Assembly: GCF_900167975.1 (NCBI RefSeq)
Contig: NZ_FUZU01000002.1
Coordinates: 1,185,501 to 1,249,500, forward strand
Length of the DNA stretch: 64,000 bases
Direction of reading: 5' to 3'
Source of the DNA: Ohtaekwangia koreensis
GTDB taxonomy: Bacteria > Bacteroidota > Bacteroidia > Cytophagales > Cyclobacteriaceae
Part shown: piece by piece, positions 1-64,000 of the stretch
Position numbering within the stretch: position 1 is the first letter of the stretch
Layout: each line of letters begins with the position of its first letter
Made by a program: the position numbers and the translations under genes
Notes under the pieces: generated by a model
The model's input: only the letters and a program-made list of their open reading frames with translations
Told to the model about the DNA's origin: nothing
The model's database searches: none

Positions 1-45
1 CCGGCAAAAAAAGTAATGAAATCCTTCTTTGACGAAATTGCATGA
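1..45 (+). CDS. C-terminal end of an unidentified protein (truncated by window edge)
   Basis: The frame ending in TGA at 43-45 stays open to the window edge and gives the tail PAKKVMKSFFDEIA. Its stop overlaps the start codon of the next gene (ATGA at 42-45), the usual sign of translational coupling, so this is very probably the real end of a gene co-transcribed with folB. Fourteen residues are too few to name the family. Confidence 0.6.
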   Translation, partial: PAKKVMKSFFDEIA

Positions 46-401
46 GCGGACGTGTAGCGCTCGAAGGTCTTGAGTTTCATGCCTACCATGGTGTATATCC
101 TCATGAACGTGAATCGGGCAATTGGTTTGAAGTAGATATAGCGGTAGATACAGATTTTGCAACGGCTGCCGAGCATGATGATCTGCTCGGCACCGTTAAT
201 TATGAAACGCTTTTCCGCATTGTAAAAGAAGAGATGGGTAAACCCTCGAAGCTCCTTGAAACAGTTGCCGGAAAAATCGCAGACGATGTTTTGAAAGCAC
301 TACCTGCAGCCAAAGCAGTAGAACTAAAAATCTCAAAACTCAATCCTCCTATCGGAGGCAAATGCAGACGCGCTTCGGTCAGTTTGACGTTGAGACGATA
401 G
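42..401 (+). CDS. folB: Dihydroneopterin aldolase
   Basis: Cytoplasmic folate-pathway enzyme that cleaves 7,8-dihydroneopterin to 6-hydroxymethyl-dihydropterin and glycolaldehyde. The 119 residues are the normal family length. The N-terminal signature HGVYPHER supplies the conserved Glu22. Tyr54, the pterin-anchoring Glu73 (in KLLE) and the catalytic Lys99 in KISKLNPP all sit at the positions expected from characterised FolB enzymes. The start codon overlaps the stop of the gene before it, so the two are probably one transcript. No other folate gene is visible in the window. The assignment is by motif and length, and I see no anomaly. Confidence 0.95.
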   Translation: MSGRVALEGLEFHAYHGVYPHERESGNWFEVDIAVDTDFATAAEHDDLLGTVNYETLFRIVKEEMGKPSKLLETVAGKIADDVLKALPAAKAVELKISKLNPPIGGKCRRASVSLTLRR

Positions 402-420
402 TATATATCTGAGAGATCAT

Positions 421-737
421 AATTTTTCCTGCGGATTTCATGTCTAAAATGCATTTAAGAATCTGCGTCAATCTGTGAAATCTGCGGATAAAAATGCATT
501 GAATTTTATAGCCTCCTTATCAGGAATTATGATCGCCATATTCATGATATACTATTCTTTTGATCCGGAATTTTTCCTGCAGAACTCGCAGAGTGACGCA
601 GATAATGCAAAATGCAGTCTAACATAAGAATCAACAAAAAATAAAGTCTGCGTTAATCTGTGAAATCTGCGGGATAAAAATGCATTGAATTTTTGTAGCC
701 TCCGTATTCATGATATATTGTTTTTCTGATCCAGAAT
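421..737 (-). repeat. Degenerate TCTGCG hairpin-repeat units and a duplicated gene tail
   Basis: This fills the 306-base gap between folB and the next gene and holds no convincing ORF. Read on the minus strand it contains about two decayed units of the repeat that is intact at 32509-32966: the arm CCCGCAGATTTCACAG, the arm AACGCAGA, the spacer start CTTTATTTTT and TGCATTATCTGCG all recur. A direct duplication is also present: about 105 bases from 462 to 571 resemble about 90 bases from 647 to 737 (both run from TCTGCGT through TGCATTGAATTTT to TCATGATATA). The second copy runs into the 3' end of the gene at 708-1307, so the first copy carries a remnant of that gene's tail. Confidence 0.8.
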
Positions 738-1307
738 AGCACTGATAATATTGTAGAGGATTTCGGAGTGCCACTCATTATAGTCTATCCAGATATGAAA
801 TTCAGGCTTGTCTCGTTTCGATAGAACAAAGAATCGCCTATAGGATTTGAAGTCCACTTCCTGCCATGTAAAACGTAAGCCGGTTCCGGATACAATAATG
901 CCATCCTGCGTTAGCTTCAGTTTACCTAGTACTAAATCTTTCTTTTGTTCAAAGAACTCTTCCTCGTATCGATCCGCTATATCTTTTAGGAAGTACTCCC
1001 AAAGCAAGTCGGCAAGTTCTACATATATAGCACGATAATGTTTCCGAATGCCAAGGTAATTTTTAAAACGAATCGATAGTACTTTATTGTTTATGTCTTT
1101 GATTGATATACTATATCTATCGCCCAAATAAAAATGATAAAACCGAATAGGAGTAGTGTCAAACTTAATGTCAGCGATATCCTTCTTGTGTATAAGAGCA
1201 GGGGTACGGCTCTTTATATCGTTATTATCAAAAGCAATAGAATCAGGTGTTATAGTAAGTGTTCGTAATCTGTCTAATAACCCTGATTGAAGTAAGTATT
1301 GTTTCAA
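708..1307 (-). CDS. Hypothetical protein, possibly two PH-like domains
   Basis: I do not recognise this 199-residue protein. It has no signal peptide or membrane segment and looks cytoplasmic. It seems to be built from two similar halves, roughly residues 15-115 and 120-195. Each is rich in alternating beta-strand pattern and ends in an amphipathic helix (around 90-115 and 180-195), the order expected of a pleckstrin-homology-like barrel capped by a helix. That fold suggestion is inference from pattern only. The last nine codons lie inside one copy of a local duplication. The gene is followed on its own strand by decayed hairpin repeats. It lies 30 bases downstream of the DUF488 gene on the same strand and may share its transcript. 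Confidence 0.7.
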   Translation of the reverse strand: MKQYLLQSGLLDRLRTLTITPDSIAFDNNDIKSRTPALIHKKDIADIKFDTTPIRFYHFYLGDRYSISIKDINNKVLSIRFKNYLGIRKHYRAIYVELADLLWEYFLKDIADRYEEEFFEQKKDLVLGKLKLTQDGIIVSGTGLRFTWQEVDFKSYRRFFVLSKRDKPEFHIWIDYNEWHSEILYNIISAILDQKNNIS

Positions 1308-1337
1308 GCAACAGTTTTTTAAAAGTATAGATTAACA

Positions 1338-1955
1338 TCAAATCTGTCCCGGAGCATACGCTATATCTTTGTTCAGCAGCCGGTATGCTGCTTTGAGTCG
1401 TGCTTCGCGATTGACAACGCTAGTAAATATATCTTGTTGCGGGAGTTTCTTTTCATATTTTTTCAAAAGTTCTTCCTCAAGCGCTGCGTTGGTCTTTAGT
1501 GTTTTATCTTTCAGAATGTGATTGATATCAAATCCTTGTTCTGTTAAAGCTGTAGATATCATGCCAAACCTATGACAGTCGAGCGGATCGCTTTCCGCGC
1601 ACATTAATGCTATAGTATATCCCTTTGCAACACCTTGCTTCAAGCGGTCAACGCCATTTTTGAAATGCGTGGCGTTTCTTACCTTCTCAAAATCAAGTTG
1701 TCCGGCTTCATCCAGTAATTCGGGAGAGGTTTGTCGTGCACCGAACTCTTTATCGAAATGGAGATACTGAATGCTGTTCTCTTTCAGGAAGGAAGCGAGC
1801 GCTTTTTTGTTATACTGCGGATTATACCGACTGGCCGCCATGCTCCTGACATCCACCAGGCAATCTATTGAGTATAATTGAAGAAGCTCCAGGAAGTAGG
1901 CGCTTGTATGCGTGGAATGTCCTATAGTGTAAAGTATACTTTGTGAATTGCTCAT
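1338..1955 (-). CDS. DUF488 family protein
   Basis: Member of the DUF488 family, cytoplasmic proteins of unknown biochemical function. The diagnostic pattern is complete: TIGHS at residues 10-14, VDVRS at 34-38 followed by an Arg in SRYNPQ, and the C-terminal block MCAESDPLDCHR at 118-129, which keeps the two cysteines and the His-Arg pair. A further C-terminal tail of about 45 residues is Lys/Ala rich. The length of 205 residues is a little above the usual 150-190 because of that tail. The hypothetical gene downstream on the same strand is 30 bases away. Family identity is firm; the role is not known to me. Confidence 0.88.
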   Translation of the reverse strand: MSNSQSILYTIGHSTHTSAYFLELLQLYSIDCLVDVRSMAASRYNPQYNKKALASFLKENSIQYLHFDKEFGARQTSPELLDEAGQLDFEKVRNATHFKNGVDRLKQGVAKGYTIALMCAESDPLDCHRFGMISTALTEQGFDINHILKDKTLKTNAALEEELLKKYEKKLPQQDIFTSVVNREARLKAAYRLLNKDIAYAPGQI

Positions 1956-2015
1956 GAACGAATGCCGGTTATCAAATGAATGAAAGCATTACGATGAACA
2001 GAATACGTGCGTTGA

Positions 2016-2537
2016 TCAATTTAATTTTTCAACACTGTCGTATATTTCTGACTTCGGATCGAACCATACTCTGATCAATCTCTTTTTGGATTTCTTTCCT
2101 GGAGAAAAACGTCTTAATTGAACATTGAGCGGCAAGTAGAATAGATTTTTTGCAAATCGATCTGGTACTTTTGTGTCGATCATGATTTCCACAGGAGTAC
2201 TCTTGGTGGTGTCAGGAAGAAAAATAACATTATAAAGTTGATGGTTCTCAAAACTTAACGTGTAGGCTATCCTATTTTCCTGTCTCCTCTTTATTTTAGG
2301 TTTAACTATTTTGATAGTATCGATGCCGGAAGTAATCTTCAACACGATTATTTTGAAATCCCCGGTATATTCTTTTTCAAGGACAACTTCCCCTGTTAAT
2401 TTTAATTGCCCCTTGGTTTCCCGGATCTGTGCTTGGGAAATGTAGCATGTGAAAAGAAGTAATAGTATAGAGAGGAGGCATGTTGCTATAGGCAATCTAT
2501 TGGCAGTATACGTATTGAATTTTTTCTCTCTGACCAT
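2016..2537 (-). CDS. Secreted hypothetical protein
   Basis: The 173-residue product begins with a basic stretch, a hydrophobic core of about 18 residues (around 17-34) and a likely signal peptidase I site after SQA, so it is probably exported to the periplasm. There is no lipobox cysteine in the right place. The mature part alternates hydrophobic and polar residues, suggesting a small beta-sandwich, with a strongly basic patch (PGKKSKKRL) near the C-terminus. I recognise no domain. Neighbours on the same strand are the DUF488 gene downstream and the IscA-like gene 150 bases upstream; neither explains it. Confidence 0.65.
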   Translation of the reverse strand: MVREKKFNTYTANRLPIATCLLSILLLLFTCYISQAQIRETKGQLKLTGEVVLEKEYTGDFKIIVLKITSGIDTIKIVKPKIKRRQENRIAYTLSFENHQLYNVIFLPDTTKSTPVEIMIDTKVPDRFAKNLFYLPLNVQLRRFSPGKKSKKRLIRVWFDPKSEIYDSVEKLN

Positions 2538-2693
2538 ATCCGAATATCATTTCAATAAGTCAAATTAGAAAAAAGAAGTTATTGAAGAAAAATAAACTTC
2601 ACGAAGAATTTTATTTAGAGTTTCTTCGATGACCCGGAACTTGGGGGCTGAGAGTATAAATAGACGGCTGTTGAGACGATGAGGTGTTAAATA

Positions 2694-3020
2694 TCACGAT
2701 TCACTGTTGGGAACAGATGCCTTGGGATCAACAAACATAAATCCGCGCGTATCCTCGCCTTCATAAAAATCAACCTCTTTACCAATAATATACATGGTAT
2801 GCTTTTTATCAACGAACACCGGAATGTTTGCGATCGTGTACGCGAGATCGGTTTCTTTTTGTTTGTCGAAGCCGATGATCAGGGAAACGCCCCCGCAGCC
2901 ACCACCTTTTATGCCGATGCGCAATCCATAGCCGGCAGGGATATTCTTGGTCTGCATAATCTTCAAGATTTCTTCGGCCGCGCGCGTTGAAATAGTTACA
3001 GGTTGAATATTGTCAAACAT
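2694..3020 (-). CDS. IscA/HesB-like protein lacking the C-terminal CxC motif
   Basis: Belongs to the HesB/IscA/ErpA fold of iron-sulfur cluster carriers: 108 residues, the early motif TISTRAAEEIL, the central GLRIGIKGGGCGG block and the DFYEGEDTRGF strand before the tail all match. Canonical A-type carriers hold the cluster with one central Cys and a C-terminal Cys-x-Cys. Here only Cys42 remains. The tail reads FMFVDPKASVPNSES and has no cysteine, so it should not bind a cluster or iron in the standard way. It may be a scaffold paralogue with another ligand. No suf or isc genes lie nearby. Confidence 0.85.
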   Translation of the reverse strand: MFDNIQPVTISTRAAEEILKIMQTKNIPAGYGLRIGIKGGGCGGVSLIIGFDKQKETDLAYTIANIPVFVDKKHTMYIIGKEVDFYEGEDTRGFMFVDPKASVPNSES

Positions 3021-3300
3021 GGAATAGCTGTTCTAAAGCAAACTAAACACCTCTTAACTTTTTAGGGTTCATAGAAGTATGAAACAATCGCGAAATAACG
3101 ACTTTGTTGGAAGATAGGAAAATAGAGCTGAGTCAGAAAGTCCGAAAGGGTGAAGACAAAAGATTGAAGTAAACACAATGATTGTAAAGTTCTTCATCCA
3201 TCTTTTCAGGTTTTCCCAATCCCCGGATTTTTAATCTCTCCTATTTTCAAGCATTTTTAAGATATTTGATTTTTAAACCAACACTTCGCATCAACATCGT

Positions 3301-3822
3301 ATGAACGCCTTTATAGAATTCAGTAAAATTTTAATTCCTGCTTCCGTTGTTTTGTATGCCGCTTACCTGCTGGTGCGCACTTTTGTTCAAAAGGAAATAG
3401 AGATAAAAAAACTTGAGGTGCGCGGCAGAAGCATTGAGACCGTTCTTCCAAGTCGTTTGCAGGCCTATGAGCGAATGACGCTTTTTCTGGAACGCATTTC
3501 TCCGCAAAATTTACTCGTACGACTGAATGCATCGGGTATGGCCGCACGTGAATTCCATCAACTCTTGTTGAGCGAAATCAGGAATGAATATAATCACAAC
3601 GCTTCGCAGCAAGTATATATGAGCGAAGAGGTATGGAGCCTTATTAAAAATGCAAAGGAAGACCTGATCGTAACCATCAACGATGCATCCAGTGAAATGC
3701 CGGTTGAAGCAACAAGTCTTGATTTGTCTAAGAAAATTTTTGAGAAATCAGTAACAAAAACAGTCGATCCTATAGCACACGCACTCACAGAGCTCAAAAA
3801 AGAAATTCAACGAACTTTCTAG
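3301..3822 (+). CDS. Membrane-anchored hypothetical protein
   Basis: The 173-residue protein has one N-terminal hydrophobic segment (about residues 9-27) followed by a positively charged, coiled-coil-like stretch (VQKEIEIKKLEVRGR). The rest, rich in charged helices, should therefore lie in the cytoplasm. I know similar small proteins as conserved hypotheticals of Bacteroidota but cannot give a function. The gene is the first of a plus-strand run; the YkvA-like gene follows 40 bases later. The 280 bases before it separate it from the divergent IscA-like gene and should hold both promoters, although I found no full TAnnTTTG element there. Confidence 0.75.
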   Translation: MNAFIEFSKILIPASVVLYAAYLLVRTFVQKEIEIKKLEVRGRSIETVLPSRLQAYERMTLFLERISPQNLLVRLNASGMAAREFHQLLLSEIRNEYNHNASQQVYMSEEVWSLIKNAKEDLIVTINDASSEMPVEATSLDLSKKIFEKSVTKTVDPIAHALTELKKEIQRTF

Positions 3823-3862
3823 GCATACTTTTTTGTTTGTCTGGGAGTAAAAACTTTGCCCA

Positions 3863-4264
3863 ATGGCTAAAAATGTATTCTTTGACATTGCAATAAAAAA
3901 GGCATCGGGAGTCCTGGGTAAGAAAGGACGCCTCGTAATGCTCCTATCCAAACTTGCCATGAAACTCCGTACCGTAAACTGGAAGGATATAAAGACGGGT
4001 GAAGTAAAAGAAAACTTCTTTACACTGGGGCGTCTCTTGAAAGCGTATGCGTTAGGACACTATCGTGAAATTCCCTGGAAACCATTATTGCTGCTAACAG
4101 CGGCTGTTATATACTTTGTAAATCCCATTGATTTTTTACCCGATTGGATTCCAGGCATAGGTCTAACCGATGATATAGGTATACTCATGTCTGTCTTCAC
4201 ATCTTTTAGCAGCGAGATCAATAAATTTATAGCATGGGAGAAATCCCGGATCTTCACCTCATGA
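3863..4264 (+). CDS. YkvA-like DUF1232 membrane protein
   Basis: The DUF1232 hallmark is plain at residues 84-115: a hydrophobic segment running into NPIDFLPDWIPGIG and then DDIG. This family of small membrane proteins (Bacillus YkvA type) has no established biochemical role. The N-terminal 80 residues are basic and probably cytoplasmic. The stop codon overlaps the start of the next gene (ATGA at 4261-4264), so this protein and the SDR-like protein are translationally coupled. Length 133 residues is normal for the family. Confidence 0.88.
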   Translation: MAKNVFFDIAIKKASGVLGKKGRLVMLLSKLAMKLRTVNWKDIKTGEVKENFFTLGRLLKAYALGHYREIPWKPLLLLTAAVIYFVNPIDFLPDWIPGIGLTDDIGILMSVFTSFSSEINKFIAWEKSRIFTS

Positions 4265-4902
4265 AGACAGCGCTTATTGCCGGGAGCACCGGTTTAATTG
4301 GTAGTCAGTTGCTCCAACGTTTATTGGAAAGCGATCGCTATACTCAGGTGATTGCCCTTACACGGCAAGATCTTCCCCACCAACATCCCAAACTCACACA
4401 ACTAAAAATAGATTTTTCAAAACTTGGCGAAAGTCTCGATGACTTTAAAGCCGATGATGTGTTCTGTTGTTTAGGAACCACCATGGCAAAAGCAGGTACA
4501 AAAGAGAATTTTTACCAGGTGGATTTTTACTTCCCTTTTCTATTGGCGAAAGCAAGCAAGCAACGTGGTGCTAAACAATATATGCTTGTATCTGCGTTGG
4601 GTGCAGACAAGGAATCATCTATATACTATAACCAGGTAAAGGGCGAAATTGAAGAAGCGATCTCGCGCGAAAATTTTCAGGCTGTACATATCTTCAGGCC
4701 ATCTCTTTTGTTGGGGCCACGATCGGAGCAACGCTCCGGTGAAGATGCAGCAAAAATAATTTATAAGATCTTCGGATTTCTGATCCCTAAGAAATACAAA
4801 GCTATAGATTCAGCAAAAGTAGCGGCAGCCATGCTGCACTTTGCTTCGCAGGAACACCCCGGAATTCATATACATGAATCCAAAGACCTTCAGCAATTCT
4901 GA
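4261..4902 (+). CDS. NAD(P)-binding atypical short-chain dehydrogenase-like protein
   Basis: Rossmann-fold protein of the atypical/extended SDR group (NmrA/HTATIP2-like). The nucleotide-binding GxxGxxG motif GSTGLIG begins at residue 8 and is followed by the expected basic residue after the second strand (ALTRQ). The middle has CCLGTTMAKAGTKENFYQVD, the segment that in HTATIP2-type proteins follows strand four, and the conserved YNQVKGEIE holds a Tyr-x3-Lys pair. I chose the start at 4261 rather than the longer frame from 4234 because it overlaps the preceding stop (ATGA) and puts the glycine motif at the usual distance. Substrate unknown; 213 residues. Confidence 0.85.
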   Translation: MKTALIAGSTGLIGSQLLQRLLESDRYTQVIALTRQDLPHQHPKLTQLKIDFSKLGESLDDFKADDVFCCLGTTMAKAGTKENFYQVDFYFPFLLAKASKQRGAKQYMLVSALGADKESSIYYNQVKGEIEEAISRENFQAVHIFRPSLLLGPRSEQRSGEDAAKIIYKIFGFLIPKKYKAIDSAKVAAAMLHFASQEHPGIHIHESKDLQQF

Positions 4903-5002
4903 TGGTATAATTTTCTTATCTTAGGCAGTCAATTTTCAGTCTATATCTTTTGAGAGATATAGGTGCATGACTTTATTTTCGTCAATTAAAAAAATATAAA
5001 GA

Positions 5003-5455
5003 ATGCTGGCAGTCATTCAACGTGTTACTTCTTCTTCGGTTACGATCAACAACCAGGTGAAGGCTTCCATTGATAAGGGCCTATTGATACTAGTAGGCAT
5101 TGAAGATGCCGATACACAAGATGATATAGACTGGCTTTCCTCCAAGATCGTTAACCTGCGCATCTTTAATGATGCTGAAGGTGTAATGAATGTAAGTGTC
5201 AAAGAAGACGGTGGTGATATTATTATCGTGAGTCAGTTTACCTTGCACGCCAGTACAAAGAAAGGAAATCGTCCTTCGTATCTAAAAGCATCCAAACCTG
5301 ATATAGCTATACCTATTTATGAGAAATTTATAAAAGCAGTAGAGCTCGCGTTGGGAAAGCAGGTACAGACCGGAACATTCGGAGCCGATATGAAAGTAAG
5401 TTTACTGAATGACGGACCGGTCACCATTGTTATCGATACAAAAAATAAAGTATGA
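5003..5455 (+). CDS. dtd: D-aminoacyl-tRNA deacylase
   Basis: Cytoplasmic proofreading enzyme that removes D-amino acids (and glycine from tRNA-Ala) mischarged on tRNA. Both active-site signatures of the DTD family are present: SQFTLHA in the middle of the protein and NDGPVT near the C-terminus, which contains the Gly-cisPro dipeptide responsible for chiral selection. The 150 residues match the family. Its stop overlaps the start of the macrodomain gene (ATGA at 5452-5455). A small imperfect palindrome (4941-4962) lies in the 100 bases upstream. Confidence 0.96.
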
Positions 5456-5967
5456 ACCGCATCGCTATACTTCAGGGAGATATAACAAAGCAGGATGTCG
5501 ATGCAATTGTGAATGCTGCCAATAGTAGTTTGTTGGGAGGCGGCGGTGTCGATGGAGCCATTCATCGGGCTGGTGGTTCGCAGATACTTGAAGAGTGTGG
5601 GCAGATTCGAAATAAACAAGGCGGATGTAAAACGGGTGAAGCTGTTATCACGAGTGGTGGTCGGCTAAAGGCAAAGTATGTTATCCATACCGTTGGCCCG
5701 GTATGGAATGGTGGTAACAAAGATGAAGAGCAGCTGCTTGCCAATGCCTACTGGAATTCGTTACAGTTGGCAGTTGCCAACAATATTGATACCATTGCTT
5801 TCCCTAATATCAGCACGGGTATTTATGGCTTCCCGAAAGGGCGTGCCGCTGAAATTGCAATTGATACCGTTCATCGTTTTCTGCAACAGAATGAGTCAAT
5901 TAAAGAAGTTATCTTTTGTTGCTTTGATGAAGAGAACACCACACTATATAAAAAGCTTTTAAAATAA
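5452..5967 (+). CDS. Macrodomain protein, O-acetyl-ADP-ribose deacetylase type
   Basis: Single macrodomain of 171 residues, resembling the YmdB/MacroD type that hydrolyses O-acetyl-ADP-ribose and removes mono-ADP-ribose from proteins. Visible motifs are GDIT near the N-terminus, [23 protein letters not shown] with the catalytic-loop Asn and Asp (split here by the family's glycine run), the CKTGEAVIT strand, HTVGP, and the second glycine loop [10 protein letters not shown]. Translationally coupled to dtd (4-base overlap), and the dipeptidase gene starts two bases after its stop, so the three are probably one transcript. Substrate within this cell is inferred only from the family. Confidence 0.94.
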
Positions 5968-5968
5968 T

Positions 5969-6646
5969 ATGAAGAAGCACTGGATTATAATCATGTTACT
6001 GACGGCATCAATAGCTACGAATGCTCAGTATAAATATGGGTTGAAGGTGACCAATCTTCAGGAGTATAAAGCGAGTATAAAACAGAATCCAAAGAAAGAG
6101 TTGATCGACCTGGAGAAATTTATTTCTGGTATAGTACTCGATATCCGCTATGCAACAACGAATAATTTTACAGGTGAAAAGATCTATAACATGTCGAAAG
6201 CTTATGCGCGTAAACCCGTTGCAGAGGCTGTAAAAAGAGCACAAGCTGAACTACAGAAGCAAGGGCTTGGTATAAAGATCTTCGATGCTTACAGGCCCTA
6301 TAAAGCAACGGTAAGATTTTATGAAGTCTATAAAGACACCACGTATGTTGCTTCACCCTATAGAGGTTCGCGGCACAATCGCGGCTGTGCTATTGATATG
6401 ACAATAATAAATCTGAAAACAGGTGAAGAACTAAAGATGCCTACCGGATACGACTCTTTCCAAAAAGAGGCGTGGCCTTCAACGCCTGTTAAAGATCCGG
6501 AGGCACGTAAGAACCGTGCACTTATTATAAGCGTCATGGAGAAGCAAGGGTTTAAGGTAAACGGTTCTGAGTGGTGGCACTTCGATTTTATTGGCTGGCG
6601 AAATTATGAAGTACTGGATATAGACTTTGAGGAATTGGCAAAGTAG
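5969..6646 (+). CDS. D-alanyl-D-alanine dipeptidase (VanX/DdpX type), exported
   Basis: Zinc D,D-dipeptidase of peptidase family M15D. A signal peptide of about 20 residues ends at TNAQ, so it acts in the periplasm, unlike cytoplasmic VanX of resistance operons. Zinc ligands His136 and Asp143 are in SRHNRGCAID, and catalytic Glu201 and ligand His204 in EWWHFDF; their 7- and 3-residue spacings equal those of VanX. The conserved Arg is in DAYRP. No vanA/vanH-like ligase or dehydrogenase is nearby, so a role in recycling or using D-Ala-D-Ala released from peptidoglycan is more likely than glycopeptide resistance. The gene starts two bases after the macrodomain gene. Confidence 0.92.
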   Translation: MKKHWIIIMLLTASIATNAQYKYGLKVTNLQEYKASIKQNPKKELIDLEKFISGIVLDIRYATTNNFTGEKIYNMSKAYARKPVAEAVKRAQAELQKQGLGIKIFDAYRPYKATVRFYEVYKDTTYVASPYRGSRHNRGCAIDMTIINLKTGEELKMPTGYDSFQKEAWPSTPVKDPEARKNRALIISVMEKQGFKVNGSEWWHFDFIGWRNYEVLDIDFEELAK

Positions 6647-6724
6647 AACGTTGCGCAGTATAGTGGGTGTAAAGTGCGATAGAATTTGTTTTCTATCTTG
6701 TGTTAAAATTATTCAGACTGCATC

Positions 6725-7051
6725 ATGACTATCGAAGAAGCCCAGCAACAGGTTGACCAGTGGATCAATACTACCGGAGTGCGTTATTTTAATGAGCTTA
6801 CTAACATGGCTATTCTTACAGAAGAGGTAGGCGAAGTGGCGCGCATTATGGCGAGACGCTACGGTGAGCAATCCGAGAAGGAATCTGATAAGAATAAAGA
6901 TCTTGGTGATGAACTGGCAGATGTACTCTGGGTTGTTATATGTTTAGCGAATCAGACAGGCGTCAACCTTACAGAAGCCTTCCATAAAAATCTTGAAAAG
7001 AAAACACTCCGCGATAAAGACCGCCATCAACAAAATGAAAAGCTGAAGTAA
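6725..7051 (+). CDS. MazG-like nucleotide pyrophosphohydrolase
   Basis: Single-domain all-alpha NTP pyrophosphohydrolase of the MazG/YpjD-like type, 108 residues. The magnesium-binding acidic motifs are both visible: EEVGE at 33-37 and GDELADVLW at 61-69 (Glu63, Asp66). Members hydrolyse nucleoside triphosphates, often non-canonical ones, to monophosphate and pyrophosphate, acting as cytoplasmic house-cleaning enzymes. The specific substrate cannot be read from the sequence. It is 78 bases from the dipeptidase gene on the same strand. Confidence 0.9.
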   Translation: MTIEEAQQQVDQWINTTGVRYFNELTNMAILTEEVGEVARIMARRYGEQSEKESDKNKDLGDELADVLWVVICLANQTGVNLTEAFHKNLEKKTLRDKDRHQQNEKLK

Positions 7052-7197
7052 GGGTAAAGGGCTTGTTAATGGTATAGATGGCCGGATCTCTCCCATGCTA
7101 TATCTCTTGGCAAGTATCTTTATAAAATGTGTTCGTGTGTACTTGCAGCTCTCGAAAAATAAATTGAGTTTAGCATAGGCCTAATCCTTACTTCGCT

Positions 7198-8313
7198 ATG
7201 GCAGAAAATCAACGTTTCCTTGCACTCGATGTTTTCAGGGGCATGACTGTGTGCTTCATGATCATCGTAAATTCTCCAGGCGACTGGACTATTTCTTATG
7301 CTCCGCTATTGCATGCGCGATGGCACGGATTTACACCAACAGATTTAGTGTTCCCTTCATTTTTATTTGCCGTTGGCAATGCCATGGCATTTGTAATGTA
7401 TAAGTATGAATCCCTGGGCGACAATATTTTCTGGCGAAAGACGCTAAAGCGATTCCTGATTATTTTTCTCTTAGGATATTTACTTTACTGGTTCCCGTTT
7501 TATGATTTCGAAGCAGGCGCATTTAAACCTATAAGCGGTACACGGATTTTAGGAGTATTGCAGCGAATAGCTTTGTGTTACCTCATCGCCTCCGTAGTAC
7601 TTCATTACGGCTCAAAAAAGGTAGCCGCTATATTTAGCATCTTTATATTGTTAGGATACTGGTTGTTGCTGTATATATATGGTGATCCGAATGATCCGTA
7701 TAGTCTTGCAGGGTACGGTGGCAACTCGTTAGACTTTTTTGTGCTCGGTGAAAAGCATTTATACCATGGCGAAGGGATAGCCTTTGATCCCGAAGGTATA
7801 TTAAGCACGCTGCCAGCGATCGTGAATGTAATCTTTGGTTACCTCGCAGGAGATTTCATTCGCAAGCGTGGCAACTCCTATGAGACTATCGCTAAATTAC
7901 TCATGACCGGTGCTGTGCTCATTTTAATAGCACTTACGTGGAATATGGTGTTCCCAATCAACAAGAAAATCTGGACAAGTTCTTTTGTGTTGCTAACCGT
8001 AGGGCTCGACCTTCTGATCTTACCAATACTGATGTTTGTTATCGAGATAGAAAAGAAACAGAAGTGGACTTATTTCTTTGTCGTATTTGGTAGGAACCCT
8101 TTGTTCATTTACCTGCTCTCTGAGTTATTGCTGATTACCCTATATATGATTCCTGCCGGAGATGCCAGTTTGCAACGCTGGTTCTATAAAGATTTCTTTG
8201 GAAGCTTTGCCAATCCTGTGAACGCTTCATTCCTGTTTGCATTCTTCTTTATGCTAACATGCTGGGCTGTTGGATATATCTTGGATAAAAAGAAGATATA
8301 TATCAGGGTTTGA
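7198..8313 (+). CDS. Multi-pass membrane acyltransferase-like protein (HGSNAT/NagX family)
   Basis: 371 residues with about ten hydrophobic segments. The N-terminus carries the family hallmark: LDVFRGMT, then HARWHGFTPTDLVFPSFLF with His39, His43 and Asp49. This is the DUF5009/DUF1624 family related to heparan-alpha-glucosaminide N-acetyltransferase and proteobacterial NagX, thought to move an acetyl group from cytoplasmic acetyl-CoA across the inner membrane to an amino sugar. In Bacteroidota these genes usually go with glycan use, but no glycosidase or transporter gene is adjacent here. Activity is inferred from the family only. Confidence 0.88.
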   Translation: MAENQRFLALDVFRGMTVCFMIIVNSPGDWTISYAPLLHARWHGFTPTDLVFPSFLFAVGNAMAFVMYKYESLGDNIFWRKTLKRFLIIFLLGYLLYWFPFYDFEAGAFKPISGTRILGVLQRIALCYLIASVVLHYGSKKVAAIFSIFILLGYWLLLYIYGDPNDPYSLAGYGGNSLDFFVLGEKHLYHGEGIAFDPEGILSTLPAIVNVIFGYLAGDFIRKRGNSYETIAKLLMTGAVLILIALTWNMVFPINKKIWTSSFVLLTVGLDLLILPILMFVIEIEKKQKWTYFFVVFGRNPLFIYLLSELLLITLYMIPAGDASLQRWFYKDFFGSFANPVNASFLFAFFFMLTCWAVGYILDKKKIYIRV

Positions 8314-8364
8314 TTAATTGCCCAGGACTTAGCAATTTTACAGTTACGTCAGGGAGTAAAATAT

Positions 8365-8408
8365 ATACTGTTGATCAGCGAGCGTTCAATATCACTGATC
8401 AACAGTAT
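8365..8408. repeat. Perfect 14-bp inverted repeat downstream of the acyltransferase-like gene
   Basis: ATACTGTTGATCAG at 8365-8378 is the exact reverse complement of 8395-8408, with a 16-base loop. It lies in the 182-base convergent gap between the acyltransferase-like gene and comB. There is no T-run directly after either arm, so it is not a classic intrinsic terminator; it could be a processing or stabilising hairpin serving both converging transcripts. Confidence 0.6.
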
Positions 8409-8495
8409 TCACAAATGTTACTGGATTTTTGGGTTGGAGAGTGTCCCACAAACATTCATTTGCGAACGCATCTGGGGCTTTTTAATAGATAAGTA

Positions 8496-9197
8496 TTATA
8501 CCGCCAGCACGCCATCCTTTAGCACTGGCACCACGGTATATTGATCAGCCGTAAGGCAAAACTGAATGTCTTTGTATATATTTAGTTTGGCTAAGCGCCT
8601 TACGTGGCTGGAGTCTTTGAGGAAATCAACCATGTCGTGTTTCGCTTGATTATATAAATGTTGCGCAGCAACAGGTGCATCACAATCCGGTTGGGTATGT
8701 TCTTTGAGTAGTTCAACGAGCGCTCCTGCAAACAAAGTGTCTTCAAGGTTTACACGGCCTTTCCATCCTGCACAAACCACCAATACATTGTTCGCATCCG
8801 TTAAAAGATAATCTGCAACAGCAGAGAGATTCAGAAACGATCCTATAATAATTTCCTGAGCACCGATTGATTTAGCGATTGCCTGCGTGCCATTCGTAGT
8901 AGTGAAGGCGATCTTCTGTCCTTTTAGTTTTTCATCCATATATTCAAATGGAGAATTGCCAAGGTCGAAGCCTTCCACTTTTTTGCCATCACGTTCGCCT
9001 GCTGTGAAGTATCCTTTGTCTTTAAGTGCAAGGCAATCTTCCATTTTTGCGAAAGGTGTGATGCTTGCTATACCATGCGCAAAAGCGGTAGTCATGCAAG
9101 ATGTTGCACGGAGTATATCCACAACGACAACGGTACGGTCGTGAACAGTATATAAATGCATCAACTCTGGACTGAGGCATACATCGATCGTCTTCAT
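8496..9197 (-). CDS. comB: 2-phosphosulfolactate phosphatase
   Basis: ComB-family phosphatase that removes phosphate from 2-phospho-3-sulfolactate to give 3-sulfolactate. Family motifs seen are the VVVDILRATSCM block, AGERDGKKVEGFDLGNSP, the TTTNGTQA loop and VCAGWKGRVNLEDTLFAGAL. I place the start at 9197 because it gives the standard N-terminus (MKTIDVCLS) and drops a non-conserved 15-residue extension. About 234 residues. ComA and ComC partners are not in the window. In methanogens the pathway makes coenzyme M; in Bacteroidota the product's fate is unclear. Gene order with gcvT upstream on the same strand is probably incidental. Confidence 0.92.
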   Translation of the reverse strand: MKTIDVCLSPELMHLYTVHDRTVVVVDILRATSCMTTAFAHGIASITPFAKMEDCLALKDKGYFTAGERDGKKVEGFDLGNSPFEYMDEKLKGQKIAFTTTNGTQAIAKSIGAQEIIIGSFLNLSAVADYLLTDANNVLVVCAGWKGRVNLEDTLFAGALVELLKEHTQPDCDAPVAAQHLYNQAKHDMVDFLKDSSHVRRLAKLNIYKDIQFCLTADQYTVVPVLKDGVLAV

Positions 9198-9234
9198 AAA
9201 ACTTTGTATTGTAATGGAGGGGAAACCGGTGAAA

Positions 9235-9288
9235 GAACACACAGTATACCTGCAGTATGCGAGAATGCAAGGCAGATATACTGTGTTC
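9235..9288 (-). terminator. Imperfect hairpin between gcvT and comB
   Basis: GAACAC..AGTATA..CTGC at 9235-9253 pairs with GCAGATATACTGTGTTC at 9272-9288, with one mismatch and a two-base bulge. On the minus strand it begins 8 bases after the gcvT stop and is followed by a short T-rich stretch (TTCTTT), so it may end or attenuate gcvT transcription before comB. Confidence 0.5.
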
Positions 9289-9296
9289 TAATGAAA

Positions 9297-10379
9297 CTAT
9301 ATCAAAGGCATTTTACTTACTTCTGCTTTTAAAGCGCGGCCACGGATATCGATAAATATTTCGGAGCCAGGGGTTGCAAGTGAAGGAGTCACGTATCCCA
9401 AGCCAATACCAATGCCCAGTACAGGCGACATCGTTCCTGATGTTACTTTCCCGATAACATTTCCGGCAGCATCTTTAATGCTATAGTCATGGCGCGGTAT
9501 ACCTTTATCGATCATCTTGAAGCCTACTAATTTTTTGCTAACGCCTTCTTCCTTTTGCTTCTTGATAGCAGCGGAGTTTGTAAACTCTTTTGTGAATTTT
9601 GTGATCCAGCCAAGGCCACCTTCAAGTGGAGACGTTGTGTCATCAATATCATTACCATACAGGCAGAATCCCATTTCAAGGCGCAGTGTATCACGCGCAC
9701 CTAAACCAATCGGTTTGATACCTTCTTCTTTGCCAGCTTCAAAAATATCGTTCCATACTTTTTCAGCGTGTTGCTTATTTACATATATCTCGAAGCCGCC
9801 TGCACCGGTATATCCCGTGTTGGAGATCACCACATCTTTTACTCCTGCAAATTCACCAATTGCAAAATGATAATATTTTATAGTGCTAAGATCGACAGCT
9901 GTTAGCTTCTGAAGTACACCGGCAGCTTTAGGACCTTGCACAGCAAACAAACAGATGTCATCGGAAATGTTTTTCATCTCCGCACCTTTCGTATTGAATT
10001 TGCTGATCCAATTCCAGTCTTTCTCAATGTTGCTGGCGTTTACAACAATCAGGTAATCGTTGTCCTTTATTTTATATACGATAAGATCATCAACAATACC
10101 ACCGGTTTCATTTGGCAAGCAAGAATACTGTGCCTGGCCATCTGTTAATTTGGATGCATCGTTGGTTGTAACGCGTTGAATTAGATCAAGCGCTTGCGGA
10201 CCCTTCACCGTAAATTCACCCATGTGCGATACATCGAACACGCCTACGCCCTTGCGTACCGTCATGTGCTCTTCTATATCGGATGAATAACGAACCGGCA
10301 TATTATATCCGGCAAAGGGAACCATCTTGCCTCCCAGTTTTGCATGAAGGTCGTTAAGGGGAATGTACTTTAAATCCAT
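9297..10379 (-). CDS. gcvT: Glycine cleavage system aminomethyltransferase (T protein)
   Basis: Tetrahydrofolate-dependent enzyme that takes the aminomethyl group from lipoylated H protein and makes 5,10-methylene-THF and ammonia. 360 residues, normal length. Recognisable blocks are the N-terminal [29 protein letters not shown], the [12 protein letters not shown] strand, [11 protein letters not shown] with the folate-contacting Arg, and the C-terminal barrel domain with [13 protein letters not shown]. gcvH and gcvP are not adjacent, which is common in Bacteroidota where gcv genes are scattered. Confidence 0.97.
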
Positions 10380-10482
10380 AATGCTCGTTTAGGTGCGCGA
10401 ATGTAGCGCTATCTATAATTCGTTACAAACCGTTATTTGTTAATCATTATCAGTTTATCCAATAACAAAATAACAGCAACAG

Positions 10483-10944
10483 CTAAAGTGATTTTGCCTG
10501 CTCGATTGCGGAGAGCATATCTTCCTTTACCTTTTTTATTCTCTCCATTTCATTCTTCAGATACTCCTGCGTTTTCTCTTCACCTTCGAGCTTCACACTA
10601 TCAAGTTTAGTGTTGAACTCGCGCATCCACACACGCATCGCATCATCAGCAGCATCAAGTTTTACAATTGCACCTTCAATCTCTTTTTTCTTGCCGGCCT
10701 CTGTTCCGGGTGTATCAAGTTTCTTTTGCAGGCTTTCTTTCAGAGTATAGATGTCGCCCATCTTTGGCATCACTTCATCATGTATCTTCATCACTTCAGT
10801 ATATAAAGCATCGTCAGGAGAAGCATTCGCTGAATCATGAGCATGGTGATCATGATCGTGTCCTTCATGATCATGAGACTTCTGTCCACAGGCGCCAAGC
10901 AACAACACCAATGATATTGCCGACAATTTTAATATAGCTTTCAT
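10483..10944 (-). CDS. His-rich lipoprotein with helical body
   Basis: The start at 10944 gives a clean lipoprotein signal: a short basic end, a hydrophobic core and the lipobox LLGAC with Cys19 as the lipidated residue, so the protein is membrane-anchored in the periplasm. Directly after it comes a His/Asp-rich linker (HDHEGHDHDHHAH) that looks able to bind divalent metals. The remaining 105 residues are charged amphipathic helices. Similar Bacteroidota proteins are often called viral A-type inclusion protein, a label without functional meaning. A metal-related role is inference from the histidines alone. Confidence 0.8.
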   Translation of the reverse strand: MKAILKLSAISLVLLLGACGQKSHDHEGHDHDHHAHDSANASPDDALYTEVMKIHDEVMPKMGDIYTLKESLQKKLDTPGTEAGKKKEIEGAIVKLDAADDAMRVWMREFNTKLDSVKLEGEEKTQEYLKNEMERIKKVKEDMLSAIEQAKSL

Positions 10945-10968
10945 AATTTGGATTGATATAGTAGTCTT

Positions 10969-10976
10969 CAAAAGTA
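10969..10976 (-). promoter_or_regulatory. Candidate -7 promoter element for the His-rich lipoprotein
   Basis: On the minus strand the bases read TACTTTTG, a full match to the Bacteroidetes -7 consensus TAnnTTTG, 25 bases before the lipoprotein start. I find no matching -33 TTTG at the normal distance, so confidence is low. Confidence 0.4.
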
Positions 10977-11148
10977 GTGGTAATCATTCTATAATAATCG
11001 TGATCACCTTCACGATTTATCTTTTTGATAGCCTTGGCTCCGTTATCGAGGCGCTATAATCGATGACGAACTAGCAACGCCTGCAACGCTAACTAGCTGA
11101 CTAACAATCATTAGTTCTATTAAATTTTCAAAAAAGATTCAACTGATG

Positions 11149-11181
11149 TTTGGAACTCCCCACAAAATGATTTTATCTTTG
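11149..11181 (+). promoter_or_regulatory. Bacteroidetes-type promoter of the Phe/Tyr operon
   Basis: TTTG at 11149-11152 (-33 element) and TATCTTTG at 11174-11181 (-7 element, consensus TAnnTTTG) are separated by 21 bases, the expected spacing for the Bacteroidetes primary sigma factor. A start site near 11186-11188 would give a leader transcript whose first ORF begins at 11200. Confidence 0.8.
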
Positions 11182-11199
11182 GATCACAACGCGAAAGCA

Positions 11200-11265
11200 A
11201 TGAAAGCTAATAATTCCTTCTTTTACTTTTACTACTACTTTTTTGGACCCCAGACGGGACTCTAA
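11200..11265 (+). CDS. Phe/Tyr leader peptide of the aromatic operon
   Basis: Short ORF of 21 codons plus stop (ATG 11200, TAA 11263-11265). Codons 7-15 (11218-11244) are nine consecutive aromatic codons: Phe, Phe, Tyr, Phe, Tyr, Tyr, Tyr, Phe, Phe. It lies just after a strong promoter and just before a rho-independent terminator and pheA, the layout of a ribosome-mediated attenuator. The mix of five Phe and four Tyr codons suits an operon that makes both amino acids. The peptide itself should have no function beyond reporting ribosome stalling when charged tRNA-Phe or tRNA-Tyr runs short. Confidence 0.88.
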   Translation: MKANNSFFYFYYYFFGPQTGL

Positions 11266-11316
11266 GAGCGGTATGTTGTTAAGAAAGGAATAACAGATAA
11301 ACTCAGAAAAGTCCCG
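11255..11316 (+). promoter_or_regulatory. Predicted antiterminator of the pheA attenuator
   Basis: CGGGACT at 11255-11261, inside the last codons of the leader peptide, can pair with AGTCCCG at 11310-11316, the 5' arm of the terminator. A small hairpin at 11274-11280/11289-11295 (TGTTGTT with AATAACA, one G-U pair) would close the gap between them. A ribosome stalled on the aromatic codons leaves 11255 free and favours this pairing; one that reaches the stop codon covers it and lets the terminator form. This is folding by eye. Confidence 0.65.
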
Positions 11317-11334
11317 GCAAAACCGGGACTTTTT
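11307..11334 (+). terminator. Attenuator terminator before pheA
   Basis: AGTCCCGG (11310-11317), loop CAAAA, CCGGGACT (11323-11330), extended by three A-T pairs and followed by TTTT. A strong GC-rich intrinsic hairpin 22 bases before the pheA start codon and 42 bases after the leader peptide stop. Confidence 0.88.
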
Positions 11335-11355
11335 GCTTATAGGGACTTTTAGAAA

Positions 11356-12198
11356 ATGGCGAAGAAGAAAAAATTAAAGATTGCAATTCAGGGTATCGCT
11401 ACCAGCTTTCACGAAGTGGCGGCTCTTACATATTTCAATGAACCCATTGAAACTGTAGAGTGCCTTTCATTTCATCAACTATGTGAAAGCCTTAAGAATG
11501 GAACCAGCGATTACGCTGTAATGGCGATCGAGAATTCTATAGCAGGAAGCATATTGCCTAACTACTTCCTGTTACAGGATTATCACTTCAATATCATCGG
11601 TGAGCTATACCTTCCGATTCACATGAATCTGCTGGTGTTACCAGGGACTAAACTATCGGATATAAAAACGATTGAGTCGCACCCGATGGCTATACGCCAG
11701 TGCACAGAATTTTTGCATGCTTTAAATGGTGTTGAAATCCGCGAAAGCGATGACACAGCACTTTCTGCCAAGCGTGTAAAAGAACTGAAGTTGAAAAATA
11801 CAGCGGCTATAGCAAATGAGTTTGCAGCCAAGAAATACGGACTGCAGATCCTGGAGAAACGCATCGAAACGCATAAGAAAAACTTTACGCGTTTCCTGGT
11901 ACTGGCAAAACGCAGTAACGGAAAAATAGAAAGCAACAAAGCATCGTTGTGTTTTGAGGTGGCAAATGAAGTGGGGAGCCTTGCAGATGCATTGACAACG
12001 TTTAAGAATAACAGCATCAACTTAACCAAGATCCAATCTATACCGATCATCGGGCGGCCAAGCGAATATTCTATTCATATAGATGTTGAATGGAAAAGAC
12101 GCAAGAGCTACGACACCGCCATGCATGAGATTATGAGACAGGTAAAGAATCTGAATGTGTTGGGAGAGTATAAGAAAGCGAAGGTAGAGTATAAATAA
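11356..12198 (+). CDS. pheA: Prephenate dehydratase
   Basis: Converts prephenate to phenylpyruvate in the last committed step to phenylalanine. 280 residues: a periplasmic-binding-protein-like catalytic region (about 7-185) with the essential Thr-Arg-Phe motif at 178-180 (NFTRF), then an ACT domain (about 197-275) that in the family binds Phe for feedback inhibition. The ACT region keeps NEVGSLADAL and IGRPSEYS, though the usual ESRP is IGRP here. There is no fused chorismate mutase; that domain is in the DAHP synthase gene of the same operon. First structural gene after the Phe/Tyr attenuator. Confidence 0.95.
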   Translation: MAKKKKLKIAIQGIATSFHEVAALTYFNEPIETVECLSFHQLCESLKNGTSDYAVMAIENSIAGSILPNYFLLQDYHFNIIGELYLPIHMNLLVLPGTKLSDIKTIESHPMAIRQCTEFLHALNGVEIRESDDTALSAKRVKELKLKNTAAIANEFAAKKYGLQILEKRIETHKKNFTRFLVLAKRSNGKIESNKASLCFEVANEVGSLADALTTFKNNSINLTKIQSIPIIGRPSEYSIHIDVEWKRRKSYDTAMHEIMRQVKNLNVLGEYKKAKVEYK

Positions 12199-12201
12199 GT
12201 A

Positions 12202-12357
12202 GGGAAAGTCGGGAAGTCCGGAAGACGGAAAAGTCTGAAAGATTGGTTAAGGGAACAGTGCTAAGTATAGGTATATAGATAGTTGAAATATAGGGACAGA
12301 AAAGGGTAAGGACACGAAACAAAAACTTTCCGACTTCCGGACTCCCGACTTTCTGAC
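12202..12357. repeat. Long inverted repeat between pheA and the aminotransferase gene
   Basis: The arm at 12202-12234 (core GTCGGGAAGTCCGGAAG) and the arm at 12325-12357 (core CTTCCGGACTCCCGAC) are near-perfect reverse complements over about 32 bases, enclosing about 90 bases of purine-rich sequence. It fills the only large gap inside the aromatic operon. A related word (GTCAGAAAGTCCGAAAG) occurs at about 3134-3150, so it may belong to a dispersed repeat family. Confidence 0.75.
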
Positions 12358-12383
12358 TTAGATTCATTAAATGCAGAAGAGAA

Positions 12384-13580
12384 ATGATAAAGACAGCGAA
12401 TAGAATTGCCAACGTAGAAGAGTATTACTTCAGCAGAAAACTTGCTGAGGTGAGAGGGCTGGATACACCGGAATTACGCGTGATCAATCTCGGGATTGGT
12501 AGTCCTGATCAGGCGCCATCCTCCAATGCTATAGATGCATTGATCGCTTCCGCGAAAAATCCCGCGAACCATGGCTACCAGAATTACAAAGGTATACCGG
12601 CTTTCAGAAAGGCGATTGCTGATTTTTACCAGACTACATATCAAACTACTATAGATCCTGAAACAATGATCCTTCCCCTGATGGGATCGAAGGAAGGGAT
12701 CATGCATATAGCCATGGCGTTTGTGAACGAAGGTGAAGAAGTGTTGATACCAAACCCGGGTTATCCAACATACTCTTCCGTTGCAAACCTGGTAGGAGCA
12801 AAGCTGAGACCGTACGATTTGAAGGAAGACCTTAACTGGGGCATCGATATAGCAGCATTAAAGAAAAGCGATTTATCAAAAGTAAAGATCATGTGGGTAA
12901 ATTTCCCGCACATGCCTACAGGTCGCGTTGCTTCAAGAGCCGAGTTGAAAGAACTGGTTGATCTTGCACGCGAACATCAGTTCCTTATTGTGAATGATAA
13001 TCCCTATAGTCTGGTGTTGAATGATAACCCGATGAGCATTCTCTCCATAGAAGGCGCAGAAGATGTAGCGCTGGAGTTGAACTCATTGAGTAAATCGCAT
13101 AACATGGCGGGCTGGCGATTGGGTTGGGTAGCTGGTAAGAAAGAACTTATCGAAGCGGTGCTGAAAGTAAAAAGTAATATGGACTCCGGAATGTTTTTGG
13201 GCTTGCAACACGCGGCCACCGAGGCATTGAAGAACGGAAAAGAATGGTTCACTTCCCTCAATAAAGTATATGCCGAGCGCAAAGCTGTAGCACAACAGTT
13301 GTTGGATATACTGGGATGTACGTATTCAAATGATCAATCCGGATTATTTGTATGGGCAAAAGCACCGGCACACATTACAGATGTTGAAAAGTGGATCGAT
13401 GAAATACTATACGGAACAAAAGTATTTATAACGCCAGGTTTCATTTTCGGTGAAGCAGGAAGAAGATATATACGTATTTCACTCTGCTGTACAGTAGAAT
13501 CTCTGAACCAGGCATTGACCAGAGTTGATGCTTTTTTGAAGAAATCGGCCGTGAGTGATCTGTCTACAGCAAAAGCATAG
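12384..13580 (+). CDS. Class I/II PLP aminotransferase, probably aromatic
   Basis: Fold-type I aminotransferase of 398 residues. The PLP lysine is Lys237 in SLSKSHNMAGWR, with the phosphate-binding Arg eight residues later. NFPHMPTG contains the cofactor-contacting Asn173, and the glycine-rich NPGYPTY is at 124-130. The usual DE-x-Y is DNPYS here, a variant seen in the LL-DAP/alanine-type branch. Its place between prephenate dehydratase and prephenate dehydrogenase argues that it transaminates phenylpyruvate and hydroxyphenylpyruvate (or prephenate), but the sequence alone does not fix the substrate. Six bases separate it from tyrA. Confidence 0.9.
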   Translation: MIKTANRIANVEEYYFSRKLAEVRGLDTPELRVINLGIGSPDQAPSSNAIDALIASAKNPANHGYQNYKGIPAFRKAIADFYQTTYQTTIDPETMILPLMGSKEGIMHIAMAFVNEGEEVLIPNPGYPTYSSVANLVGAKLRPYDLKEDLNWGIDIAALKKSDLSKVKIMWVNFPHMPTGRVASRAELKELVDLAREHQFLIVNDNPYSLVLNDNPMSILSIEGAEDVALELNSLSKSHNMAGWRLGWVAGKKELIEAVLKVKSNMDSGMFLGLQHAATEALKNGKEWFTSLNKVYAERKAVAQQLLDILGCTYSNDQSGLFVWAKAPAHITDVEKWIDEILYGTKVFITPGFIFGEAGRRYIRISLCCTVESLNQALTRVDAFLKKSAVSDLSTAKA

Positions 13581-13585
13581 TATAC

Positions 13586-14485
13586 ATGAAAGTTACAGTA
13601 ATAGGTCTCGGATTAATAGGCGGCTCTATCGCCATCGACTTGCGCAAAGCAGGTCTTGCAACGGAGCTTGTGGGGGTTGATTTAAACGCTGAGCACGCAC
13701 GCAAAGCTGTAGAACTTGGATTGGTAGATAAGATTCAGACAGAAGACAAAGCTTTACATCAGGCAGATATAGTGATACTGGCTATACCGGTTAACGCGAT
13801 GTGTCAGTTGTTACCTGCTGTGTTGGATGCTGTGAAGTCCACGGCAGTGGTGATTGATGCTGGTTCTACGAAGAGTTTGATTTGCCGCGCGGTGGCGAAC
13901 CATCCGAAACGCGAACAGCTGGTTGCAGCACACCCTATCGCGGGAACGGAAAACTCCGGACCTGAAGCTGCCTTCAGCGGACTGTTTAAAAACAAGACGA
14001 ACATCATTTGCGAGAAGGAGAAATCGTCCGATCATTCGCTGGAAGTAAGCATGCGTGTATTCAATGCGTTGGGACTGCATACCATTTTCATGGAGGCAGA
14101 AGAACATGATAAGCATGTAGCGTATGTATCACATCTTTCGCACGTGAGCTCTTTCTTATTAGGACAAACCGTATTGGACATAGAGAAGGATGAAAAAAAT
14201 ATATTCGCGTTAGCAGGCAGCGGTTTTGCTTCTACAGTTCGTCTTGCGAAAAGCTCTCCTGAAATGTGGGCCCCTATATTTGAGCAAAACCTCGAGTATC
14301 TGAGCCAGGCGTTGCTGGAATATATCATGCACTTGCAACGCTTCCATTACCACCTGATGAAGCGCGATACAAAGGAACTGAACCGCATTATGTCAAGCGC
14401 CAACGAAATACGAAGAGTACTCGATGGTATCGAACTGAAAACAAAAAGTCAGAGCGAAGAACAATCTGTTGAAAAACAAAAATAA
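13586..14485 (+). CDS. tyrA: Prephenate dehydrogenase
   Basis: NAD(P)-dependent oxidative decarboxylation of prephenate (or arogenate) towards tyrosine. The N-terminus is a textbook Rossmann motif GLGLIGGSIA (7-16) followed by an Asp (VGVDLN), which favours NAD. The helical C-terminal domain has HPIAGTENSG with the catalytic His, and HVAYVSHLSHVSSF. 299 residues; it lacks an ACT domain and a chorismate mutase domain. Third gene of the aromatic operon. Confidence 0.95.
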   Translation: MKVTVIGLGLIGGSIAIDLRKAGLATELVGVDLNAEHARKAVELGLVDKIQTEDKALHQADIVILAIPVNAMCQLLPAVLDAVKSTAVVIDAGSTKSLICRAVANHPKREQLVAAHPIAGTENSGPEAAFSGLFKNKTNIICEKEKSSDHSLEVSMRVFNALGLHTIFMEAEEHDKHVAYVSHLSHVSSFLLGQTVLDIEKDEKNIFALAGSGFASTVRLAKSSPEMWAPIFEQNLEYLSQALLEYIMHLQRFHYHLMKRDTKELNRIMSSANEIRRVLDGIELKTKSQSEEQSVEKQK

Positions 14486-14532
14486 GTATATATATAGTCA
14501 ATTTATAAAAGTCTAACACTGCTCCAAATATT

Positions 14533-15636
14533 ATGAAACACGCTTTAAAACTCGAATCAATCTCTTCCTGGCTGCCAACTGCCAGCAAGCCCGTTATCAT
14601 CAGCGGTCCTTGTAGTGCCGAAACAGAAGAGCAAACAGTAGCTACTGCAAAACAATTAGCAGCTACCGGTAAAGTACACGCATTGCGCGCGGGTATATGG
14701 AAACCGCGTACACGTCCCGGACAATACGAAGGTTCTGGTGAAGAAGGATTGAAATGGCTTGCATTGGCCAAGAAAGAGACAGGCTTACCGATTACAACGG
14801 AGGTGGCCAACGCAGCACACGTAGAAGCTGCATTGAAAGCAGGTGTAGATATACTTTGGATTGGTGCCCGCACAACGGTGAACCCGTTCTCTGTTCAGGA
14901 AGTTGCTGATTCATTGAAAGGTGTAGATATACCGGTAATGGTGAAGAACCCGATCAATCCTGATCTTGAACTTTGGATCGGAGCACTCGAGCGTTTGAAC
15001 AAAGCCGGCATCACGAAGATGGCCGCTATACATCGTGGATTCTCTTCATTTGAAAAAGGTCCGTTCCGTAATGCTCCGATGTGGGATATGGGAATTGAGC
15101 TAAAGACCCGCATTCCTGAATTGGACATCATCTGCGACCCAAGCCACATTGCTGGTAACCGCGAACTTATTGCATTAATCTCTCAAAAAGCACTTGACCT
15201 TGATATGGCTGGTTTGATGATTGAAAGTCATATCAACCCGGATGCAGCGTGGAGTGATGCCAAGCAACAGGTAACACCTGCTGTATTGGGTAAAATTGTA
15301 GAAGGACTTGTTGTTCGTACATCTTCTTCAGACAATAAAACCTTTAAAGACACACTTAGCATTTTGCGTGAACAGATCGACCAGTTGGATGACGAGATCA
15401 TGTCCAAACTTGCTTCACGTATGAAAATCTCTGAAAAGATCGGTCAGTATAAAAGAGATAATAACGTAACGATCCTGCAGGTAAATCGCTGGGAAGAGAT
15501 CATGCAGACCCGCATTACTCTAGGCAAAGCCATGGGCCTGACAGAAGAATTTACGAACGAATTGTTGAAACTTATTCACAATGAATCTATCCAGATTCAA
15601 ACCAAAGTGATGAATAAAGTAGAGGAACGCGTTTAA
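14533..15636 (+). CDS. Bifunctional DAHP synthase / chorismate mutase
   Basis: Two fused enzymes at the entry and branch point of aromatic synthesis. Residues 1-260 are a type I-beta DAHP synthase joining phosphoenolpyruvate and erythrose-4-phosphate: KPVIISGPCSAETEEQ, the KPRTRPGQYEG loop, and CDPSHIAGNR with a metal ligand His. Residues about 270-360 are an AroQ-type helical chorismate mutase (LREQIDQLDDEIMSKLASR, then KIGQYKR). C-terminal mutase fusions like this are usual in Bacteroidota, and binding of prephenate to the mutase part can regulate the synthase. Last gene of the attenuated operon, followed by a terminator. Confidence 0.96.
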   Translation: MKHALKLESISSWLPTASKPVIISGPCSAETEEQTVATAKQLAATGKVHALRAGIWKPRTRPGQYEGSGEEGLKWLALAKKETGLPITTEVANAAHVEAALKAGVDILWIGARTTVNPFSVQEVADSLKGVDIPVMVKNPINPDLELWIGALERLNKAGITKMAAIHRGFSSFEKGPFRNAPMWDMGIELKTRIPELDIICDPSHIAGNRELIALISQKALDLDMAGLMIESHINPDAAWSDAKQQVTPAVLGKIVEGLVVRTSSSDNKTFKDTLSILREQIDQLDDEIMSKLASRMKISEKIGQYKRDNNVTILQVNRWEEIMQTRITLGKAMGLTEEFTNELLKLIHNESIQIQTKVMNKVEERV

Positions 15637-15662
15637 GGTAAATACGGATATACATGTATAGG

Positions 15663-15696
15663 AAGCGGGCAACGAATAGTTACCCGCTTTTTTTTA
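15663..15696 (+). terminator. Rho-independent terminator of the aromatic operon
   Basis: AAGCGGGCAAC at 15663-15673 pairs with GTTACCCGCTT at 15679-15689 (one C/T mismatch position), 5-base loop, then a run of eight or more T. It starts 27 bases after the DAHP synthase stop. Confidence 0.92.
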
Positions 15697-15796
15697 TGAT
15701 AATTTTTTTCTTTTCAATAAAATATTACACCCCGCCCTGTCTTAGCATCTCTTTTTATTATTTTGAACATTAAATCTACCGCTAGAATTTACCTCT

Positions 15797-18700
15797 ATGA
15801 TCCGCTACCTGTTGCTGGCAATGAGCATAGTGCTCACGACTGCCGCTGCTGCTCAAAAAATTCCGTTGATACATTCTGGAGAAGTAATCACGCAAGCCAC
15901 AGCGCTATATGATTCCGGGAAATATGAAGACGCTATAGCGAAATTTCTGACTGTCCCAAAGCGTGATACAAACTATGTATACATGCTTTCGGAACTTGCC
16001 ATGGCGTACAATGCGAACAAGCAATTCGATAAAGCAATAGCAACGTGTGAAGAAGCGCTTGCTGTTCCATCTATATATAAGGCACATTTGCTCCGCTCAC
16101 AAGCGGTGGCACTTGATAAAAGAGGCGATTTCGAGAAATCCGTAGCCTTGTTCAAAAAAGCTATAGCACTATATCCGTTTGATCATTCGCTACAGTATAA
16201 CCTGGGCATCACGTACTATAATCATAAAGATTACGAGAAGGCCATTGATTGCTTTTTTAACGTGTTAGCGATTAATCCATTCCATCCCGGTAGTCATTTG
16301 AATTTAGGGAAGATTGCTGTAGGCCAGGGAAGAAAGACGCATGCTATACTTTCGTTCGGAATGTACCTCGGTATAAACAATGACGACAACTCGGTGCTGG
16401 TATATGCCGACAAAGTATTATCGAACCAGGTAGAAGATGAAGGAACGTTACCCGTTATAGGTTCAAATGGATGTGAAAAACTCGATCAGATCCTTCGTGC
16501 AAAGCTTGCACTCGATAAAAACTTCAAATCAAAAATAGATGTTGACGCAGCGGTTGTAAAACAGTACGAAATGTTCTTTGAACAACTCAGCATCATTAAT
16601 ACTTCTGGTGATGACCGCTGGGTAAATTACTATTTGCCAATCTATAAAACGATCAAGGAGAATAATATCGTTGAGCCCTATATGTTTCATATACTCGCCT
16701 CTGCTAACAATGATGTAGTACGGAAATGGCGCAAGAAGAATGAGAAGTCGCTAAGCACGTTCTACGCAGCTGTAAACGAACAGCTGCGCAACAAACGCGC
16801 TATAGCAGATGGATCGCAGGTTGGCTTTGATAAACCTATACCGGCTTGGTTTGATGATAACTATAAGCTTGATGCATTGGGAGTAGAGCAAGGTGAAAAA
16901 CGAATTGGACGATGGATATACTTTCACAACAACCTGGAGCGGTCGGCAGAAGGGACTTATGACGATAAAGGTGAAAAGATAGGGGTATGGAAATACTATC
17001 TGAATACAAGCGAGTTAAAAACGGTCGAAAATTATGCTACCGGTGAAGTCACAGCATTTTATCCAGACGGTTCCAAGCGACAGCATTTCTTTTTAAAGAA
17101 TGATGTTATTGAAGGTGAGGTAGAGTTATATCACCCTTGTGGTGGCTTGCGTGAAAAACTGATCTATAAAGCCGGTAAGCGAAATGGTAAAGGTGAATCG
17201 TTCTACCCGAACGGGAAAACCGATATGGTATATGAATATACAGACGACAAAGCTACCGGTGTATTTATAGGATATTATTCAAATGGACAGATCTATAACA
17301 AGAGTCCTTATAAAAATGATTTACTGGATGGCACATACGAGGAGTACTATGCCAATGGAAAGCTAAAAACAAAAGGTACCTATATAAATAATAAATCAGA
17401 TGGCGTCTGGAATTATTACTATATCAACGGACGCCTTGAAAAATCGGGAACATTTAAGGCTGGCAATGCGGTTGGTGAGTGGACGTTTTACGATACACAC
17501 GGAAATATATCTGAGAAGCGAAATCTGAATGCGGAAGGAGTATACCGCGGGGACAATACATTTTATAGCGATGGCAAAATAGCTTCCATCCAAACCTATA
17601 AAAATGATCTGCTTGTGAAATTGGTATACCTCAATAAGGATGGAAAAGAGCTCACTAAAGCAGAAAGTGGAAGCGGTACATTCACGGCAAAAACATTTTA
17701 TCCTACCGGACATTTAAATGGCGAAGGCAGCTATAAAAAAGGAAAAGCCGAAGGTGTCTGGAGATACTATCAGCCGGAAGGGAGAAAACTGAGCGAGTAT
17801 ACCTATGTGAATGGGCTTATCCAGGGCGAAGGAACTGAGTACCATAGAAACGGCCAAAAGAAATTCAGCTTCCAGTATAAAGACGGTAACTACCATGGAT
17901 ACTATCAGGAATTTTATCCAAATGGGAAAGTAAAAGAAGAGGGCTGGATGCAAGACGGCCAGCGTCAGCAACAGTGGCTTAGCTATTATGCAGATGGTGT
18001 GTTGGAGTCAGACGCATACTATTTGAATGACGAGTTGACGGGAGAATATTATGAATATAATAATGATGGAAACCTTGGCGCGGTAACTGTATTTGAGGGT
18101 GGTCGTGTGGAGGATATGAAAGTCTATGACCTGAAGGGCAACCTGAAAACAAAGCAGCGTGCTGACGGGAACAAAAAAATCGTTGAGACATTTCACACTA
18201 CGAAAAAATTACAGTCACAATTCGTTTTACTATGTGGTAACTATATAGACAATCAGACGAAGTGGTTCCCGGATGGAAATATTCTCCTCACCTATAACAT
18301 GATGTCGGGTAAACGACATGGTACATATCAATACAAATACATGAATGACCAGCTGGAAATTGATGGACAGTATGTCAACGGTTCGCCTGAAGGTCAGTGG
18401 AAAGGATACTATAGTAACGGACAGCTGGACTATATGGGAAAATATGTACAGGGTAATCATGATAGTACCTGGACCTTCTATTACATGCATGGAAAGATTT
18501 CATCTACCATTTCTTTCCTGAAAGATGAACGTCATGGTATAGCACGCTTTAATTCTCCGGAAGGGATTCCGGTTCTTGAGAAATTATACCATGAAGGTGA
18601 CCTGGTTGCTTTCCGCGCAGCAAATACAAAAAGTGAATTTGGTGAGTGGGTGCCGTTCACAGGAAACGAAGTGATCAAAGCTATACATCCGAATGGAACA

Positions 18701-19027
18701 ACGGCCATTGAAGAACCGTATAAGAATGGCACGATGAATGGTGCAAAACGAATCTATTTCAGTAATGGTAAACTTTATAGCGAGTATAATTACAAGGATG
18801 GTGACTATGAAGGTGCTTTCAAGGTATTTTACCCCAGTGGACAGTTACGCGAGAAAGGTGAATATAAAGATGACGGGCTGGACGGTATCAATGAAGAATA
18901 CTACGAAGACGGCAAGCTGCTGAAGCAGGAAACGTACACAAGGGGTGCTCGCAACGGAAGGGCTGTAGTAAATAAAAAAGATGGTAAATCTAAAGTGATG
19001 AATTTCTGGTGGGGCATTCCTGAGTAA
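15797..19027 (+). CDS. Very large secreted TPR and YwqK/MORN-like repeat protein
   Basis: 1076 residues with an N-terminal signal peptide (cleavage after AAAAQ). Residues about 33-205 are tetratricopeptide repeats. From about 370 to 1060 I count by eye some 20 units of the pattern G-x-W-x-Y-Y-x-x-G-x-L, the MORN-like repeat of the YwqK family (examples EYYANGKLK, EFYPNGKVK, GYYSNGQLD). These repeats form stacked beta-hairpins and probably an extended rod outside the inner membrane. Database labels such as YwqK antitoxin come from repeat similarity and should not be read as a toxin-antitoxin function. Two DUF3857 genes follow on the same strand. Exact function unknown. Confidence 0.88.
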   Translation: MIRYLLLAMSIVLTTAAAAQKIPLIHSGEVITQATALYDSGKYEDAIAKFLTVPKRDTNYVYMLSELAMAYNANKQFDKAIATCEEALAVPSIYKAHLLRSQAVALDKRGDFEKSVALFKKAIALYPFDHSLQYNLGITYYNHKDYEKAIDCFFNVLAINPFHPGSHLNLGKIAVGQGRKTHAILSFGMYLGINNDDNSVLVYADKVLSNQVEDEGTLPVIGSNGCEKLDQILRAKLALDKNFKSKIDVDAAVVKQYEMFFEQLSIINTSGDDRWVNYYLPIYKTIKENNIVEPYMFHILASANNDVVRKWRKKNEKSLSTFYAAVNEQLRNKRAIADGSQVGFDKPIPAWFDDNYKLDALGVEQGEKRIGRWIYFHNNLERSAEGTYDDKGEKIGVWKYYLNTSELKTVENYATGEVTAFYPDGSKRQHFFLKNDVIEGEVELYHPCGGLREKLIYKAGKRNGKGESFYPNGKTDMVYEYTDDKATGVFIGYYSNGQIYNKSPYKNDLLDGTYEEYYANGKLKTKGTYINNKSDGVWNYYYINGRLEKSGTFKAGNAVGEWTFYDTHGNISEKRNLNAEGVYRGDNTFYSDGKIASIQTYKNDLLVKLVYLNKDGKELTKAESGSGTFTAKTFYPTGHLNGEGSYKKGKAEGVWRYYQPEGRKLSEYTYVNGLIQGEGTEYHRNGQKKFSFQYKDGNYHGYYQEFYPNGKVKEEGWMQDGQRQQQWLSYYADGVLESDAYYLNDELTGEYYEYNNDGNLGAVTVFEGGRVEDMKVYDLKGNLKTKQRADGNKKIVETFHTTKKLQSQFVLLCGNYIDNQTKWFPDGNILLTYNMMSGKRHGTYQYKYMNDQLEIDGQYVNGSPEGQWKGYYSNGQLDYMGKYVQGNHDSTWTFYYMHGKISSTISFLKDERHGIARFNSPEGIPVLEKLYHEGDLVAFRAANTKSEFGEWVPFTGNEVIKAIHPNGTTAIEEPYKNGTMNGAKRIYFSNGKLYSEYNYKDGDYEGAFKVFYPSGQLREKGEYKDDGLDGINEEYYEDGKLLKQETYTRGARNGRAVVNKKDGKSKVMNFWWGIPE

Positions 19028-19119
19028 ATAAAGCATTTGAGCCGTGAAGCTATAAATGTACTCAGGCATGACTTGATGCTAATAGCTGACCGTTCATGCA
19101 TGCGACTTATAAAATATAT

Positions 19120-21048
19120 ATGAAAAAAATCCTCTTTTGTTTGATTCTGTTGCCCGGAAGTTTTTTGGTCAGCAAAGCACAGTCAAGTGATGTGTGGCAG
19201 CAGTTCAAGGATAAATTTCCAGACGAACCTGCTGTTTTTGTGGAGCGTTCGGAAGTGCTGAATATTATACCGACTGGTGATTCACTTCGCGCCTATCTTG
19301 ATGTTACTGAAGATGTACTTCACCTGAAGGAACAAACCGATATGTTTTCAGGGAAGCGGGTATACGGTTCACACTTTAATCAGGTGGCAAACATTAAAGC
19401 CAAAACACTGGTGTGGGACAAGAATCGGTATAAAGAAATGAACGTATCCAATTTTAAAAAGAATAGCGATCGGAGTGCTGGTATATTTTATGATGACTCC
19501 TATTACTATTCATTCGACTTTCCTTCGGTAGCATCACGGAACAGAACGCAACTGGAGTATCGTGAAAACTTAAAAGATGTACGCTTTATTCCCGGGTATG
19601 TATTTACAAGCTATCTGCCGCATGGCAAATCCAGCTATACGATAAAGACAACAAAAGATGTTGAGCTGATGTATCAGGTTCTGCACGATGATAAAAAACA
19701 AATTGAATTCAAGAAGACCGAGAAGGGAAATATAGTAACATACGAATGGACAGGCCAGTTTTTGCCCGCATTAAAAACAGAAGAGAGCAGTCCTTCCATT
19801 CGGTACTTTGTTCCGCACGTAGTGTGTTATGTTAAGTCCTATAAAACAAAAAAAGGACAGGTAAATGTACTGTCCAATCTCAACGACCTATATCATTGGT
19901 ACTATACTTTCGTGGAGAAACTGAATACGGAGAATTCTCCGGAGCTTGTAGCGGCAGTCGAGAAGATCAAGACAGAAAGTAAATCTGAGTTGGAGACCGT
20001 GAAGAAAGTTTATTATTGGGTGCAGGATAATATTCAATATATAGCTTTTGAACAAGGCATGCGCGGGCTAATTCCGCACAACGGCTCGTATGTGTGTGAG
20101 AAGCGTTATGGTGATTGCAAGGACATGGCAAACCTGATTGTAAACATGCTACAGATTGCAGGTATAAAGGCATATCATACATGGATTGGAACACGCGATC
20201 TCCCGTATCGTTATTCGGAAGTACCCACGCCACTGGTCGATAATCACATGATTGCAACCTATATATCTAAGGACGGCCAATATTATTTTCTGGACGGTAC
20301 CAGCGATCATACTGCTTTTGGATATCCTTCCTCTATGATACAAGGTAAAGAAGCGTTGATTGGTTTAGATGCTAACCGGTACGAAGTAAAGGAAGTGCCC
20401 GTAATTGCAAAAGAAAAGAATGTGATGACCGACTCCATGCAGGTGAAGCTGGAAGGCAATCAATTGAGCGGTACAGGCAGCAGTACATTGAGCGGATATC
20501 CGAAAGTGTTTGGTGGATATGAGCTCGATCGTTCCGAACAAGACGATGTAAAGCGGTATGTTACCAAGTTAGTAGGGAAAGGCAGTAACAAGTTCTTTCT
20601 GGATAAATATACCCTCACCTCTTTAGAAGATCGTGATCGGGCAACACGTATTGACTATAGCTTTCGCCTCGCGGATTATTTTCAGAAGCTTGGCGATGAA
20701 CTCTATATAAACCTTAATCTTAACAAAGATTACTATAACGACTTTATCAATATAGCTTCGCGCAAGTCTCCGCGGGAATCCGAGTATAAATATGTGAAGT
20801 ACGAAGTAATCGAGATGACTATTCCCGAAGGATATATAGTGGAGTATTTGCCACCTAATGTAAAGAACGATGGAGCCGTTCTCGGATGTGACATTACCTA
20901 TGAGCAAGTTCGTGGTAAGATCATTGTCTCTAAGAAGTTCTATCTGGACTATATCCTGTTGGCGCCAGATCAGTTTGCTCGTTGGAATGAATCCATCAAA
21001 CAGATTAGCGAAAGCTATAAAGAATCTATAATACTTAAGAAGAAATAA
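19120..21048 (+). CDS. DUF3857 / transglutaminase-like protein, catalytic triad present
   Basis: Exported protein (signal peptide ending SKAQ; start at 19120 chosen because it gives a normal signal peptide). The order is an N-terminal DUF3857 beta domain, a transglutaminase-like domain with the papain-type triad Cys333 (YGDCKDMA), His376 (VDNHMIA) and Asp392 (FLDGTSD), and a C-terminal DUF3858-like beta domain. Proteins of this build are common in Bacteroidota; substrates are unknown, but the fold suggests amide cleavage or crosslinking in the periplasm. The related gene downstream begins 4 bases after this stop, so they are co-expressed. Confidence 0.9.
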   Translation: MKKILFCLILLPGSFLVSKAQSSDVWQQFKDKFPDEPAVFVERSEVLNIIPTGDSLRAYLDVTEDVLHLKEQTDMFSGKRVYGSHFNQVANIKAKTLVWDKNRYKEMNVSNFKKNSDRSAGIFYDDSYYYSFDFPSVASRNRTQLEYRENLKDVRFIPGYVFTSYLPHGKSSYTIKTTKDVELMYQVLHDDKKQIEFKKTEKGNIVTYEWTGQFLPALKTEESSPSIRYFVPHVVCYVKSYKTKKGQVNVLSNLNDLYHWYYTFVEKLNTENSPELVAAVEKIKTESKSELETVKKVYYWVQDNIQYIAFEQGMRGLIPHNGSYVCEKRYGDCKDMANLIVNMLQIAGIKAYHTWIGTRDLPYRYSEVPTPLVDNHMIATYISKDGQYYFLDGTSDHTAFGYPSSMIQGKEALIGLDANRYEVKEVPVIAKEKNVMTDSMQVKLEGNQLSGTGSSTLSGYPKVFGGYELDRSEQDDVKRYVTKLVGKGSNKFFLDKYTLTSLEDRDRATRIDYSFRLADYFQKLGDELYINLNLNKDYYNDFINIASRKSPRESEYKYVKYEVIEMTIPEGYIVEYLPPNVKNDGAVLGCDITYEQVRGKIIVSKKFYLDYILLAPDQFARWNESIKQISESYKESIILKKK

Positions 21049-21052
21049 AAAT

Positions 21053-23011
21053 ATGAATAAGAAGTTTTGGGCTATCGCTGGGTTTGTACTCTTAGCAGTC
21101 ACGACCTTGGCCGCTGAAATAAAACCGTATGAATGGGAGAAGAACCGCAGCCGGTATACGCTTTCAGCAAGTGAAAAAGATTTAACCGAAATTATCCTCA
21201 AGCAGCACTCGCAGTACGAGTATGTATTGGAAGATAACCAGTTCCTGATGTATGCCACCACGCATCGCATCATCTTTGTCAATAATACGGAAGCTATTCA
21301 AAAGCACAATCGAATTGTTATTTCGATGAATAGCACGATAGACCTGATTGATCTGAAAGCACGCGCTATCAATAAAGACGGGAAAGCGAGCTACTTCGAC
21401 AAGAGCAACCTGAAAGAATTAAAAGAGGAAGAGAGCGGCAACGCCTACCGGATCTTTGCTATTGAAGGTATAGAGCTTGGTAGTGAAATCGAATATTACT
21501 TTACTAGAAAAATGCGCGCCAACCTTTTTGACAGGGTATATATGCAGTTCGATGCTCCGGTGAAGGCGAGTTCTTTTCTGCTCACATGTCCGAGCCACCT
21601 TAAATTTGACTTCAAGGCATACCAGGGATTCCCGGAGGTAAAGCAAGAACAAAATGACAACAAAGAGTTGAATCAATATATAGCAGTGATGAAAGATGTG
21701 CCTGCTATGAAGAAGGAAGCCTTCTCGTATTTTGATGCTAACCGTAAACGGATTGAATTCAAACTGGCGTATAATACTGCGCGTTCACAATCACGTTTAT
21801 ATACTTGGGATGAAGCTGCCAAAACGTTTTATTCTCTTTTGTTCACAACCTCCAAAGACGATGATAAGGCGTTGGAGAAATTTTTTAAAACGCTGGGTGA
21901 TGATGCGTCCAAGGCAACGGAGTTGCGCATCAAAAATATAGAGCAGAAAGTGAAGACAACGGTAAATGTAAACCGCGAACGGAGTGAAGAGTCGTTGTCG
22001 CAGGTATCGTCTGTTATCAAAAATAAAATTGCATCGCGTGATGGCATGGCGAAGTTGTTCATTAAAACTTTTGAAAAGGCAGGTATTAAATGTTATCCGG
22101 TAATAACCTGTAGTCGCGAGCAACTTAAGTTCGATGGAAGTTTTGATTCATGGTCGTACCTGGATGATTATATACTATATTTTCCTGACACCAAGGGATT
22201 TCTGGCGCCGTATGTTTTTGAGACGCGTTATCCGTTGATCCCTGCAGAATTTACTGCGACTCGTGGATTATTTATAGAGCCCTTTGCTGTAGGTGAAATG
22301 AAATCCGCGCTCGCATCTGTGGAAGATATACCGGCCGCAGATTATCAGTTAAGCAGCGACAACCTGGATATGGACGTTTCCTTTGCCAATGATCTTTCCT
22401 CTACGACTATCAAGCAGAAAAGAGAATTCGGAGGTTATAACGCAATGTTTTTTGCACCGTATTACGACATCATGACGGAAGAGCAACGCACACGCATGAT
22501 CGAGGAACTAACCAAGCAGACCGCTCCCGATGCATCTATTGTTAAATGGAGTGGTAAATCTTTCCCCGAAAAACAAGCTGGTAATTTCCTGATTGATGTT
22601 GATTTCAATTCATCACACTTTTTGGAAAAGGCAGGACCGCGAATTTTATTCAAAGCTGGTGAGCTAATCGGACCGCAGGTAGAAATGTACCGCGATGATC
22701 AACGTGTAACGGAAGTGGAGAACGAGTTCAACAGGGGTTACGACCGTAAGATAAAAATACACATCCCATCAGGGTATACTGTAAAAAATCCACAGGATTT
22801 AAAGATGGATATAACTTACAAGGACAAGGATAAGACTCCTTTCCTCTTTCAGTCGGATTATACTTTGAGTGATAATGTACTTGAGATCACCATTAAGGAA
22901 TATTATAAAGAGATTTTTGCACCCCTGGCGCGTTATGAGGATTTCAGAAAAGTGATCAACGCTTCTGCCGACTTTAACAAAGTGACGTTGGTGTTGGAGA
23001 AAAATAAATAG
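21053..23011 (+). CDS. DUF3857 protein with inactivated transglutaminase-like domain
   Basis: Paralogue of the preceding protein with the same domain order and a signal peptide (ending TTLAAE). Aligning the transglutaminase core by eye, the active Cys of the partner (GDCKDMA) is replaced here (ASRDGMA), and the segment that should bring the His (VDNHMIA) reads SYLDDYI. It therefore appears catalytically dead while the fold is kept (KAGIKCYPVIT matches IAGIKAYHTWI of its partner). A structural or regulatory partner role is inference. 652 residues; followed by a terminator hairpin. Confidence 0.88.
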   Translation: MNKKFWAIAGFVLLAVTTLAAEIKPYEWEKNRSRYTLSASEKDLTEIILKQHSQYEYVLEDNQFLMYATTHRIIFVNNTEAIQKHNRIVISMNSTIDLIDLKARAINKDGKASYFDKSNLKELKEEESGNAYRIFAIEGIELGSEIEYYFTRKMRANLFDRVYMQFDAPVKASSFLLTCPSHLKFDFKAYQGFPEVKQEQNDNKELNQYIAVMKDVPAMKKEAFSYFDANRKRIEFKLAYNTARSQSRLYTWDEAAKTFYSLLFTTSKDDDKALEKFFKTLGDDASKATELRIKNIEQKVKTTVNVNRERSEESLSQVSSVIKNKIASRDGMAKLFIKTFEKAGIKCYPVITCSREQLKFDGSFDSWSYLDDYILYFPDTKGFLAPYVFETRYPLIPAEFTATRGLFIEPFAVGEMKSALASVEDIPAADYQLSSDNLDMDVSFANDLSSTTIKQKREFGGYNAMFFAPYYDIMTEEQRTRMIEELTKQTAPDASIVKWSGKSFPEKQAGNFLIDVDFNSSHFLEKAGPRILFKAGELIGPQVEMYRDDQRVTEVENEFNRGYDRKIKIHIPSGYTVKNPQDLKMDITYKDKDKTPFLFQSDYTLSDNVLEITIKEYYKEIFAPLARYEDFRKVINASADFNKVTLVLEKNK

Positions 23012-23032
23012 GACACTACAATGCAATATATC

Positions 23033-23070
23033 ACGGTCATGCTATATCTATAGTATGACCGTATTTTTTT
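23033..23070 (+). terminator. Terminator after the DUF3857 pair
   Basis: ACGGTCAT at 23033-23040 pairs with ATGACCGT at 23055-23062 across a 14-base AT-rich loop and is followed by seven or more T. It lies between convergent genes and serves the plus strand. Confidence 0.85.
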
Positions 23071-23082
23071 TATGATACTATT

Positions 23083-23835
23083 CTAAAGATAATATTCACC
23101 ACGTGCATTGACATGCACGGTGTTAATCTTCCTGGTCTTCTCGAAATCAAGATAAACCTTTTGCAGGTTGCTCCAGAAAGTCAGCAATGCAGGAGCACTG
23201 CTAAACTCATGCGTTAACTGAGTATATCCTGCGGCATCAAGTCTGGCCGGAAAAATGTGAACTGGTATACCGATCTGCCCGTTGTTTTTGGCTTCTACAG
23301 CAAGTATATAGAGCTCTTTGATTTTGTCATCGGTAACTGGAATACATCCGACAGTAACACAATTGCCGTGAATATAAATAGATCCGCCAGGGCGTTTTGC
23401 ATCGCTTAATATTTTATCAGAGGCATTCGGATAATTTATACCAAGTGATAAATGAAAATTGCTTAGTGGATTAAAATGATTGATTTGGTATACGCCTTCC
23501 GGAATCTGCAAGTCACCTTCTTTCCGTTTCGGTCCTAAAATCCCCGATGAAGCACAAAAATCGTACGTGTTGAGAAGCGTATATTCTGATTTTGTTTTCT
23601 CCCGGATCCATACTTCCAGTTTTCTTTCTTTTTTAAAAGTGCGTATAAAAATATGAGCTCCGGTAATATTCAGATGCTGCCGGTTGAAGTACTGTTTAAC
23701 GGTTTCTTCCTTTTCGTCATAAGCATTTTTTACCCGTTCAAATTTTTGTTGTTGTTGCTTAAATGAGCCAGTTTGAACTAAAATTGTGGCCATAATGAAA
23801 AGCAGGTTCATTCTTCTGAATGTTTGAATAATCAT
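23083..23835 (-). CDS. L,D-transpeptidase family protein (YkuD domain)
   Basis: YkuD/ErfK-type catalytic domain at about residues 60-190 with the signature HGNCVTVGCIPV: His156 and nucleophile Cys164 of the H-x6-GC motif. Such enzymes make 3-3 crosslinks in peptidoglycan or attach proteins to it, or act as hydrolases in this family's murein peptide amidase branch. The N-terminus has a hydrophobic stretch (about 10-24) compatible with an export signal or anchor. The 70 residues after the active site are outside the core and unknown. 250 residues, transcribed alone. Confidence 0.88.
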   Translation of the reverse strand: MIIQTFRRMNLLFIMATILVQTGSFKQQQQKFERVKNAYDEKEETVKQYFNRQHLNITGAHIFIRTFKKERKLEVWIREKTKSEYTLLNTYDFCASSGILGPKRKEGDLQIPEGVYQINHFNPLSNFHLSLGINYPNASDKILSDAKRPGGSIYIHGNCVTVGCIPVTDDKIKELYILAVEAKNNGQIGIPVHIFPARLDAAGYTQLTHEFSSAPALLTFWSNLQKVYLDFEKTRKINTVHVNARGEYYL

Positions 23836-23963
23836 TTAAATTACAAATGTTTTAGAAAGATAAAAGCAGGCATTTTGGGCGAGATAGGATAGTGCCTCGA
23901 AAAGTTAAGGTTGAATGTTCTATACAGATATATCTGAAATCAACGACTAATAAGGTTAGCAAT

Positions 23964-24779
23964 ATGATTGCGATTTACATTTTAGTGGCGTTAGCCAGTT
24001 CAATTGTAACGGCTTTGGTTTTTTATTGGCTTGACAAAAGAAAGGAAACAAGACGTGCCGCTCAAGTTAATGACCCCACCGTTGAACATATACCATGGTC
24101 GCGTGTGAATGAATTTATTGAGCACGACCGCCAAAGAATTTCCAGTGACTTGCATGATGACCTTGGAACAGTACTGAGTCTTATACACCTCGACCTTGAT
24201 CTGGTGATGCGTGAAGCAGACTCACTCCCCCCGCACATTGAGGCGAAGCTTATTGTGGTAAAGCGCAATCTCAATCGCACGATAGAAAGCATTCGCAATA
24301 TCATCTGGAATCTTTCGCCCGATTTTATAGAGGGCATGAGTTTAAATTTTGCCATTCGCGAATTGTGTCATAAACTCGATGCGCTCAAAGGAACGCACAT
24401 GCATTTTGTGCAGAGCGGTAACCCGGTGCCCATCAATCAGCGACAGAAGTTAAATTTATTCAGGATGGTGCAGGAATTGTTTTCCAATGCGATCAAACAT
24501 TCTAACGCCTGGAATATATCTGTACACTTGCATTGGGATGAAGAGTTGCTTACGATAACCGTTGAAGACGATGGCTCCGACTACAGACGGAAAGAGAATG
24601 AAGAGAAAACTTCGGGCATGGGAACGATCAACCTTGCAAAACGCGCCAAGAGTATAGGAGCAACTTTCCGCAGAGAGCCTATAGCACCAAGAGGTCTTCG
24701 CGTAATTATTGAATTCAATCCTCGGCAAAAAGATAATGCAGATAAATTTCCAGTAATGCCTTTGAGTGCGTCAGCCTAG
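23964..24779 (+). CDS. Sensor histidine kinase, NarL-partner type (HisKA_3)
   Basis: The start at 23964 gives one N-terminal membrane segment directly after the first Met and no periplasmic sensor domain. The dimerisation helix has DLHDDLGTVLSLIHLDLDL with phospho-accepting His64. The ATPase domain has the N box ELFSNAIKHSNA and the G box GMGTINLAKRAKSIGA. 271 residues. Kinases of this type pair with LuxR/NarL regulators, and exactly such a regulator lies opposite, overlapping 9 bases at the 3' ends. What it senses cannot be read; without an extracytoplasmic domain the signal may be membrane-related or cytoplasmic. Confidence 0.92.
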   Translation: MIAIYILVALASSIVTALVFYWLDKRKETRRAAQVNDPTVEHIPWSRVNEFIEHDRQRISSDLHDDLGTVLSLIHLDLDLVMREADSLPPHIEAKLIVVKRNLNRTIESIRNIIWNLSPDFIEGMSLNFAIRELCHKLDALKGTHMHFVQSGNPVPINQRQKLNLFRMVQELFSNAIKHSNAWNISVHLHWDEELLTITVEDDGSDYRRKENEEKTSGMGTINLAKRAKSIGATFRREPIAPRGLRVIIEFNPRQKDNADKFPVMPLSASA

Positions 24780-25403
24780 CACTCCGTTTTTATAGGCGTA
24801 TGATATCAACTCCGCTACATTGCTGGTCTGCGTTTTACGAAGCATGTCTTCGCGATAGCTGTTGATTGTATTTTCTTTCAACGATAAACGTTCTGCAATT
24901 TCCTTACTTGATTTCCCTAACTTCAGGTACATCAGGATATCTGCTTCACGCTTACTGAAGCGAACCGATGGCGCATTGGAAACCTTCTCTTCTTTAAGTA
25001 TAGAAGGGTGTATCATAGTCGTGATATACTGTTGGCCTGCCAGTACAGTCTCCACTGCTTTTTTTATTTCCTGCGATTCACTATTCTTCAAAAGAAAACC
25101 ATGTACACCAGCTTGCACCAGGTGTGTGATCATAGCCTCTCCGTTGTATTGCGTAAGAATAATAATACGTGTATCAGGATGGTCTAGCATAACCTGCTTT
25201 GCCACCTCCATGCCATTCATACCCGGCATACCAATATCCAGTAAAAGCAGATCGAATCGATGATGACGCATCTGATCGAATGCTTCAACACCACTACTCG
25301 CCTGGCGTACTTTAGCATTTGGATATAGTTTATTTAATACGAGAGTTAGTCCTTCGCGAAAAAGCGCTTGATCGTCAACGGTAAGGATGGATAACGGCTT
25401 CAT
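24771..25403 (-). CDS. Response regulator, LuxR/NarL family
   Basis: Receiver domain (about 1-120) with phospho-accepting Asp56 in LLLLDIGMPG, acidic pair Asp10-Asp11 and the conserved Lys in LLKNSES. Its LuxR-type helix-turn-helix (about 145-205) shows FSKREADILMYLKLGKSSKEIA. The start at 25403 removes a non-conserved 14-residue extension. 210 residues. Its 3' end overlaps that of the histidine kinase gene on the other strand, so the probable cognate pair is convergent rather than in one operon. A candidate promoter lies about 100 bases upstream. Confidence 0.93.
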   Translation of the reverse strand: MKPLSILTVDDQALFREGLTLVLNKLYPNAKVRQASSGVEAFDQMRHHRFDLLLLDIGMPGMNGMEVAKQVMLDHPDTRIIILTQYNGEAMITHLVQAGVHGFLLKNSESQEIKKAVETVLAGQQYITTMIHPSILKEEKVSNAPSVRFSKREADILMYLKLGKSSKEIAERLSLKENTINSYREDMLRKTQTSNVAELISYAYKNGVLG

Positions 25404-25503
25404 GAATAGATTTATTTTGAAAAGCTTTCCTCCAATATTCCTCAAAAATAAGATGAAATTGACACCGGATTTTTAAGGTTTGCTGTAAAATATTTTTACA
25501 GTA

Positions 25504-25511
25504 CAAAGGTA
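25504..25511 (-). promoter_or_regulatory. Candidate -7 promoter element of the response regulator
   Basis: Minus strand reads TACCTTTG, a full TAnnTTTG match, about 100 bases before the regulator start. Just downstream in the transcript direction is a near-perfect palindrome at 25483-25501 (CTGTAAAA-TAT-TTTTACAG), placed where an operator or autoregulatory site could sit. No clear -33 element. Confidence 0.4.
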
Positions 25512-25615
25512 AATAAATTCCAACACAAGGAATTATATAATTTATAGCTGCGGGAACGGTATCATTTTTTCAAGAGAATTAGCGATGTTGTGATATATAG
25601 TTATTGTATCGGTAA

Positions 25616-26752
25616 TTATTCTGCCTTCTCCTCTGAATCTGTTATTTTCTTCTCTGTATCCGTTTTGTCTTGTATATCTTCTTTCTTCGGATTCTCTGCC
25701 GGAGGTGGAGGCGGTGCAAGCGAAACGTGAAATCCGGTTACAAAGTAAATTTCCTTTTTTAGCAGCTCTTCGTAGATTTTCAAATTTATATTCTGTTGAA
25801 TATCCATGAACTTATTAAAATCCGGATTCAACACAAAATATACTACTTCAAAACGCAAACTCCAGTCACCATACGTTGCAAAATGAGCACGATCAAATCG
25901 TGTAAGCTCTTGCTGCTCCACCACCGTTTTTATAATACCCGGAACCATCGCTATTTTTTCAAGTGGTGTGCGGTAATCTATATTTAGGGTAAACACAATT
26001 CTTCGATCGGACAGTCGCTTATAGTTATGGATGCGCGCACCTGTAAGGTTCGCGTTACCGATCACAACTTGTTCACCAGAAAGACTTCGGAGGCGTGTTG
26101 TTTTCAACCCGATGTATTCGATCGATCCCATCTTATCATCCACTACAATGAAATCACCAACTTCAAACGGCCGGTCAAAAAATATTACAAAGTAGTTGAA
26201 TAAATCGCCCAGTATATTTTGTGCCGCCAACGCAACGGCAACACCTCCTATACCAAGTCCCGTAATGATAGTCGTTACATTATATCCCAGGTTGTCAATC
26301 AGAAATACAATCCCCAGAATCCAGATCACCAAATTGACAAGCAGCATAACACCCGCCAGTTGCTTTATCTTCTCTTCACCGTTCTCTTGCCTCCGTATAT
26401 AGTTTTGAAGCAGCATTAATATAGTCGAAGAGAGGAGTCTCAACACAAAGAATGTAATAACAACCGCTGTAGCAATGCGAAGTACCTGTTGTGTTTTGAC
26501 GGAAAGCTCCAGGTAATTTAATCCGGCATAAATAATGAAATAATACATGGCCGGAATCCCAAAGCGTTCAATGCTTTCCACAATGAAATTGTCGCCTGTG
26601 TTCGAAGTTTTCTCCGATAGTTTCTTTAGCTGCTTTAGGATGGATCCTTTAAATAGGCGCAATAATGCAAGTCCGAAAACGATAATGGAAGCGGCAATGA
26701 TGTACTCCAGAACGGTGTTGTTAAAATATTCCTTCTCAAGAATTTCATTCAT
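25616..26752 (-). CDS. Mechanosensitive channel, MscS family
   Basis: 378 residues with four or five N-terminal hydrophobic segments and the MscS pore and beta domain. The pore-lining helix is GLGIGGVAVALAAQNILGD, with the Gly/Ala packing pattern of TM3, followed by FVIFFDRPFEVGDFI, the start of the cytoplasmic vestibule. The C-terminal tail after APPPPPAE is highly charged, Lys/Glu rich and probably disordered. Such channels open under membrane tension and release solutes during hypo-osmotic shock. It is divergent from the A2M gene across 151 bases. Confidence 0.93.
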   Translation of the reverse strand: MNEILEKEYFNNTVLEYIIAASIIVFGLALLRLFKGSILKQLKKLSEKTSNTGDNFIVESIERFGIPAMYYFIIYAGLNYLELSVKTQQVLRIATAVVITFFVLRLLSSTILMLLQNYIRRQENGEEKIKQLAGVMLLVNLVIWILGIVFLIDNLGYNVTTIITGLGIGGVAVALAAQNILGDLFNYFVIFFDRPFEVGDFIVVDDKMGSIEYIGLKTTRLRSLSGEQVVIGNANLTGARIHNYKRLSDRRIVFTLNIDYRTPLEKIAMVPGIIKTVVEQQELTRFDRAHFATYGDWSLRFEVVYFVLNPDFNKFMDIQQNINLKIYEELLKKEIYFVTGFHVSLAPPPPPAENPKKEDIQDKTDTEKKITDSEEKAE

Positions 26753-26903
26753 AATCCACGTGTAAACCCTTACGTTGTAAAAACAGATGCCAACCCGTTA
26801 CGCGTAAAAATTTAAAAGGATATTTTTCATAAAGTAAATGCAGTTTTTTGCTTACCGTTCTCCAAAAAATCTCAATCTTTAGGGCTCTAACCTGACTCTC
26901 AAC

Positions 26904-29900
26904 ATGAACAGTTTGCCCTGGAAAAAAATTGCCATCGGAGCGGTGGCCGTTACCATCGTTATTGCCGGAATATTCTATTACACAACCAGTAAAGGAACCA
27001 AGCCAGCACCCAGTTACATCAACCCTGCCTTCGGAGAATATATAACCTCCTATAGCGCAGGCGTGTTGCCGTCCGGCACAACCGTGCGCATCATCTTAGC
27101 AAAAGATGCCGTTGACTCTGCTATGATCGGACAGGAAAGTTCAGTGAAATTATTTTCGCTGAGTCCATCGGTAAGTGGTAAAACTGTTTGGTTAGATAGA
27201 CGTACCGTTGAATTCAAACCGGAAGCCCGTCTTGTTTCTGGTCAGATATATGAGGTGAAGTTCGATCTCTCAAAATTGCTTGAGGTTCCCGATGAACTGC
27301 GCACCTTCGAATATACCTTCCAGGTAATCCCACAAAATTTTGAAGTGTCAGTTGATAACATCAAGCCCTATATAAAGACGGAATTGAAACGTCAGAAAAT
27401 TGAAGGGACACTTTCGACAGCCGATTTTGCTGAGAGCACTTCCGTGGAACAAATGCTGCTGCCGGAACAAGAAGGAAAAAGCCTGAAGGTTTCCTGGACG
27501 CATAACCCTGATGGTAAACAACATGCTTTCATTGTTGAAGATGTAACGCGAAAAGAGCAAGCCAGTAAAGTAAAGCTTGCCGTAACCGGTAATCCTTTAG
27601 GCGTTAACCGGAATGAAGATGAAGAAGTAGAGATTCCTTCGCTGAGCGATTTTAAATTGATGAATGCGAAAGTCGTTCAGAATCCAAATCAATATGTAGT
27701 GCTTCAGTTTTCAGATCCTCTGAAAGAGAAGCAAACACTGGAAGGCCTCATTACTATAGCGGACTTAAACGATCTTGATTTTGATATACATGATAATGAG
27801 ATCTGGGTATATCCTCCGGTAAGGCAAACAGGATCGAAGACAGTACGCATTGATGCCGGTATACGAAATATACTCGACTATAAAATGAAAGCTGCCACTA
27901 CTGCCGAAATTGTTTTTGAGCAGCTGGCGCCTTCTGTACGCTTTACAGGTAAAGGTTCTATACTTCCAAGCACCGATGGACTTGTGCTTCCATTCGAAGC
28001 GGTTAACCTCAATGCTGTAGACGTTACGATTGTAAAGATTTTTGAAAATAACATTCTTCAATTCTTCCAGGTGAACAACCTTGAAGGAAACCAGGAGTTA
28101 CGAAGAGTTGGAAAAAAAGTACTGACCAAAACAATCCAGCTTGATAATGCCGGTGTTACTGATCTTGGTAAATGGAATCGCTTTACACTTGACCTTTCTA
28201 AATTGATCAATACCGAACCCGGTGCTATATACCAGGTGAAGATGAGTTTTAAGAAAGCGTACTCAACCTATAACTGCGATGGTGAAGAAGACACCGGTGA
28301 AGAAAGCGAAGGACAATTCGATGAGTATGAAAGTGATTATGGCTATGATTATGATGGCGGGTATTACGAGTCGTACGATGAGTATTATTACGAAGGAGAT
28401 TATGATTGGGAGGAACGCGATAATCCGTGCCACTCATCTTACTATACGTCGAGTCGCGCGATCAAGCGTAATGTTCTCGCTTCCGATTTAGGACTTACTG
28501 CCAAAAGTGGTGACGATGGTAATACATTGATTTTTATTAACGACCTGAAAACAACTCAACCTATGTCCGGTGTGCAAGTGGAGTTGTATGACTTTCAGCA
28601 ACAGCTTATCGGTACAGCCACAACGGATTCAGAAGGTAAAGCAGGTATAAGTTCTAAAGAGCAACCCTTTGCTATTATAGCTAAGAATGGTTTGCAACGA
28701 GGCTATCTTAAAGTAACAAATGGAGATGCACTTTCCGTGAGCAACTTCGATGTATCCGGCGAAGTAGTGCAGCGTGGTATAAAAGGATTCCTGTATGGCG
28801 ACCGTGGCGTGTGGCGCCCAGGGGACTCGTTGTATCTTACATTTATACTCGAAGACAAGAATAAATTATTGCCGCCATCGCACCCGGTAGTATTTGAGAT
28901 GTCTAATCCACAAGGACAAATGGTAAACCGATTGGTGCGATCATCTTCTGAAAATGGGTTCTATAAATTTGCTACCGCGACCAGTGCCGATGCCCCTACC
29001 GGAAATTGGACAGGCCGCATAAAAGTTGGTGGCACTGAATTCACGCAGACCTTGAAGATCGAAACTGTAAAGCCAAATCGCTTAAAGATAAACCTGGACT
29101 TTGGGACTGATAAATTCACGTCATCGAACGTAACAGGTAAGCTGGATGTGAAATGGCTCCACGGAGCTCCAGGCCGAAACCTCAAGGCAGAATTTGAAAT
29201 GCTATTGGTAAAGGTGCCGACAGAGTTCCCTAAGTATCCGGAGTATATATTTGAAGATCCGGCCCGCGAGTTCTATAGTGAAGCAACACCTGTATTTGAG
29301 GGGCTCACGGACGATGAAGGAAAGGCTACCGTGAATGTAAGTCTTGAATCGAGCTATGCAGCTCCCGGATTTTTGAATGCCATCTTCCGCGGAAAAGTAT
29401 TTGAAGAGAGCGGTAATTTCAGCATCGACCGGTTTAATGTACCATACTCACCGTACGATAGCTATGTAGGAGTGAAAGTTCCGGAGGGCGAACAATATAG
29501 TGGTATACTATATTTCGACAAACCACATCAGATAGATTTCGTAACACTCGACCCTGCCGGGAATCCTATATCACGCAACGACATCGAGATCAGCATGTAT
29601 AAACTTGGCTGGCGCTGGTGGTGGGATAACTCCGAGGAGAATCTCGCGAACTACGTGGAAGATTCATACTCCAAACTCATCAAGAGCGGTAAAACAAAGA
29701 CGGTAAATGGAAAAGGTAACTGGACCTTTGAAATGAAAACCGGTGAGCACGAATACGGAAGATATTTTGTGAGAGCCTGCGACCCCGTCTCAGGTCACTG
29801 TACCGGGCAAATTATATATATCGATGAGCCTGGCTGGTATAGCCGTAACCGTGGTGACGATTCCAAAGGTGGAGCAACTATGCTTTCGTTTACAACGGAT

Positions 29901-32498
29901 AAAACATCTTATAATATAGGAGAGAAGGTAAGTGTTACAATCCCGAGCGGAGCTGAGGGTGGCCGCGCCCTGGTAAGTATCGAGAATGGAAGTAAAGTAT
30001 TGAAAACGTATTGGGTAGAGACACAACAAGGTGAAACGAAATTCAACTTTGATGTATCCAGCGAAATGGCGCCCAATGTATATATACATGTAGCGTTGCT
30101 GCAGCCTCACGCGCAAACGATCAACGATTTACCGATTCGCCTGTATGGTGTTTCATCCATCCGGGTAGAAGATCCGAATACACATCTTGAACCGATCATC
30201 TCCATGCCCGATGTATTGGAGCCTGGTCAGGAAGTCACAATTAAAATTTCGGAGAAGTCCAAACGAAAAATGACATATACCATTGCCGTTGTTGACGAAG
30301 GCTTACTGGACATTACCCGGTTTAAAACGCCCGATGCATGGAATCGTTTTTATGCACGCGAAGCGCTGGGGGTTCATACCTGGGATATGTATGATGATGT
30401 AATGGGAGCGTTTGGTGCTCGCATTGAACGATTGCTGGCCGTAGGTGGTGATGCCGAAGGTGCTGCAAAAGAAGATGATGTACGCGCAAATCGTTTTAAA
30501 CCAGTAGTAAAATTCTTCGGTCCATTTACACTGGATGGAAGTTCGGATTCACATACGTTCATCATGCCTCAATATATAGGCTCGGTGAAAACGATGGTCG
30601 TTGCCGGATATGAAGGTGCATATGGAAAAGCTGAAAAGGCAGTGCCGGTACGTAAGCCATTAATGGTACTCGCTACTTTACCACGTGTTCTCGGACCTGA
30701 AGAAACACTGAAACTTCCGATCACATTATTTACACAGGAAAAAAGTATCAAGAATGTAAAGATCGATGTAAAGGTATCAGGCCCGGTTACCATTACAGGT
30801 GGAGCAAGTAAATCTATAACAATGCCGGCAAGTGGTGATATCACTGTTGATTTTGATGTTGCTGTAAAATCAGAAGCTGGTATAGCAAAGGTTGAAGTAA
30901 CAGCAAGCTCTGGTAAATTCACTTCGACTGATGTTATAGAGATCGAAGTACGGAATCCAAATCTTCCGGTAACGAAAGTAACGGAGTCGCTACTGGACGC
31001 AGGTAAGACATGGGCAGCAGACGCTATACCGTTTGGTATTGCCGGAACGAACACCGCTATACTAGAGGTGTCCAATATGCCTCCGATTAATCTCGGCTCA
31101 CGATTACGTTATCTCATTCAGTATCCACACGGTTGTATCGAGCAAACTACATCCTCGGTATTACCACAGCTATACCTTGACCAGGTAAAAGTCCTCACGG
31201 AGATCGAACAGAAAAATGTACAGCGAAATATTACTGCGGGCATTGAACGTCTCAAGTCATTCATACAACGCGATGGAGGATTCGGGTATTGGCCGGGTGC
31301 CGAAAGTTCGGATCCCTGGGGAACAACCTATGCCGGGCACTTCCTCATCGAGGCTGAGGCGAAAGGATACTACGTTCCGGTAGATATGCTGAAGCGCTGG
31401 AAGAAGTATCAGAAAAATAAAGCATTGGAATGGAGACGTAATGACGTATACTATAACAGTGATCTGGTCCAGGCCTATCGCTTATATACACTTGCACTTG
31501 CCGGCTCCCCTGAAATAGGTGCGATGAACCGTCTGCGTGAGCAGGGCAACTTAACACCGACAGCGGCCTGGATGCTTGCCGCTTCCTATGCGAAGGCCGG
31601 ACAACCGGAAGCTGCTAAAAAACTGGTGGCAAGTCTCTCTACGAAAGTTAAACCATACCGTGAGCTGAGCTATAGCTATGGATCGGATGTGCGCGATAAA
31701 GCATTGATCCTCGAAACACTTGTATTGCTGAATGATAAAACGAAAGCTTTTGAATTGTTGAAAGAGATTTCCAAATACCTCAGCGATTATGGTTATTGGA
31801 TGAGTACACAAGAGACAGCATTCTGCCTGAAAGCTATAGGTTCATTTGCAGGTCTTGAAAAACGTGGCGACCTTAAATTCTCCTATACATTAAATGGTAA
31901 AACGATTAATGCCAGTACAGAGCTTCCGATTGCTCAGGTACAGATTCCGATTACAGGATTGAAGAAGGCAGGTATAAAAATCGTGAATGAAAGCACCGGT
32001 ATGTTATTCACGCGATTAATACAAGAAGGCACACCAGCTCGTGGACAAGAGGAGGATGCGCAAAGTAATTTAACCTTGAGTGTTCGCTATACCGATGCTG
32101 ACGGAAAAGAAATTGATCCTGCTAAGCTTGAGCAAGGAACAGAGTTTCTCGCAGAGGTAACTGTAGTACATGCGGGCACACGCTCGTCTTATGAAAATCT
32201 TGCTTTAGGACAAGTCTTCCCTTCGGGATGGGAGATTAACAACCTGCGTTTACAAGGTGATGAAGAGTTTATTAAGTCATCTGCGTTTGATTATCAGGAT
32301 ATTCGTGATGATCGGGTATATACATACTTTACATTATATACCAACGAACGCAGAACCTTCCGCGTAATGTTGACGGCAAGTTATGCCGGTACATATTATC
32401 GGCCAGCCGTGAGCTGCGAAGCGATGTATGATAAAAGTATATATGCCCGTAAAAAAGGACAAACTGTAGAAGTTGTGAAAGCTTCATCGGTTCAGTAG
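26904..32498 (+). CDS. Bacterial alpha-2-macroglobulin family protein
   Basis: 1864 residues, close to the large bacterial A2M (YfhM) type. A single N-terminal membrane segment (about 9-26) anchors it, and no lipobox Cys is seen. A series of macroglobulin-like beta domains follows, then an alpha-helical thioester domain with HGCIEQTTSS, the intact CxEQ thioester motif (Cys1411, Gln1414), and a receptor-binding-like beta domain at the end. A2Ms trap attacking proteases in the periplasm. An Asp/Glu/Tyr-rich insert is at about 457-509. The usual partner pbpC lies 3.6 kb downstream instead of next door. The hairpin-repeat array starts 10 bases after its stop and may help end transcription. Confidence 0.95.
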   Translation: MNSLPWKKIAIGAVAVTIVIAGIFYYTTSKGTKPAPSYINPAFGEYITSYSAGVLPSGTTVRIILAKDAVDSAMIGQESSVKLFSLSPSVSGKTVWLDRRTVEFKPEARLVSGQIYEVKFDLSKLLEVPDELRTFEYTFQVIPQNFEVSVDNIKPYIKTELKRQKIEGTLSTADFAESTSVEQMLLPEQEGKSLKVSWTHNPDGKQHAFIVEDVTRKEQASKVKLAVTGNPLGVNRNEDEEVEIPSLSDFKLMNAKVVQNPNQYVVLQFSDPLKEKQTLEGLITIADLNDLDFDIHDNEIWVYPPVRQTGSKTVRIDAGIRNILDYKMKAATTAEIVFEQLAPSVRFTGKGSILPSTDGLVLPFEAVNLNAVDVTIVKIFENNILQFFQVNNLEGNQELRRVGKKVLTKTIQLDNAGVTDLGKWNRFTLDLSKLINTEPGAIYQVKMSFKKAYSTYNCDGEEDTGEESEGQFDEYESDYGYDYDGGYYESYDEYYYEGDYDWEERDNPCHSSYYTSSRAIKRNVLASDLGLTAKSGDDGNTLIFINDLKTTQPMSGVQVELYDFQQQLIGTATTDSEGKAGISSKEQPFAIIAKNGLQRGYLKVTNGDALSVSNFDVSGEVVQRGIKGFLYGDRGVWRPGDSLYLTFILEDKNKLLPPSHPVVFEMSNPQGQMVNRLVRSSSENGFYKFATATSADAPTGNWTGRIKVGGTEFTQTLKIETVKPNRLKINLDFGTDKFTSSNVTGKLDVKWLHGAPGRNLKAEFEMLLVKVPTEFPKYPEYIFEDPAREFYSEATPVFEGLTDDEGKATVNVSLESSYAAPGFLNAIFRGKVFEESGNFSIDRFNVPYSPYDSYVGVKVPEGEQYSGILYFDKPHQIDFVTLDPAGNPISRNDIEISMYKLGWRWWWDNSEENLANYVEDSYSKLIKSGKTKTVNGKGNWTFEMKTGEHEYGRYFVRACDPVSGHCTGQIIYIDEPGWYSRNRGDDSKGGATMLSFTTDKTSYNIGEKVSVTIPSGAEGGRALVSIENGSKVLKTYWVETQQGETKFNFDVSSEMAPNVYIHVALLQPHAQTINDLPIRLYGVSSIRVEDPNTHLEPIISMPDVLEPGQEVTIKISEKSKRKMTYTIAVVDEGLLDITRFKTPDAWNRFYAREALGVHTWDMYDDVMGAFGARIERLLAVGGDAEGAAKEDDVRANRFKPVVKFFGPFTLDGSSDSHTFIMPQYIGSVKTMVVAGYEGAYGKAEKAVPVRKPLMVLATLPRVLGPEETLKLPITLFTQEKSIKNVKIDVKVSGPVTITGGASKSITMPASGDITVDFDVAVKSEAGIAKVEVTASSGKFTSTDVIEIEVRNPNLPVTKVTESLLDAGKTWAADAIPFGIAGTNTAILEVSNMPPINLGSRLRYLIQYPHGCIEQTTSSVLPQLYLDQVKVLTEIEQKNVQRNITAGIERLKSFIQRDGGFGYWPGAESSDPWGTTYAGHFLIEAEAKGYYVPVDMLKRWKKYQKNKALEWRRNDVYYNSDLVQAYRLYTLALAGSPEIGAMNRLREQGNLTPTAAWMLAASYAKAGQPEAAKKLVASLSTKVKPYRELSYSYGSDVRDKALILETLVLLNDKTKAFELLKEISKYLSDYGYWMSTQETAFCLKAIGSFAGLEKRGDLKFSYTLNGKTINASTELPIAQVQIPITGLKKAGIKIVNESTGMLFTRLIQEGTPARGQEEDAQSNLTLSVRYTDADGKEIDPAKLEQGTEFLAEVTVVHAGTRSSYENLALGQVFPSGWEINNLRLQGDEEFIKSSAFDYQDIRDDRVYTYFTLYTNERRTFRVMLTASYAGTYYRPAVSCEAMYDKSIYARKKGQTVEVVKASSVQ

Positions 32499-32508
32499 TT
32501 CCCATTTG

Positions 32509-32966
32509 TCTGCGTCAATCTGTGAGCTAGCGGGAAAAAATCTCCCGCAGATTTCACAGATTAACGCAGACTTTATTTTTCATTTGATCTATAGTCTAGA
32601 TGCTTTTTTGCATTATCTGCGCCCATTTGCGAGTTCAGCGGGAAAATATCTCCCGCAGATTTCGCAGATTAACGCAGACTTTATTTTTCATTTGATCTAT
32701 AGCGTAGATGTATTTTGCATGTGTCTGCGTCAACCTGTGAGCTAGCGGGAAAAAATCTCCCGCAGATTTCACAGATTAACGCAGACTTTATTTTTCGTTT
32801 GATCTATAGCGTAGATGTATTTTGCATTATCTGCGTCAATCTGCGAGTTCAGCGGGAAAAAATCTCCCGCAGATTTCACAGATCAGCGCAGACTTTATTT
32901 TTCGTTTGATCTATAGTCTAGATGCTTTTTTGCATTATCTGCGCCCATTTGCGAGTTCAGCGGGAA
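32509..32966. repeat. Tandem array of palindromic TCTGCG repeats (4.3 units, period 106-108 bp)
   Basis: Units begin at 32509, 32616, 32724, 32830 and 32938 (last one partial). Each starts with a hairpin of about 62 bases: left arm TCTGCG(T)CAATCTGTGAG.. to GCGGGA, short A-rich loop, right arm TCCCGCAGATTTCACAG.. to AACGCAGA. In unit one the hairpin spans 32509-32570 with about 23 of 27 arm positions complementary. A spacer of about 45 bases follows (CTTTATTTTTC.., GATCTATAG.., TTTTGCATTA). Together with 32967-33068 this fills the 570 bases between the A2M and GxxExxY genes. Three short frames across it encode the repeated peptide LPQISQINADFIF, a by-product of the repeat. Confidence 0.95.
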
Positions 32967-33068
32967 ACAAAACCACTCGAGTTCTGCCGGAGACATCAGG
33001 AGAAAATCGCGGTATAGTTTAATTGCAATTTTTAGCATTGCTTTGCTCCTATACTTAATACCCGTTGT

Positions 33069-33449
33069 ATGACAGAAAATGATATATCTTTCAAGATAAG
33101 AGGCGCTATCTTTAAAGTCTATAGAAATCTTGGCCCAGGCTTACTCGAGTCTGTTTACGAAGCAGTTCTTGCATATGAGTTAAAGCAACTTGGTTTACAG
33201 GTTAAAACCCAGGTGCCACTTCCCGTGCTATATGAAAATATTCACCTAGACATAGGCTTCCGCGTAGACATTCTCGTAAACGATAGCGTAATTATAGAGA
33301 TAAAATCGATTGAAGCACTCCACGAAGTACACCATAAACAAGTCTTGACCTACCTCAGATTATCAGAGAGAAAATTAGGCTTGCTGGTAAATTTTAACAC
33401 CGATAACATAAGCCGGTGTATAATTAGAAAGGTAAATGGCCTTTTATGA
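33069..33449 (+). CDS. GxxExxY family protein (PD-(D/E)XK nuclease-like)
   Basis: 126-residue member of the GxxExxY family (PDDEXK_3 type). The name motif is Gly24-x2-Glu27-x2-Tyr30 in GPGLLESVY. The nuclease-like core has Asp67 (GFRVDILV) and Glu77-x-Lys79 (IIEIKS), the layout of a PD-(D/E)XK active site, followed by a Gln91/Tyr95 helix. All key residues are intact, so the gene looks functional, though no activity has been shown to my knowledge. It stands alone 103 bases after the end of the hairpin array, and I recall the family often occurring next to such repeats. It is too small to carry a transposase. Confidence 0.93.
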   Translation: MTENDISFKIRGAIFKVYRNLGPGLLESVYEAVLAYELKQLGLQVKTQVPLPVLYENIHLDIGFRVDILVNDSVIIEIKSIEALHEVHHKQVLTYLRLSERKLGLLVNFNTDNISRCIIRKVNGLL

Positions 33450-33527
33450 TCTGATTATAACCATTCGCGAAATTATATATTGTCCCTATCTATAGGTTTT
33501 GTAGTTTAACCAGTAAACCTAAATCGC

Positions 33528-36002
33528 ATGCGGAAAATATTTATACTTCTACTGCTTGCTTTGCCTATAATTGTTATAGGGCAAAGAAAAAAAGATAAAG
33601 ATCAACCTGTTCCACCGTCAACCAACTCTTCAATTGAATCGAAAGTAAACGGCTTAAAAAAATATCCCGGCTATATTGAATTCTACTATGATGAAGGTGA
33701 GGACAAGATATGGCTGTTGATTGACAAGCTTAATAATGAATTCCTATATATAGAATCGCTGACAGCCGGTGTAGGCTCCAATGATATAGGGTTGGATCGA
33801 AATCAACTCGGACGTGAGCGGGTTGTACGGTTTGAGCGAAGAGGTTCAAAAGTGTTGATGATCGAACCGAACACTTTCTACAGAGCGATCAGTAATAACG
33901 CGTTGGAACGGAAAGCTGTGAGAGAATCTTTTGCTGAATCTGTTCTATGGGGATTTACAATAGCAGCCGAAGACAACGGAAAGGTATTGGTAGACGCAAC
34001 TGATTTCTTTTTACAAGATGTTCATGATGTAATTGGAACACTGCGCTCGACACAACAAGGCAATTATAGTCTTGATAAATCCAGAAGCGCTTTCTATCCG
34101 GAGCGCATTCGTAACTTTCCTCTTAATGCTGAGTTTGAAGTAACACTTACCTTCACAGGACAACCTTCCGGAAGCTATATCCGCAGTGTAGCGCCAACAC
34201 CGGGTAGTGTTACTATACGCGAACATTTTTCATTTGTTCAGTTACCGGATAACAACTACAAGCCTCGGAAGTTTGATCCACGTGCTGGCTATTTTACCAC
34301 ATCTTATTATGACTACGCTACACCGATCAGTGAGCCAATCGAAAAAAGATTTATAAACCGTCATCGTCTCGAAAAGAAGGATCCCTCAGCAACTCTGAGT
34401 GAAGCAGTGGAACCAATTATATACTATATGGATCCCGGTGCGCCTGAACCTATACGTTCAGCGTTGATAGACGGAGCGAAATGGTGGAACCAGGCATTTG
34501 AAGCAGCGGGGTATAAAGATGCATTTCGTGTAGAGCTACTGCCCGAGGATGCCGACCCGATGGACGTTCGGTATAACGTTATCAACTGGGTTCATCGATC
34601 AACACGTGGCTGGTCGTATGGTGCCTCCGTTACAGACCCACGTACCGGTGAGATTATTAAAGGACACGTTACACTTGGATCATTGCGTGTGCGTCAGGAT
34701 TTTCTGATCGCGGAAGGATTGCTTGCACCGTATGAAGAAGGGAAGCCGGTAAATAAAGCTATGGAAGAAATGGCACTGGCGCGTTTACGACAGTTAGCGG
34801 CACATGAGATTGGACATACACTTGGACTTGCACATGCCTATACTTCCAGTACGGAGAATCTGGCTTCGGTAATGGACTATCCTCATCCGGCTACGAGTAT
34901 AGTAAATGGAAAGATAGATTTGTCGAATGCGTATGATGCAAAAATCGGTGCGTTCGATAAAGTATCGATCACCTATGGCTACCAGGATTTTGCTGAGGGC
35001 ATAGATGAAGATAAAGCGCTCGATGCTATCATTCAGAATTCTCTTAAAGCAGGCCTTACGTTTTTATCAGATCAGGATGCCCGTCCTTTGGGAGGCGCTC
35101 ATCCCTATGCACACTTGTGGGACAACGGTGCTGATGCTACCGATGAATTGAACCACGTACTACAAGTTCGATCTATAGCCTTGAAGAATTTTGGCGAACG
35201 AAATATTAAGCCACAGACACCTATGGCTACGCTGGAGGAAGTATTGGTTCCTATATATTTCTTTCATCGCTACCAGGTTGAATCTGTAGTAAAAGTAATT
35301 GGTGGTATAAATTACCGTTATGCGCTTAGGGGTGATGGCCAACCGGTAGCAGATTTACTTCCGCCACTGCAACAGACAAAAGCGTTGGATGCATTATTAA
35401 AAACGGTTGAACCTATATCGCTGATGCTTCCTGAAAATTTACTCAAGAGTATACCTCCGCGCCCCATCGGTTATCAGCGACATCGTGAGTTGACAAATGG
35501 AAAGACCGGGTTGACGTTCGATCCGTTGGCATTGGCGGAGACCGCTGCTGATATGACCTATAGCTTAATGTTACACCCGGCACGTGCAAACAGGTTGGTG
35601 GAGCATCATGCACGTGATATAAATCAACCCAGTCTGGAAAGCGTTCTCGATAAAATGATAGCACGTTCATTTAAACTTACCCCGCAGCCAGGCTATGAAG
35701 GCGCTGTGCTGATGAGTATAGATGGGGCGCTATTCTCGAATTTGGCAAAGCTGGCATCTTCAAAAGATGCATCGTTGTCAACACGTGCTATAACTTCGTT
35801 GAAGCTTGATCAATTGAAAGCGTGGCTCAAACAAAAAGGTCCGCTAACGGCAAACGAAGAATGGAAAGCATTCTATAGCTATACCGCTTCGCTTATTGAA
35901 AAATTGCAAAGTAATCCCGAAGAGTTTAGAGCTGATTATCCTTTGGACGCGCCTCCCGGCATGCCCATCGGAACCCTTGATATGGACTTCTGCGGAAATT
36001 AA
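33528..36002 (+). CDS. Secreted zinc metalloprotease (HExxHxxxxxH type, DUF5117/DUF5118)
   Basis: 824 residues with a signal peptide (cleavage after VIGQ). The metzincin-like zinc motif HEIGHTLGLAH gives ligands His426, His430 and His436 with catalytic Glu427, and a Met-turn-like SVMDYP follows 26 residues later. N-terminal DUF5118/DUF5117 regions precede it, the arrangement of large Bacteroidota proteases of unknown substrate. It sits between an A2M protease inhibitor and a cell-wall synthase, so a link to periplasmic proteolysis control is tempting but unproven. Followed by a hairpin terminator at 36024. Confidence 0.93.
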   Translation: MRKIFILLLLALPIIVIGQRKKDKDQPVPPSTNSSIESKVNGLKKYPGYIEFYYDEGEDKIWLLIDKLNNEFLYIESLTAGVGSNDIGLDRNQLGRERVVRFERRGSKVLMIEPNTFYRAISNNALERKAVRESFAESVLWGFTIAAEDNGKVLVDATDFFLQDVHDVIGTLRSTQQGNYSLDKSRSAFYPERIRNFPLNAEFEVTLTFTGQPSGSYIRSVAPTPGSVTIREHFSFVQLPDNNYKPRKFDPRAGYFTTSYYDYATPISEPIEKRFINRHRLEKKDPSATLSEAVEPIIYYMDPGAPEPIRSALIDGAKWWNQAFEAAGYKDAFRVELLPEDADPMDVRYNVINWVHRSTRGWSYGASVTDPRTGEIIKGHVTLGSLRVRQDFLIAEGLLAPYEEGKPVNKAMEEMALARLRQLAAHEIGHTLGLAHAYTSSTENLASVMDYPHPATSIVNGKIDLSNAYDAKIGAFDKVSITYGYQDFAEGIDEDKALDAIIQNSLKAGLTFLSDQDARPLGGAHPYAHLWDNGADATDELNHVLQVRSIALKNFGERNIKPQTPMATLEEVLVPIYFFHRYQVESVVKVIGGINYRYALRGDGQPVADLLPPLQQTKALDALLKTVEPISLMLPENLLKSIPPRPIGYQRHRELTNGKTGLTFDPLALAETAADMTYSLMLHPARANRLVEHHARDINQPSLESVLDKMIARSFKLTPQPGYEGAVLMSIDGALFSNLAKLASSKDASLSTRAITSLKLDQLKAWLKQKGPLTANEEWKAFYSYTASLIEKLQSNPEEFRADYPLDAPPGMPIGTLDMDFCGN

Positions 36003-36023
36003 CAGTCCAATATATTATTTGCG

Positions 36024-36068
36024 AAATCTGCATGTACCTGAAAGTATTTCCGGGGCATGCAGATTTTA
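36024..36068 (+). terminator. Terminator after the metalloprotease gene
   Basis: AAATCTGCATG at 36024-36034 is the exact reverse complement of CATGCAGATTT at 36056-36066, 21-base loop, and the 3' arm runs into TTTTAATAAAT. It starts 22 bases after the stop codon. The T-run is short, so termination may be partial. Confidence 0.65.
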
Positions 36069-36138
36069 ATAAATAAATCCCTTCAAAAAATCCTCGGTAT
36101 AGAGACGCTACCACCTGCTTTTTTAATTTTGTACCTGC

Positions 36139-38514
36139 ATGTCGAGGAAGATAAAGATCAGGACAGGGTTGGCTTTGCTCGTTATCGGGTTAACAGTATA
36201 TTATTTTTCATTACCCTCTCGTCTCTTTGCCGATCCATATTCTACTGTACTCGAAGCATCCAATGGTGAATTGCTCAGTGCGGCCATTGCCCGCGATGGA
36301 CAATGGCGATTCCCGATCGTTGATTCTGTGCCTGATAAATTTGCAGAGGCAATCATCACGTATGAAGACAAGCGTTTTCGGGATCATCCCGGAGTCGATA
36401 TACTTTCATTGGGGCGTGCATTCAGACAAAATATAGCAGCCAGAAGTATAGTGAGCGGGGGCAGTACACTCAGCATGCAGGTCATCCGTCTTTCCCGTAA
36501 GGGTGAATCAAGAACTGTCCTCGAGAAAATTATTGAAATTATACTCGCCACACGATTAGAACTGCGCTATAGCAAAGATGAAATTCTGGCCCTATACGCT
36601 TCGCATGCTCCGTTCGGAGGTAATGTAGTAGGCATTGAAGCCGCGTGCTGGCGATACTTTGGCCGGGATGCAAGAGAGCTATCCTGGGGAGAGGCAAGTT
36701 TGCTGGCTGTGTTACCTAACGCTCCGTCATTAATCCACCCTGGAAAAAACAGAAACCTGTTGAAGGCAAAGCGTGATAAGCTGTTGGATAAATTACAAGC
36801 TATAGGGAAGATCGATACGTTCACCTGCGCACTTTCGAAAGAAGAACCGATACCAGATGAACCTCAAACCTTACCACGTGCTGCAAAGCATTTGTTGGTT
36901 CGCATGCAAGCGGAAGGTCATGCTGAAAAGAAAATACAGTCAACGCTTAATTATAGTCTGCAACTACGTATTGAGCAAATTCTGAATGATCATCATCAAC
37001 GTTTGACGGGAAATAAAATACATCATGCCGCTGCGATAGTGGCAGATGTTAAAACCGGAAATGTAGTCGCCTATATCGGTAACGTATCCAATGGTACAAA
37101 TTATAGAGGCGATGATGTTGACGTAATCACAGCACCCAGAAGTACGGGAAGCATTCTAAAACCATTTCTATATGCGGCGATGCTGGAAGAAGGTAAGATG
37201 CTGCCCAAAACATTGCTGCCTGATGTCCCAATTTTTATCAACGGTTTCGCGCCAAAGAATTTCTCAAAAGATTACGATGGTGCCGTGCCTGCTGATAAAG
37301 CTTTGATTCGTTCGCTAAATATACCCGCGGTACATATGTTGCGGGAATATCGATATGAGAAATTTCATTCACTGCTGAAATCAGTAGGAATGACAACACT
37401 TCGTTATCCTCCGGATCATTATGGATTGTCGTTGATTCTGGGAGGAGGCGAAGGCACACTGTGGGATATAGCCGGTATGTATGCTTCCATGGCGCGCACA
37501 TTGAATAATTACTTTGAACATCCCGGGAAGAATCGGTATAACCGATGTGATTTTCATCCACTACAGTATACAAGGGCTACAGCCGACTCTGCCCAAACTA
37601 TAGCAAAAGGTATAGATCTCGAAACGTCATCCTATATGAGTGCTGCTTCGATCTATCAGACGTTTGATGCTTTGAAAGAATTATACCGGCCAGGTGAGGA
37701 ATCAGGCTGGCGTTATTTCAACAGTGCAAAGAAAATAGCCTGGAAGACCGGGACAAGTTTTGGCTTTCGCGATGGATGGGCGGTAGGTGTTACTCCGGAT
37801 TACGTGGTAGGTATATGGGTTGGCAATGCGGATGGAGAAGGTCGCCCGGGACTTACCGGCACCGATGCCGCTGCTCCTATACTGTTTGATATATTCTCGC
37901 AGCTACCCGGACAAAAGTGGTTTCAGTTGCCGAAAATGGAAATGGAGAAAATTACGGTGTGTGCCCGAAGCGGTTATCGCAACAGTGCGCTATGTGATGA
38001 AATCGATACGGTACTCGTTACAAAAAACGGACTGCAAAGCATAGCCTGCCCGTTGCACCGGAAAATCCATCTCTCTCCAGATAGGAAATATAGGGTGCAT
38101 AGTGCCTGTAGCCCTATAGATCAAATGGCATCGGTCAACTGGTTCGTACTGCCACCGGTACAAGAGTATTACTACAAGCCAAAGAATATATCCTATCGCA
38201 CATTGCCTCCGTTTCGAAAAGATTGCCAGTCGTCTTTTAATTTGGTTGCGATGGACTTAATATACCCTAAACCCAATGCCCGCATTTTTATACCACGCGA
38301 TCTGGATGGTAAAATGGGGAATGCTGTTTTCGAACTTGCGCATCGCAATAGCAGCATAACGGTATATTGGCACCTTGACGGTATATATATAGGGACCACC
38401 AAAAAGAACCATCACCTCATTGTAAACCCTGAGCAAGGCACGCACACGCTTACCGTTATGGACGAAAACGGAGAAATTCTGGAACAGAATTTTGAAGTTT
38501 TATCAAAAATGTAA
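36139..38514 (+). CDS. pbpC: Penicillin-binding protein 1C
   Basis: Bifunctional peptidoglycan synthase, 791 residues. One N-terminal membrane anchor (about 6-24), a GT51 glycosyltransferase with catalytic Glu76 in EDKRFRDHPGVD and GGSTLSMQ, a penicillin-binding transpeptidase with SxxK (Ser338, Lys341), SxN (392-394) and KTG (536-538), and a C-terminal BiPBP_C-type beta domain. PbpC commonly neighbours a bacterial A2M, and the two are thought to act together when the wall is breached. Here the partner A2M is upstream on the same strand with three elements between them. Confidence 0.96.
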   Translation: MSRKIKIRTGLALLVIGLTVYYFSLPSRLFADPYSTVLEASNGELLSAAIARDGQWRFPIVDSVPDKFAEAIITYEDKRFRDHPGVDILSLGRAFRQNIAARSIVSGGSTLSMQVIRLSRKGESRTVLEKIIEIILATRLELRYSKDEILALYASHAPFGGNVVGIEAACWRYFGRDARELSWGEASLLAVLPNAPSLIHPGKNRNLLKAKRDKLLDKLQAIGKIDTFTCALSKEEPIPDEPQTLPRAAKHLLVRMQAEGHAEKKIQSTLNYSLQLRIEQILNDHHQRLTGNKIHHAAAIVADVKTGNVVAYIGNVSNGTNYRGDDVDVITAPRSTGSILKPFLYAAMLEEGKMLPKTLLPDVPIFINGFAPKNFSKDYDGAVPADKALIRSLNIPAVHMLREYRYEKFHSLLKSVGMTTLRYPPDHYGLSLILGGGEGTLWDIAGMYASMARTLNNYFEHPGKNRYNRCDFHPLQYTRATADSAQTIAKGIDLETSSYMSAASIYQTFDALKELYRPGEESGWRYFNSAKKIAWKTGTSFGFRDGWAVGVTPDYVVGIWVGNADGEGRPGLTGTDAAAPILFDIFSQLPGQKWFQLPKMEMEKITVCARSGYRNSALCDEIDTVLVTKNGLQSIACPLHRKIHLSPDRKYRVHSACSPIDQMASVNWFVLPPVQEYYYKPKNISYRTLPPFRKDCQSSFNLVAMDLIYPKPNARIFIPRDLDGKMGNAVFELAHRNSSITVYWHLDGIYIGTTKKNHHLIVNPEQGTHTLTVMDENGEILEQNFEVLSKM

Positions 38515-38596
38515 GGTCTTGATAAGTAGCGTCTTAATTGCTTTTTGTTAAATCTTTGCTAAATTCGTATCAAGAACCTAAAAAAACCAGTGTGTC

Positions 38597-39835
38597 ATGA
38601 AGACCCTTAGATTTTTTGCACTGGTAGGCATTTTTTCTGTGTTATACACAATGCAGCCTACCGCAGCCTCACGCCCGGATCAAGTCGAACTGGACGAGTT
38701 TCAAAACTATGTCGTTATAGGAGCTTTCAAGTACTATAGAAATGCAGTACGTTTCAGCGATCATGCACATGCTTTGAGTCTCAACGCGAAATACGAGAAG
38801 AACTCTGTTCGTAATCTATACTATGTATATGTTTTAGGAACGAATGATCGGAACGTAGCCATAGAAGAAGCGAAAAGACTTCGGGCTGAATCTGAGTTTA
38901 CCGACACCTGGGTATATAGTGGTTCTTTCAATAAAGAAAATAATGTATCAGGTACAACAGCGGTAGCATCTGCAGACATTAATCCGGTAACAGATCAAAA
39001 AATTGAAACGGTCTCAACGAAAGATCAACCTGCCGAAACAGCCCCGAGTGTAGAAACCACAACGCCACCCGCACAAGAAACTCCTGTTGAAACATCGACT
39101 GCTAAGTCGGCTGAACTCGATAATGGTGTTGCAGGGAAAAACTTTCTTTTCAAACTATATCGTGCTGTCGACAACAACGCCGTAGAGGGTGATGTTGATG
39201 CGATTGATGTTGACCGTACCCGGAAAATGGGAAGCTATAAAGGCAATGCACCGGTAAAGGTTGCCGATCCGCTGAGTAAAACCGATAGCGTTTTACTGGT
39301 ATGCGAAGTTTTTGGGTATAGGAAAGTCCAGCGGCAAATTAATTACAACTCGCCACAGGGTGAAGGTATCGAAGTAAATGGTGAAGGTGAAGTAGTCGTG
39401 CCGTTTGAATTAATGCGACTCAAGAAAGGCGATATAGCCGTTATGTATAATGTATACTTCTATAAGGATGCTGCCATTATGCGCCCGGAATCCCGGTATG
39501 AAGTGACCAGTTTGCTGAACATGTTAAACGAAAACACCAAGTATAAAATTCGGATTCACGGCCATACCAACGGTGGGGCTAGTGGAAAAATTATTTCCAG
39601 ACCGAAAGACAGTGAAGACTTCTTCTCGTTAACCGGTGCTCAGGAGGGAATTGGAACCGCTAAAAAGTTATCCGAAGAGCGTGGACAAATTATCTTCGAT
39701 TACCTGGTGAAGAATGGTATAGATCCTTCACGGATGCAAATAAAAGCATGGGGAGGTAAACGTCCGATTCACGATAAAAACAGCAGTCGCGCGCAGGAAA
39801 ACGTGCGGGTCGAAATTGAGATACTCGAAGAGTAG
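38597..39835 (+). CDS. OmpA-family outer-membrane-associated protein with SPOR-like N-terminus
   Basis: 412 residues. A signal peptide ends around TAASR. Residues about 30-110 resemble a SPOR-type peptidoglycan-binding fold (YYVYVLGT.. with an alternating pattern). A Thr/Pro/Glu-rich linker covers about 115-170, a beta domain follows, and a C-terminal OmpA domain (about 285-412) has RIHGHTNGG and the SRAQENVRVEIEI end that bind diaminopimelate in the wall. There is no visible beta-barrel, so it is a wall-binding periplasmic protein rather than a porin. Found in many gliding and non-gliding Bacteroidota; exact role unknown. Confidence 0.88.
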   Translation: MKTLRFFALVGIFSVLYTMQPTAASRPDQVELDEFQNYVVIGAFKYYRNAVRFSDHAHALSLNAKYEKNSVRNLYYVYVLGTNDRNVAIEEAKRLRAESEFTDTWVYSGSFNKENNVSGTTAVASADINPVTDQKIETVSTKDQPAETAPSVETTTPPAQETPVETSTAKSAELDNGVAGKNFLFKLYRAVDNNAVEGDVDAIDVDRTRKMGSYKGNAPVKVADPLSKTDSVLLVCEVFGYRKVQRQINYNSPQGEGIEVNGEGEVVVPFELMRLKKGDIAVMYNVYFYKDAAIMRPESRYEVTSLLNMLNENTKYKIRIHGHTNGGASGKIISRPKDSEDFFSLTGAQEGIGTAKKLSEERGQIIFDYLVKNGIDPSRMQIKAWGGKRPIHDKNSSRAQENVRVEIEILEE

Positions 39836-39845
39836 AACAATGGTT

Positions 39846-39901
39846 TATAGGTTATCCGTTATAACGTAGTTTTTCAATTGACGATTTACGGATAACCTAT
39901 A
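39846..39901. repeat. Perfect 14-bp inverted repeat TATAGGTTATCCGT
   Basis: TATAGGTTATCCGT at 39846-39859 and its exact reverse complement at 39888-39901, 28-base loop. It fills the convergent gap between the OmpA-family gene and the cystathionine synthase gene and may serve as a two-way terminator. The word GGTTATCCGT recurs at 58617-58626 in another intergenic gap. Confidence 0.75.
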
Positions 39902-39908
39902 GCAACAA

Positions 39909-41282
39909 CTAACCATTTGTTATAGCCTGCAATACATCATGCTGCGTAATGATGTGTACTTTCTCATTATCATCTCTTACAAGAACAGCTTTATTATCTT
40001 TATTCAATAGCGATGATAGAACATCCAATGTACTATCTGGAGCAACGAAGAGCATTGGCTTGTCCATCACTTCGCCCACTTGCTTGGATTGTAGTTGTGG
40101 ATCCTGAATGATTTTTTCCAGCAGGCTGGCTGCACTGACACTTCCTACAAACTGGTTATTTTCGGTTACCGGTATTTGATCTATACCTTGCTTATTCATC
40201 ACCGTGATGGCTTCGCTTACGCGGGATGATTTACCAACAGTAATTAAATTCTCCTTCCCATTGCGTGCAACAATGATGTCACGCGCAGAACCAAAGGAAC
40301 GTGCTTCGGTGAAACCATGATCTTTCATCCACTGGTCGTTATATACTTTGGCCAGGTAACGCGTGCCATGATCAGGTAGAAGAATTACCATGATGTCATC
40401 TTTTTTAAGATGCTCACGCGCATACTCCAGAGCGCCATGTAATGCTGAACCGCTGGACCATCCTACAAATAAACCTTCCTCGCGCGAAAGTCTGCGGGCG
40501 GCAACAGCACCATCTTTATCCGTTACCTTAATGAAAGTATCAATCACATCGAAGTTAACATTCTTTGGAAGTATATCTTCACCGAAACCTTCGGTGAGGT
40601 AAGGGTATATTTCGTTCTCATCAAATATACCAGTCTCTTTATACTTCTTGAAAACAGATCCGTATGTATCTATACCTACGGTAACCAGCGCAGGATTTTG
40701 TTCTTTCAAATACTTGGCCGTACCACACATCGAACCGCCTGTACCTACCGTTGCAACATAGTGCGTGATTTTGCCTTCTGTCTGTTTCCAGATTTCGGGG
40801 CCGGTCGTTTCATAATGCGCAGCCGCGTTGGAAGGGTTGTCGTATTGATTCGGATATATGGAATTCGGAATTTCTTTATTCAGCTTGCGCGCTACAGAAT
40901 AATATGAACGTGGATCATCGGGTTCAACATTGGTAGGACATACAATAACTTCTGCACCCACTGCCCTTAGAATATTTATTTTTTCCTGCGACTGTTTATC
41001 AGCCATGGTAAAGATGCAACGATAGCCCTTCGCGATAGCAGCCAGAGCAAGTCCCATCCCGGTGTTACCGGAAGTTCCTTCAATGATAGTTCCCCCTGGT
41101 TTCAGAAGGCCAGCCTTCTCGGCATCCTCTACCATTTTAATGGCCATGCGGTCTTTGGTAGAGTTACCCGGATTGAAGTATTCCACCTTTGCCAGAACGG
41201 TTCCTTGTATACCTTTGGTAACTTTATTAAGTCTTATCATTGGTGTGTTACCAATGGTTTCTATAATTGAATTGTAGATCAT
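39909..41282 (-). CDS. Cystathionine beta-synthase / cysteine synthase with CBS domains
   Basis: PLP enzyme of fold type II, 457 residues from the start at 41282, which yields the usual N-terminus. Residues 1-325 carry IGNTPMIRLN and the PLP lysine Lys43 in NSTKDRMA, plus the phosphate loop SGNTGMG. Residues about 335-455 are two CBS domains that probably bind an adenosine ligand. The build matches pyridoxal cystathionine beta-synthases that join serine and homocysteine; the O-acetylserine sulfhydrylase reaction is an alternative. A -7 promoter element sits just upstream. GNAT, pyrB and pyrR precede it on this strand but with separate gaps. Confidence 0.93.
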   Translation of the reverse strand: MIYNSIIETIGNTPMIRLNKVTKGIQGTVLAKVEYFNPGNSTKDRMAIKMVEDAEKAGLLKPGGTIIEGTSGNTGMGLALAAIAKGYRCIFTMADKQSQEKINILRAVGAEVIVCPTNVEPDDPRSYYSVARKLNKEIPNSIYPNQYDNPSNAAAHYETTGPEIWKQTEGKITHYVATVGTGGSMCGTAKYLKEQNPALVTVGIDTYGSVFKKYKETGIFDENEIYPYLTEGFGEDILPKNVNFDVIDTFIKVTDKDGAVAARRLSREEGLFVGWSSGSALHGALEYAREHLKKDDIMVILLPDHGTRYLAKVYNDQWMKDHGFTEARSFGSARDIIVARNGKENLITVGKSSRVSEAITVMNKQGIDQIPVTENNQFVGSVSAASLLEKIIQDPQLQSKQVGEVMDKPMLFVAPDSTLDVLSSLLNKDNKAVLVRDDNEKVHIITQHDVLQAITNG

Positions 41283-41303
41283 TCGAGCGTATTTTAAAGT
41301 GAT

Positions 41304-41311
41304 CAAAATTA
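41304..41311 (-). promoter_or_regulatory. Candidate -7 promoter element of the cystathionine synthase gene
   Basis: Minus strand TAATTTTG matches TAnnTTTG 22 bases before the start codon. A -33 element is not evident, but distance and match suit a promoter with a leader of about 17 bases. Confidence 0.45.
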
Positions 41312-41417
41312 CAAAAAAAAGACTTGGGATAAGGCCTTAGACATGTAGATACTTGACACCGAAAGAGACCTGTGGATTGATTTACGCTATGCTGCTATAG
41401 CTTCATCGGAGTGTTGT

Positions 41418-42218
41418 TCATCCAAGATTTCCGCCAATCCTGCTATAGATTTTAGCAGGTTGCCACGTTAAAGGTTTGCCCAAATACATTCTGCTGCTTT
41501 TCATGTATTCTTTGAACCCGAGGTCTGTGAGCAATTGCGTTGCATGGATATTGATTTCAGGGAAAGCTGCTTTTGTTATTCCGGTCGCGTGCTTGAATTG
41601 TATCAGGCTGGCGGCAGCTTTTTCATTCCGCGCGATGATCGGGCCTTCCTGTAAAGTAGGTATATAATATCCTTGAATTGTATTTTGATCGACAACGATT
41701 CTGGTCTCATTCAGATGAGGAATAATAAGCTTCGAACGATCTTCTCCGGAAATTTCGTAATCAAATTTTAGTAACTCATTTTTAAAGTTGGCCTGATAGA
41801 GAAGTACAGCAGGAATGTCTTCAAGTATAATTTCTTCATCACGCTTGACGAATATATAACTCAACTCTTTTTTAAAACCATGCTTTTGATAAACCGGTTC
41901 GCCTAAAGCGGTTGCCAGTAATAGGATGGTCTGTACTCCAGGTTTGCCAGCTGCATGAATGAGTGCCTGCGTGATGATTGAGCCTATACCTTTATTTCTA
42001 TACTCTTTGTGTACAATGATGTGTGCTAACCAGGCTGTATGCTGATGTATAATCGTTACGCCAACACCTGCTATAATACCGCGTTCACTATATTTTACAG
42101 GAAAGCAAAAATCCGAATGAAGGTAAAATTCAAATACAGGCGTTAGCGGATTCCATTCTTCCGGTTGGAGATCACGAAGCTGAGGAAGATCCTGTTCGAT
42201 GAAAGCTTCAATCGGCAT
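41418..42218 (-). CDS. GNAT family N-acetyltransferase
   Basis: 266 residues. The GNAT acetyl-CoA-binding motif A is clear at about residues 70-90: HIIVHKEYRNKGIGSII (the R-x-x-G-x-G/A pyrophosphate loop as RNKGIG). A second, C-terminal half of about 120 residues repeats a GNAT-like beta pattern without the motif, as in many two-lobed GNATs where only one half binds the cofactor. Substrate unknown. Its start is 11 bases after the pyrB stop on the same strand, so it is probably expressed with pyrR-pyrB, but a pyrimidine role is not implied by the sequence. Confidence 0.9.
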   Translation of the reverse strand: MPIEAFIEQDLPQLRDLQPEEWNPLTPVFEFYLHSDFCFPVKYSERGIIAGVGVTIIHQHTAWLAHIIVHKEYRNKGIGSIITQALIHAAGKPGVQTILLLATALGEPVYQKHGFKKELSYIFVKRDEEIILEDIPAVLLYQANFKNELLKFDYEISGEDRSKLIIPHLNETRIVVDQNTIQGYYIPTLQEGPIIARNEKAAASLIQFKHATGITKAAFPEINIHATQLLTDLGFKEYMKSSRMYLGKPLTWQPAKIYSRIGGNLG

Positions 42219-42229
42219 GAAGGTTATAT

Positions 42230-43153
42230 TTATGATCTGGCGGCCAGTAAATATAGCACAGCCATACGCACGGCTACACCATTCTCAACCTGGTCGAGAA
42301 TAATGGAATGCTGTGAGTCAGCGGCATCACTGCTTAATTCTACACCGCGGTTGATAGGGCCCGGGTGCATGATCACGATTTGTTTCTTTAAACTATCCAG
42401 CAATTTTTTAGTGATGCCGTAGTATAAAGAATACTCACGAAGCGAAGGAAAATATTTTATCTGCTGACGTTCAAGCTGAATGCGAAGTACATTGGCAACA
42501 TCGCACCATTGGAGCGCTTTGCGCACATCAAACTCCACTTCAACACCGAGCTGTCCTATAAATTTTGGAAGTAGTGTTGGCGGTCCGCATACCATCACTT
42601 TTGCGCCTAACTTTTGCAGGGCGAAAATATTGGAGAGCGCAACGCGCGAATGAAGTATATCTCCAATGATGGCTATCTTTTTCCCGGCAACGGATCCTAG
42701 TTTTTCACGAATAGAGAATGCGTCCAGTAGGGCCTGCGTTGGATGCTCATGTGTACCGTCACCCGCATTTACAATGTTGGCTTTGATGTGCTTGGCAAGG
42801 TAGTGAGGAGCTCCCGGGCTTGCATGACGCATTACGATCATATCAACCTTCATGGCCAATATGTTATTCACAGTATCGAGTAGCGTTTCGCCTTTCTTTA
42901 CCGAACTATTGGACGCAGAAAAATTAATCGTATCGGCAGAAAGTCTTTTCTGCGCAAGCTCAAAGGATAGTCTGGTACGGGTCGAGTTCTCAAAGAATAC
43001 ATTCGCAATGGTGACATCCCGTAAGGAGGGCACCTTTTTTACCGGCCGGTTGATAACTTCTTTAAAATTATCAGCGGTTTCAAAAATAAGTTCTATGTCT
43101 TCTGAAGTGAGGTCCTTAATACCGAGCAGGTGTTTTTGACTGAGTTTCGACAT
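42230..43153 (-). CDS. pyrB: Aspartate carbamoyltransferase catalytic subunit
   Basis: Joins carbamoyl phosphate and aspartate to form N-carbamoylaspartate in pyrimidine synthesis. 307 residues; the carbamoyl-phosphate loop ENSTRTR (55-61), HPTQALLD and the aspartate-site MHPGPINRG are intact. Start five bases after the pyrR stop. No pyrI regulatory-chain gene is adjacent, so the unregulated or PyrR-controlled trimeric form is likely. Confidence 0.97.
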   Translation of the reverse strand: MSKLSQKHLLGIKDLTSEDIELIFETADNFKEVINRPVKKVPSLRDVTIANVFFENSTRTRLSFELAQKRLSADTINFSASNSSVKKGETLLDTVNNILAMKVDMIVMRHASPGAPHYLAKHIKANIVNAGDGTHEHPTQALLDAFSIREKLGSVAGKKIAIIGDILHSRVALSNIFALQKLGAKVMVCGPPTLLPKFIGQLGVEVEFDVRKALQWCDVANVLRIQLERQQIKYFPSLREYSLYYGITKKLLDSLKKQIVIMHPGPINRGVELSSDAADSQHSIILDQVENGVAVRMAVLYLLAARS

Positions 43154-43158
43154 AGTCC

Positions 43159-43701
43159 TTAATCCTTATTGATCAACCAGATTTTATTTTGTTTATGACC
43201 TTGTGCTTCGAGCTCTACCAGTACGCGCTGGGAGGTTAATGTATTCACCGACTTGCCAACGTAATCTGCAGCAATGGGAAGTTCTCGGGTATATTTCCGA
43301 TCGATAAGAACAAGTAATTCAACTTTTTTAGGACGGCCGAAAGTGATCATTGTATCCATCGCGGCACGAATGGTGCGTCCGGTGAAAAGAACATCGTCAA
43401 CCAGCACAACACTTTTTCCTTCAATAGCGAATTCAATTTTTGTCTCGCTGGCCTTTGCAGGAATTTCCCGTCTGCGAAAATCATCGCGGTGAAAAGTAGC
43501 ATCGAGATATCCGAAGGGGATATCTTTTTTGGTAAGCTTCTCAAGTTTTTTGTGGATGATCTCGGCAACGAAAATGCCGCGAGACTGCATGCCGATGATT
43601 ACGGTTTCTGAAAAATCTCCGTGATTCTCAATTAATTCCTGGCAAAGACGACTAATCGTTATATCGAGGAGGTCCGTGTCAAGTATTAACTTCTTCTGCA
43701 T
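43159..43701 (-). CDS. pyrR: Bifunctional pyrimidine regulator PyrR / uracil phosphoribosyltransferase
   Basis: 180 residues with the PRPP-binding loop VVLVDDVLFTGRT at 98-110 and the helix region GMQSRG. I use the ATG at 43701; the longer reading begins at a TTG four codons upstream and seems less likely. In Firmicutes PyrR binds pyr mRNA to cause attenuation; in Bacteroidota the RNA-binding role is less clear and the enzyme may only salvage uracil. It is first in the pyrR-pyrB transcript. I could not identify a PyrR-binding loop in the very short upstream region. Confidence 0.94.
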   Translation of the reverse strand: MQKKLILDTDLLDITISRLCQELIENHGDFSETVIIGMQSRGIFVAEIIHKKLEKLTKKDIPFGYLDATFHRDDFRRREIPAKASETKIEFAIEGKSVVLVDDVLFTGRTIRAAMDTMITFGRPKKVELLVLIDRKYTRELPIAADYVGKSVNTLTSQRVLVELEAQGHKQNKIWLINKD

Positions 43702-43710
43702 AATGCTGGG

Positions 43711-43718
43711 CAAATATA
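43711..43718 (-). promoter_or_regulatory. Candidate -7 promoter element of pyrR-pyrB
   Basis: Minus strand TATATTTG is a full TAnnTTTG match 10 bases before the pyrR ATG, which would leave only about 5 bases of leader. No -33 element was found. It would leave no room for PyrR-dependent attenuation upstream of pyrR. Confidence 0.4.
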
Positions 43719-43814
43719 CAGCTTTAGCGTTTACGTGTTTATGAAGCTTCGTTGAAAAAATGTGAAGAATGAAAGTTTTTAAAAATGCCAGTTCAAAAAC
43801 AGCGGGAGAGTTAT

Positions 43815-45332
43815 TTATTCGTAACTCAATTTGTTGATAAAAAATACCCTGCGTTTACCCGCCACAGGATTCGTGACCTCCTGCACACCAAAAGCATAGA
43901 AATAATCTTTATACCAGTAATCGAGTTTGCTCACATCGGTATTTTCTTTTTTAATCACTTCATTTTCAAGGGTTGTCTTAATTGGCTCAGATGATTTGCC
44001 TTCCAGCACCTGGTCGCCTTTAATAATTTTGGTGCGCAGTTCATTATCAAAAAGATAGAGCAATGCAATCTTATCTTCATGCACCTCCAGTTTTACAAAC
44101 TGTTCGAGCGTAAAAGTTTTTACATCGTTTATTTCAAAGCTGTTGTCCCACCGGATGTTGCCATCATTATCAAAGCCGATTACTACTGCATGGGTATAAT
44201 AATAGCCATCGAAAATGCGCCCGTTACGGATATAGGCTCCCTGCGAAAATCCCGGACTAAAAAAACCATTGTAGCTCCGACTATCCACCGATGTATACTT
44301 CGGATAAAATGCTTCCCCCAGCAATACATATTGATTGTTATACGGTACCAACTCATGTACCATGAAACGGTAATTGAAGCGTGCTCTTTTACCTTTAATC
44401 CGCTTTCGTTCTATTCGTGCTTTGATCCGTTGCTCACGTTTGGCCTTCATATACTTGAAAAAATTCTGCAAGTCAGCAAAGTAGTAGTAGCGCATCCGTT
44501 GTAAGCCGGCAGGGTCGACAGTAGCGATAAAGAGGCCACGAGCATATTCTGAATTTCGCGTTCCGAAAACACCGGCAACCACCTGCATGTTCTCATGTGT
44601 TTTTAATGACCGCGCAAAAATCAGATGCTTGTTATCTTCAGACTCTAATGCATAGTTGGTGATGAGATCAGCATTCGCATCATAGTTTTTTATCCAGATA
44701 GTTTTTTGTCCTTTATACCCGCGGCCGCTGATGAGTACATCGAAGCTTCCATCCGGATATGTTTTTATTTGTGTAAGCTCTCCGGATTCATTTAGCAACC
44801 CGGGTAGTATGCGTGATTTTTGTGTGCCGAATGAAAAGAATATAACAACCGGCACGCGATTATAGTATCCACCGATCAACGCGCCATTTTGTGTGATCTG
44901 AAATTCTGAAGGAGAAAAAGGAATAAAGTTTTTAACCATGTGACGCACAAAGTTTCCCGACTCCTGGTCGATCGAAATAAGCTCCAGATCATTTTTGGAG
45001 AAATCCATATAGCGGAGCAACAGGTATAGCTTTTGTTTTTCCGTCCGCTTGCCTACAAGTATAAATTTCTTGTTGATGGCTAGGTAGCCGTGCCATGATT
45101 CATGAAAGGAAGTATCGAGTTTAGCAATCTCGAGTTGGTCATCCGGAAAACCACCCAGACGTCTTAATAAGAAAAGACCATACTGATCTGCAGGAATAAT
45201 TTCAAACTTGGTGTCGTTCCTCGAGAATGGAATTTCAAATCGGGCTGATTGTACAACCTGGCCGCTACTGGCCAGGCTCGTAAGAAGAAGGAGATGACTA
45301 ATGAACCACCACTTTGTTAATATAGAAGACAT
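43815..45332 (-). CDS. Secreted hypothetical protein, paralogue of its upstream neighbour
   Basis: About 505 residues from the start I prefer (45332), which gives a clean signal peptide ending ASSGQ and a 35-base overlap with the gene before it. The mature protein is beta-rich with repeated short blocks (GLFLLRR, LYLLLRYMDF, NGALIGGYYN, VLLGEAFYP), suggesting a beta-propeller. It clearly aligns along its length with the next gene upstream, so the two came from a tandem duplication. There is a basic, Arg/Lys-rich helix near the middle (KAKREQRIKARIERKR). Function unknown. Confidence 0.78.
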   Translation of the reverse strand: MSSILTKWWFISHLLLLTSLASSGQVVQSARFEIPFSRNDTKFEIIPADQYGLFLLRRLGGFPDDQLEIAKLDTSFHESWHGYLAINKKFILVGKRTEKQKLYLLLRYMDFSKNDLELISIDQESGNFVRHMVKNFIPFSPSEFQITQNGALIGGYYNRVPVVIFFSFGTQKSRILPGLLNESGELTQIKTYPDGSFDVLISGRGYKGQKTIWIKNYDANADLITNYALESEDNKHLIFARSLKTHENMQVVAGVFGTRNSEYARGLFIATVDPAGLQRMRYYYFADLQNFFKYMKAKREQRIKARIERKRIKGKRARFNYRFMVHELVPYNNQYVLLGEAFYPKYTSVDSRSYNGFFSPGFSQGAYIRNGRIFDGYYYTHAVVIGFDNDGNIRWDNSFEINDVKTFTLEQFVKLEVHEDKIALLYLFDNELRTKIIKGDQVLEGKSSEPIKTTLENEVIKKENTDVSKLDYWYKDYFYAFGVQEVTNPVAGKRRVFFINKLSYE

Positions 45333-46935
45333 CGCGCACGCGATCTTCTTTTGTAACATTGCGAATGGTTTGATAGCCCCACACATAGAACGTGTTATTA
45401 TACCATTGTTTTACACCACCTTCATAATCCTTCTCTGATCGGATATCATCAACAGGATCATTCGTTTTTATTTTCTCCGTTGCTTCGACAACGGAATCTT
45501 CTGGCAGAACAACAGACTTGATTTTTAGTTCGGATTCTTTTTTATACAACATCGTAAGTTTCGATCCGCTAATACAGAAGTCGGACGCTTGCTCAACCGA
45601 TGCCATTTTTACCTCATCTAATTTAATACTTTGATCCCATATTACTTTGCCTTTCGCATCAAAGGCTACAATAACAGTTTCATTGGTTTTTATTTCATCT
45701 GCGCTTTTTGAGTTGTTGCCATACGGCTGATAAGGCCGGTACATCCTGCTCATGCCCGGATAATAATAGCCAGGGTAGTATGGATTGAATCCATAGCCGC
45801 CATAGGAATATGGATTGTAATAATATGGACTGCTATAGTATGGATTGAGATTACTGGATGGTGAGTAAACTTCTGCCAGCAGCAAGTATCCTTCTTTATA
45901 CTCTGTTACTTTAAATGGCATAACATAGTTTATGAAGTTGGGGATCTCTCCTCTTTCGGAAGCGAGTCGCGATTGCTCTTTGATTTTTTCTGCACGCTTC
46001 GGATTCAGGTAATCAACGTAATGCCGGAGCTTGCCGAAATCAACGCGAAGTATTTTCTGATCACCAAACGGATCAACAGGCAAAGCAAAAAAACCAGTGG
46101 ACTGCTTGGAATTCTTTTCGCCCCACGTGCCGAGTACCATAAGTTCTTCGCGTTCCAGCGTGCTGGTAATACCGGCTTGCAGTGTAATGTTTTCTTCGAT
46201 CGGAACTTTGTCTTCCAGCAGAAGCTCACCACCTGTTGTATAGGTTCGGAAGATTACATCGCGTTCACCTTTCGAACCGCGATCCACCAATACTATATTA
46301 AACGTTTGGTTCTGATTGGTACGCAAGTCTACCAACTCAGTGTCTTTTTGAAACAAGCCCGATACAACTTTGATCAGCCCGCTGGAAAGTTCATACAGGA
46401 ATACAGCGGGTTCATTATTTACATATCCACCGAATACAAAACTATCACCGGCTTTGCTGAAATGTGTAAGCTTGAAATCGAGATCAGGTTTTATTGAATA
46501 ACGATTCGTTTCTTCGCCAGGAAGTTTTATACGTATAAGTTCGAAATCATTTTTATTTGTCTCGCCCGTACGGTATAAAAGGAAAAGCGCTCCCGGTGCT
46601 ACTTCGTAGCCAATCATTTTATAGCGCTCTTTAATTTCAAGCTCAACTACTTTTTTTTCCTGGAGTGTAGTGTCCAGTAAAAGTAATTCCCATATCCGGT
46701 TGTTGCCTTTATACTTGTCGCGTTCGCGGAACAATGCCAGCCCTTCTTCTTTGAGAGAGATGACATGATAGTAATCGTCAGAATTTTTTTGCTCTCGCTC
46801 GAATCGATGTGGCTGAAGGGTTTGGCCACACAGATCATTCACAACAAGTAGCATTATACTTATCACGAAACATACCGGAATGATGCCGGAGATGCTATAC
46901 TTTGAATCTGAAACCTTGCCCTTTGTCATCATCAT
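45298..46935 (-). CDS. Secreted hypothetical protein with Tyr/Pro/Gly-rich insert
   Basis: 545 residues. The N-terminal hydrophobic segment (about 17-35, ending CGQ) is a signal peptide after a longer polar start. The body matches the neighbouring paralogue (GLALFRERD, LFLLYRTGE, FVFGGYVNNEPAVFLYEL, LLLAEVYSP) and probably forms a beta-propeller. Between LLLAEVYSP and the next strand lies an insert of about 50 residues made almost only of Tyr, Pro, Gly, Asn and Ser. Its start overlaps the EVE gene stop by ATGA (46932-46935), so the three genes are one transcript. Function unknown. Confidence 0.82.
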   Translation of the reverse strand: MMMTKGKVSDSKYSISGIIPVCFVISIMLLVVNDLCGQTLQPHRFEREQKNSDDYYHVISLKEEGLALFRERDKYKGNNRIWELLLLDTTLQEKKVVELEIKERYKMIGYEVAPGALFLLYRTGETNKNDFELIRIKLPGEETNRYSIKPDLDFKLTHFSKAGDSFVFGGYVNNEPAVFLYELSSGLIKVVSGLFQKDTELVDLRTNQNQTFNIVLVDRGSKGERDVIFRTYTTGGELLLEDKVPIEENITLQAGITSTLEREELMVLGTWGEKNSKQSTGFFALPVDPFGDQKILRVDFGKLRHYVDYLNPKRAEKIKEQSRLASERGEIPNFINYVMPFKVTEYKEGYLLLAEVYSPSSNLNPYYSSPYYYNPYSYGGYGFNPYYPGYYYPGMSRMYRPYQPYGNNSKSADEIKTNETVIVAFDAKGKVIWDQSIKLDEVKMASVEQASDFCISGSKLTMLYKKESELKIKSVVLPEDSVVEATEKIKTNDPVDDIRSEKDYEGGVKQWYNNTFYVWGYQTIRNVTKEDRVRDVFYINKVVVH

Positions 46936-47336
46936 TTTCCCTCGCTTAAGGCTATCACCATATCAAACTCTTCTTTCTTTACAGGCTGCACGGAAAGTCT
47001 TGATACTCTTACCAGCGCCATATCGGTTAAACGCTTATCGGACTTTATTTGTGCGAGGGTAATAGGAGTTTTTAATTTTTTGTCAGGTGAAATATCCACC
47101 ACAGACCACTCGTTGTCGGTAGGATCCGGATAATGTTCTTTTACGATTTTTGCTATACCAACGATCGCCTTGCCTTCATTACTGTGATAAAAAAAAGCAA
47201 GGTCGCCTTTCTTCATCGCCTTCAAATTGTTACGTGCCTGGTAATTTCGTACACCTTCCCAAACCGTTTTTTTGTCACGCACCAGATCATCCCATGAGTA
47301 GACATCCGGTTCAGATTTCATAAGCCAATAATTCAT
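46932..47336 (-). CDS. EVE domain protein (YTH/PUA-like)
   Basis: EVE-domain protein of the thymocyte nuclear protein 1 type, 134 residues from the ATG at 47336, which gives the family N-terminus MNYWLMKSEPDVYSWDDL (the signature W-L-M-K-S-E-P-x-x-Y-S). Later motifs are WEGVRNYQARN, GDLAFFYHSN and VGIAKIV. The PUA-like fold binds modified bases in nucleic acids. It is the first gene of a three-gene minus-strand operon with two secreted proteins, an odd combination that I cannot explain functionally. Confidence 0.94.
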   Translation of the reverse strand: MNYWLMKSEPDVYSWDDLVRDKKTVWEGVRNYQARNNLKAMKKGDLAFFYHSNEGKAIVGIAKIVKEHYPDPTDNEWSVVDISPDKKLKTPITLAQIKSDKRLTDMALVRVSRLSVQPVKKEEFDMVIALSEGK

Positions 47337-47514
47337 ATCAGTCGTCAAGTTGATTTCTAAATTTACAAGAAACACGTTAACAACAATTCATAAGCGTTTA
47401 ATTTTTCTTTCCCCTCCAACCTTTGCCCTATACAACGGTGTCAATGATGATGTAAAAGATTAAGATCATTCAATGGCGTTGACTGATCTTATACACTATA
47501 ACCCCCTCTCTGCT

Positions 47515-49722
47515 ATGAAAAGATTTTTTCTGTTGTGGTATGGTATTGCCTTGTTTTGTCCGGTATATGCACAATGGCAGGCAGTACATCCTAAAACACC
47601 TTTCCATCAGCTTTTTACAAAAGCGTTCGTATCAGCCGATCATTCGGAATTTTATGCAATAGGCAACAGTGTCGGTATTTCAAAAGATCAGGGCGCTACA
47701 TGGCAACGCGAAGTGCAGAATAGCTTACCGGTACATATCACTACCGACATGCGTTTCCTCGATATCTTTTTCTCAAGCGATAATGTGGGTTACTTCCTAT
47801 ATCAGAATCGTGTATACAAAACGGTTGACCGCGGCAAAAGCTGGACGAAGGTGCTGGAGGTAGAACAGTCTCACCCACACTATATGGCGAGTGCTTTTTT
47901 CGATGCACTATATTTCACCGATGATGATCACGGATATGTTGTAGGCGAATTCGAGAAAATATTCAAAACAAATGATGGCGGTGCCACCTGGCAGACTATA
48001 CGCAGAACAAACACAACGGCTCCCTATACCAGTTATACAGATGTACAGTTCCTGGATGAGAATATAGGTTTCATTTCAGGGTATACTGTGGATAATATCA
48101 CCATGAATTTTGGGTTTACGGAATTTGTGATGAAGACTACAGATGGTGGTGTACATTGGCAGGAGGCGGAGGTTCCTACAGACCTTGAAAATCGTGAGGT
48201 AAAAATCCAGTTCATCAACAGCGATATCGGGTTTGCGCATGTTACACGATCTCAATATGGCGATGATCTTTTTATGACAACCAATGGAGGTAAGTCATGG
48301 AATAAAAATTCGTTGGACAGTTTACGAGACATCCATGCAGTATATTTTGTGGACGAGCGAACAGGTTTTATGTATGGCAAAGATTTCAACTATACCATGA
48401 AATTATTCCGTACGGAAGATGGGGGAGAGCATTGGCAACGCATTGCCTTACCAGTCTTTAGCGGACAGGATGAAAAAGTAATTATGGATATTAAGTTTTC
48501 AGATGCTGATCATGGTATAGCAGTAGGCTCCGGTGGAAATATAGTGAAGACACATGATGGGGGAAGAACATGGCAGGTGAGTAATCAAGGATATCCTTTC
48601 TTCTATGCTTTTGATTTTGTCGATGATAAAAAAGGGTATGCTACATCCGGTAGAGGATTTTTCAAAACGAATGATGGTGGTAATACTTGGGTATATGCAG
48701 ATCGTTCGGATTCACTGGTGATTCTGGATATGGATTTTAAAAATGAGAACGATGGTATTTTTTATGGATTCAAGAATAACTATTTCCACGTAAGTGACGG
48801 TGGACAAAAAATTGATTCGATAAAATTGCCAGTGTTCTTTATGTCATTGTCGGAAGCGATTGTTGAAGGTGATTCATTGTTTATCAGTGGAGCAACGATC
48901 GTTCCGGGAGGAAATATACTCTTAAAGTCGGGAGATCGCGGAAAACATTGGCAAGTATTGCCGCTGCAGGAGAGTGATGAATTTATAGTAGACATGAGTC
49001 GCGTGAATAGTACTTTTTATGTAGGCACAACGCAATCCATTCTTCACTCTACCAATGGTAAAGCATGGGAGCATGTAAATACTTTTTCATTTGGATACCT
49101 GGAATGCATGACGTTTGCAAATGCAGAGGTTGGTTTCGCCAGTGTCAATTCAGAGGTGATGCGTACACATGATGGTGGGAAGACGTGGTACGAGGTGGGT
49201 ATATTTCCCGCGAATGCAATAATTCAAAAGTTCCTGGTAGTGAATACCAAGGTTGTATTTGCGTATGGTGCGAAACTGATACAAGGTGCGTACTACGGCG
49301 CCATCTGGAAGTCGGTAGACTTCGGGTTGAATTGGACAGAAGAAACATTACCTGTAGTAGTAGATGAAGCTATAAGTGATATGAGTATAGTAGATAATAT
49401 AGTGTTTGCTATAGGTGGATATGGGCGAGTATTGCGAACAGAACTTACAGAAGTAATCACAGGTTTTGAGGAGACTGATAAAGCAGTATTAAAAGTTTTC
49501 CCCGTGCCTTCATCAGGCCAGGTGAGTTTTGAACTTCAGAAGGATGAAGTAGTGGAGCACGTACAAGCATTCGATCTGCAAGGCAATGAATTGCAGATAT
49601 TCATACAACGGGATGAATCGCTGTATCACGTTGATCTGGCAGCGTATATACCAGGACTCTATATTCTTCGCGTAACAACAAACAAAGAATGTTACCGACA
49701 AAAGATCATGAAAGTGGAGTGA
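47515..49722 (+). CDS. BNR/YCF48-like repeat protein with type IX sorting domain
   Basis: Start at 47515 gives a signal peptide ending VYAQ. The body contains about a dozen Asp-box motifs of the form S/T-x-D-G-G-x-T-W (for example TNDGGATW, THDGGRTW, THDGGKTW), each in a beta-propeller blade, as in sialidase-like and YCF48 proteins. The last about 75 residues are a type IX secretion C-terminal sorting domain (begins VFPVPSSGQVSFEL, ends LYILRVTTN and a KIMKVE-like strand), so it is exported across the outer membrane and may be surface anchored. 735 residues. There is no enzymatic motif of sialidases (no Arg triad seen). Confidence 0.9.
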   Translation: MKRFFLLWYGIALFCPVYAQWQAVHPKTPFHQLFTKAFVSADHSEFYAIGNSVGISKDQGATWQREVQNSLPVHITTDMRFLDIFFSSDNVGYFLYQNRVYKTVDRGKSWTKVLEVEQSHPHYMASAFFDALYFTDDDHGYVVGEFEKIFKTNDGGATWQTIRRTNTTAPYTSYTDVQFLDENIGFISGYTVDNITMNFGFTEFVMKTTDGGVHWQEAEVPTDLENREVKIQFINSDIGFAHVTRSQYGDDLFMTTNGGKSWNKNSLDSLRDIHAVYFVDERTGFMYGKDFNYTMKLFRTEDGGEHWQRIALPVFSGQDEKVIMDIKFSDADHGIAVGSGGNIVKTHDGGRTWQVSNQGYPFFYAFDFVDDKKGYATSGRGFFKTNDGGNTWVYADRSDSLVILDMDFKNENDGIFYGFKNNYFHVSDGGQKIDSIKLPVFFMSLSEAIVEGDSLFISGATIVPGGNILLKSGDRGKHWQVLPLQESDEFIVDMSRVNSTFYVGTTQSILHSTNGKAWEHVNTFSFGYLECMTFANAEVGFASVNSEVMRTHDGGKTWYEVGIFPANAIIQKFLVVNTKVVFAYGAKLIQGAYYGAIWKSVDFGLNWTEETLPVVVDEAISDMSIVDNIVFAIGGYGRVLRTELTEVITGFEETDKAVLKVFPVPSSGQVSFELQKDEVVEHVQAFDLQGNELQIFIQRDESLYHVDLAAYIPGLYILRVTTNKECYRQKIMKVE

Positions 49723-49731
49723 GGAGGTATG

Positions 49732-50541
49732 TTATGGAAGCAAGCCCGACCATGAAGTATATTCTGAAGGTATATTCAGCGTTATCTCTTTCTCGAAGAT
49801 GCCAAATACGGAAGCTCCGGAACCACTCATGCTGGCATATATAGCTCCGTGGTTGTATAGGTATTCTTTTACGGAAGCTATAACTGGGTATTTATGAAAA
49901 ACGGATTCTTCAAAATTATTCTTTAAAGAATTCTTCCATCCGGAAAGCTCTTGTCTTTCCAGTATATGTTGAAGTTCTGTTTCAGGCTGACGTGGTGATA
50001 TACCAGCATACGCTTCCGCAGTGGATACATGCACGTTCGGTTTTATCAGTACCATGAACTTCCCTCTGAGGGATAGCGGGAACTCTTTCAAAATCTCTCC
50101 ACGGCCGGTTCCCATCATAGGTTTATCCTGAATGAAAAAAGCGCAGTCGCTTCCAAGCTTCGCAGCATAGTTCATCATCGTATCAACCGTAAGGTTTAGC
50201 TTGAAGACTATATTCAGTAATCGAATGGTATGTGCAGCATCGGAAGAGCCTCCACCTAAACCTGCACCGGTCGGTATAATTTTATGCAGGTGTATATTTA
50301 CCGGGGCAAGATCAAAATCGCTCTTTAAAAGTTTATAGGCTTTGAGACAAAGATTATCTTCTGCATTGCCTGGGATGGCGATGCCACTGCTGGTAAATGA
50401 AAGTGAATCGGAAGGTATAACTTCAAGTATGTCGGTCCAGGGAACAGGGTAGAAGCACGTCTCAAGATCATGAAAACCATCGGCTCGTTTTCGGATGATA
50501 TGAAGGCCGAGGTTTATTTTACAAGGAGGGAAAGATACCAT
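49732..50541 (-). CDS. ispE: 4-diphosphocytidyl-2-C-methyl-D-erythritol kinase
   Basis: Fourth enzyme of the non-mevalonate isoprenoid pathway; phosphorylates CDP-methylerythritol. GHMP kinase fold, 269 residues, with the ATP loop PTGAGLGGGSSDAA and the N-terminal PCKINLGLHI block with a catalytic Lys and Asn. Directly downstream of fabI on the same strand, with a perfect 26-base palindrome in the gap. Convergent with the BNR gene across only 9 bases. Confidence 0.96.
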   Translation of the reverse strand: MVSFPPCKINLGLHIIRKRADGFHDLETCFYPVPWTDILEVIPSDSLSFTSSGIAIPGNAEDNLCLKAYKLLKSDFDLAPVNIHLHKIIPTGAGLGGGSSDAAHTIRLLNIVFKLNLTVDTMMNYAAKLGSDCAFFIQDKPMMGTGRGEILKEFPLSLRGKFMVLIKPNVHVSTAEAYAGISPRQPETELQHILERQELSGWKNSLKNNFEESVFHKYPVIASVKEYLYNHGAIYASMSGSGASVFGIFEKEITLNIPSEYTSWSGLLP

Positions 50542-50565
50542 GAAGCTGCGTGTTACGAGTTATAC

Positions 50566-50591
50566 GCTGCAGACTATATATAGTCTGCAGC
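50566..50591. repeat. Perfect 26-bp palindrome between fabI and ispE
   Basis: GCTGCAGACTATA followed directly by its reverse complement TATAGTCTGCAGC with no loop. It is 16 bases after the fabI stop and 24 bases before the ispE start (minus strand order fabI then ispE). A two-fold symmetric site of this length with zero spacing suits a dimeric DNA-binding protein, a cruciform, or an intercistronic hairpin. Confidence 0.85.
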
Positions 50592-50607
50592 ACAAACCCG
50601 GAGCTTA

Positions 50608-51420
50608 TTATTTTGTAAGACGTTGAATCAGATCTTCAGTGATACCCGTAGAGGAGAACCCGCCATCGTGCATCAAGTTTTGCATGGTTACCATGCGTGT
50701 GAAATCAGAGAACATGGATACGATATAGCTTGCACAATCTTCTGAAGATGCATTGCCAAGAGGCGACATCATCTGTGCATAGTCAAAAAACACATCGAAG
50801 CCAGATATACCAGCGCCAGCTGTAGTTTTGGTAGGCGATTGTGAAATCGTGTTGACACGAACCTTCTTCAGTTTACCAAAGCGGTAGCCATAGCTGCGCG
50901 CGATTGATTCGAGAACCGCCTTAGCCTGCGCCATATCAGAGTAATCCGGATACGTGCGTTGTGCCGCGATATAGGTAAGTGCAAGGATAGAGCCCCACTC
51001 GTTCATGGAGTCAAGTTTCTCTGCAGTCTGCAATACTTTGTGAAAAGAAACACCCGAGATATCCAAAGTCTTCAGGAACCATTCATAGTTCATGTCACCA
51101 TAAGGTCTGCCTTTCCGCACGTTCGGGCTCATACCAATGGAGTGCAAAACGAAGTCAAGTTTTCCTCCCAAAATTTCTACAGACTTGCTGAAAAGGTTTG
51201 TTAAATCTTGTTCGGAAGTGGCATCAGCAGGGATTACTTCAGCGTTGCAAGCTGCTGCCAGCTCGTTAATTTTACCCATTCGCATAGCAATAGGTGCATT
51301 GGTCAAGGTAAATGATCCTCCCTCTTCCTTTACTTTCAATGCTGTTTTCCAGGCGATGGAGTTCTCGTCTAATGCTCCAAAGATGATACCGCGTTTTCCT
51401 TTCAATAAGTTGTTAGCCAT
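50608..51420 (-). CDS. fabI: Enoyl-ACP reductase (NADH), FabI type
   Basis: Last reducing step of the fatty-acid elongation cycle. 270 residues; N-terminal GKRGIIFGALDENSIAWK contains the SDR nucleotide-binding loop, and catalytic Tyr150, Tyr160 and Lys167 keep the FabI spacing (Tyr-x9-Tyr-x6-Lys). TISQSPTKTTAGAGISGF matches the substrate-loop region of FabI. Followed by ispE. Confidence 0.97.
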   Translation of the reverse strand: MANNLLKGKRGIIFGALDENSIAWKTALKVKEEGGSFTLTNAPIAMRMGKINELAAACNAEVIPADATSEQDLTNLFSKSVEILGGKLDFVLHSIGMSPNVRKGRPYGDMNYEWFLKTLDISGVSFHKVLQTAEKLDSMNEWGSILALTYIAAQRTYPDYSDMAQAKAVLESIARSYGYRFGKLKKVRVNTISQSPTKTTAGAGISGFDVFFDYAQMMSPLGNASSEDCASYIVSMFSDFTRMVTMQNLMHDGGFSSTGITEDLIQRLTK

Positions 51421-51624
51421 AGCAGTTTTATAGTTCTAAAATGGTTTGTTAAAACACAATATTACAAAATTCTGGTTGTTGCCCGGAAGATCCTTTTTAA
51501 CCCGTACGTTGTAACGATTATTTTATCTCGTAAACTCCTCGCGATGAAGGCAAAAGGCCTGCATTATTACTGGACAATTGGCTTAAAAAAGCATAACTTT
51601 AGTTACACCAAAATATATAAGTCT

Positions 51625-52362
51625 ATGGAAACTAGATCTACTTTTTTCAGTACATGGGATCAGTATATGTATGCGGGCGCTGGGGTTTGTGTGACCCTGG
51701 CAGTATTGATTCTGCTCTATCACGAGCTAAGGGTTTTTATGGTGAAAGATTATAAAGACAGATACGATTATGTGAATCTGAATGAGATCAGGTACTTCTG
51801 GTATTCAGTTATGGCCTTTATTCTTGCCGGAACATTTTTCGCCAATACCATTGCCAGCAGAGCTATAGAAGCGAATAGCATGCGTTGGTTTTATGTTAGA
51901 ACATTTATAGTGCTGGGTTTAACAGTCATTGCCTATTTTGTATTCTTCAGCCTTGTAAAAATTTATTATCCGAGGTATGTGGAGCGGAGACTTACCAAGC
52001 TTCGCGATACGCCCCGAGTATCGCCCTCCGGTAATGTTATGCGGAAGCTTACTCAATCGGAAGTACAGGAACATCATCTTGAGGTTACCACGAAAATCAA
52101 TGACGTGCATTCTATTGATTATGATGTTTGGATCGATGATAAAACAGGGTTTAAGAAAATAGAAAAATACAACGCGTATCAACATGCGGAAGAGTGCTCG
52201 GAATGTGGATACTATACTATGAAAATTGATCAAGAGGAAGTAGAGCAACAGCCCACATTGTCAAACAACGGATTGTTGCTTAAACACTATAAATGTTCGT
52301 ATTGCGGCCATCGCGAGCAACATGAAGTAGTGATTGCAAGACTTTCGGAAAATGTAGCGTGA
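51625..52362 (+). CDS. Membrane protein with C-terminal zinc ribbon, hypothetical
   Basis: Start at 51625 is preferred; the upstream extension is not signal-like. 245 residues. Three hydrophobic segments (about 15-35, 60-80, 92-115) precede a cytoplasmic tail. The end carries CSECGYY and then, 28 residues on, CSYCGHREQH, two Cys-x2-Cys pairs forming a rubredoxin-like zinc knuckle. I do not recognise the family. It is divergent from fabI and convergent with the TPR kinase gene across 30 bases. Confidence 0.72.
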   Translation: METRSTFFSTWDQYMYAGAGVCVTLAVLILLYHELRVFMVKDYKDRYDYVNLNEIRYFWYSVMAFILAGTFFANTIASRAIEANSMRWFYVRTFIVLGLTVIAYFVFFSLVKIYYPRYVERRLTKLRDTPRVSPSGNVMRKLTQSEVQEHHLEVTTKINDVHSIDYDVWIDDKTGFKKIEKYNAYQHAEECSECGYYTMKIDQEEVEQQPTLSNNGLLLKHYKCSYCGHREQHEVVIARLSENVA

Positions 52363-52392
52363 TCGTATATAGTAAAGAGGTGAGCGTTGTCT

Positions 52393-54549
52393 TTATTGAA
52401 CGATGCGGAGCTTTATGGTAATGGTTGTGCCGATGCCATAATCACTGATCAGTTCAATCTCCCCCTTCAATTTTGTTACTGCCTTTTTCACAAGGTATAG
52501 GCCGAGCCCATTACCTTTTGATGCCTGTGATGCACGAAAGTATAGATCAAAAAGTTGCGACTGGTATTTTTCTTCCACCCCTATACCATTATCAGCAATG
52601 GAGATCTGGATAGAGTCGTTTGTTTTTGCAACGTTCACGTCTACAAAAGGTGTGGCTCCGGCTTGCGTTTTGCGAAAGAGGACAGAATTTTCAATCAGGT
52701 TACGGAATATAATCTGAAGCAGGGCCGCATTTGAAAGTATAACTATATCCTGCGAAGGACTGAAGTGACATACAATATTATACTTGGTGAAATCCGCTTT
52801 AAAGTACTTCAGGCTTTCCTCAATAACACGATGGAGATTCACCGGGCTGATCGGTAAATTAGCCTTGTTCAATTCGTACATCATCTGCATCTTGAACAAC
52901 ATACTGTCCATGCTACGCGCTGTATCTACAACCTTGTCAAACAATACTATAGATTGAGGATCATTGATCGCATAGCGCGCTACCTGGTCCAAGCCCAACA
53001 ATGTTGTGATGGGCCTGCGCATGTCGTGTGATGAACGATATAGAAATGTGTCGAGTTCGTTATTGGTTACTTCGAGTTCATGCGTGCGCTCTTCTACCTT
53101 TTGTTCGAGTTGAGCATTGAGTAGCTGGATGTACTGATTGTTCTCCTGCAATTGCGTACTCTGCGTTTCGAGTTCTACATTTTTTGCTTCAATTTCATTG
53201 TGTTGAAGTTGTATGAGTTGCGCAATATTTTTTTGTCGCCTGTAATTATAGATCAGGTTTATCACCAGAATCACTAATAAGATCAATCCTACAAGCGTAG
53301 CGATAAATATAGTACGCTGGCTGCGGATGCGTTCCTGCTGTATCTCGTTGTTCTTGGTTAACAACTCGATCTCAGTTTGTTTCTGATCAAGATCATAACT
53401 CGCTTTTACCTTCGCAAGATTTAATGACTCCTGCTCCTGGTATAGCGAATCGCGAAGTTGAACATGATGCGCCAGCGCTTTATAGGCAGCAGGAAAATGG
53501 CCGGTAGCAGATTTTAGTTTAGAGTATGTATAGTAATAATTTGCCATCGCCTTGCGCCTGTTTACTTTATCGGCCTCCTGGGCAAATACAGCTTTTGCAG
53601 AATCAAGATATCGTGTAGCCATTTCGATATCATTTATAGAGAGATAAATCTGACACAACTCAGTAGCAGCCACACCTGCACTACCCCATACTTTAAATTT
53701 TTTACTCGTTCTGTAATCCGCTACTATACTCTTGATGGCCTCTTGTGTTTGTCCAAGATTTTTTAATACAACCGCTTTGTTTCCATTGATTAACCCGATC
53801 CAGAATTCATCGTTAATTTCTTTCGCCAGCGCTTCAGCTTTTTCATAATTGATAATGGCGATATCATATTGCTTTAGCTTATAGTTGGCCAGGGCAATCG
53901 TATTGTATATACTCATCTTCTGAAACTTGGTTTGATCAGTGATCTCACCCAGCATCATCTTGTCGTGATAACTCAATACACGATATCCTTCTTCTATACA
54001 TTGTCTGTAATTGTGTGCGTCATAATTGATCATACAGCCCTGGTAGTGGCAGAGCACCACATAGTTGAACATGTTCAGATTCTCAAATAATTTTGCTGCG
54101 TCTAATATATGCTGAAGTCCTCCGGCACGTAGTTCTTGTTCGCTGAGGAATTGCCCCATGTTTAAATGAGCCAAAGCAGAAGCAAATGCATTGTCGGAAT
54201 TGTCCTTTGCTACATTCAACGCTTCGCCATAATATCGCAGGGCCTCCTCTCTGTTACCAATGCGATCATAAATCTGCGCTATATTTCGGTAGGCGAGCAC
54301 TTCCCCGACAGGCATCTTGTTATTCTTGACGGTTGACAAAGCCTGGAAAGCTAGATTCAACGCCCGACCTGTTGGTTCGTTGGCAAGTATTTTTTCCATC
54401 TTGTCAAAAATACCATCGAGTCTTTCCTGGGGAGTAGTGGGAATTACTTTCAACATGCTATCCACTTGCAAGGTGTCTTGCGCTATGGAGATGTTCATCA
54501 CTAACGTTACGAACAAGAATAGAGCAATAAAGCCCAGATTTTTATGCAT
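52393..54549 (-). CDS. TPR-containing sensor histidine kinase
   Basis: 718 residues: signal peptide, a periplasmic region of TPR repeats (about 70-365), a membrane segment (about 411-433), a coiled coil rich in Gln/Glu (about 445-490), a HisKA helix with His508 in SSHDMRRPITTL, and an HATPase_c domain (NLIENSVLF; GNGLGLYLVKKAV). There is no receiver domain or linked regulator; this class in Bacteroidota usually lacks a neighbouring response regulator. Divergent from murI across 54 bases. The signal it senses is unknown. Confidence 0.92.
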   Translation of the reverse strand: MHKNLGFIALFLFVTLVMNISIAQDTLQVDSMLKVIPTTPQERLDGIFDKMEKILANEPTGRALNLAFQALSTVKNNKMPVGEVLAYRNIAQIYDRIGNREEALRYYGEALNVAKDNSDNAFASALAHLNMGQFLSEQELRAGGLQHILDAAKLFENLNMFNYVVLCHYQGCMINYDAHNYRQCIEEGYRVLSYHDKMMLGEITDQTKFQKMSIYNTIALANYKLKQYDIAIINYEKAEALAKEINDEFWIGLINGNKAVVLKNLGQTQEAIKSIVADYRTSKKFKVWGSAGVAATELCQIYLSINDIEMATRYLDSAKAVFAQEADKVNRRKAMANYYYTYSKLKSATGHFPAAYKALAHHVQLRDSLYQEQESLNLAKVKASYDLDQKQTEIELLTKNNEIQQERIRSQRTIFIATLVGLILLVILVINLIYNYRRQKNIAQLIQLQHNEIEAKNVELETQSTQLQENNQYIQLLNAQLEQKVEERTHELEVTNNELDTFLYRSSHDMRRPITTLLGLDQVARYAINDPQSIVLFDKVVDTARSMDSMLFKMQMMYELNKANLPISPVNLHRVIEESLKYFKADFTKYNIVCHFSPSQDIVILSNAALLQIIFRNLIENSVLFRKTQAGATPFVDVNVAKTNDSIQISIADNGIGVEEKYQSQLFDLYFRASQASKGNGLGLYLVKKAVTKLKGEIELISDYGIGTTITIKLRIVQ

Positions 54550-54603
54550 GGCTCGGATACAGGTGACGTTAAATTTAATAAAATTCGCATCGATTTACAG
54601 ATA

Positions 54604-55413
54604 ATGAAACTAGACAAACAGCAACCTATCGGAGTATTTGACAGCGGAATCGGTGGACTTACCGTGGCGCATGCCATAAAGAAACTATTGCCACAGGAAA
54701 GTATGATTTATTTTGGCGATACGGTGCACTTGCCGTATGGCGATAAATCGGAGGCCGCTATACAGGCTTATTCGGTAAAAATTGCAGATATACTTGTGAA
54801 AAAAGGATGCAAGGTGATCGTGATCGCTTGTAACTCAGCATCATCCGCTGCTTATGAGTTGCTGAAGGAATATGTACGTAAAGACATCCGGATTATAAAT
54901 GTCATCGATCCGATGGTTGATCTGGTGCAGAAACAATTTCCTGCGCGGCAAGTAGGTCTCATCGGAACAAAGCGAACTGTGCAATCAGGTGTTTATACCC
55001 GTAAGCTAGCAGAAGGGAAAACCGATATTACAGTGCATTCCTTGGCGACACCCTTGCTTGCTCCCATGATTGAAGAAGGATTTTTTAATAACCAGATCAG
55101 TCATGAAATAATTAATACCTATTTATCGGACCCTGTTCTTCAGAACATTGAAGCGTTGATCCTGGCATGTACTCACTATCCGTTAATTAAAAAAGAGATC
55201 AGTAATTTTTTTGAGGATAAGCTCGCTATACTTGATTCTTCAGAAGTTGTAGCCCTCGCATTGAAAGATCATCTTGAAAAAGAAAATCTTCTCAACGACC
55301 AGTCTACTCCTTATTATCATTTCCTCGTGTCAGATTATACCGAGTCGTTTGAAGCATCCGCAAGTTTGTTCTTTCATGAAACGGTACAGCTGGATAAACA
55401 TCCGATGTTATGA
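54604..55413 (+). CDS. murI: Glutamate racemase
   Basis: Cofactor-independent racemase that makes D-glutamate for peptidoglycan. The paired cysteines of the aspartate/glutamate racemase family are Cys76 (IACNSAS) and Cys189 (LACTHYPL), and the substrate-binding FDSGIGGLT is at 12-20. The start at 54604 gives the family N-terminus MKLDKQQPIG; upstream codons are not conserved. 269 residues. nuoH follows 72 bases later on the same strand. Confidence 0.97.
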   Translation: MKLDKQQPIGVFDSGIGGLTVAHAIKKLLPQESMIYFGDTVHLPYGDKSEAAIQAYSVKIADILVKKGCKVIVIACNSASSAAYELLKEYVRKDIRIINVIDPMVDLVQKQFPARQVGLIGTKRTVQSGVYTRKLAEGKTDITVHSLATPLLAPMIEEGFFNNQISHEIINTYLSDPVLQNIEALILACTHYPLIKKEISNFFEDKLAILDSSEVVALALKDHLEKENLLNDQSTPYYHFLVSDYTESFEASASLFFHETVQLDKHPML

Positions 55414-55485
55414 CTTGTCCATTCGTTTTTCATCTTGAAATAGATGAACCGTAATAATTTCGCATCTTAGCGGCTTGTTCATGCT

Positions 55486-56574
55486 ATGGCCCTGACAACG
55501 TTGATTTTTATGCTCCCCTTTCTGCTGGTGTATACCATTTTCGCCATCTATGCAGAGCGTAAAATTTCGGCATTCATTCAAGACCGACTCGGTCCGATGG
55601 AGACCGGGCCATACGGTATTATTCAAAGTGTGGCAGACCTGCTCAAGCTTATTCAAAAAGAAGACATCGTTCCTGCGGAAGCCGATCGCTGGCTTTTCAA
55701 AGCCGCACCCGTTATAATTTTTGTATCGGTATTCACCGGATTTTGTGTTATACCGCTGGCGCCATCATGGACAGGCGCAGGAATTTCTTCCTCCGTATTC
55801 TTTTTGCTAGCCATCGTATCGCTTGATGTTGTCGGGATCATTATAGCCGGATGGAGTTCGAATAATAAATATAGTGTGTTGGGCACCATGCGCTCAGCAG
55901 CACAGATCATCTCCTATGAAGTGCCCTTGGGTTTATCCATTCTTTGTGTTTGTATGATTTGTCAAACCCTTGATCTCCAGGAGATGTCGTATCAGCAAGG
56001 GATTTATAGTGAGCAGCCACAGTATTTGTTCGGTATCAGATCATGGGGTATAGAGACAACTTCTATAGGGGGTTTTCTGGCTTGGAATATTTTCAGGATG
56101 CCTTTACTTTTTATTGTATGGATAATCTTTTTTATTGCATCATTGGCTGAAAGCAACCGTGCTCCTTTTGATTTGCCGGAAGCAGAATCAGAGCTAGTAG
56201 CAGGTTTTCAAACTGAATACTCCGGTTTTCGGTGGGCAGTTATCATGCTGGCGGAATATGGAATGATGCTTTTAGTCAGTATATTAGGGGCGGTGTTATT
56301 TTTTGGAAGCTGGAACACGCCACTGCCAAACATCGCTGCCCTTCGGTTAGCAGAATGGACAAGCGGAACACCGAATACGCTAACGTCAACTCTCTGGGGT
56401 ATTTTTTGGCTTATAAGCAAAGCATTGCTTTTTGTCGCAATACAAATATGGGTGCGATGGACGTATCCTCGCCTCAGGGTTGATCAACTAATGAATTTGT
56501 CGTGGAAATATTTAACACCTATAGCATTAGTCCTGGTAATACTATGTGGACTTTGGAAAGTAATTTTTATCTGA
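55486..56574 (+). CDS. nuoH: NADH-quinone oxidoreductase subunit H
   Basis: Membrane subunit of complex I near the quinone site, with eight to nine hydrophobic segments. Strong family motifs are YAERKISAFIQDRLGPM and the ESNRAPFDLPEAESELVAGFQTEYSG region (split across the quinone-cavity loop). 362 residues, typical. It begins the complex I cluster visible here; no nuoA-G genes precede it, only murI. The kinase gene follows 6 bases after the stop. Confidence 0.95.
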   Translation: MALTTLIFMLPFLLVYTIFAIYAERKISAFIQDRLGPMETGPYGIIQSVADLLKLIQKEDIVPAEADRWLFKAAPVIIFVSVFTGFCVIPLAPSWTGAGISSSVFFLLAIVSLDVVGIIIAGWSSNNKYSVLGTMRSAAQIISYEVPLGLSILCVCMICQTLDLQEMSYQQGIYSEQPQYLFGIRSWGIETTSIGGFLAWNIFRMPLLFIVWIIFFIASLAESNRAPFDLPEAESELVAGFQTEYSGFRWAVIMLAEYGMMLLVSILGAVLFFGSWNTPLPNIAALRLAEWTSGTPNTLTSTLWGIFWLISKALLFVAIQIWVRWTYPRLRVDQLMNLSWKYLTPIALVLVILCGLWKVIFI

Positions 56575-56579
56575 AAAGC

Positions 56580-58598
56580 GTGAAAATAGTTTTTTCAACA
56601 CTTCTGTTTTTGTTTGTTTTTGGTCATTCAACTTTATATGCACAAAGTGAAGTAGACAGTCTTGAGGCCTCTTTAAAAGAAGACCTTCCTGATACAACAC
56701 GTATCCGTGTGCTGACGCGCCTTGTGGAGGAATATCAATTTTTGGATTTTGTTAAAAGCCAGAAGTATAGCGTTGAGGCATTGGAGCTTGCCGAAAAGAC
56801 GGATGCCCCCGAGTATAAAGCAAAGGCCTATCTGGCGGCTTCCATTTTATATACCAGCACAGGTGATTTCAGTTCAGCACTGCAGTATGACAATCGTGCG
56901 CTCGAGTTGGATATAGCTACAAAGGACAGTACCAGCATTTCGCGTGATTACAATAATATAGGGCACGACTACTTCGACCTGGGCGAATATGACGATGCCT
57001 ATTTTTATTTCACACAATCCTATCGCGTTGCAAGCATAATAAAAAATAAGTTACGAATGCTCATCTCGCTGCACAATGTAGGCCGCGTGTTTAAGGAGCT
57101 TGGACAATACGATCAGGCGCTCGATCATTTATACCTGTCGAAGAAAATGAGCGAAGAGACTCAGGATGTTGAAGGCATTGCCTACGCTCTTCATGAGATC
57201 GGTGATGTGATGCTTCGTAAAAATCAATACGATTCTGCTCTTACTTTTTTAATGGATGCCCTGTCCCGTGTGCGCACAATGGATATAGATGAGATTCATC
57301 CACAGGTATTGTCAAATATAGCATCGGTATATCTGAGCAAAGGCGATTATGCTAAAACACTCACGTATTATGATTCGGCCTATACACTCCATGTAAAGAA
57401 TAATAATCGCTATGGAATGGCGGAAGTGGAATTAGGACGTGGTATCGTTTTTACAAAACAGAGAAAATATGACGAGGCGCTTAATAAAATAGAACAGTCG
57501 TTGTCTATAGCCCGCGAACTAAATGCACGTGTACTGGAGATCAGAAGTTTTTATCAACTCTCTGCACTTTGGGAAACCAAAGGAGACTATAAGAAATCAC
57601 TGGAGTACTTCAAACAATATAAACTACTTGAAGACACACTGTTCAGTCAGGAGGTACAAGGAAAATTACTTCGCGATCAGATTCGCTTCGAGACAGAATC
57701 ACGCGATACACAAATTGCGGCCCTCAGCAAGCTGCAGACTTCTCAACGAAGTGAATTAAGAAAACAGGAGTTTGTTCGAAATATACTCGTTGTGGTAATG
57801 GCACTGAGTGCTATTCTGTTGGTTACAGTGTATCGCAGTGGCCAGCGCAGACGCAAGATTAACACCTTGTTACTACAACATCAGGATGATATGGAGAAGC
57901 GGAGTGAAGAACTTGAGCGCCTCAACCAGGTAAAAGATAAATTCTTCTCTATAATTTCTCACGACTTACGCTCACCAATCAATGCGTTGGCCGGATTGCT
58001 TGACATCATTGATAAAGGTGCTCTTAAGCCCGAGGAGATGCACAAGCATACCAAGGAACTGAAAGTAAGATTTAACCATACGCGCACACTCCTCAACAAC
58101 CTTCTTGATTGGACACTGCTTCAAATGGATAAATTAAATCTGCAGGCTGCGAAGATCAACCTCTTCAGGCTTGTAGAAGAAAATATACAGTTGCTTGGCT
58201 CTGTACAGGAAAAGAAAATAGAAATGATCAATGAGGTTCCTCCCAACGCCATTGGTTTTGCTGATTCAAACACGATCAACCTGGTGATCCGTAACCTGAT
58301 GACCAACGCTATAAAATTCACGAATGATGGCGGACGCGTATTGATCGCTGCAAAGGAACAGGGTCGCGAATGGGTTGTATCCGTAAGCGACAACGGAGTG
58401 GGTATCAAGCCCGAAGTACTCAATATACTCTTCGATAAAACAGCGCCCTATACTACACGCGGTACTGCCAACGAGAAGGGTACTGGCCTGGGACTTATTC
58501 TTTGTAAAGAATTCGTTGAAAAGAATGGCGGCCGTATCTGGGTTGAAAGCGAGGAAGACAAAGGAAGTACCTTCCATTTCACACTGCCTAAGGCATAG
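56580..58598 (+). CDS. TPR sensor histidine kinase inserted between nuoH and nuoI
   Basis: About 672 residues from the GTG at 56580, which gives a normal signal peptide (ending TLYAQ); ATG at 56544 would overlap nuoH by 31 bases and is the alternative. Order: TPR-rich periplasmic region (about 40-370), membrane segment (about 400-420), coiled coil, HisKA with His461 in SIISHDLRSPINAL, HATPase_c (NLMTNAIKF; GTGLGLILCKEFVEKNGG). No receiver domain or response regulator is adjacent. Its tight spacing to nuoH suggests shared transcription, while 143 bases and a possible promoter precede nuoI. Confidence 0.92.
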   Translation: MKIVFSTLLFLFVFGHSTLYAQSEVDSLEASLKEDLPDTTRIRVLTRLVEEYQFLDFVKSQKYSVEALELAEKTDAPEYKAKAYLAASILYTSTGDFSSALQYDNRALELDIATKDSTSISRDYNNIGHDYFDLGEYDDAYFYFTQSYRVASIIKNKLRMLISLHNVGRVFKELGQYDQALDHLYLSKKMSEETQDVEGIAYALHEIGDVMLRKNQYDSALTFLMDALSRVRTMDIDEIHPQVLSNIASVYLSKGDYAKTLTYYDSAYTLHVKNNNRYGMAEVELGRGIVFTKQRKYDEALNKIEQSLSIARELNARVLEIRSFYQLSALWETKGDYKKSLEYFKQYKLLEDTLFSQEVQGKLLRDQIRFETESRDTQIAALSKLQTSQRSELRKQEFVRNILVVVMALSAILLVTVYRSGQRRRKINTLLLQHQDDMEKRSEELERLNQVKDKFFSIISHDLRSPINALAGLLDIIDKGALKPEEMHKHTKELKVRFNHTRTLLNNLLDWTLLQMDKLNLQAAKINLFRLVEENIQLLGSVQEKKIEMINEVPPNAIGFADSNTINLVIRNLMTNAIKFTNDGGRVLIAAKEQGREWVVSVSDNGVGIKPEVLNILFDKTAPYTTRGTANEKGTGLGLILCKEFVEKNGGRIWVESEEDKGSTFHFTLPKA

Positions 58599-58613
58599 TG
58601 GTTATTAGTATAG

Positions 58614-58665
58614 GTTAGGTTATCCGTTAATTGTTATCCGTACAGGCTAACGAATAACGGTTAAC
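58614..58665. repeat. GTTATCCGTTA-type intergenic repeat
   Basis: The gap between the kinase gene and nuoI contains GGTTATCCGTTAATTGTTATCCGT and then AACGAATAACGGTTAAC, partly inverted copies of the same word. The decamer GGTTATCCGT is also in the perfect inverted repeat at 39846-39901. Probably a dispersed intergenic element of this genome, possibly terminating the kinase transcript. Confidence 0.55.
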
Positions 58666-58722
58666 TGAAAACACGCATCGAACTTTAATCACATTATTAC
58701 TTTTTAACATCTTTTTCCCTTC

Positions 58723-58730
58723 TATTTTTG
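58723..58730 (+). promoter_or_regulatory. Candidate -7 promoter element of nuoI
   Basis: TATTTTTG is a full TAnnTTTG match ending 12 bases before the nuoI ATG. The leader would be about 5-8 bases. No clear -33 element, so it is a weak but well-placed candidate for separate expression of nuoI-N. Confidence 0.4.
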
Positions 58731-58741
58731 TTACCTGAATA

Positions 58742-59437
58742 ATGGAAGGAATCAGTACTACATATTTGGGTAAAATTGGAAATACAATCCAATCGCTGGC
58801 AGCAGGGCTGAAGATTACGTTCAGGCATGTGCTCAAAGCACGTAAAACCCGAAAGCCATTAATCGTTACTGACGCACAGTATTTTCAGTCGACAGAAGGA
58901 ATCAACACCATTCAATATCCATACGAGATGCAGCCTGTGCCAGATACTGGCCGCTATCGTCTTCACAATGAAATTGATGATTGCATTGTATGTGATAAGT
59001 GCGCGAAGATATGCCCGGTGAATTGTATCACCATTGAGCCGATCAAGGCAGTGGAGGAGATTGGTAAAACATCCGATGGTACTTCGAAGCGTATCTATGC
59101 CGCGAAGTTTGATATCGACATGGGGAAGTGCTGCTTCTGCGGTTTGTGTACAACGGTATGCCCAACAGAATGTCTGACAATGACCAAGGTATATGACTTC
59201 AGTGTGTTCGACATGCGTGAACATAATTATGTATTCGCGGAAATGACCGAAGCTGAGATCGCTGAAAAGAAAAAAGTATACGAGGAGAATCAAAAGAATA
59301 AAGCAGCGGCGAAGTCAGTAACAGAACCTGTGGCTGCGGCAGAAGAGAAAAAGGATATAGACGAAGCGCCAAAAGCAGCGAAGCCAGTATTCAAACCGAA
59401 AATTAAACCTGCGGTGCCTCCGCCCTCCAGCGAATGA
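58742..59437 (+). CDS. nuoI: NADH-quinone oxidoreductase subunit I
   Basis: Complex I iron-sulfur subunit with two [4Fe-4S] binding motifs of the form C-x2-C-x2-C-x3-C: Cys81, 84, 87, 91 and Cys130, 133, 136, 140. These are clusters N6a and N6b on the electron path to quinone. 231 residues; the last 45 are an Ala/Lys/Glu/Pro-rich extension not needed for the fold. Its stop overlaps nuoJ (ATGA at 59434-59437). Confidence 0.96.
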   Translation: MEGISTTYLGKIGNTIQSLAAGLKITFRHVLKARKTRKPLIVTDAQYFQSTEGINTIQYPYEMQPVPDTGRYRLHNEIDDCIVCDKCAKICPVNCITIEPIKAVEEIGKTSDGTSKRIYAAKFDIDMGKCCFCGLCTTVCPTECLTMTKVYDFSVFDMREHNYVFAEMTEAEIAEKKKVYEENQKNKAAAKSVTEPVAAAEEKKDIDEAPKAAKPVFKPKIKPAVPPPSSE

Positions 59438-59946
59438 GCTTTGTAACCGTCATGTTTTATTTCTTCGAAGCGGTTGCTGCGCTGGCAGGCTTGAGTCTTG
59501 TTTTTGTACGCAATGTTTTTTACGGAGCATTGTTGTTAATCGTTTGCCTGTTATCAATTGCAGCTATATATATACTTGCCTTTGCTGAGTTTGTAGCCGT
59601 TACCCAAATACTGATTTATGCTGGCGGTGTGCTCGTAGTAATAATCTTCGGAGTTATGTTAACGGCAAAAATTTCGGGTAGACCACTCGTTGTAAAGCAT
59701 TCAAACCTGTTTGGCGGTATACTCGCCTCAGGATCGTTACTGCTTCTGCTAAGTTATTTTATACTCGAACAGAATTTCCAGGCGCAGCAAAATGATATTG
59801 TTCCCAACAACCCTGCTATAAATTCCATTGGCTTCGGGTTGATGACAGACTTTGTTTTACCTTTTGAAGTAGCCGGTATTTTGTTACTCATAGCATTGAT
59901 AGGCGCAGCAGTTATAGCTTCCACCATTAAATCCCAAAAGATATAA
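59434..59946 (+). CDS. nuoJ: NADH-quinone oxidoreductase subunit J
   Basis: Membrane subunit of complex I with five hydrophobic segments. Family signs are VRNVFYGALLLIVCLLSIAAIY (split) and AEFVAVTQILIYAGGVLVVIIFGVM, which contains the conserved TM3 bulge. 170 residues. Coupled to nuoI (4-base overlap), and shares one base with the nuoK start. Confidence 0.95.
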   Translation: MSFVTVMFYFFEAVAALAGLSLVFVRNVFYGALLLIVCLLSIAAIYILAFAEFVAVTQILIYAGGVLVVIIFGVMLTAKISGRPLVVKHSNLFGGILASGSLLLLLSYFILEQNFQAQQNDIVPNNPAINSIGFGLMTDFVLPFEVAGILLLIALIGAAVIASTIKSQKI

Positions 59947-60254
59947 TGTTTCCCATTCACCACTTTTTGTTGCTGGCAGCGTTCCTGTTTTGTGCCGGAT
60001 TGTTGGTTATAATCGTGAAACGCAATGCTATCATGGTGTTGTTGGGTATAGAATTGATGTTGAATGCTTCCAATATAAACCTGGTAGCATTTAATCAACT
60101 TCACCCGATTCAACTCGGTGGACAAATGTTTGCACTCTTTGTCATCATTGTTGCTGTATGTGAAGCAGCTGTAGGGTTAGCCATTGTACTTCGCATATAC
60201 CAATACTATCAAACTTCGGTTCCGGACGAAATATCAGAATTGAAAGATTCGTAA
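59946..60254 (+). CDS. nuoK: NADH-quinone oxidoreductase subunit K
   Basis: Three-helix membrane subunit, 102 residues, with the buried proton-path glutamates in GIELMLNA and CEAAVGLAI. It overlaps nuoJ by one base, and nuoL starts immediately after its stop. Length and motifs are standard. Confidence 0.96.
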   Translation: MFPIHHFLLLAAFLFCAGLLVIIVKRNAIMVLLGIELMLNASNINLVAFNQLHPIQLGGQMFALFVIIVAVCEAAVGLAIVLRIYQYYQTSVPDEISELKDS

Positions 60255-62201
60255 ATGCCAGATCTGCCACCATACCATTCTTCTTTTTTTGAAACATGTC
60301 TGTTATTAACAGTACTGTTGCCTTTGGTATCGTTCATTGTATCTGGTCGTATTTCAGAAAAATATTCGTGGGCAGTAACGTTTATCGCGCCACTATTTCT
60401 GCTGGTGAGCGCATTGAGTGCCGGATATGTCTTTTATACTATATGGGGTGATCAACCCTATGCCGTTCAATGGAGCTGGTTTACAATCGGAGACACAACC
60501 CTTTCAGCAGGTATATATCTGAATAATATTTCCGCGTTGATGGTGCTGATCGTAACGCTCATCTCTTTCCTGGTGCATGTTTACTCCACCGGCTATATGG
60601 CAGGTGATGAAGGTATAATACGTTACTTCAGCATGCTGGGCTTTTTTACTTTCGCGATGCTGGGTATAGTTTTAGCAGATAGCTTGTTGCTGGTGTTTGT
60701 ATTCTGGGAGATGGTGGGTTTTGCATCCTATATGCTCATCGGCCACTGGAAAGATAAACCCGAAGCAGCGGCAGCGGCAAGCAAAGCATTTCTCTTTAAT
60801 CGAATTGGTGATGCGGGCTTCCTGATTGGCCTTATGTTGATCTGGACGAACACCGGCAAATTTGATCTCGCAGAGCTCGCTCAGGTACAAGGTATATATT
60901 CATGGCAGACAACGGCATCCCTATGCCTATTTTGTGGTGTGATGGGTAAGTCGGCACAATTCCCATTGCTTACATGGTTACCCGATGCTATGGAAGGACC
61001 AACGCCAGTATCAGCGTTGATCCATGCAGCAACCATGGTAGCAGCAGGTGTATTCTTGCTGGCTCGTGTTGATTTTCTTTTTACACCCATAGCGTTGGAT
61101 GTGATAGCGATCGTAGGAATTATCACGGCATGCATGGCCGCACTATCAGCGTTGGTTCAATCGGATATTAAAAAAATACTTGCATACTCTACTATATCTC
61201 AATTGGGACTAATGATAACCGCTATTGGCGCGGGTTCATCATCAGCAGCGATGCTACATCTATTCACACACGCATTCTTCAAGGCATGTTTATTTCTGTG
61301 TGCCGGTATTGTTATACATGTTCTTCATCAGGCACAACAACAGGCGCATACACATTTCAATGTTCAGGACATTCGTAATCTTGGCGGACTGCGAAAAAAA
61401 CTTCCGTTTACATTTATTGCATTTATACTGAGTGGCAGTGCCTTGGCAGGATTACCATTTTTTTCGGGCTTCCTCTCGAAGGATGCTATACTTACTGCCA
61501 TCGCGGGCTGGAAGGGAAATGACTTTTCGTGGCGATGGATTGTATTTATAGCTGCATTTATAGTTTCATTCATTACTGTGATCTATACCTTTAGAATGAT
61601 CTGGACCGTTTTTATGGGGGAAGAGAAGTCAACGGCATCATTACCGGTAGTGGAACCTCCGCTTGTTATGCGCGGGCCGGTAGCGCTGCTCGCTATAGCT
61701 TCCGTTTGGCTGATCGTTTCTGTAAACCCTTTTCATTATCACGGGTGGATCTTCAATGTCTTACATTCCGGTAAACACTTCGATCTCGGAATAATTTCAT
61801 TTATATCTGCTCTATGGATTACACTTGCAGTAGCGACATCGTATTTCGTCTTTAGAAAGAAAACAATTTCCTCAGAATTGCTGCTCAATAATTTTTACCT
61901 GGATAAGTTGTATACATCCGCCATTGGTAAACCATCCCTTAGACTTGCATCGATGGCATCATTTGTAGATAAGAAATGTATCGATGGATTTATACATGTA
62001 GCCGCCTATGCACAGGTAACAACAGCACATTTTATTGGATGGTTCGATCGTGCTATTGTGGATGGCACTGTAAATGGAATCGCCAGTTTATCGAGAGTGG
62101 CTGGCAATATGACGCGCTCCTTCCAGGGAGGGAAAATCCAGCTTTATATATTGTGGGCAATTCTGGCAATTATAATTTTTCTAATTTGGACACTATTTTA
62201 G
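60255..62201 (+). CDS. nuoL: NADH-quinone oxidoreductase subunit L
   Basis: Distal antiporter-like subunit of complex I, 648 residues, with about 16 membrane segments including the C-terminal lateral helix. Conserved proton-path residues appear in FWEMVGFASYMLIGHWKD (TM5 Glu), AQFPLLTWLPDAMEGPTPVSALIHA (split; TM7-8) and LFTHAFFKACLFL. ATG directly abuts the nuoK stop. Confidence 0.95.
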   Translation: MPDLPPYHSSFFETCLLLTVLLPLVSFIVSGRISEKYSWAVTFIAPLFLLVSALSAGYVFYTIWGDQPYAVQWSWFTIGDTTLSAGIYLNNISALMVLIVTLISFLVHVYSTGYMAGDEGIIRYFSMLGFFTFAMLGIVLADSLLLVFVFWEMVGFASYMLIGHWKDKPEAAAAASKAFLFNRIGDAGFLIGLMLIWTNTGKFDLAELAQVQGIYSWQTTASLCLFCGVMGKSAQFPLLTWLPDAMEGPTPVSALIHAATMVAAGVFLLARVDFLFTPIALDVIAIVGIITACMAALSALVQSDIKKILAYSTISQLGLMITAIGAGSSSAAMLHLFTHAFFKACLFLCAGIVIHVLHQAQQQAHTHFNVQDIRNLGGLRKKLPFTFIAFILSGSALAGLPFFSGFLSKDAILTAIAGWKGNDFSWRWIVFIAAFIVSFITVIYTFRMIWTVFMGEEKSTASLPVVEPPLVMRGPVALLAIASVWLIVSVNPFHYHGWIFNVLHSGKHFDLGIISFISALWITLAVATSYFVFRKKTISSELLLNNFYLDKLYTSAIGKPSLRLASMASFVDKKCIDGFIHVAAYAQVTTAHFIGWFDRAIVDGTVNGIASLSRVAGNMTRSFQGGKIQLYILWAILAIIIFLIWTLF

Positions 62202-62242
62202 GAAGCTGAAAAGCCCGAACCGAAAAGCAGAAAGAGAAAATA

Positions 62243-63856
62243 ATGCATCACTACCTGATATCACTTTTAATTTTTACGCCTCTTCTTGTAGCCGTTGTCG
62301 GGTTGTTCATTCCGGCCAAAGCAGAAAAGTATTTTCGATTGAGTACACTCGGTGTGAATTTGTTTCAGCTTGCTGTATTAGTAATGATGTTGATGCGCTA
62401 TGCAACGGAAGCAGGCGTTCAATTCGTAGAGAAGAAAAGCTGGATCACGTTAAGCCTGGGTTCATGGGGAATGCTGAAAGCTGAATACTTTGTCGGTATT
62501 GATGGCCTGGGCATGCCTATGGTGGCGCTCTCTGTTTTTGTGTTGTTGATAGCGACTATATCATCCTGGACGATCGATAAAAATGTAAAGGGATATTTTA
62601 TATTATTACTGATCCTGAATGCTGCGATCATTGGAAGCTTTACCGCGCTTGATTTTTTGTTGTTCTATCTCTTCTTCGAGTTTATGCTGTTGCCAATGTT
62701 CTTCCTCATCGCTATATGGGGTGGTGCGCGAAGAGAGTATGCCTCAATCAAATTCTTTCTATATACATTACTCGGTTCAATTTTTATTTTGATCGTCATG
62801 ATTGCGCTATATATCAGCGTTCATGATTCTTCATCCTCGGGACAACTGGTGCATAGTTTCAATCTGTTGAACATGACCGACCCTACAAACTTTATTTCAA
62901 ATTCAGTTCTGGATCCTAACAATCCTTGGAAGATAGGTCCACTCGATGCACGCCTATGGGCATTTCTGCTTTTGTTTTTTGGCTTTGCGATCAAGTTGCC
63001 AATGGTACCTCTACACACCTGGTTGCCCGATGCTCACGTGGAGGCGCCTACACCAGTGTCTGTAATCCTCGCAGCGTTGTTGTTGAAGATTGGTGGATAT
63101 GGCCTTGTGCGTATAGCCTTCCCGATATTTCCGGAAGCTGCCATGCACTTTAGTATGTTCATCGGAGTAATGGGCGTGATCTCCATTATATATGGAGGAC
63201 TGAACGCCATGGCAAGCAAGGATCTGAAACGTCTCATTGCGTATTCATCCGTTTCGCATATGGGTTTTGTTTTATTAGGACTTGCATCAATCACTCCTGA
63301 AGGTGTAGCAGGTTCTATATACCAGATGTTTAGTCATGGATTAGTTTCCGCCTTACTGTTCCTGATAGCAGGAGTATTATATGACCGCACGCACGATCGC
63401 ACAATCGGAAATTATTCGGGGCTATCCATCAAAATGAAATCGTATACAGCCATTGTGTTGGTTGGTTTTTTTGCTTCCATGGGTTTACCCGGATTTTCAG
63501 GATTCATTGCCGAGATCATGGTTTTTCTAGGTGCTTTCAAATCCAATAGCGTAAATGGTTTGTTGCATGAAAGCCTCGCCATCATCGCTACTCTCGGATT
63601 GATTTTAGGTGCAGCCTATTATTTGTGGACTTTGCAGCGAATGTTCTTTGGTCCATACGATCTGAAGGGAAATATCGCTCACAGTTCGATCTACGATTTG
63701 AACAAGCGCGAATACCTCATGTTGATACCACTGGCTATAGCAGCATTGTTCTTCGGTATATTTCCCCAACCACTGATTAACTTCATCGATCCGTTTGCGC
63801 GGAATTTTTCAGAGTTCGTATTGAGCACAGGGAAGAGTTTAACATTAAATCCATAG
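62243..63856 (+). CDS. nuoM: NADH-quinone oxidoreductase subunit M
   Basis: Antiporter-like membrane subunit of complex I, 537 residues, about 14 segments. Motifs are LFYLFFEFMLLPMFFLIAIWGG with the TM5 Glu, KLPMVPLHTWLPDAHVEAPTPVSVILA (split), AYSSVSHMGFVLLG and SHGLVSALLFLIAG. 41 bases after nuoL and 4 bases before the nuoN start. Confidence 0.96.
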   Translation: MHHYLISLLIFTPLLVAVVGLFIPAKAEKYFRLSTLGVNLFQLAVLVMMLMRYATEAGVQFVEKKSWITLSLGSWGMLKAEYFVGIDGLGMPMVALSVFVLLIATISSWTIDKNVKGYFILLLILNAAIIGSFTALDFLLFYLFFEFMLLPMFFLIAIWGGARREYASIKFFLYTLLGSIFILIVMIALYISVHDSSSSGQLVHSFNLLNMTDPTNFISNSVLDPNNPWKIGPLDARLWAFLLLFFGFAIKLPMVPLHTWLPDAHVEAPTPVSVILAALLLKIGGYGLVRIAFPIFPEAAMHFSMFIGVMGVISIIYGGLNAMASKDLKRLIAYSSVSHMGFVLLGLASITPEGVAGSIYQMFSHGLVSALLFLIAGVLYDRTHDRTIGNYSGLSIKMKSYTAIVLVGFFASMGLPGFSGFIAEIMVFLGAFKSNSVNGLLHESLAIIATLGLILGAAYYLWTLQRMFFGPYDLKGNIAHSSIYDLNKREYLMLIPLAIAALFFGIFPQPLINFIDPFARNFSEFVLSTGKSLTLNP

Positions 63857-63860
63857 TTGC

Positions 63861-64000
63861 GTGGGGAACGATTTACGATCGACACTGGATCACATTTTCG
63901 AAAGCCTTTTGGTGCTGGGCCCCGAAGTAATTCTCTCTATAGGTATATTACTGGTTATTATTGTTGGTCTTGTAAAGAAGGAGCATGCTATACCAACGTT
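63861..64000 (+). CDS. nuoN: NADH-quinone oxidoreductase subunit N (N-terminal part, window edge)
   Basis: Open frame from a GTG at 63861, 4 bases after the nuoM stop, running off the window. It encodes a short polar start and then FESLLVLGPEVILSIGILLVIIVGLV, the usual first membrane segment of NuoN with the conserved GPE. No ATG is in frame in this stretch, so GTG is the likely start. Position after nuoM supports the call. Confidence 0.85.
   Translation, partial: MGNDLRSTLDHIFESLLVLGPEVILSIGILLVIIVGLVKKEHAIPT

Follow-up and report, generated by a model that had tools for sequence, protein, structure and literature searches.

How might a bacterium of the Bacteroidota match the expression of its aromatic amino acid operon to the supply of phenylalanine and tyrosine? 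The question is raised by 64,000 nucleotides of the Ohtaekwangia koreensis genome (contig NZ_FUZU01000002.1, positions 1,185,501 to 1,249,500; hereafter the window, whose own numbering is used throughout), in which a preliminary description had proposed a complete Phe/Tyr attenuator. Inspection of the window sequence located all the parts of that proposal at the positions it gave, on the plus strand. The leader peptide ORF (MKANNSFFYFYYYFFGPQTGL; 21 codons; 11200 to 11265 with its start and stop codons) contains nine consecutive Phe/Tyr control codons (FFYFYYYFF, 11218 to 11244), and pheA and three more aromatic genes follow it, as had been claimed. These are pheA itself, for prephenate dehydratase with a weak ACT match (11356 to 12198); a class I/II aminotransferase gene, presumed to encode an aromatic aminotransferase (12384 to 13580); tyrA, whose prephenate dehydrogenase scores above the NCBIfam cutoff (13586 to 14485); and a gene for DAHP synthase fused to chorismate mutase (14533 to 15636). 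Between pheA and the aminotransferase gene lie 185 bases (12199 to 12383), a gap far wider than the others in the operon. The gene order is retained in 65 of the 66 relatives' loci that have at least 3.7 kb of downstream sequence. We consider it very likely that the locus is a ribosome-mediated transcription attenuator sensing Phe and Tyr, a reading built from sequence on the parts themselves, their conservation, their competing pairings and the paired changes within these.

Downstream of the control codons, all on the plus strand, two structures compete for one arm. Folding places the intrinsic terminator claimed by the preliminary description at 11307 to 11334, as a hairpin ending in TTTTT, with region D (11307 to 11317) as the 5' arm, common to the antiterminator, and region E (11323 to 11334) as the 3' arm with the U-tract. 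A simple terminator scan of the window listed none at 11307 to 11334, probably because pairing of the A-tract with the U-tract makes the stem swallow the T-run. The CGGGACT copy noted earlier as overlapping the last leader codons lies at 11255 to 11261; this region B is the 5' arm of the antiterminator, which is extended by pairing of a GAG (11266 to 11268) with a CTC (11302 to 11304). A putative protector has as its outer helix region A (11212 to 11223), just before the control codons, paired with region C (11280 to 11292), after B (AATTCCTTCTTT with TAAGAAAGGAATA; -8.7 kcal/mol in the window), and includes a local CCC:GGG hairpin formed by the CCCC immediately before B (11248 to 11251). The window RNA from 11186 to 11355 folds with a z score of -3.3. 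A third GGGACTTTT past the terminator (11342 to 11350) was omitted from the model; its GGGACT is not kept in the relatives inspected by eye. An ORF with control codons, a terminator and an antiterminator that shares an arm with the terminator, three features of ribosome-mediated attenuators, are all found.

These pairings were examined in an alignment of 74 rows, from which loci L002 and L075 and two exact duplicates were left out. Its related sequences are not independent, so that the pairing figures overstate significance; in it, 99.6% of the terminator's cells are paired and 7 of its 11 pairs have changed on both sides. The antiterminator (B:D plus GAG:CTC) pairs in 91.1% of cells (82.9% for GAG:CTC) and has 15 double-change cells versus 4.6 in shuffles; at least as many pairs with changes on both sides are seen in 66 of 500 shuffles, so that this count is unexceptional. 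When the antiterminator is slid by -1 or -2, the double-change cells number 22 and 18, yet pairing drops to 53% and 43%. For the protector set (A:C plus CCC:GGG), 79.7% of cells pair and 79 double-change cells are found versus 41.7 in shuffles, while two count measures fall below the shuffled mean; the CCC:GGG helix (alignment columns 56 to 58 with 65 to 67) pairs in 95.5% of cells. Swapping partners between sequences weakens the mean B:D pairing from -15.98 to -14.64 kcal/mol and the mean A:C pairing from -11.62 to -8.60 kcal/mol, and in both cases none of 5,000 permutations reaches the observed value, figures that relatedness again inflates. RNAalifold alone recovers the terminator and CCC:GGG.

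From this arrangement we infer the transcription start, the timing of events and the response to Phe or Tyr starvation as follows. Transcription would begin just downstream of 11181 and the leader would be translated immediately. When charged Phe- and Tyr-tRNAs are ample, the ribosome would pass the run and occupy B while D is being made; with B occupied, D would pair with E and RNA polymerase would stop near 11334. When either charged tRNA is scarce, the ribosome would stall within the run; B would then pair with D, and the GAG after B with the CTC before D, and E would stay unpaired. Transcription would proceed into all four genes, from pheA to that for DAHP synthase.

We modeled this sequence of events by masking the RNA for 15 bases to each side of the A-site codon's first base and measuring the frequency with which the seven loop-side bases of D are paired upstream. 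In partial RNAs reaching the first few bases of E, a mid-run stall gives a mean upstream pairing of D of 0.87 over 78 leaders; for the window, the values are 0.87 at mid-run, 0.10 over B and 0.14 at the stop codon. The 33 short leaders of the window's type behave alike, with an antiterminator value of 0.85 at mid-run versus 0.19 at the stop codon and a lower value at the stop in 33 of 33. B stays unmasked in the 45 longer leaders when the ribosome has reached the stop codon; their antiterminator value there is 0.76 (mid-run exceeds stop in 34 of the 45) and falls to 0.18 with the ribosome over B. The window and each of the 33 short leaders fit the expected geometry, with B freed by a mid-run stall and covered when the ribosome has reached the stop codon. 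Equilibrium folding of the complete window RNA gives the terminator at every ribosome position, and at most 2 of the 78 full-length RNAs exceed 0.5 antiterminator in any state. Folding with masked positions, as suggested in the preliminary description, accordingly gave a divided answer, the full-length RNA showing no switch at equilibrium and the partial transcripts switching. Because the full-length RNA folds to the terminator wherever the ribosome stands, the modeled switch would have to be kinetic. In the free leader RNA before E is made, D pairs upstream at a mean of 0.80, unlike in Escherichia coli pheL (0.17), and A:C does not suppress this, so that its role as a protector is putative at most.

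Conservation was assessed in 80 loci from one PheA scan of genome contigs, a scan that finds close relatives only; they include Chryseolinea, Chryseosolibacter, Dawidia, Pseudochryseolinea, Parachryseolinea, Chryseotalea and many metagenome-assembled genomes. An aromatic leader ORF (at least 6 aromatic residues in 10, with GTG and TTG starts allowed) precedes pheA in 77 of the 79 relatives with upstream sequence, and a stricter ATG leader (at least 7 in 10) is present in 71 of the 79. No aromatic leader was found in L078 and L079, whose PheA proteins are 52% and 48% identical to that of the window; these two and L076, which has no upstream sequence, are omitted from the leader analyses. On both strands of the 80 loci, 104 of 16,395 short ATG ORFs reach the stricter level of 7 aromatic residues in 10, of which 92, counting nested starts, lie at pheA leaders and 12 elsewhere. 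A terminator hairpin stands before pheA in 78 of 78 leader regions, window included, according to our own scoring. The attenuator reading advanced in the preliminary description is supported by this conservation of the codon run and of the competing arms. Over the 78 leaders, the peptides contain 350 Phe, 259 Tyr and 21 Trp residues; because 21 of them include a Trp codon, the wider family appears to sense aromatic amino acids more generally than Phe and Tyr alone. Three relatives (L039, L040 and L057) retain region B despite a frame shift within the aromatic run; all three are metagenome-assembled, however, and a sequencing error is possible. L002, titled uncultured Bacteroides, and L003, titled Chitinophaga, have PheA proteins 100% and 95% identical to that of the window and sit beside Chryseolinea-like relatives, so that their record titles may be mis-assigned.

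Ahead of the leader, on the plus strand, lies a Bacteroidota-type promoter, TTTG-N21-TATCTTTG (11149 to 11181), whose TTTG box we take to be the -33 element, TATCTTTG being at -7. A promoter with both consensus elements had been described here and is indeed present, but the pattern by itself is at chance level (2 found in the window versus 1.58 expected); a comparable box is seen by eye at the equivalent position of close relatives. The -7 consensus, TAnnTTTG, is named in PMC9723704. Upstream of the promoter, we found an element absent from the preliminary description, namely, a conserved palindrome, CTAAC-N4-(G/A)TTAG (11101 to 11114), a putative transcription factor operator and the single exact match in the window (0.28 expected). 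With at most one mismatch, CTAAC-N4-GTTAG occurs in 72 of 78 family promoters versus 3 of 1,560 base-shuffled stretches, starting 78 to 113 bases ahead of the leader start. The 923,293 bases of the 80 loci hold 83 such sites, 71 in leader promoters and 12 elsewhere. The palindrome suggests a second layer of control through a DNA-binding protein; that the binder is a transcription factor is our guess. Exact CTAACNNNNRTTAG occurs at 9 places in the O. koreensis genome, which include the promoter regions of an amino acid permease gene and of a Thr/Ile leader described below. The count is below that of a reversed-pattern control, and a wide regulon in this genome is not claimed.

Could the palindrome be the main control, with regulation mostly at initiation and attenuation merely residual in O. 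koreensis? Its frequency in family promoters would favor this, but the terminator and antiterminator are conserved at least equally, and relatives of the same class retain the attenuator mostly without the palindrome (L221, with one mismatch, is an exception); we judge such an arrangement very improbable. The recurrence of nonaromatic leader residues (GL, RESVC) might instead point to a functional small protein or to a device for translational coupling to pheA, the hairpin being a constitutive terminator. We give this little credence, since B:D pairing is preserved through paired changes and the RNA element is retained in the three relatives with a frameshifted run. A constitutive terminator directly ahead of the operon would, moreover, merely silence it, and in the window 90 bases part the leader from pheA.

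It is equally hard to credit that the hairpins are switched by a factor acting in trans, be it an RNA-binding protein, an uncharged tRNA bound by a T-box or a metabolite bound by a riboswitch, and that the ORF is incidental. Competing hairpins are, in general, also used by such systems, but an Rfam search of 9000 to 17000 at E values up to 5 returned no T-box or riboswitch match, and the aromatic run is the most conserved coding feature upstream of pheA. The two Rfam matches that overlap the leader region belong to sRNA families and score far below the gathering thresholds; at the gathering score, no Rfam match was found in the pheA loci of 18 relatives or in the trpE and thrA-like loci of O. 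koreensis. The Bacteroid-trp RNA motif (RF01692), which to judge by its name belongs to trp genes and is probably an attenuator responding to Trp, has no match in 19 relatives, O. koreensis included, and one in the control, Bacteroides ihuae. T-box, riboswitch and Bacteroid-trp readings were rejected for lack of Rfam support. Attenuation by the translating ribosome is the reading that we retain.

Several E. coli leaders offer points of comparison. As in the pheL-pheA region (NC_000913.3), a short ORF rich in codons for the regulated amino acid directly precedes pheA, the antiterminator and terminator share an arm, and the stall profile in the folding model is similar. However, pheL reads Phe only, whereas the leader described here reads Phe and Tyr, and Trp in some relatives; moreover, pheA of E. 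coli is a single fused gene and tyrA lies on the opposite strand, whereas here the leader precedes both branches and DAHP synthase. On a stall, the antiterminator wins at equilibrium in pheL and the terminator wins in the window leader. The latter outcome is shared with thrL, trpL, hisL and leuL, i.e., four of the five E. coli attenuators run with the same code. A strong mid-run antiterminator before E is complete, as seen here, is found in pheL, thrL and hisL, whereas trpL and leuL form one at mid-run only before E begins. Reading two amino acids in one leader has its counterpart in thrL (Thr/Ile), which differs in its amino acids and its operon and for which we claim no sequence relation.

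The mechanism is a textbook one, in a group hardly described for attenuation. The 2010 survey in PMC2965389 states that leader peptide systems were known in Proteobacteria and Actinobacteria only, bar one atypical case, and adds systems of Firmicutes. For Bacteroidota, other studies list the Bacteroid-trp motif as a cis-regulatory RNA of Bacteroidetes (PMC2864571), mention leader-like small ORFs in Bacteroides thetaiotaomicron (PMC7366714) and describe 5' elements, lacking an Rfam match and recurring in other genera of the Flavobacteriaceae, ahead of genes that include pheA (where the element is structured) and hisG, together with strong clues for leader peptide attenuation upstream of amino acid operons of Flavobacterium psychrophilum (PMC9723704). 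With a structured pheA 5' element and clues to attenuation already in the latter work, the idea that the locus is unprecedented in the phylum does not hold. The flavobacterial pheA element resembles ours in its gene, its phylum, its conserved structure and its lack of an Rfam hit; leader codons and competing arms are, by contrast, undescribed in the parts of PMC9723704 compared. In the open literature, i.e., outside subscription papers, we found no paper describing a Bacteroidota leader with mixed Phe and Tyr codons. Our analysis adds the upstream palindrome, the occurrence of two leaders in series in one family and the presence of leaders for Trp, His and Thr/Ile elsewhere in the O. koreensis genome.

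Within the class, the attenuator reaches further than the preliminary description had claimed. A leader with at least 6 aromatic residues in 10 codons within 500 bases, plus a terminator at a score threshold of 17, was found in 4 of 8 genomes examined from the same family, 8 of 73 from the same order (all 8 in family f2, with 0 of 65 in the others), 26 of 39 from the same class and none of 36 from the same phylum, versus 1 of 332 control stretches. These genomes represent 81 of 88 pheA hits for the family and order together, 39 of 56 for the class and 36 of 127 for the phylum; the class and phylum stretches were hand-picked over families before the class results, and the remainder are the best-scoring loci per search. 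The positives fall into nine families (f1, f2, f4, f5, f7, f58, f69, f84 and f104), and two f85 genomes (L255 and L258) were counted as negative despite having 8 to 10 aromatic residues in 10. In five of the eight f2 loci (L157, L169, L182, L189 and L199), two aromatic leader ORFs stand in series before pheA; by eye, a hairpin and T-run follow the first leader in all five and the second in L157, L169, L189 and L199. Judging from their sequence, these serial leaders are possible tandem attenuators.

Leaders for other amino acids were found in the O. koreensis genome itself. A Trp leader (MKQFNNIAWWWHISRYDM) and a terminator precede trpE (L266, minus strand of the locus), without a match to Rfam Bacteroid-trp, and Trp leaders (at least 2 Trp in ten codons, terminator score of at least 20) occur in 16 of the 20 trpE loci examined, this one included. 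A His leader (MNNNITSGLHHHHHGNDTMRGTAF) and a terminator precede hisG (L270, minus strand of the locus), and a one-mismatch palindrome lies about 134 bases ahead of that leader. A Thr/Ile-rich leader (MQAIQNIATSSLFISAKSVACISIIAIITITIITG) precedes the aspartokinase gene (L280), followed by no T-run terminator that we could see by eye, and L281 to L285 are similar. The palindrome, with one mismatch, precedes the Thr/Ile leader in all six of these loci, at a distance of 80 bases in L280, L281, L282 and L285 and further away in L283 and L284, as measured from starts chosen by script. The family relative L295 has MITTITHITTGTTGAVRGMV followed, by eye, by a hairpin and a T-run; no leader was seen before ilvD of O. 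koreensis (plus-strand locus L310). On the basis of their codons and, for Trp and His, of the terminator, we regard the Trp, His and Thr/Ile leaders as putative attenuators.

Leader ORFs this short are easily overlooked in annotation. The one described here predicts how a shortage of Phe and Tyr would control aromatic synthesis in these bacteria. A broader and more tentative proposal, which we consider possible without favoring it, is that Bacteroidia run an attenuator set like that of E. coli, in which an aromatic leader (Phe/Tyr/Trp) governs the entire Phe-Tyr-DAHP operon next to Trp, His and Thr/Ile leaders, some of the leaders sharing a palindromic operator in one lineage and another family having two complete aromatic attenuators in tandem. 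If this is true, the set would require close coordination between ribosome and RNA polymerase in a class with few Shine-Dalgarno sites. The mixed leader of nine families, together with the Trp, His and Thr/Ile leaders of one genome, offers a natural assay for whether the two machines cooperate closely in such a group.
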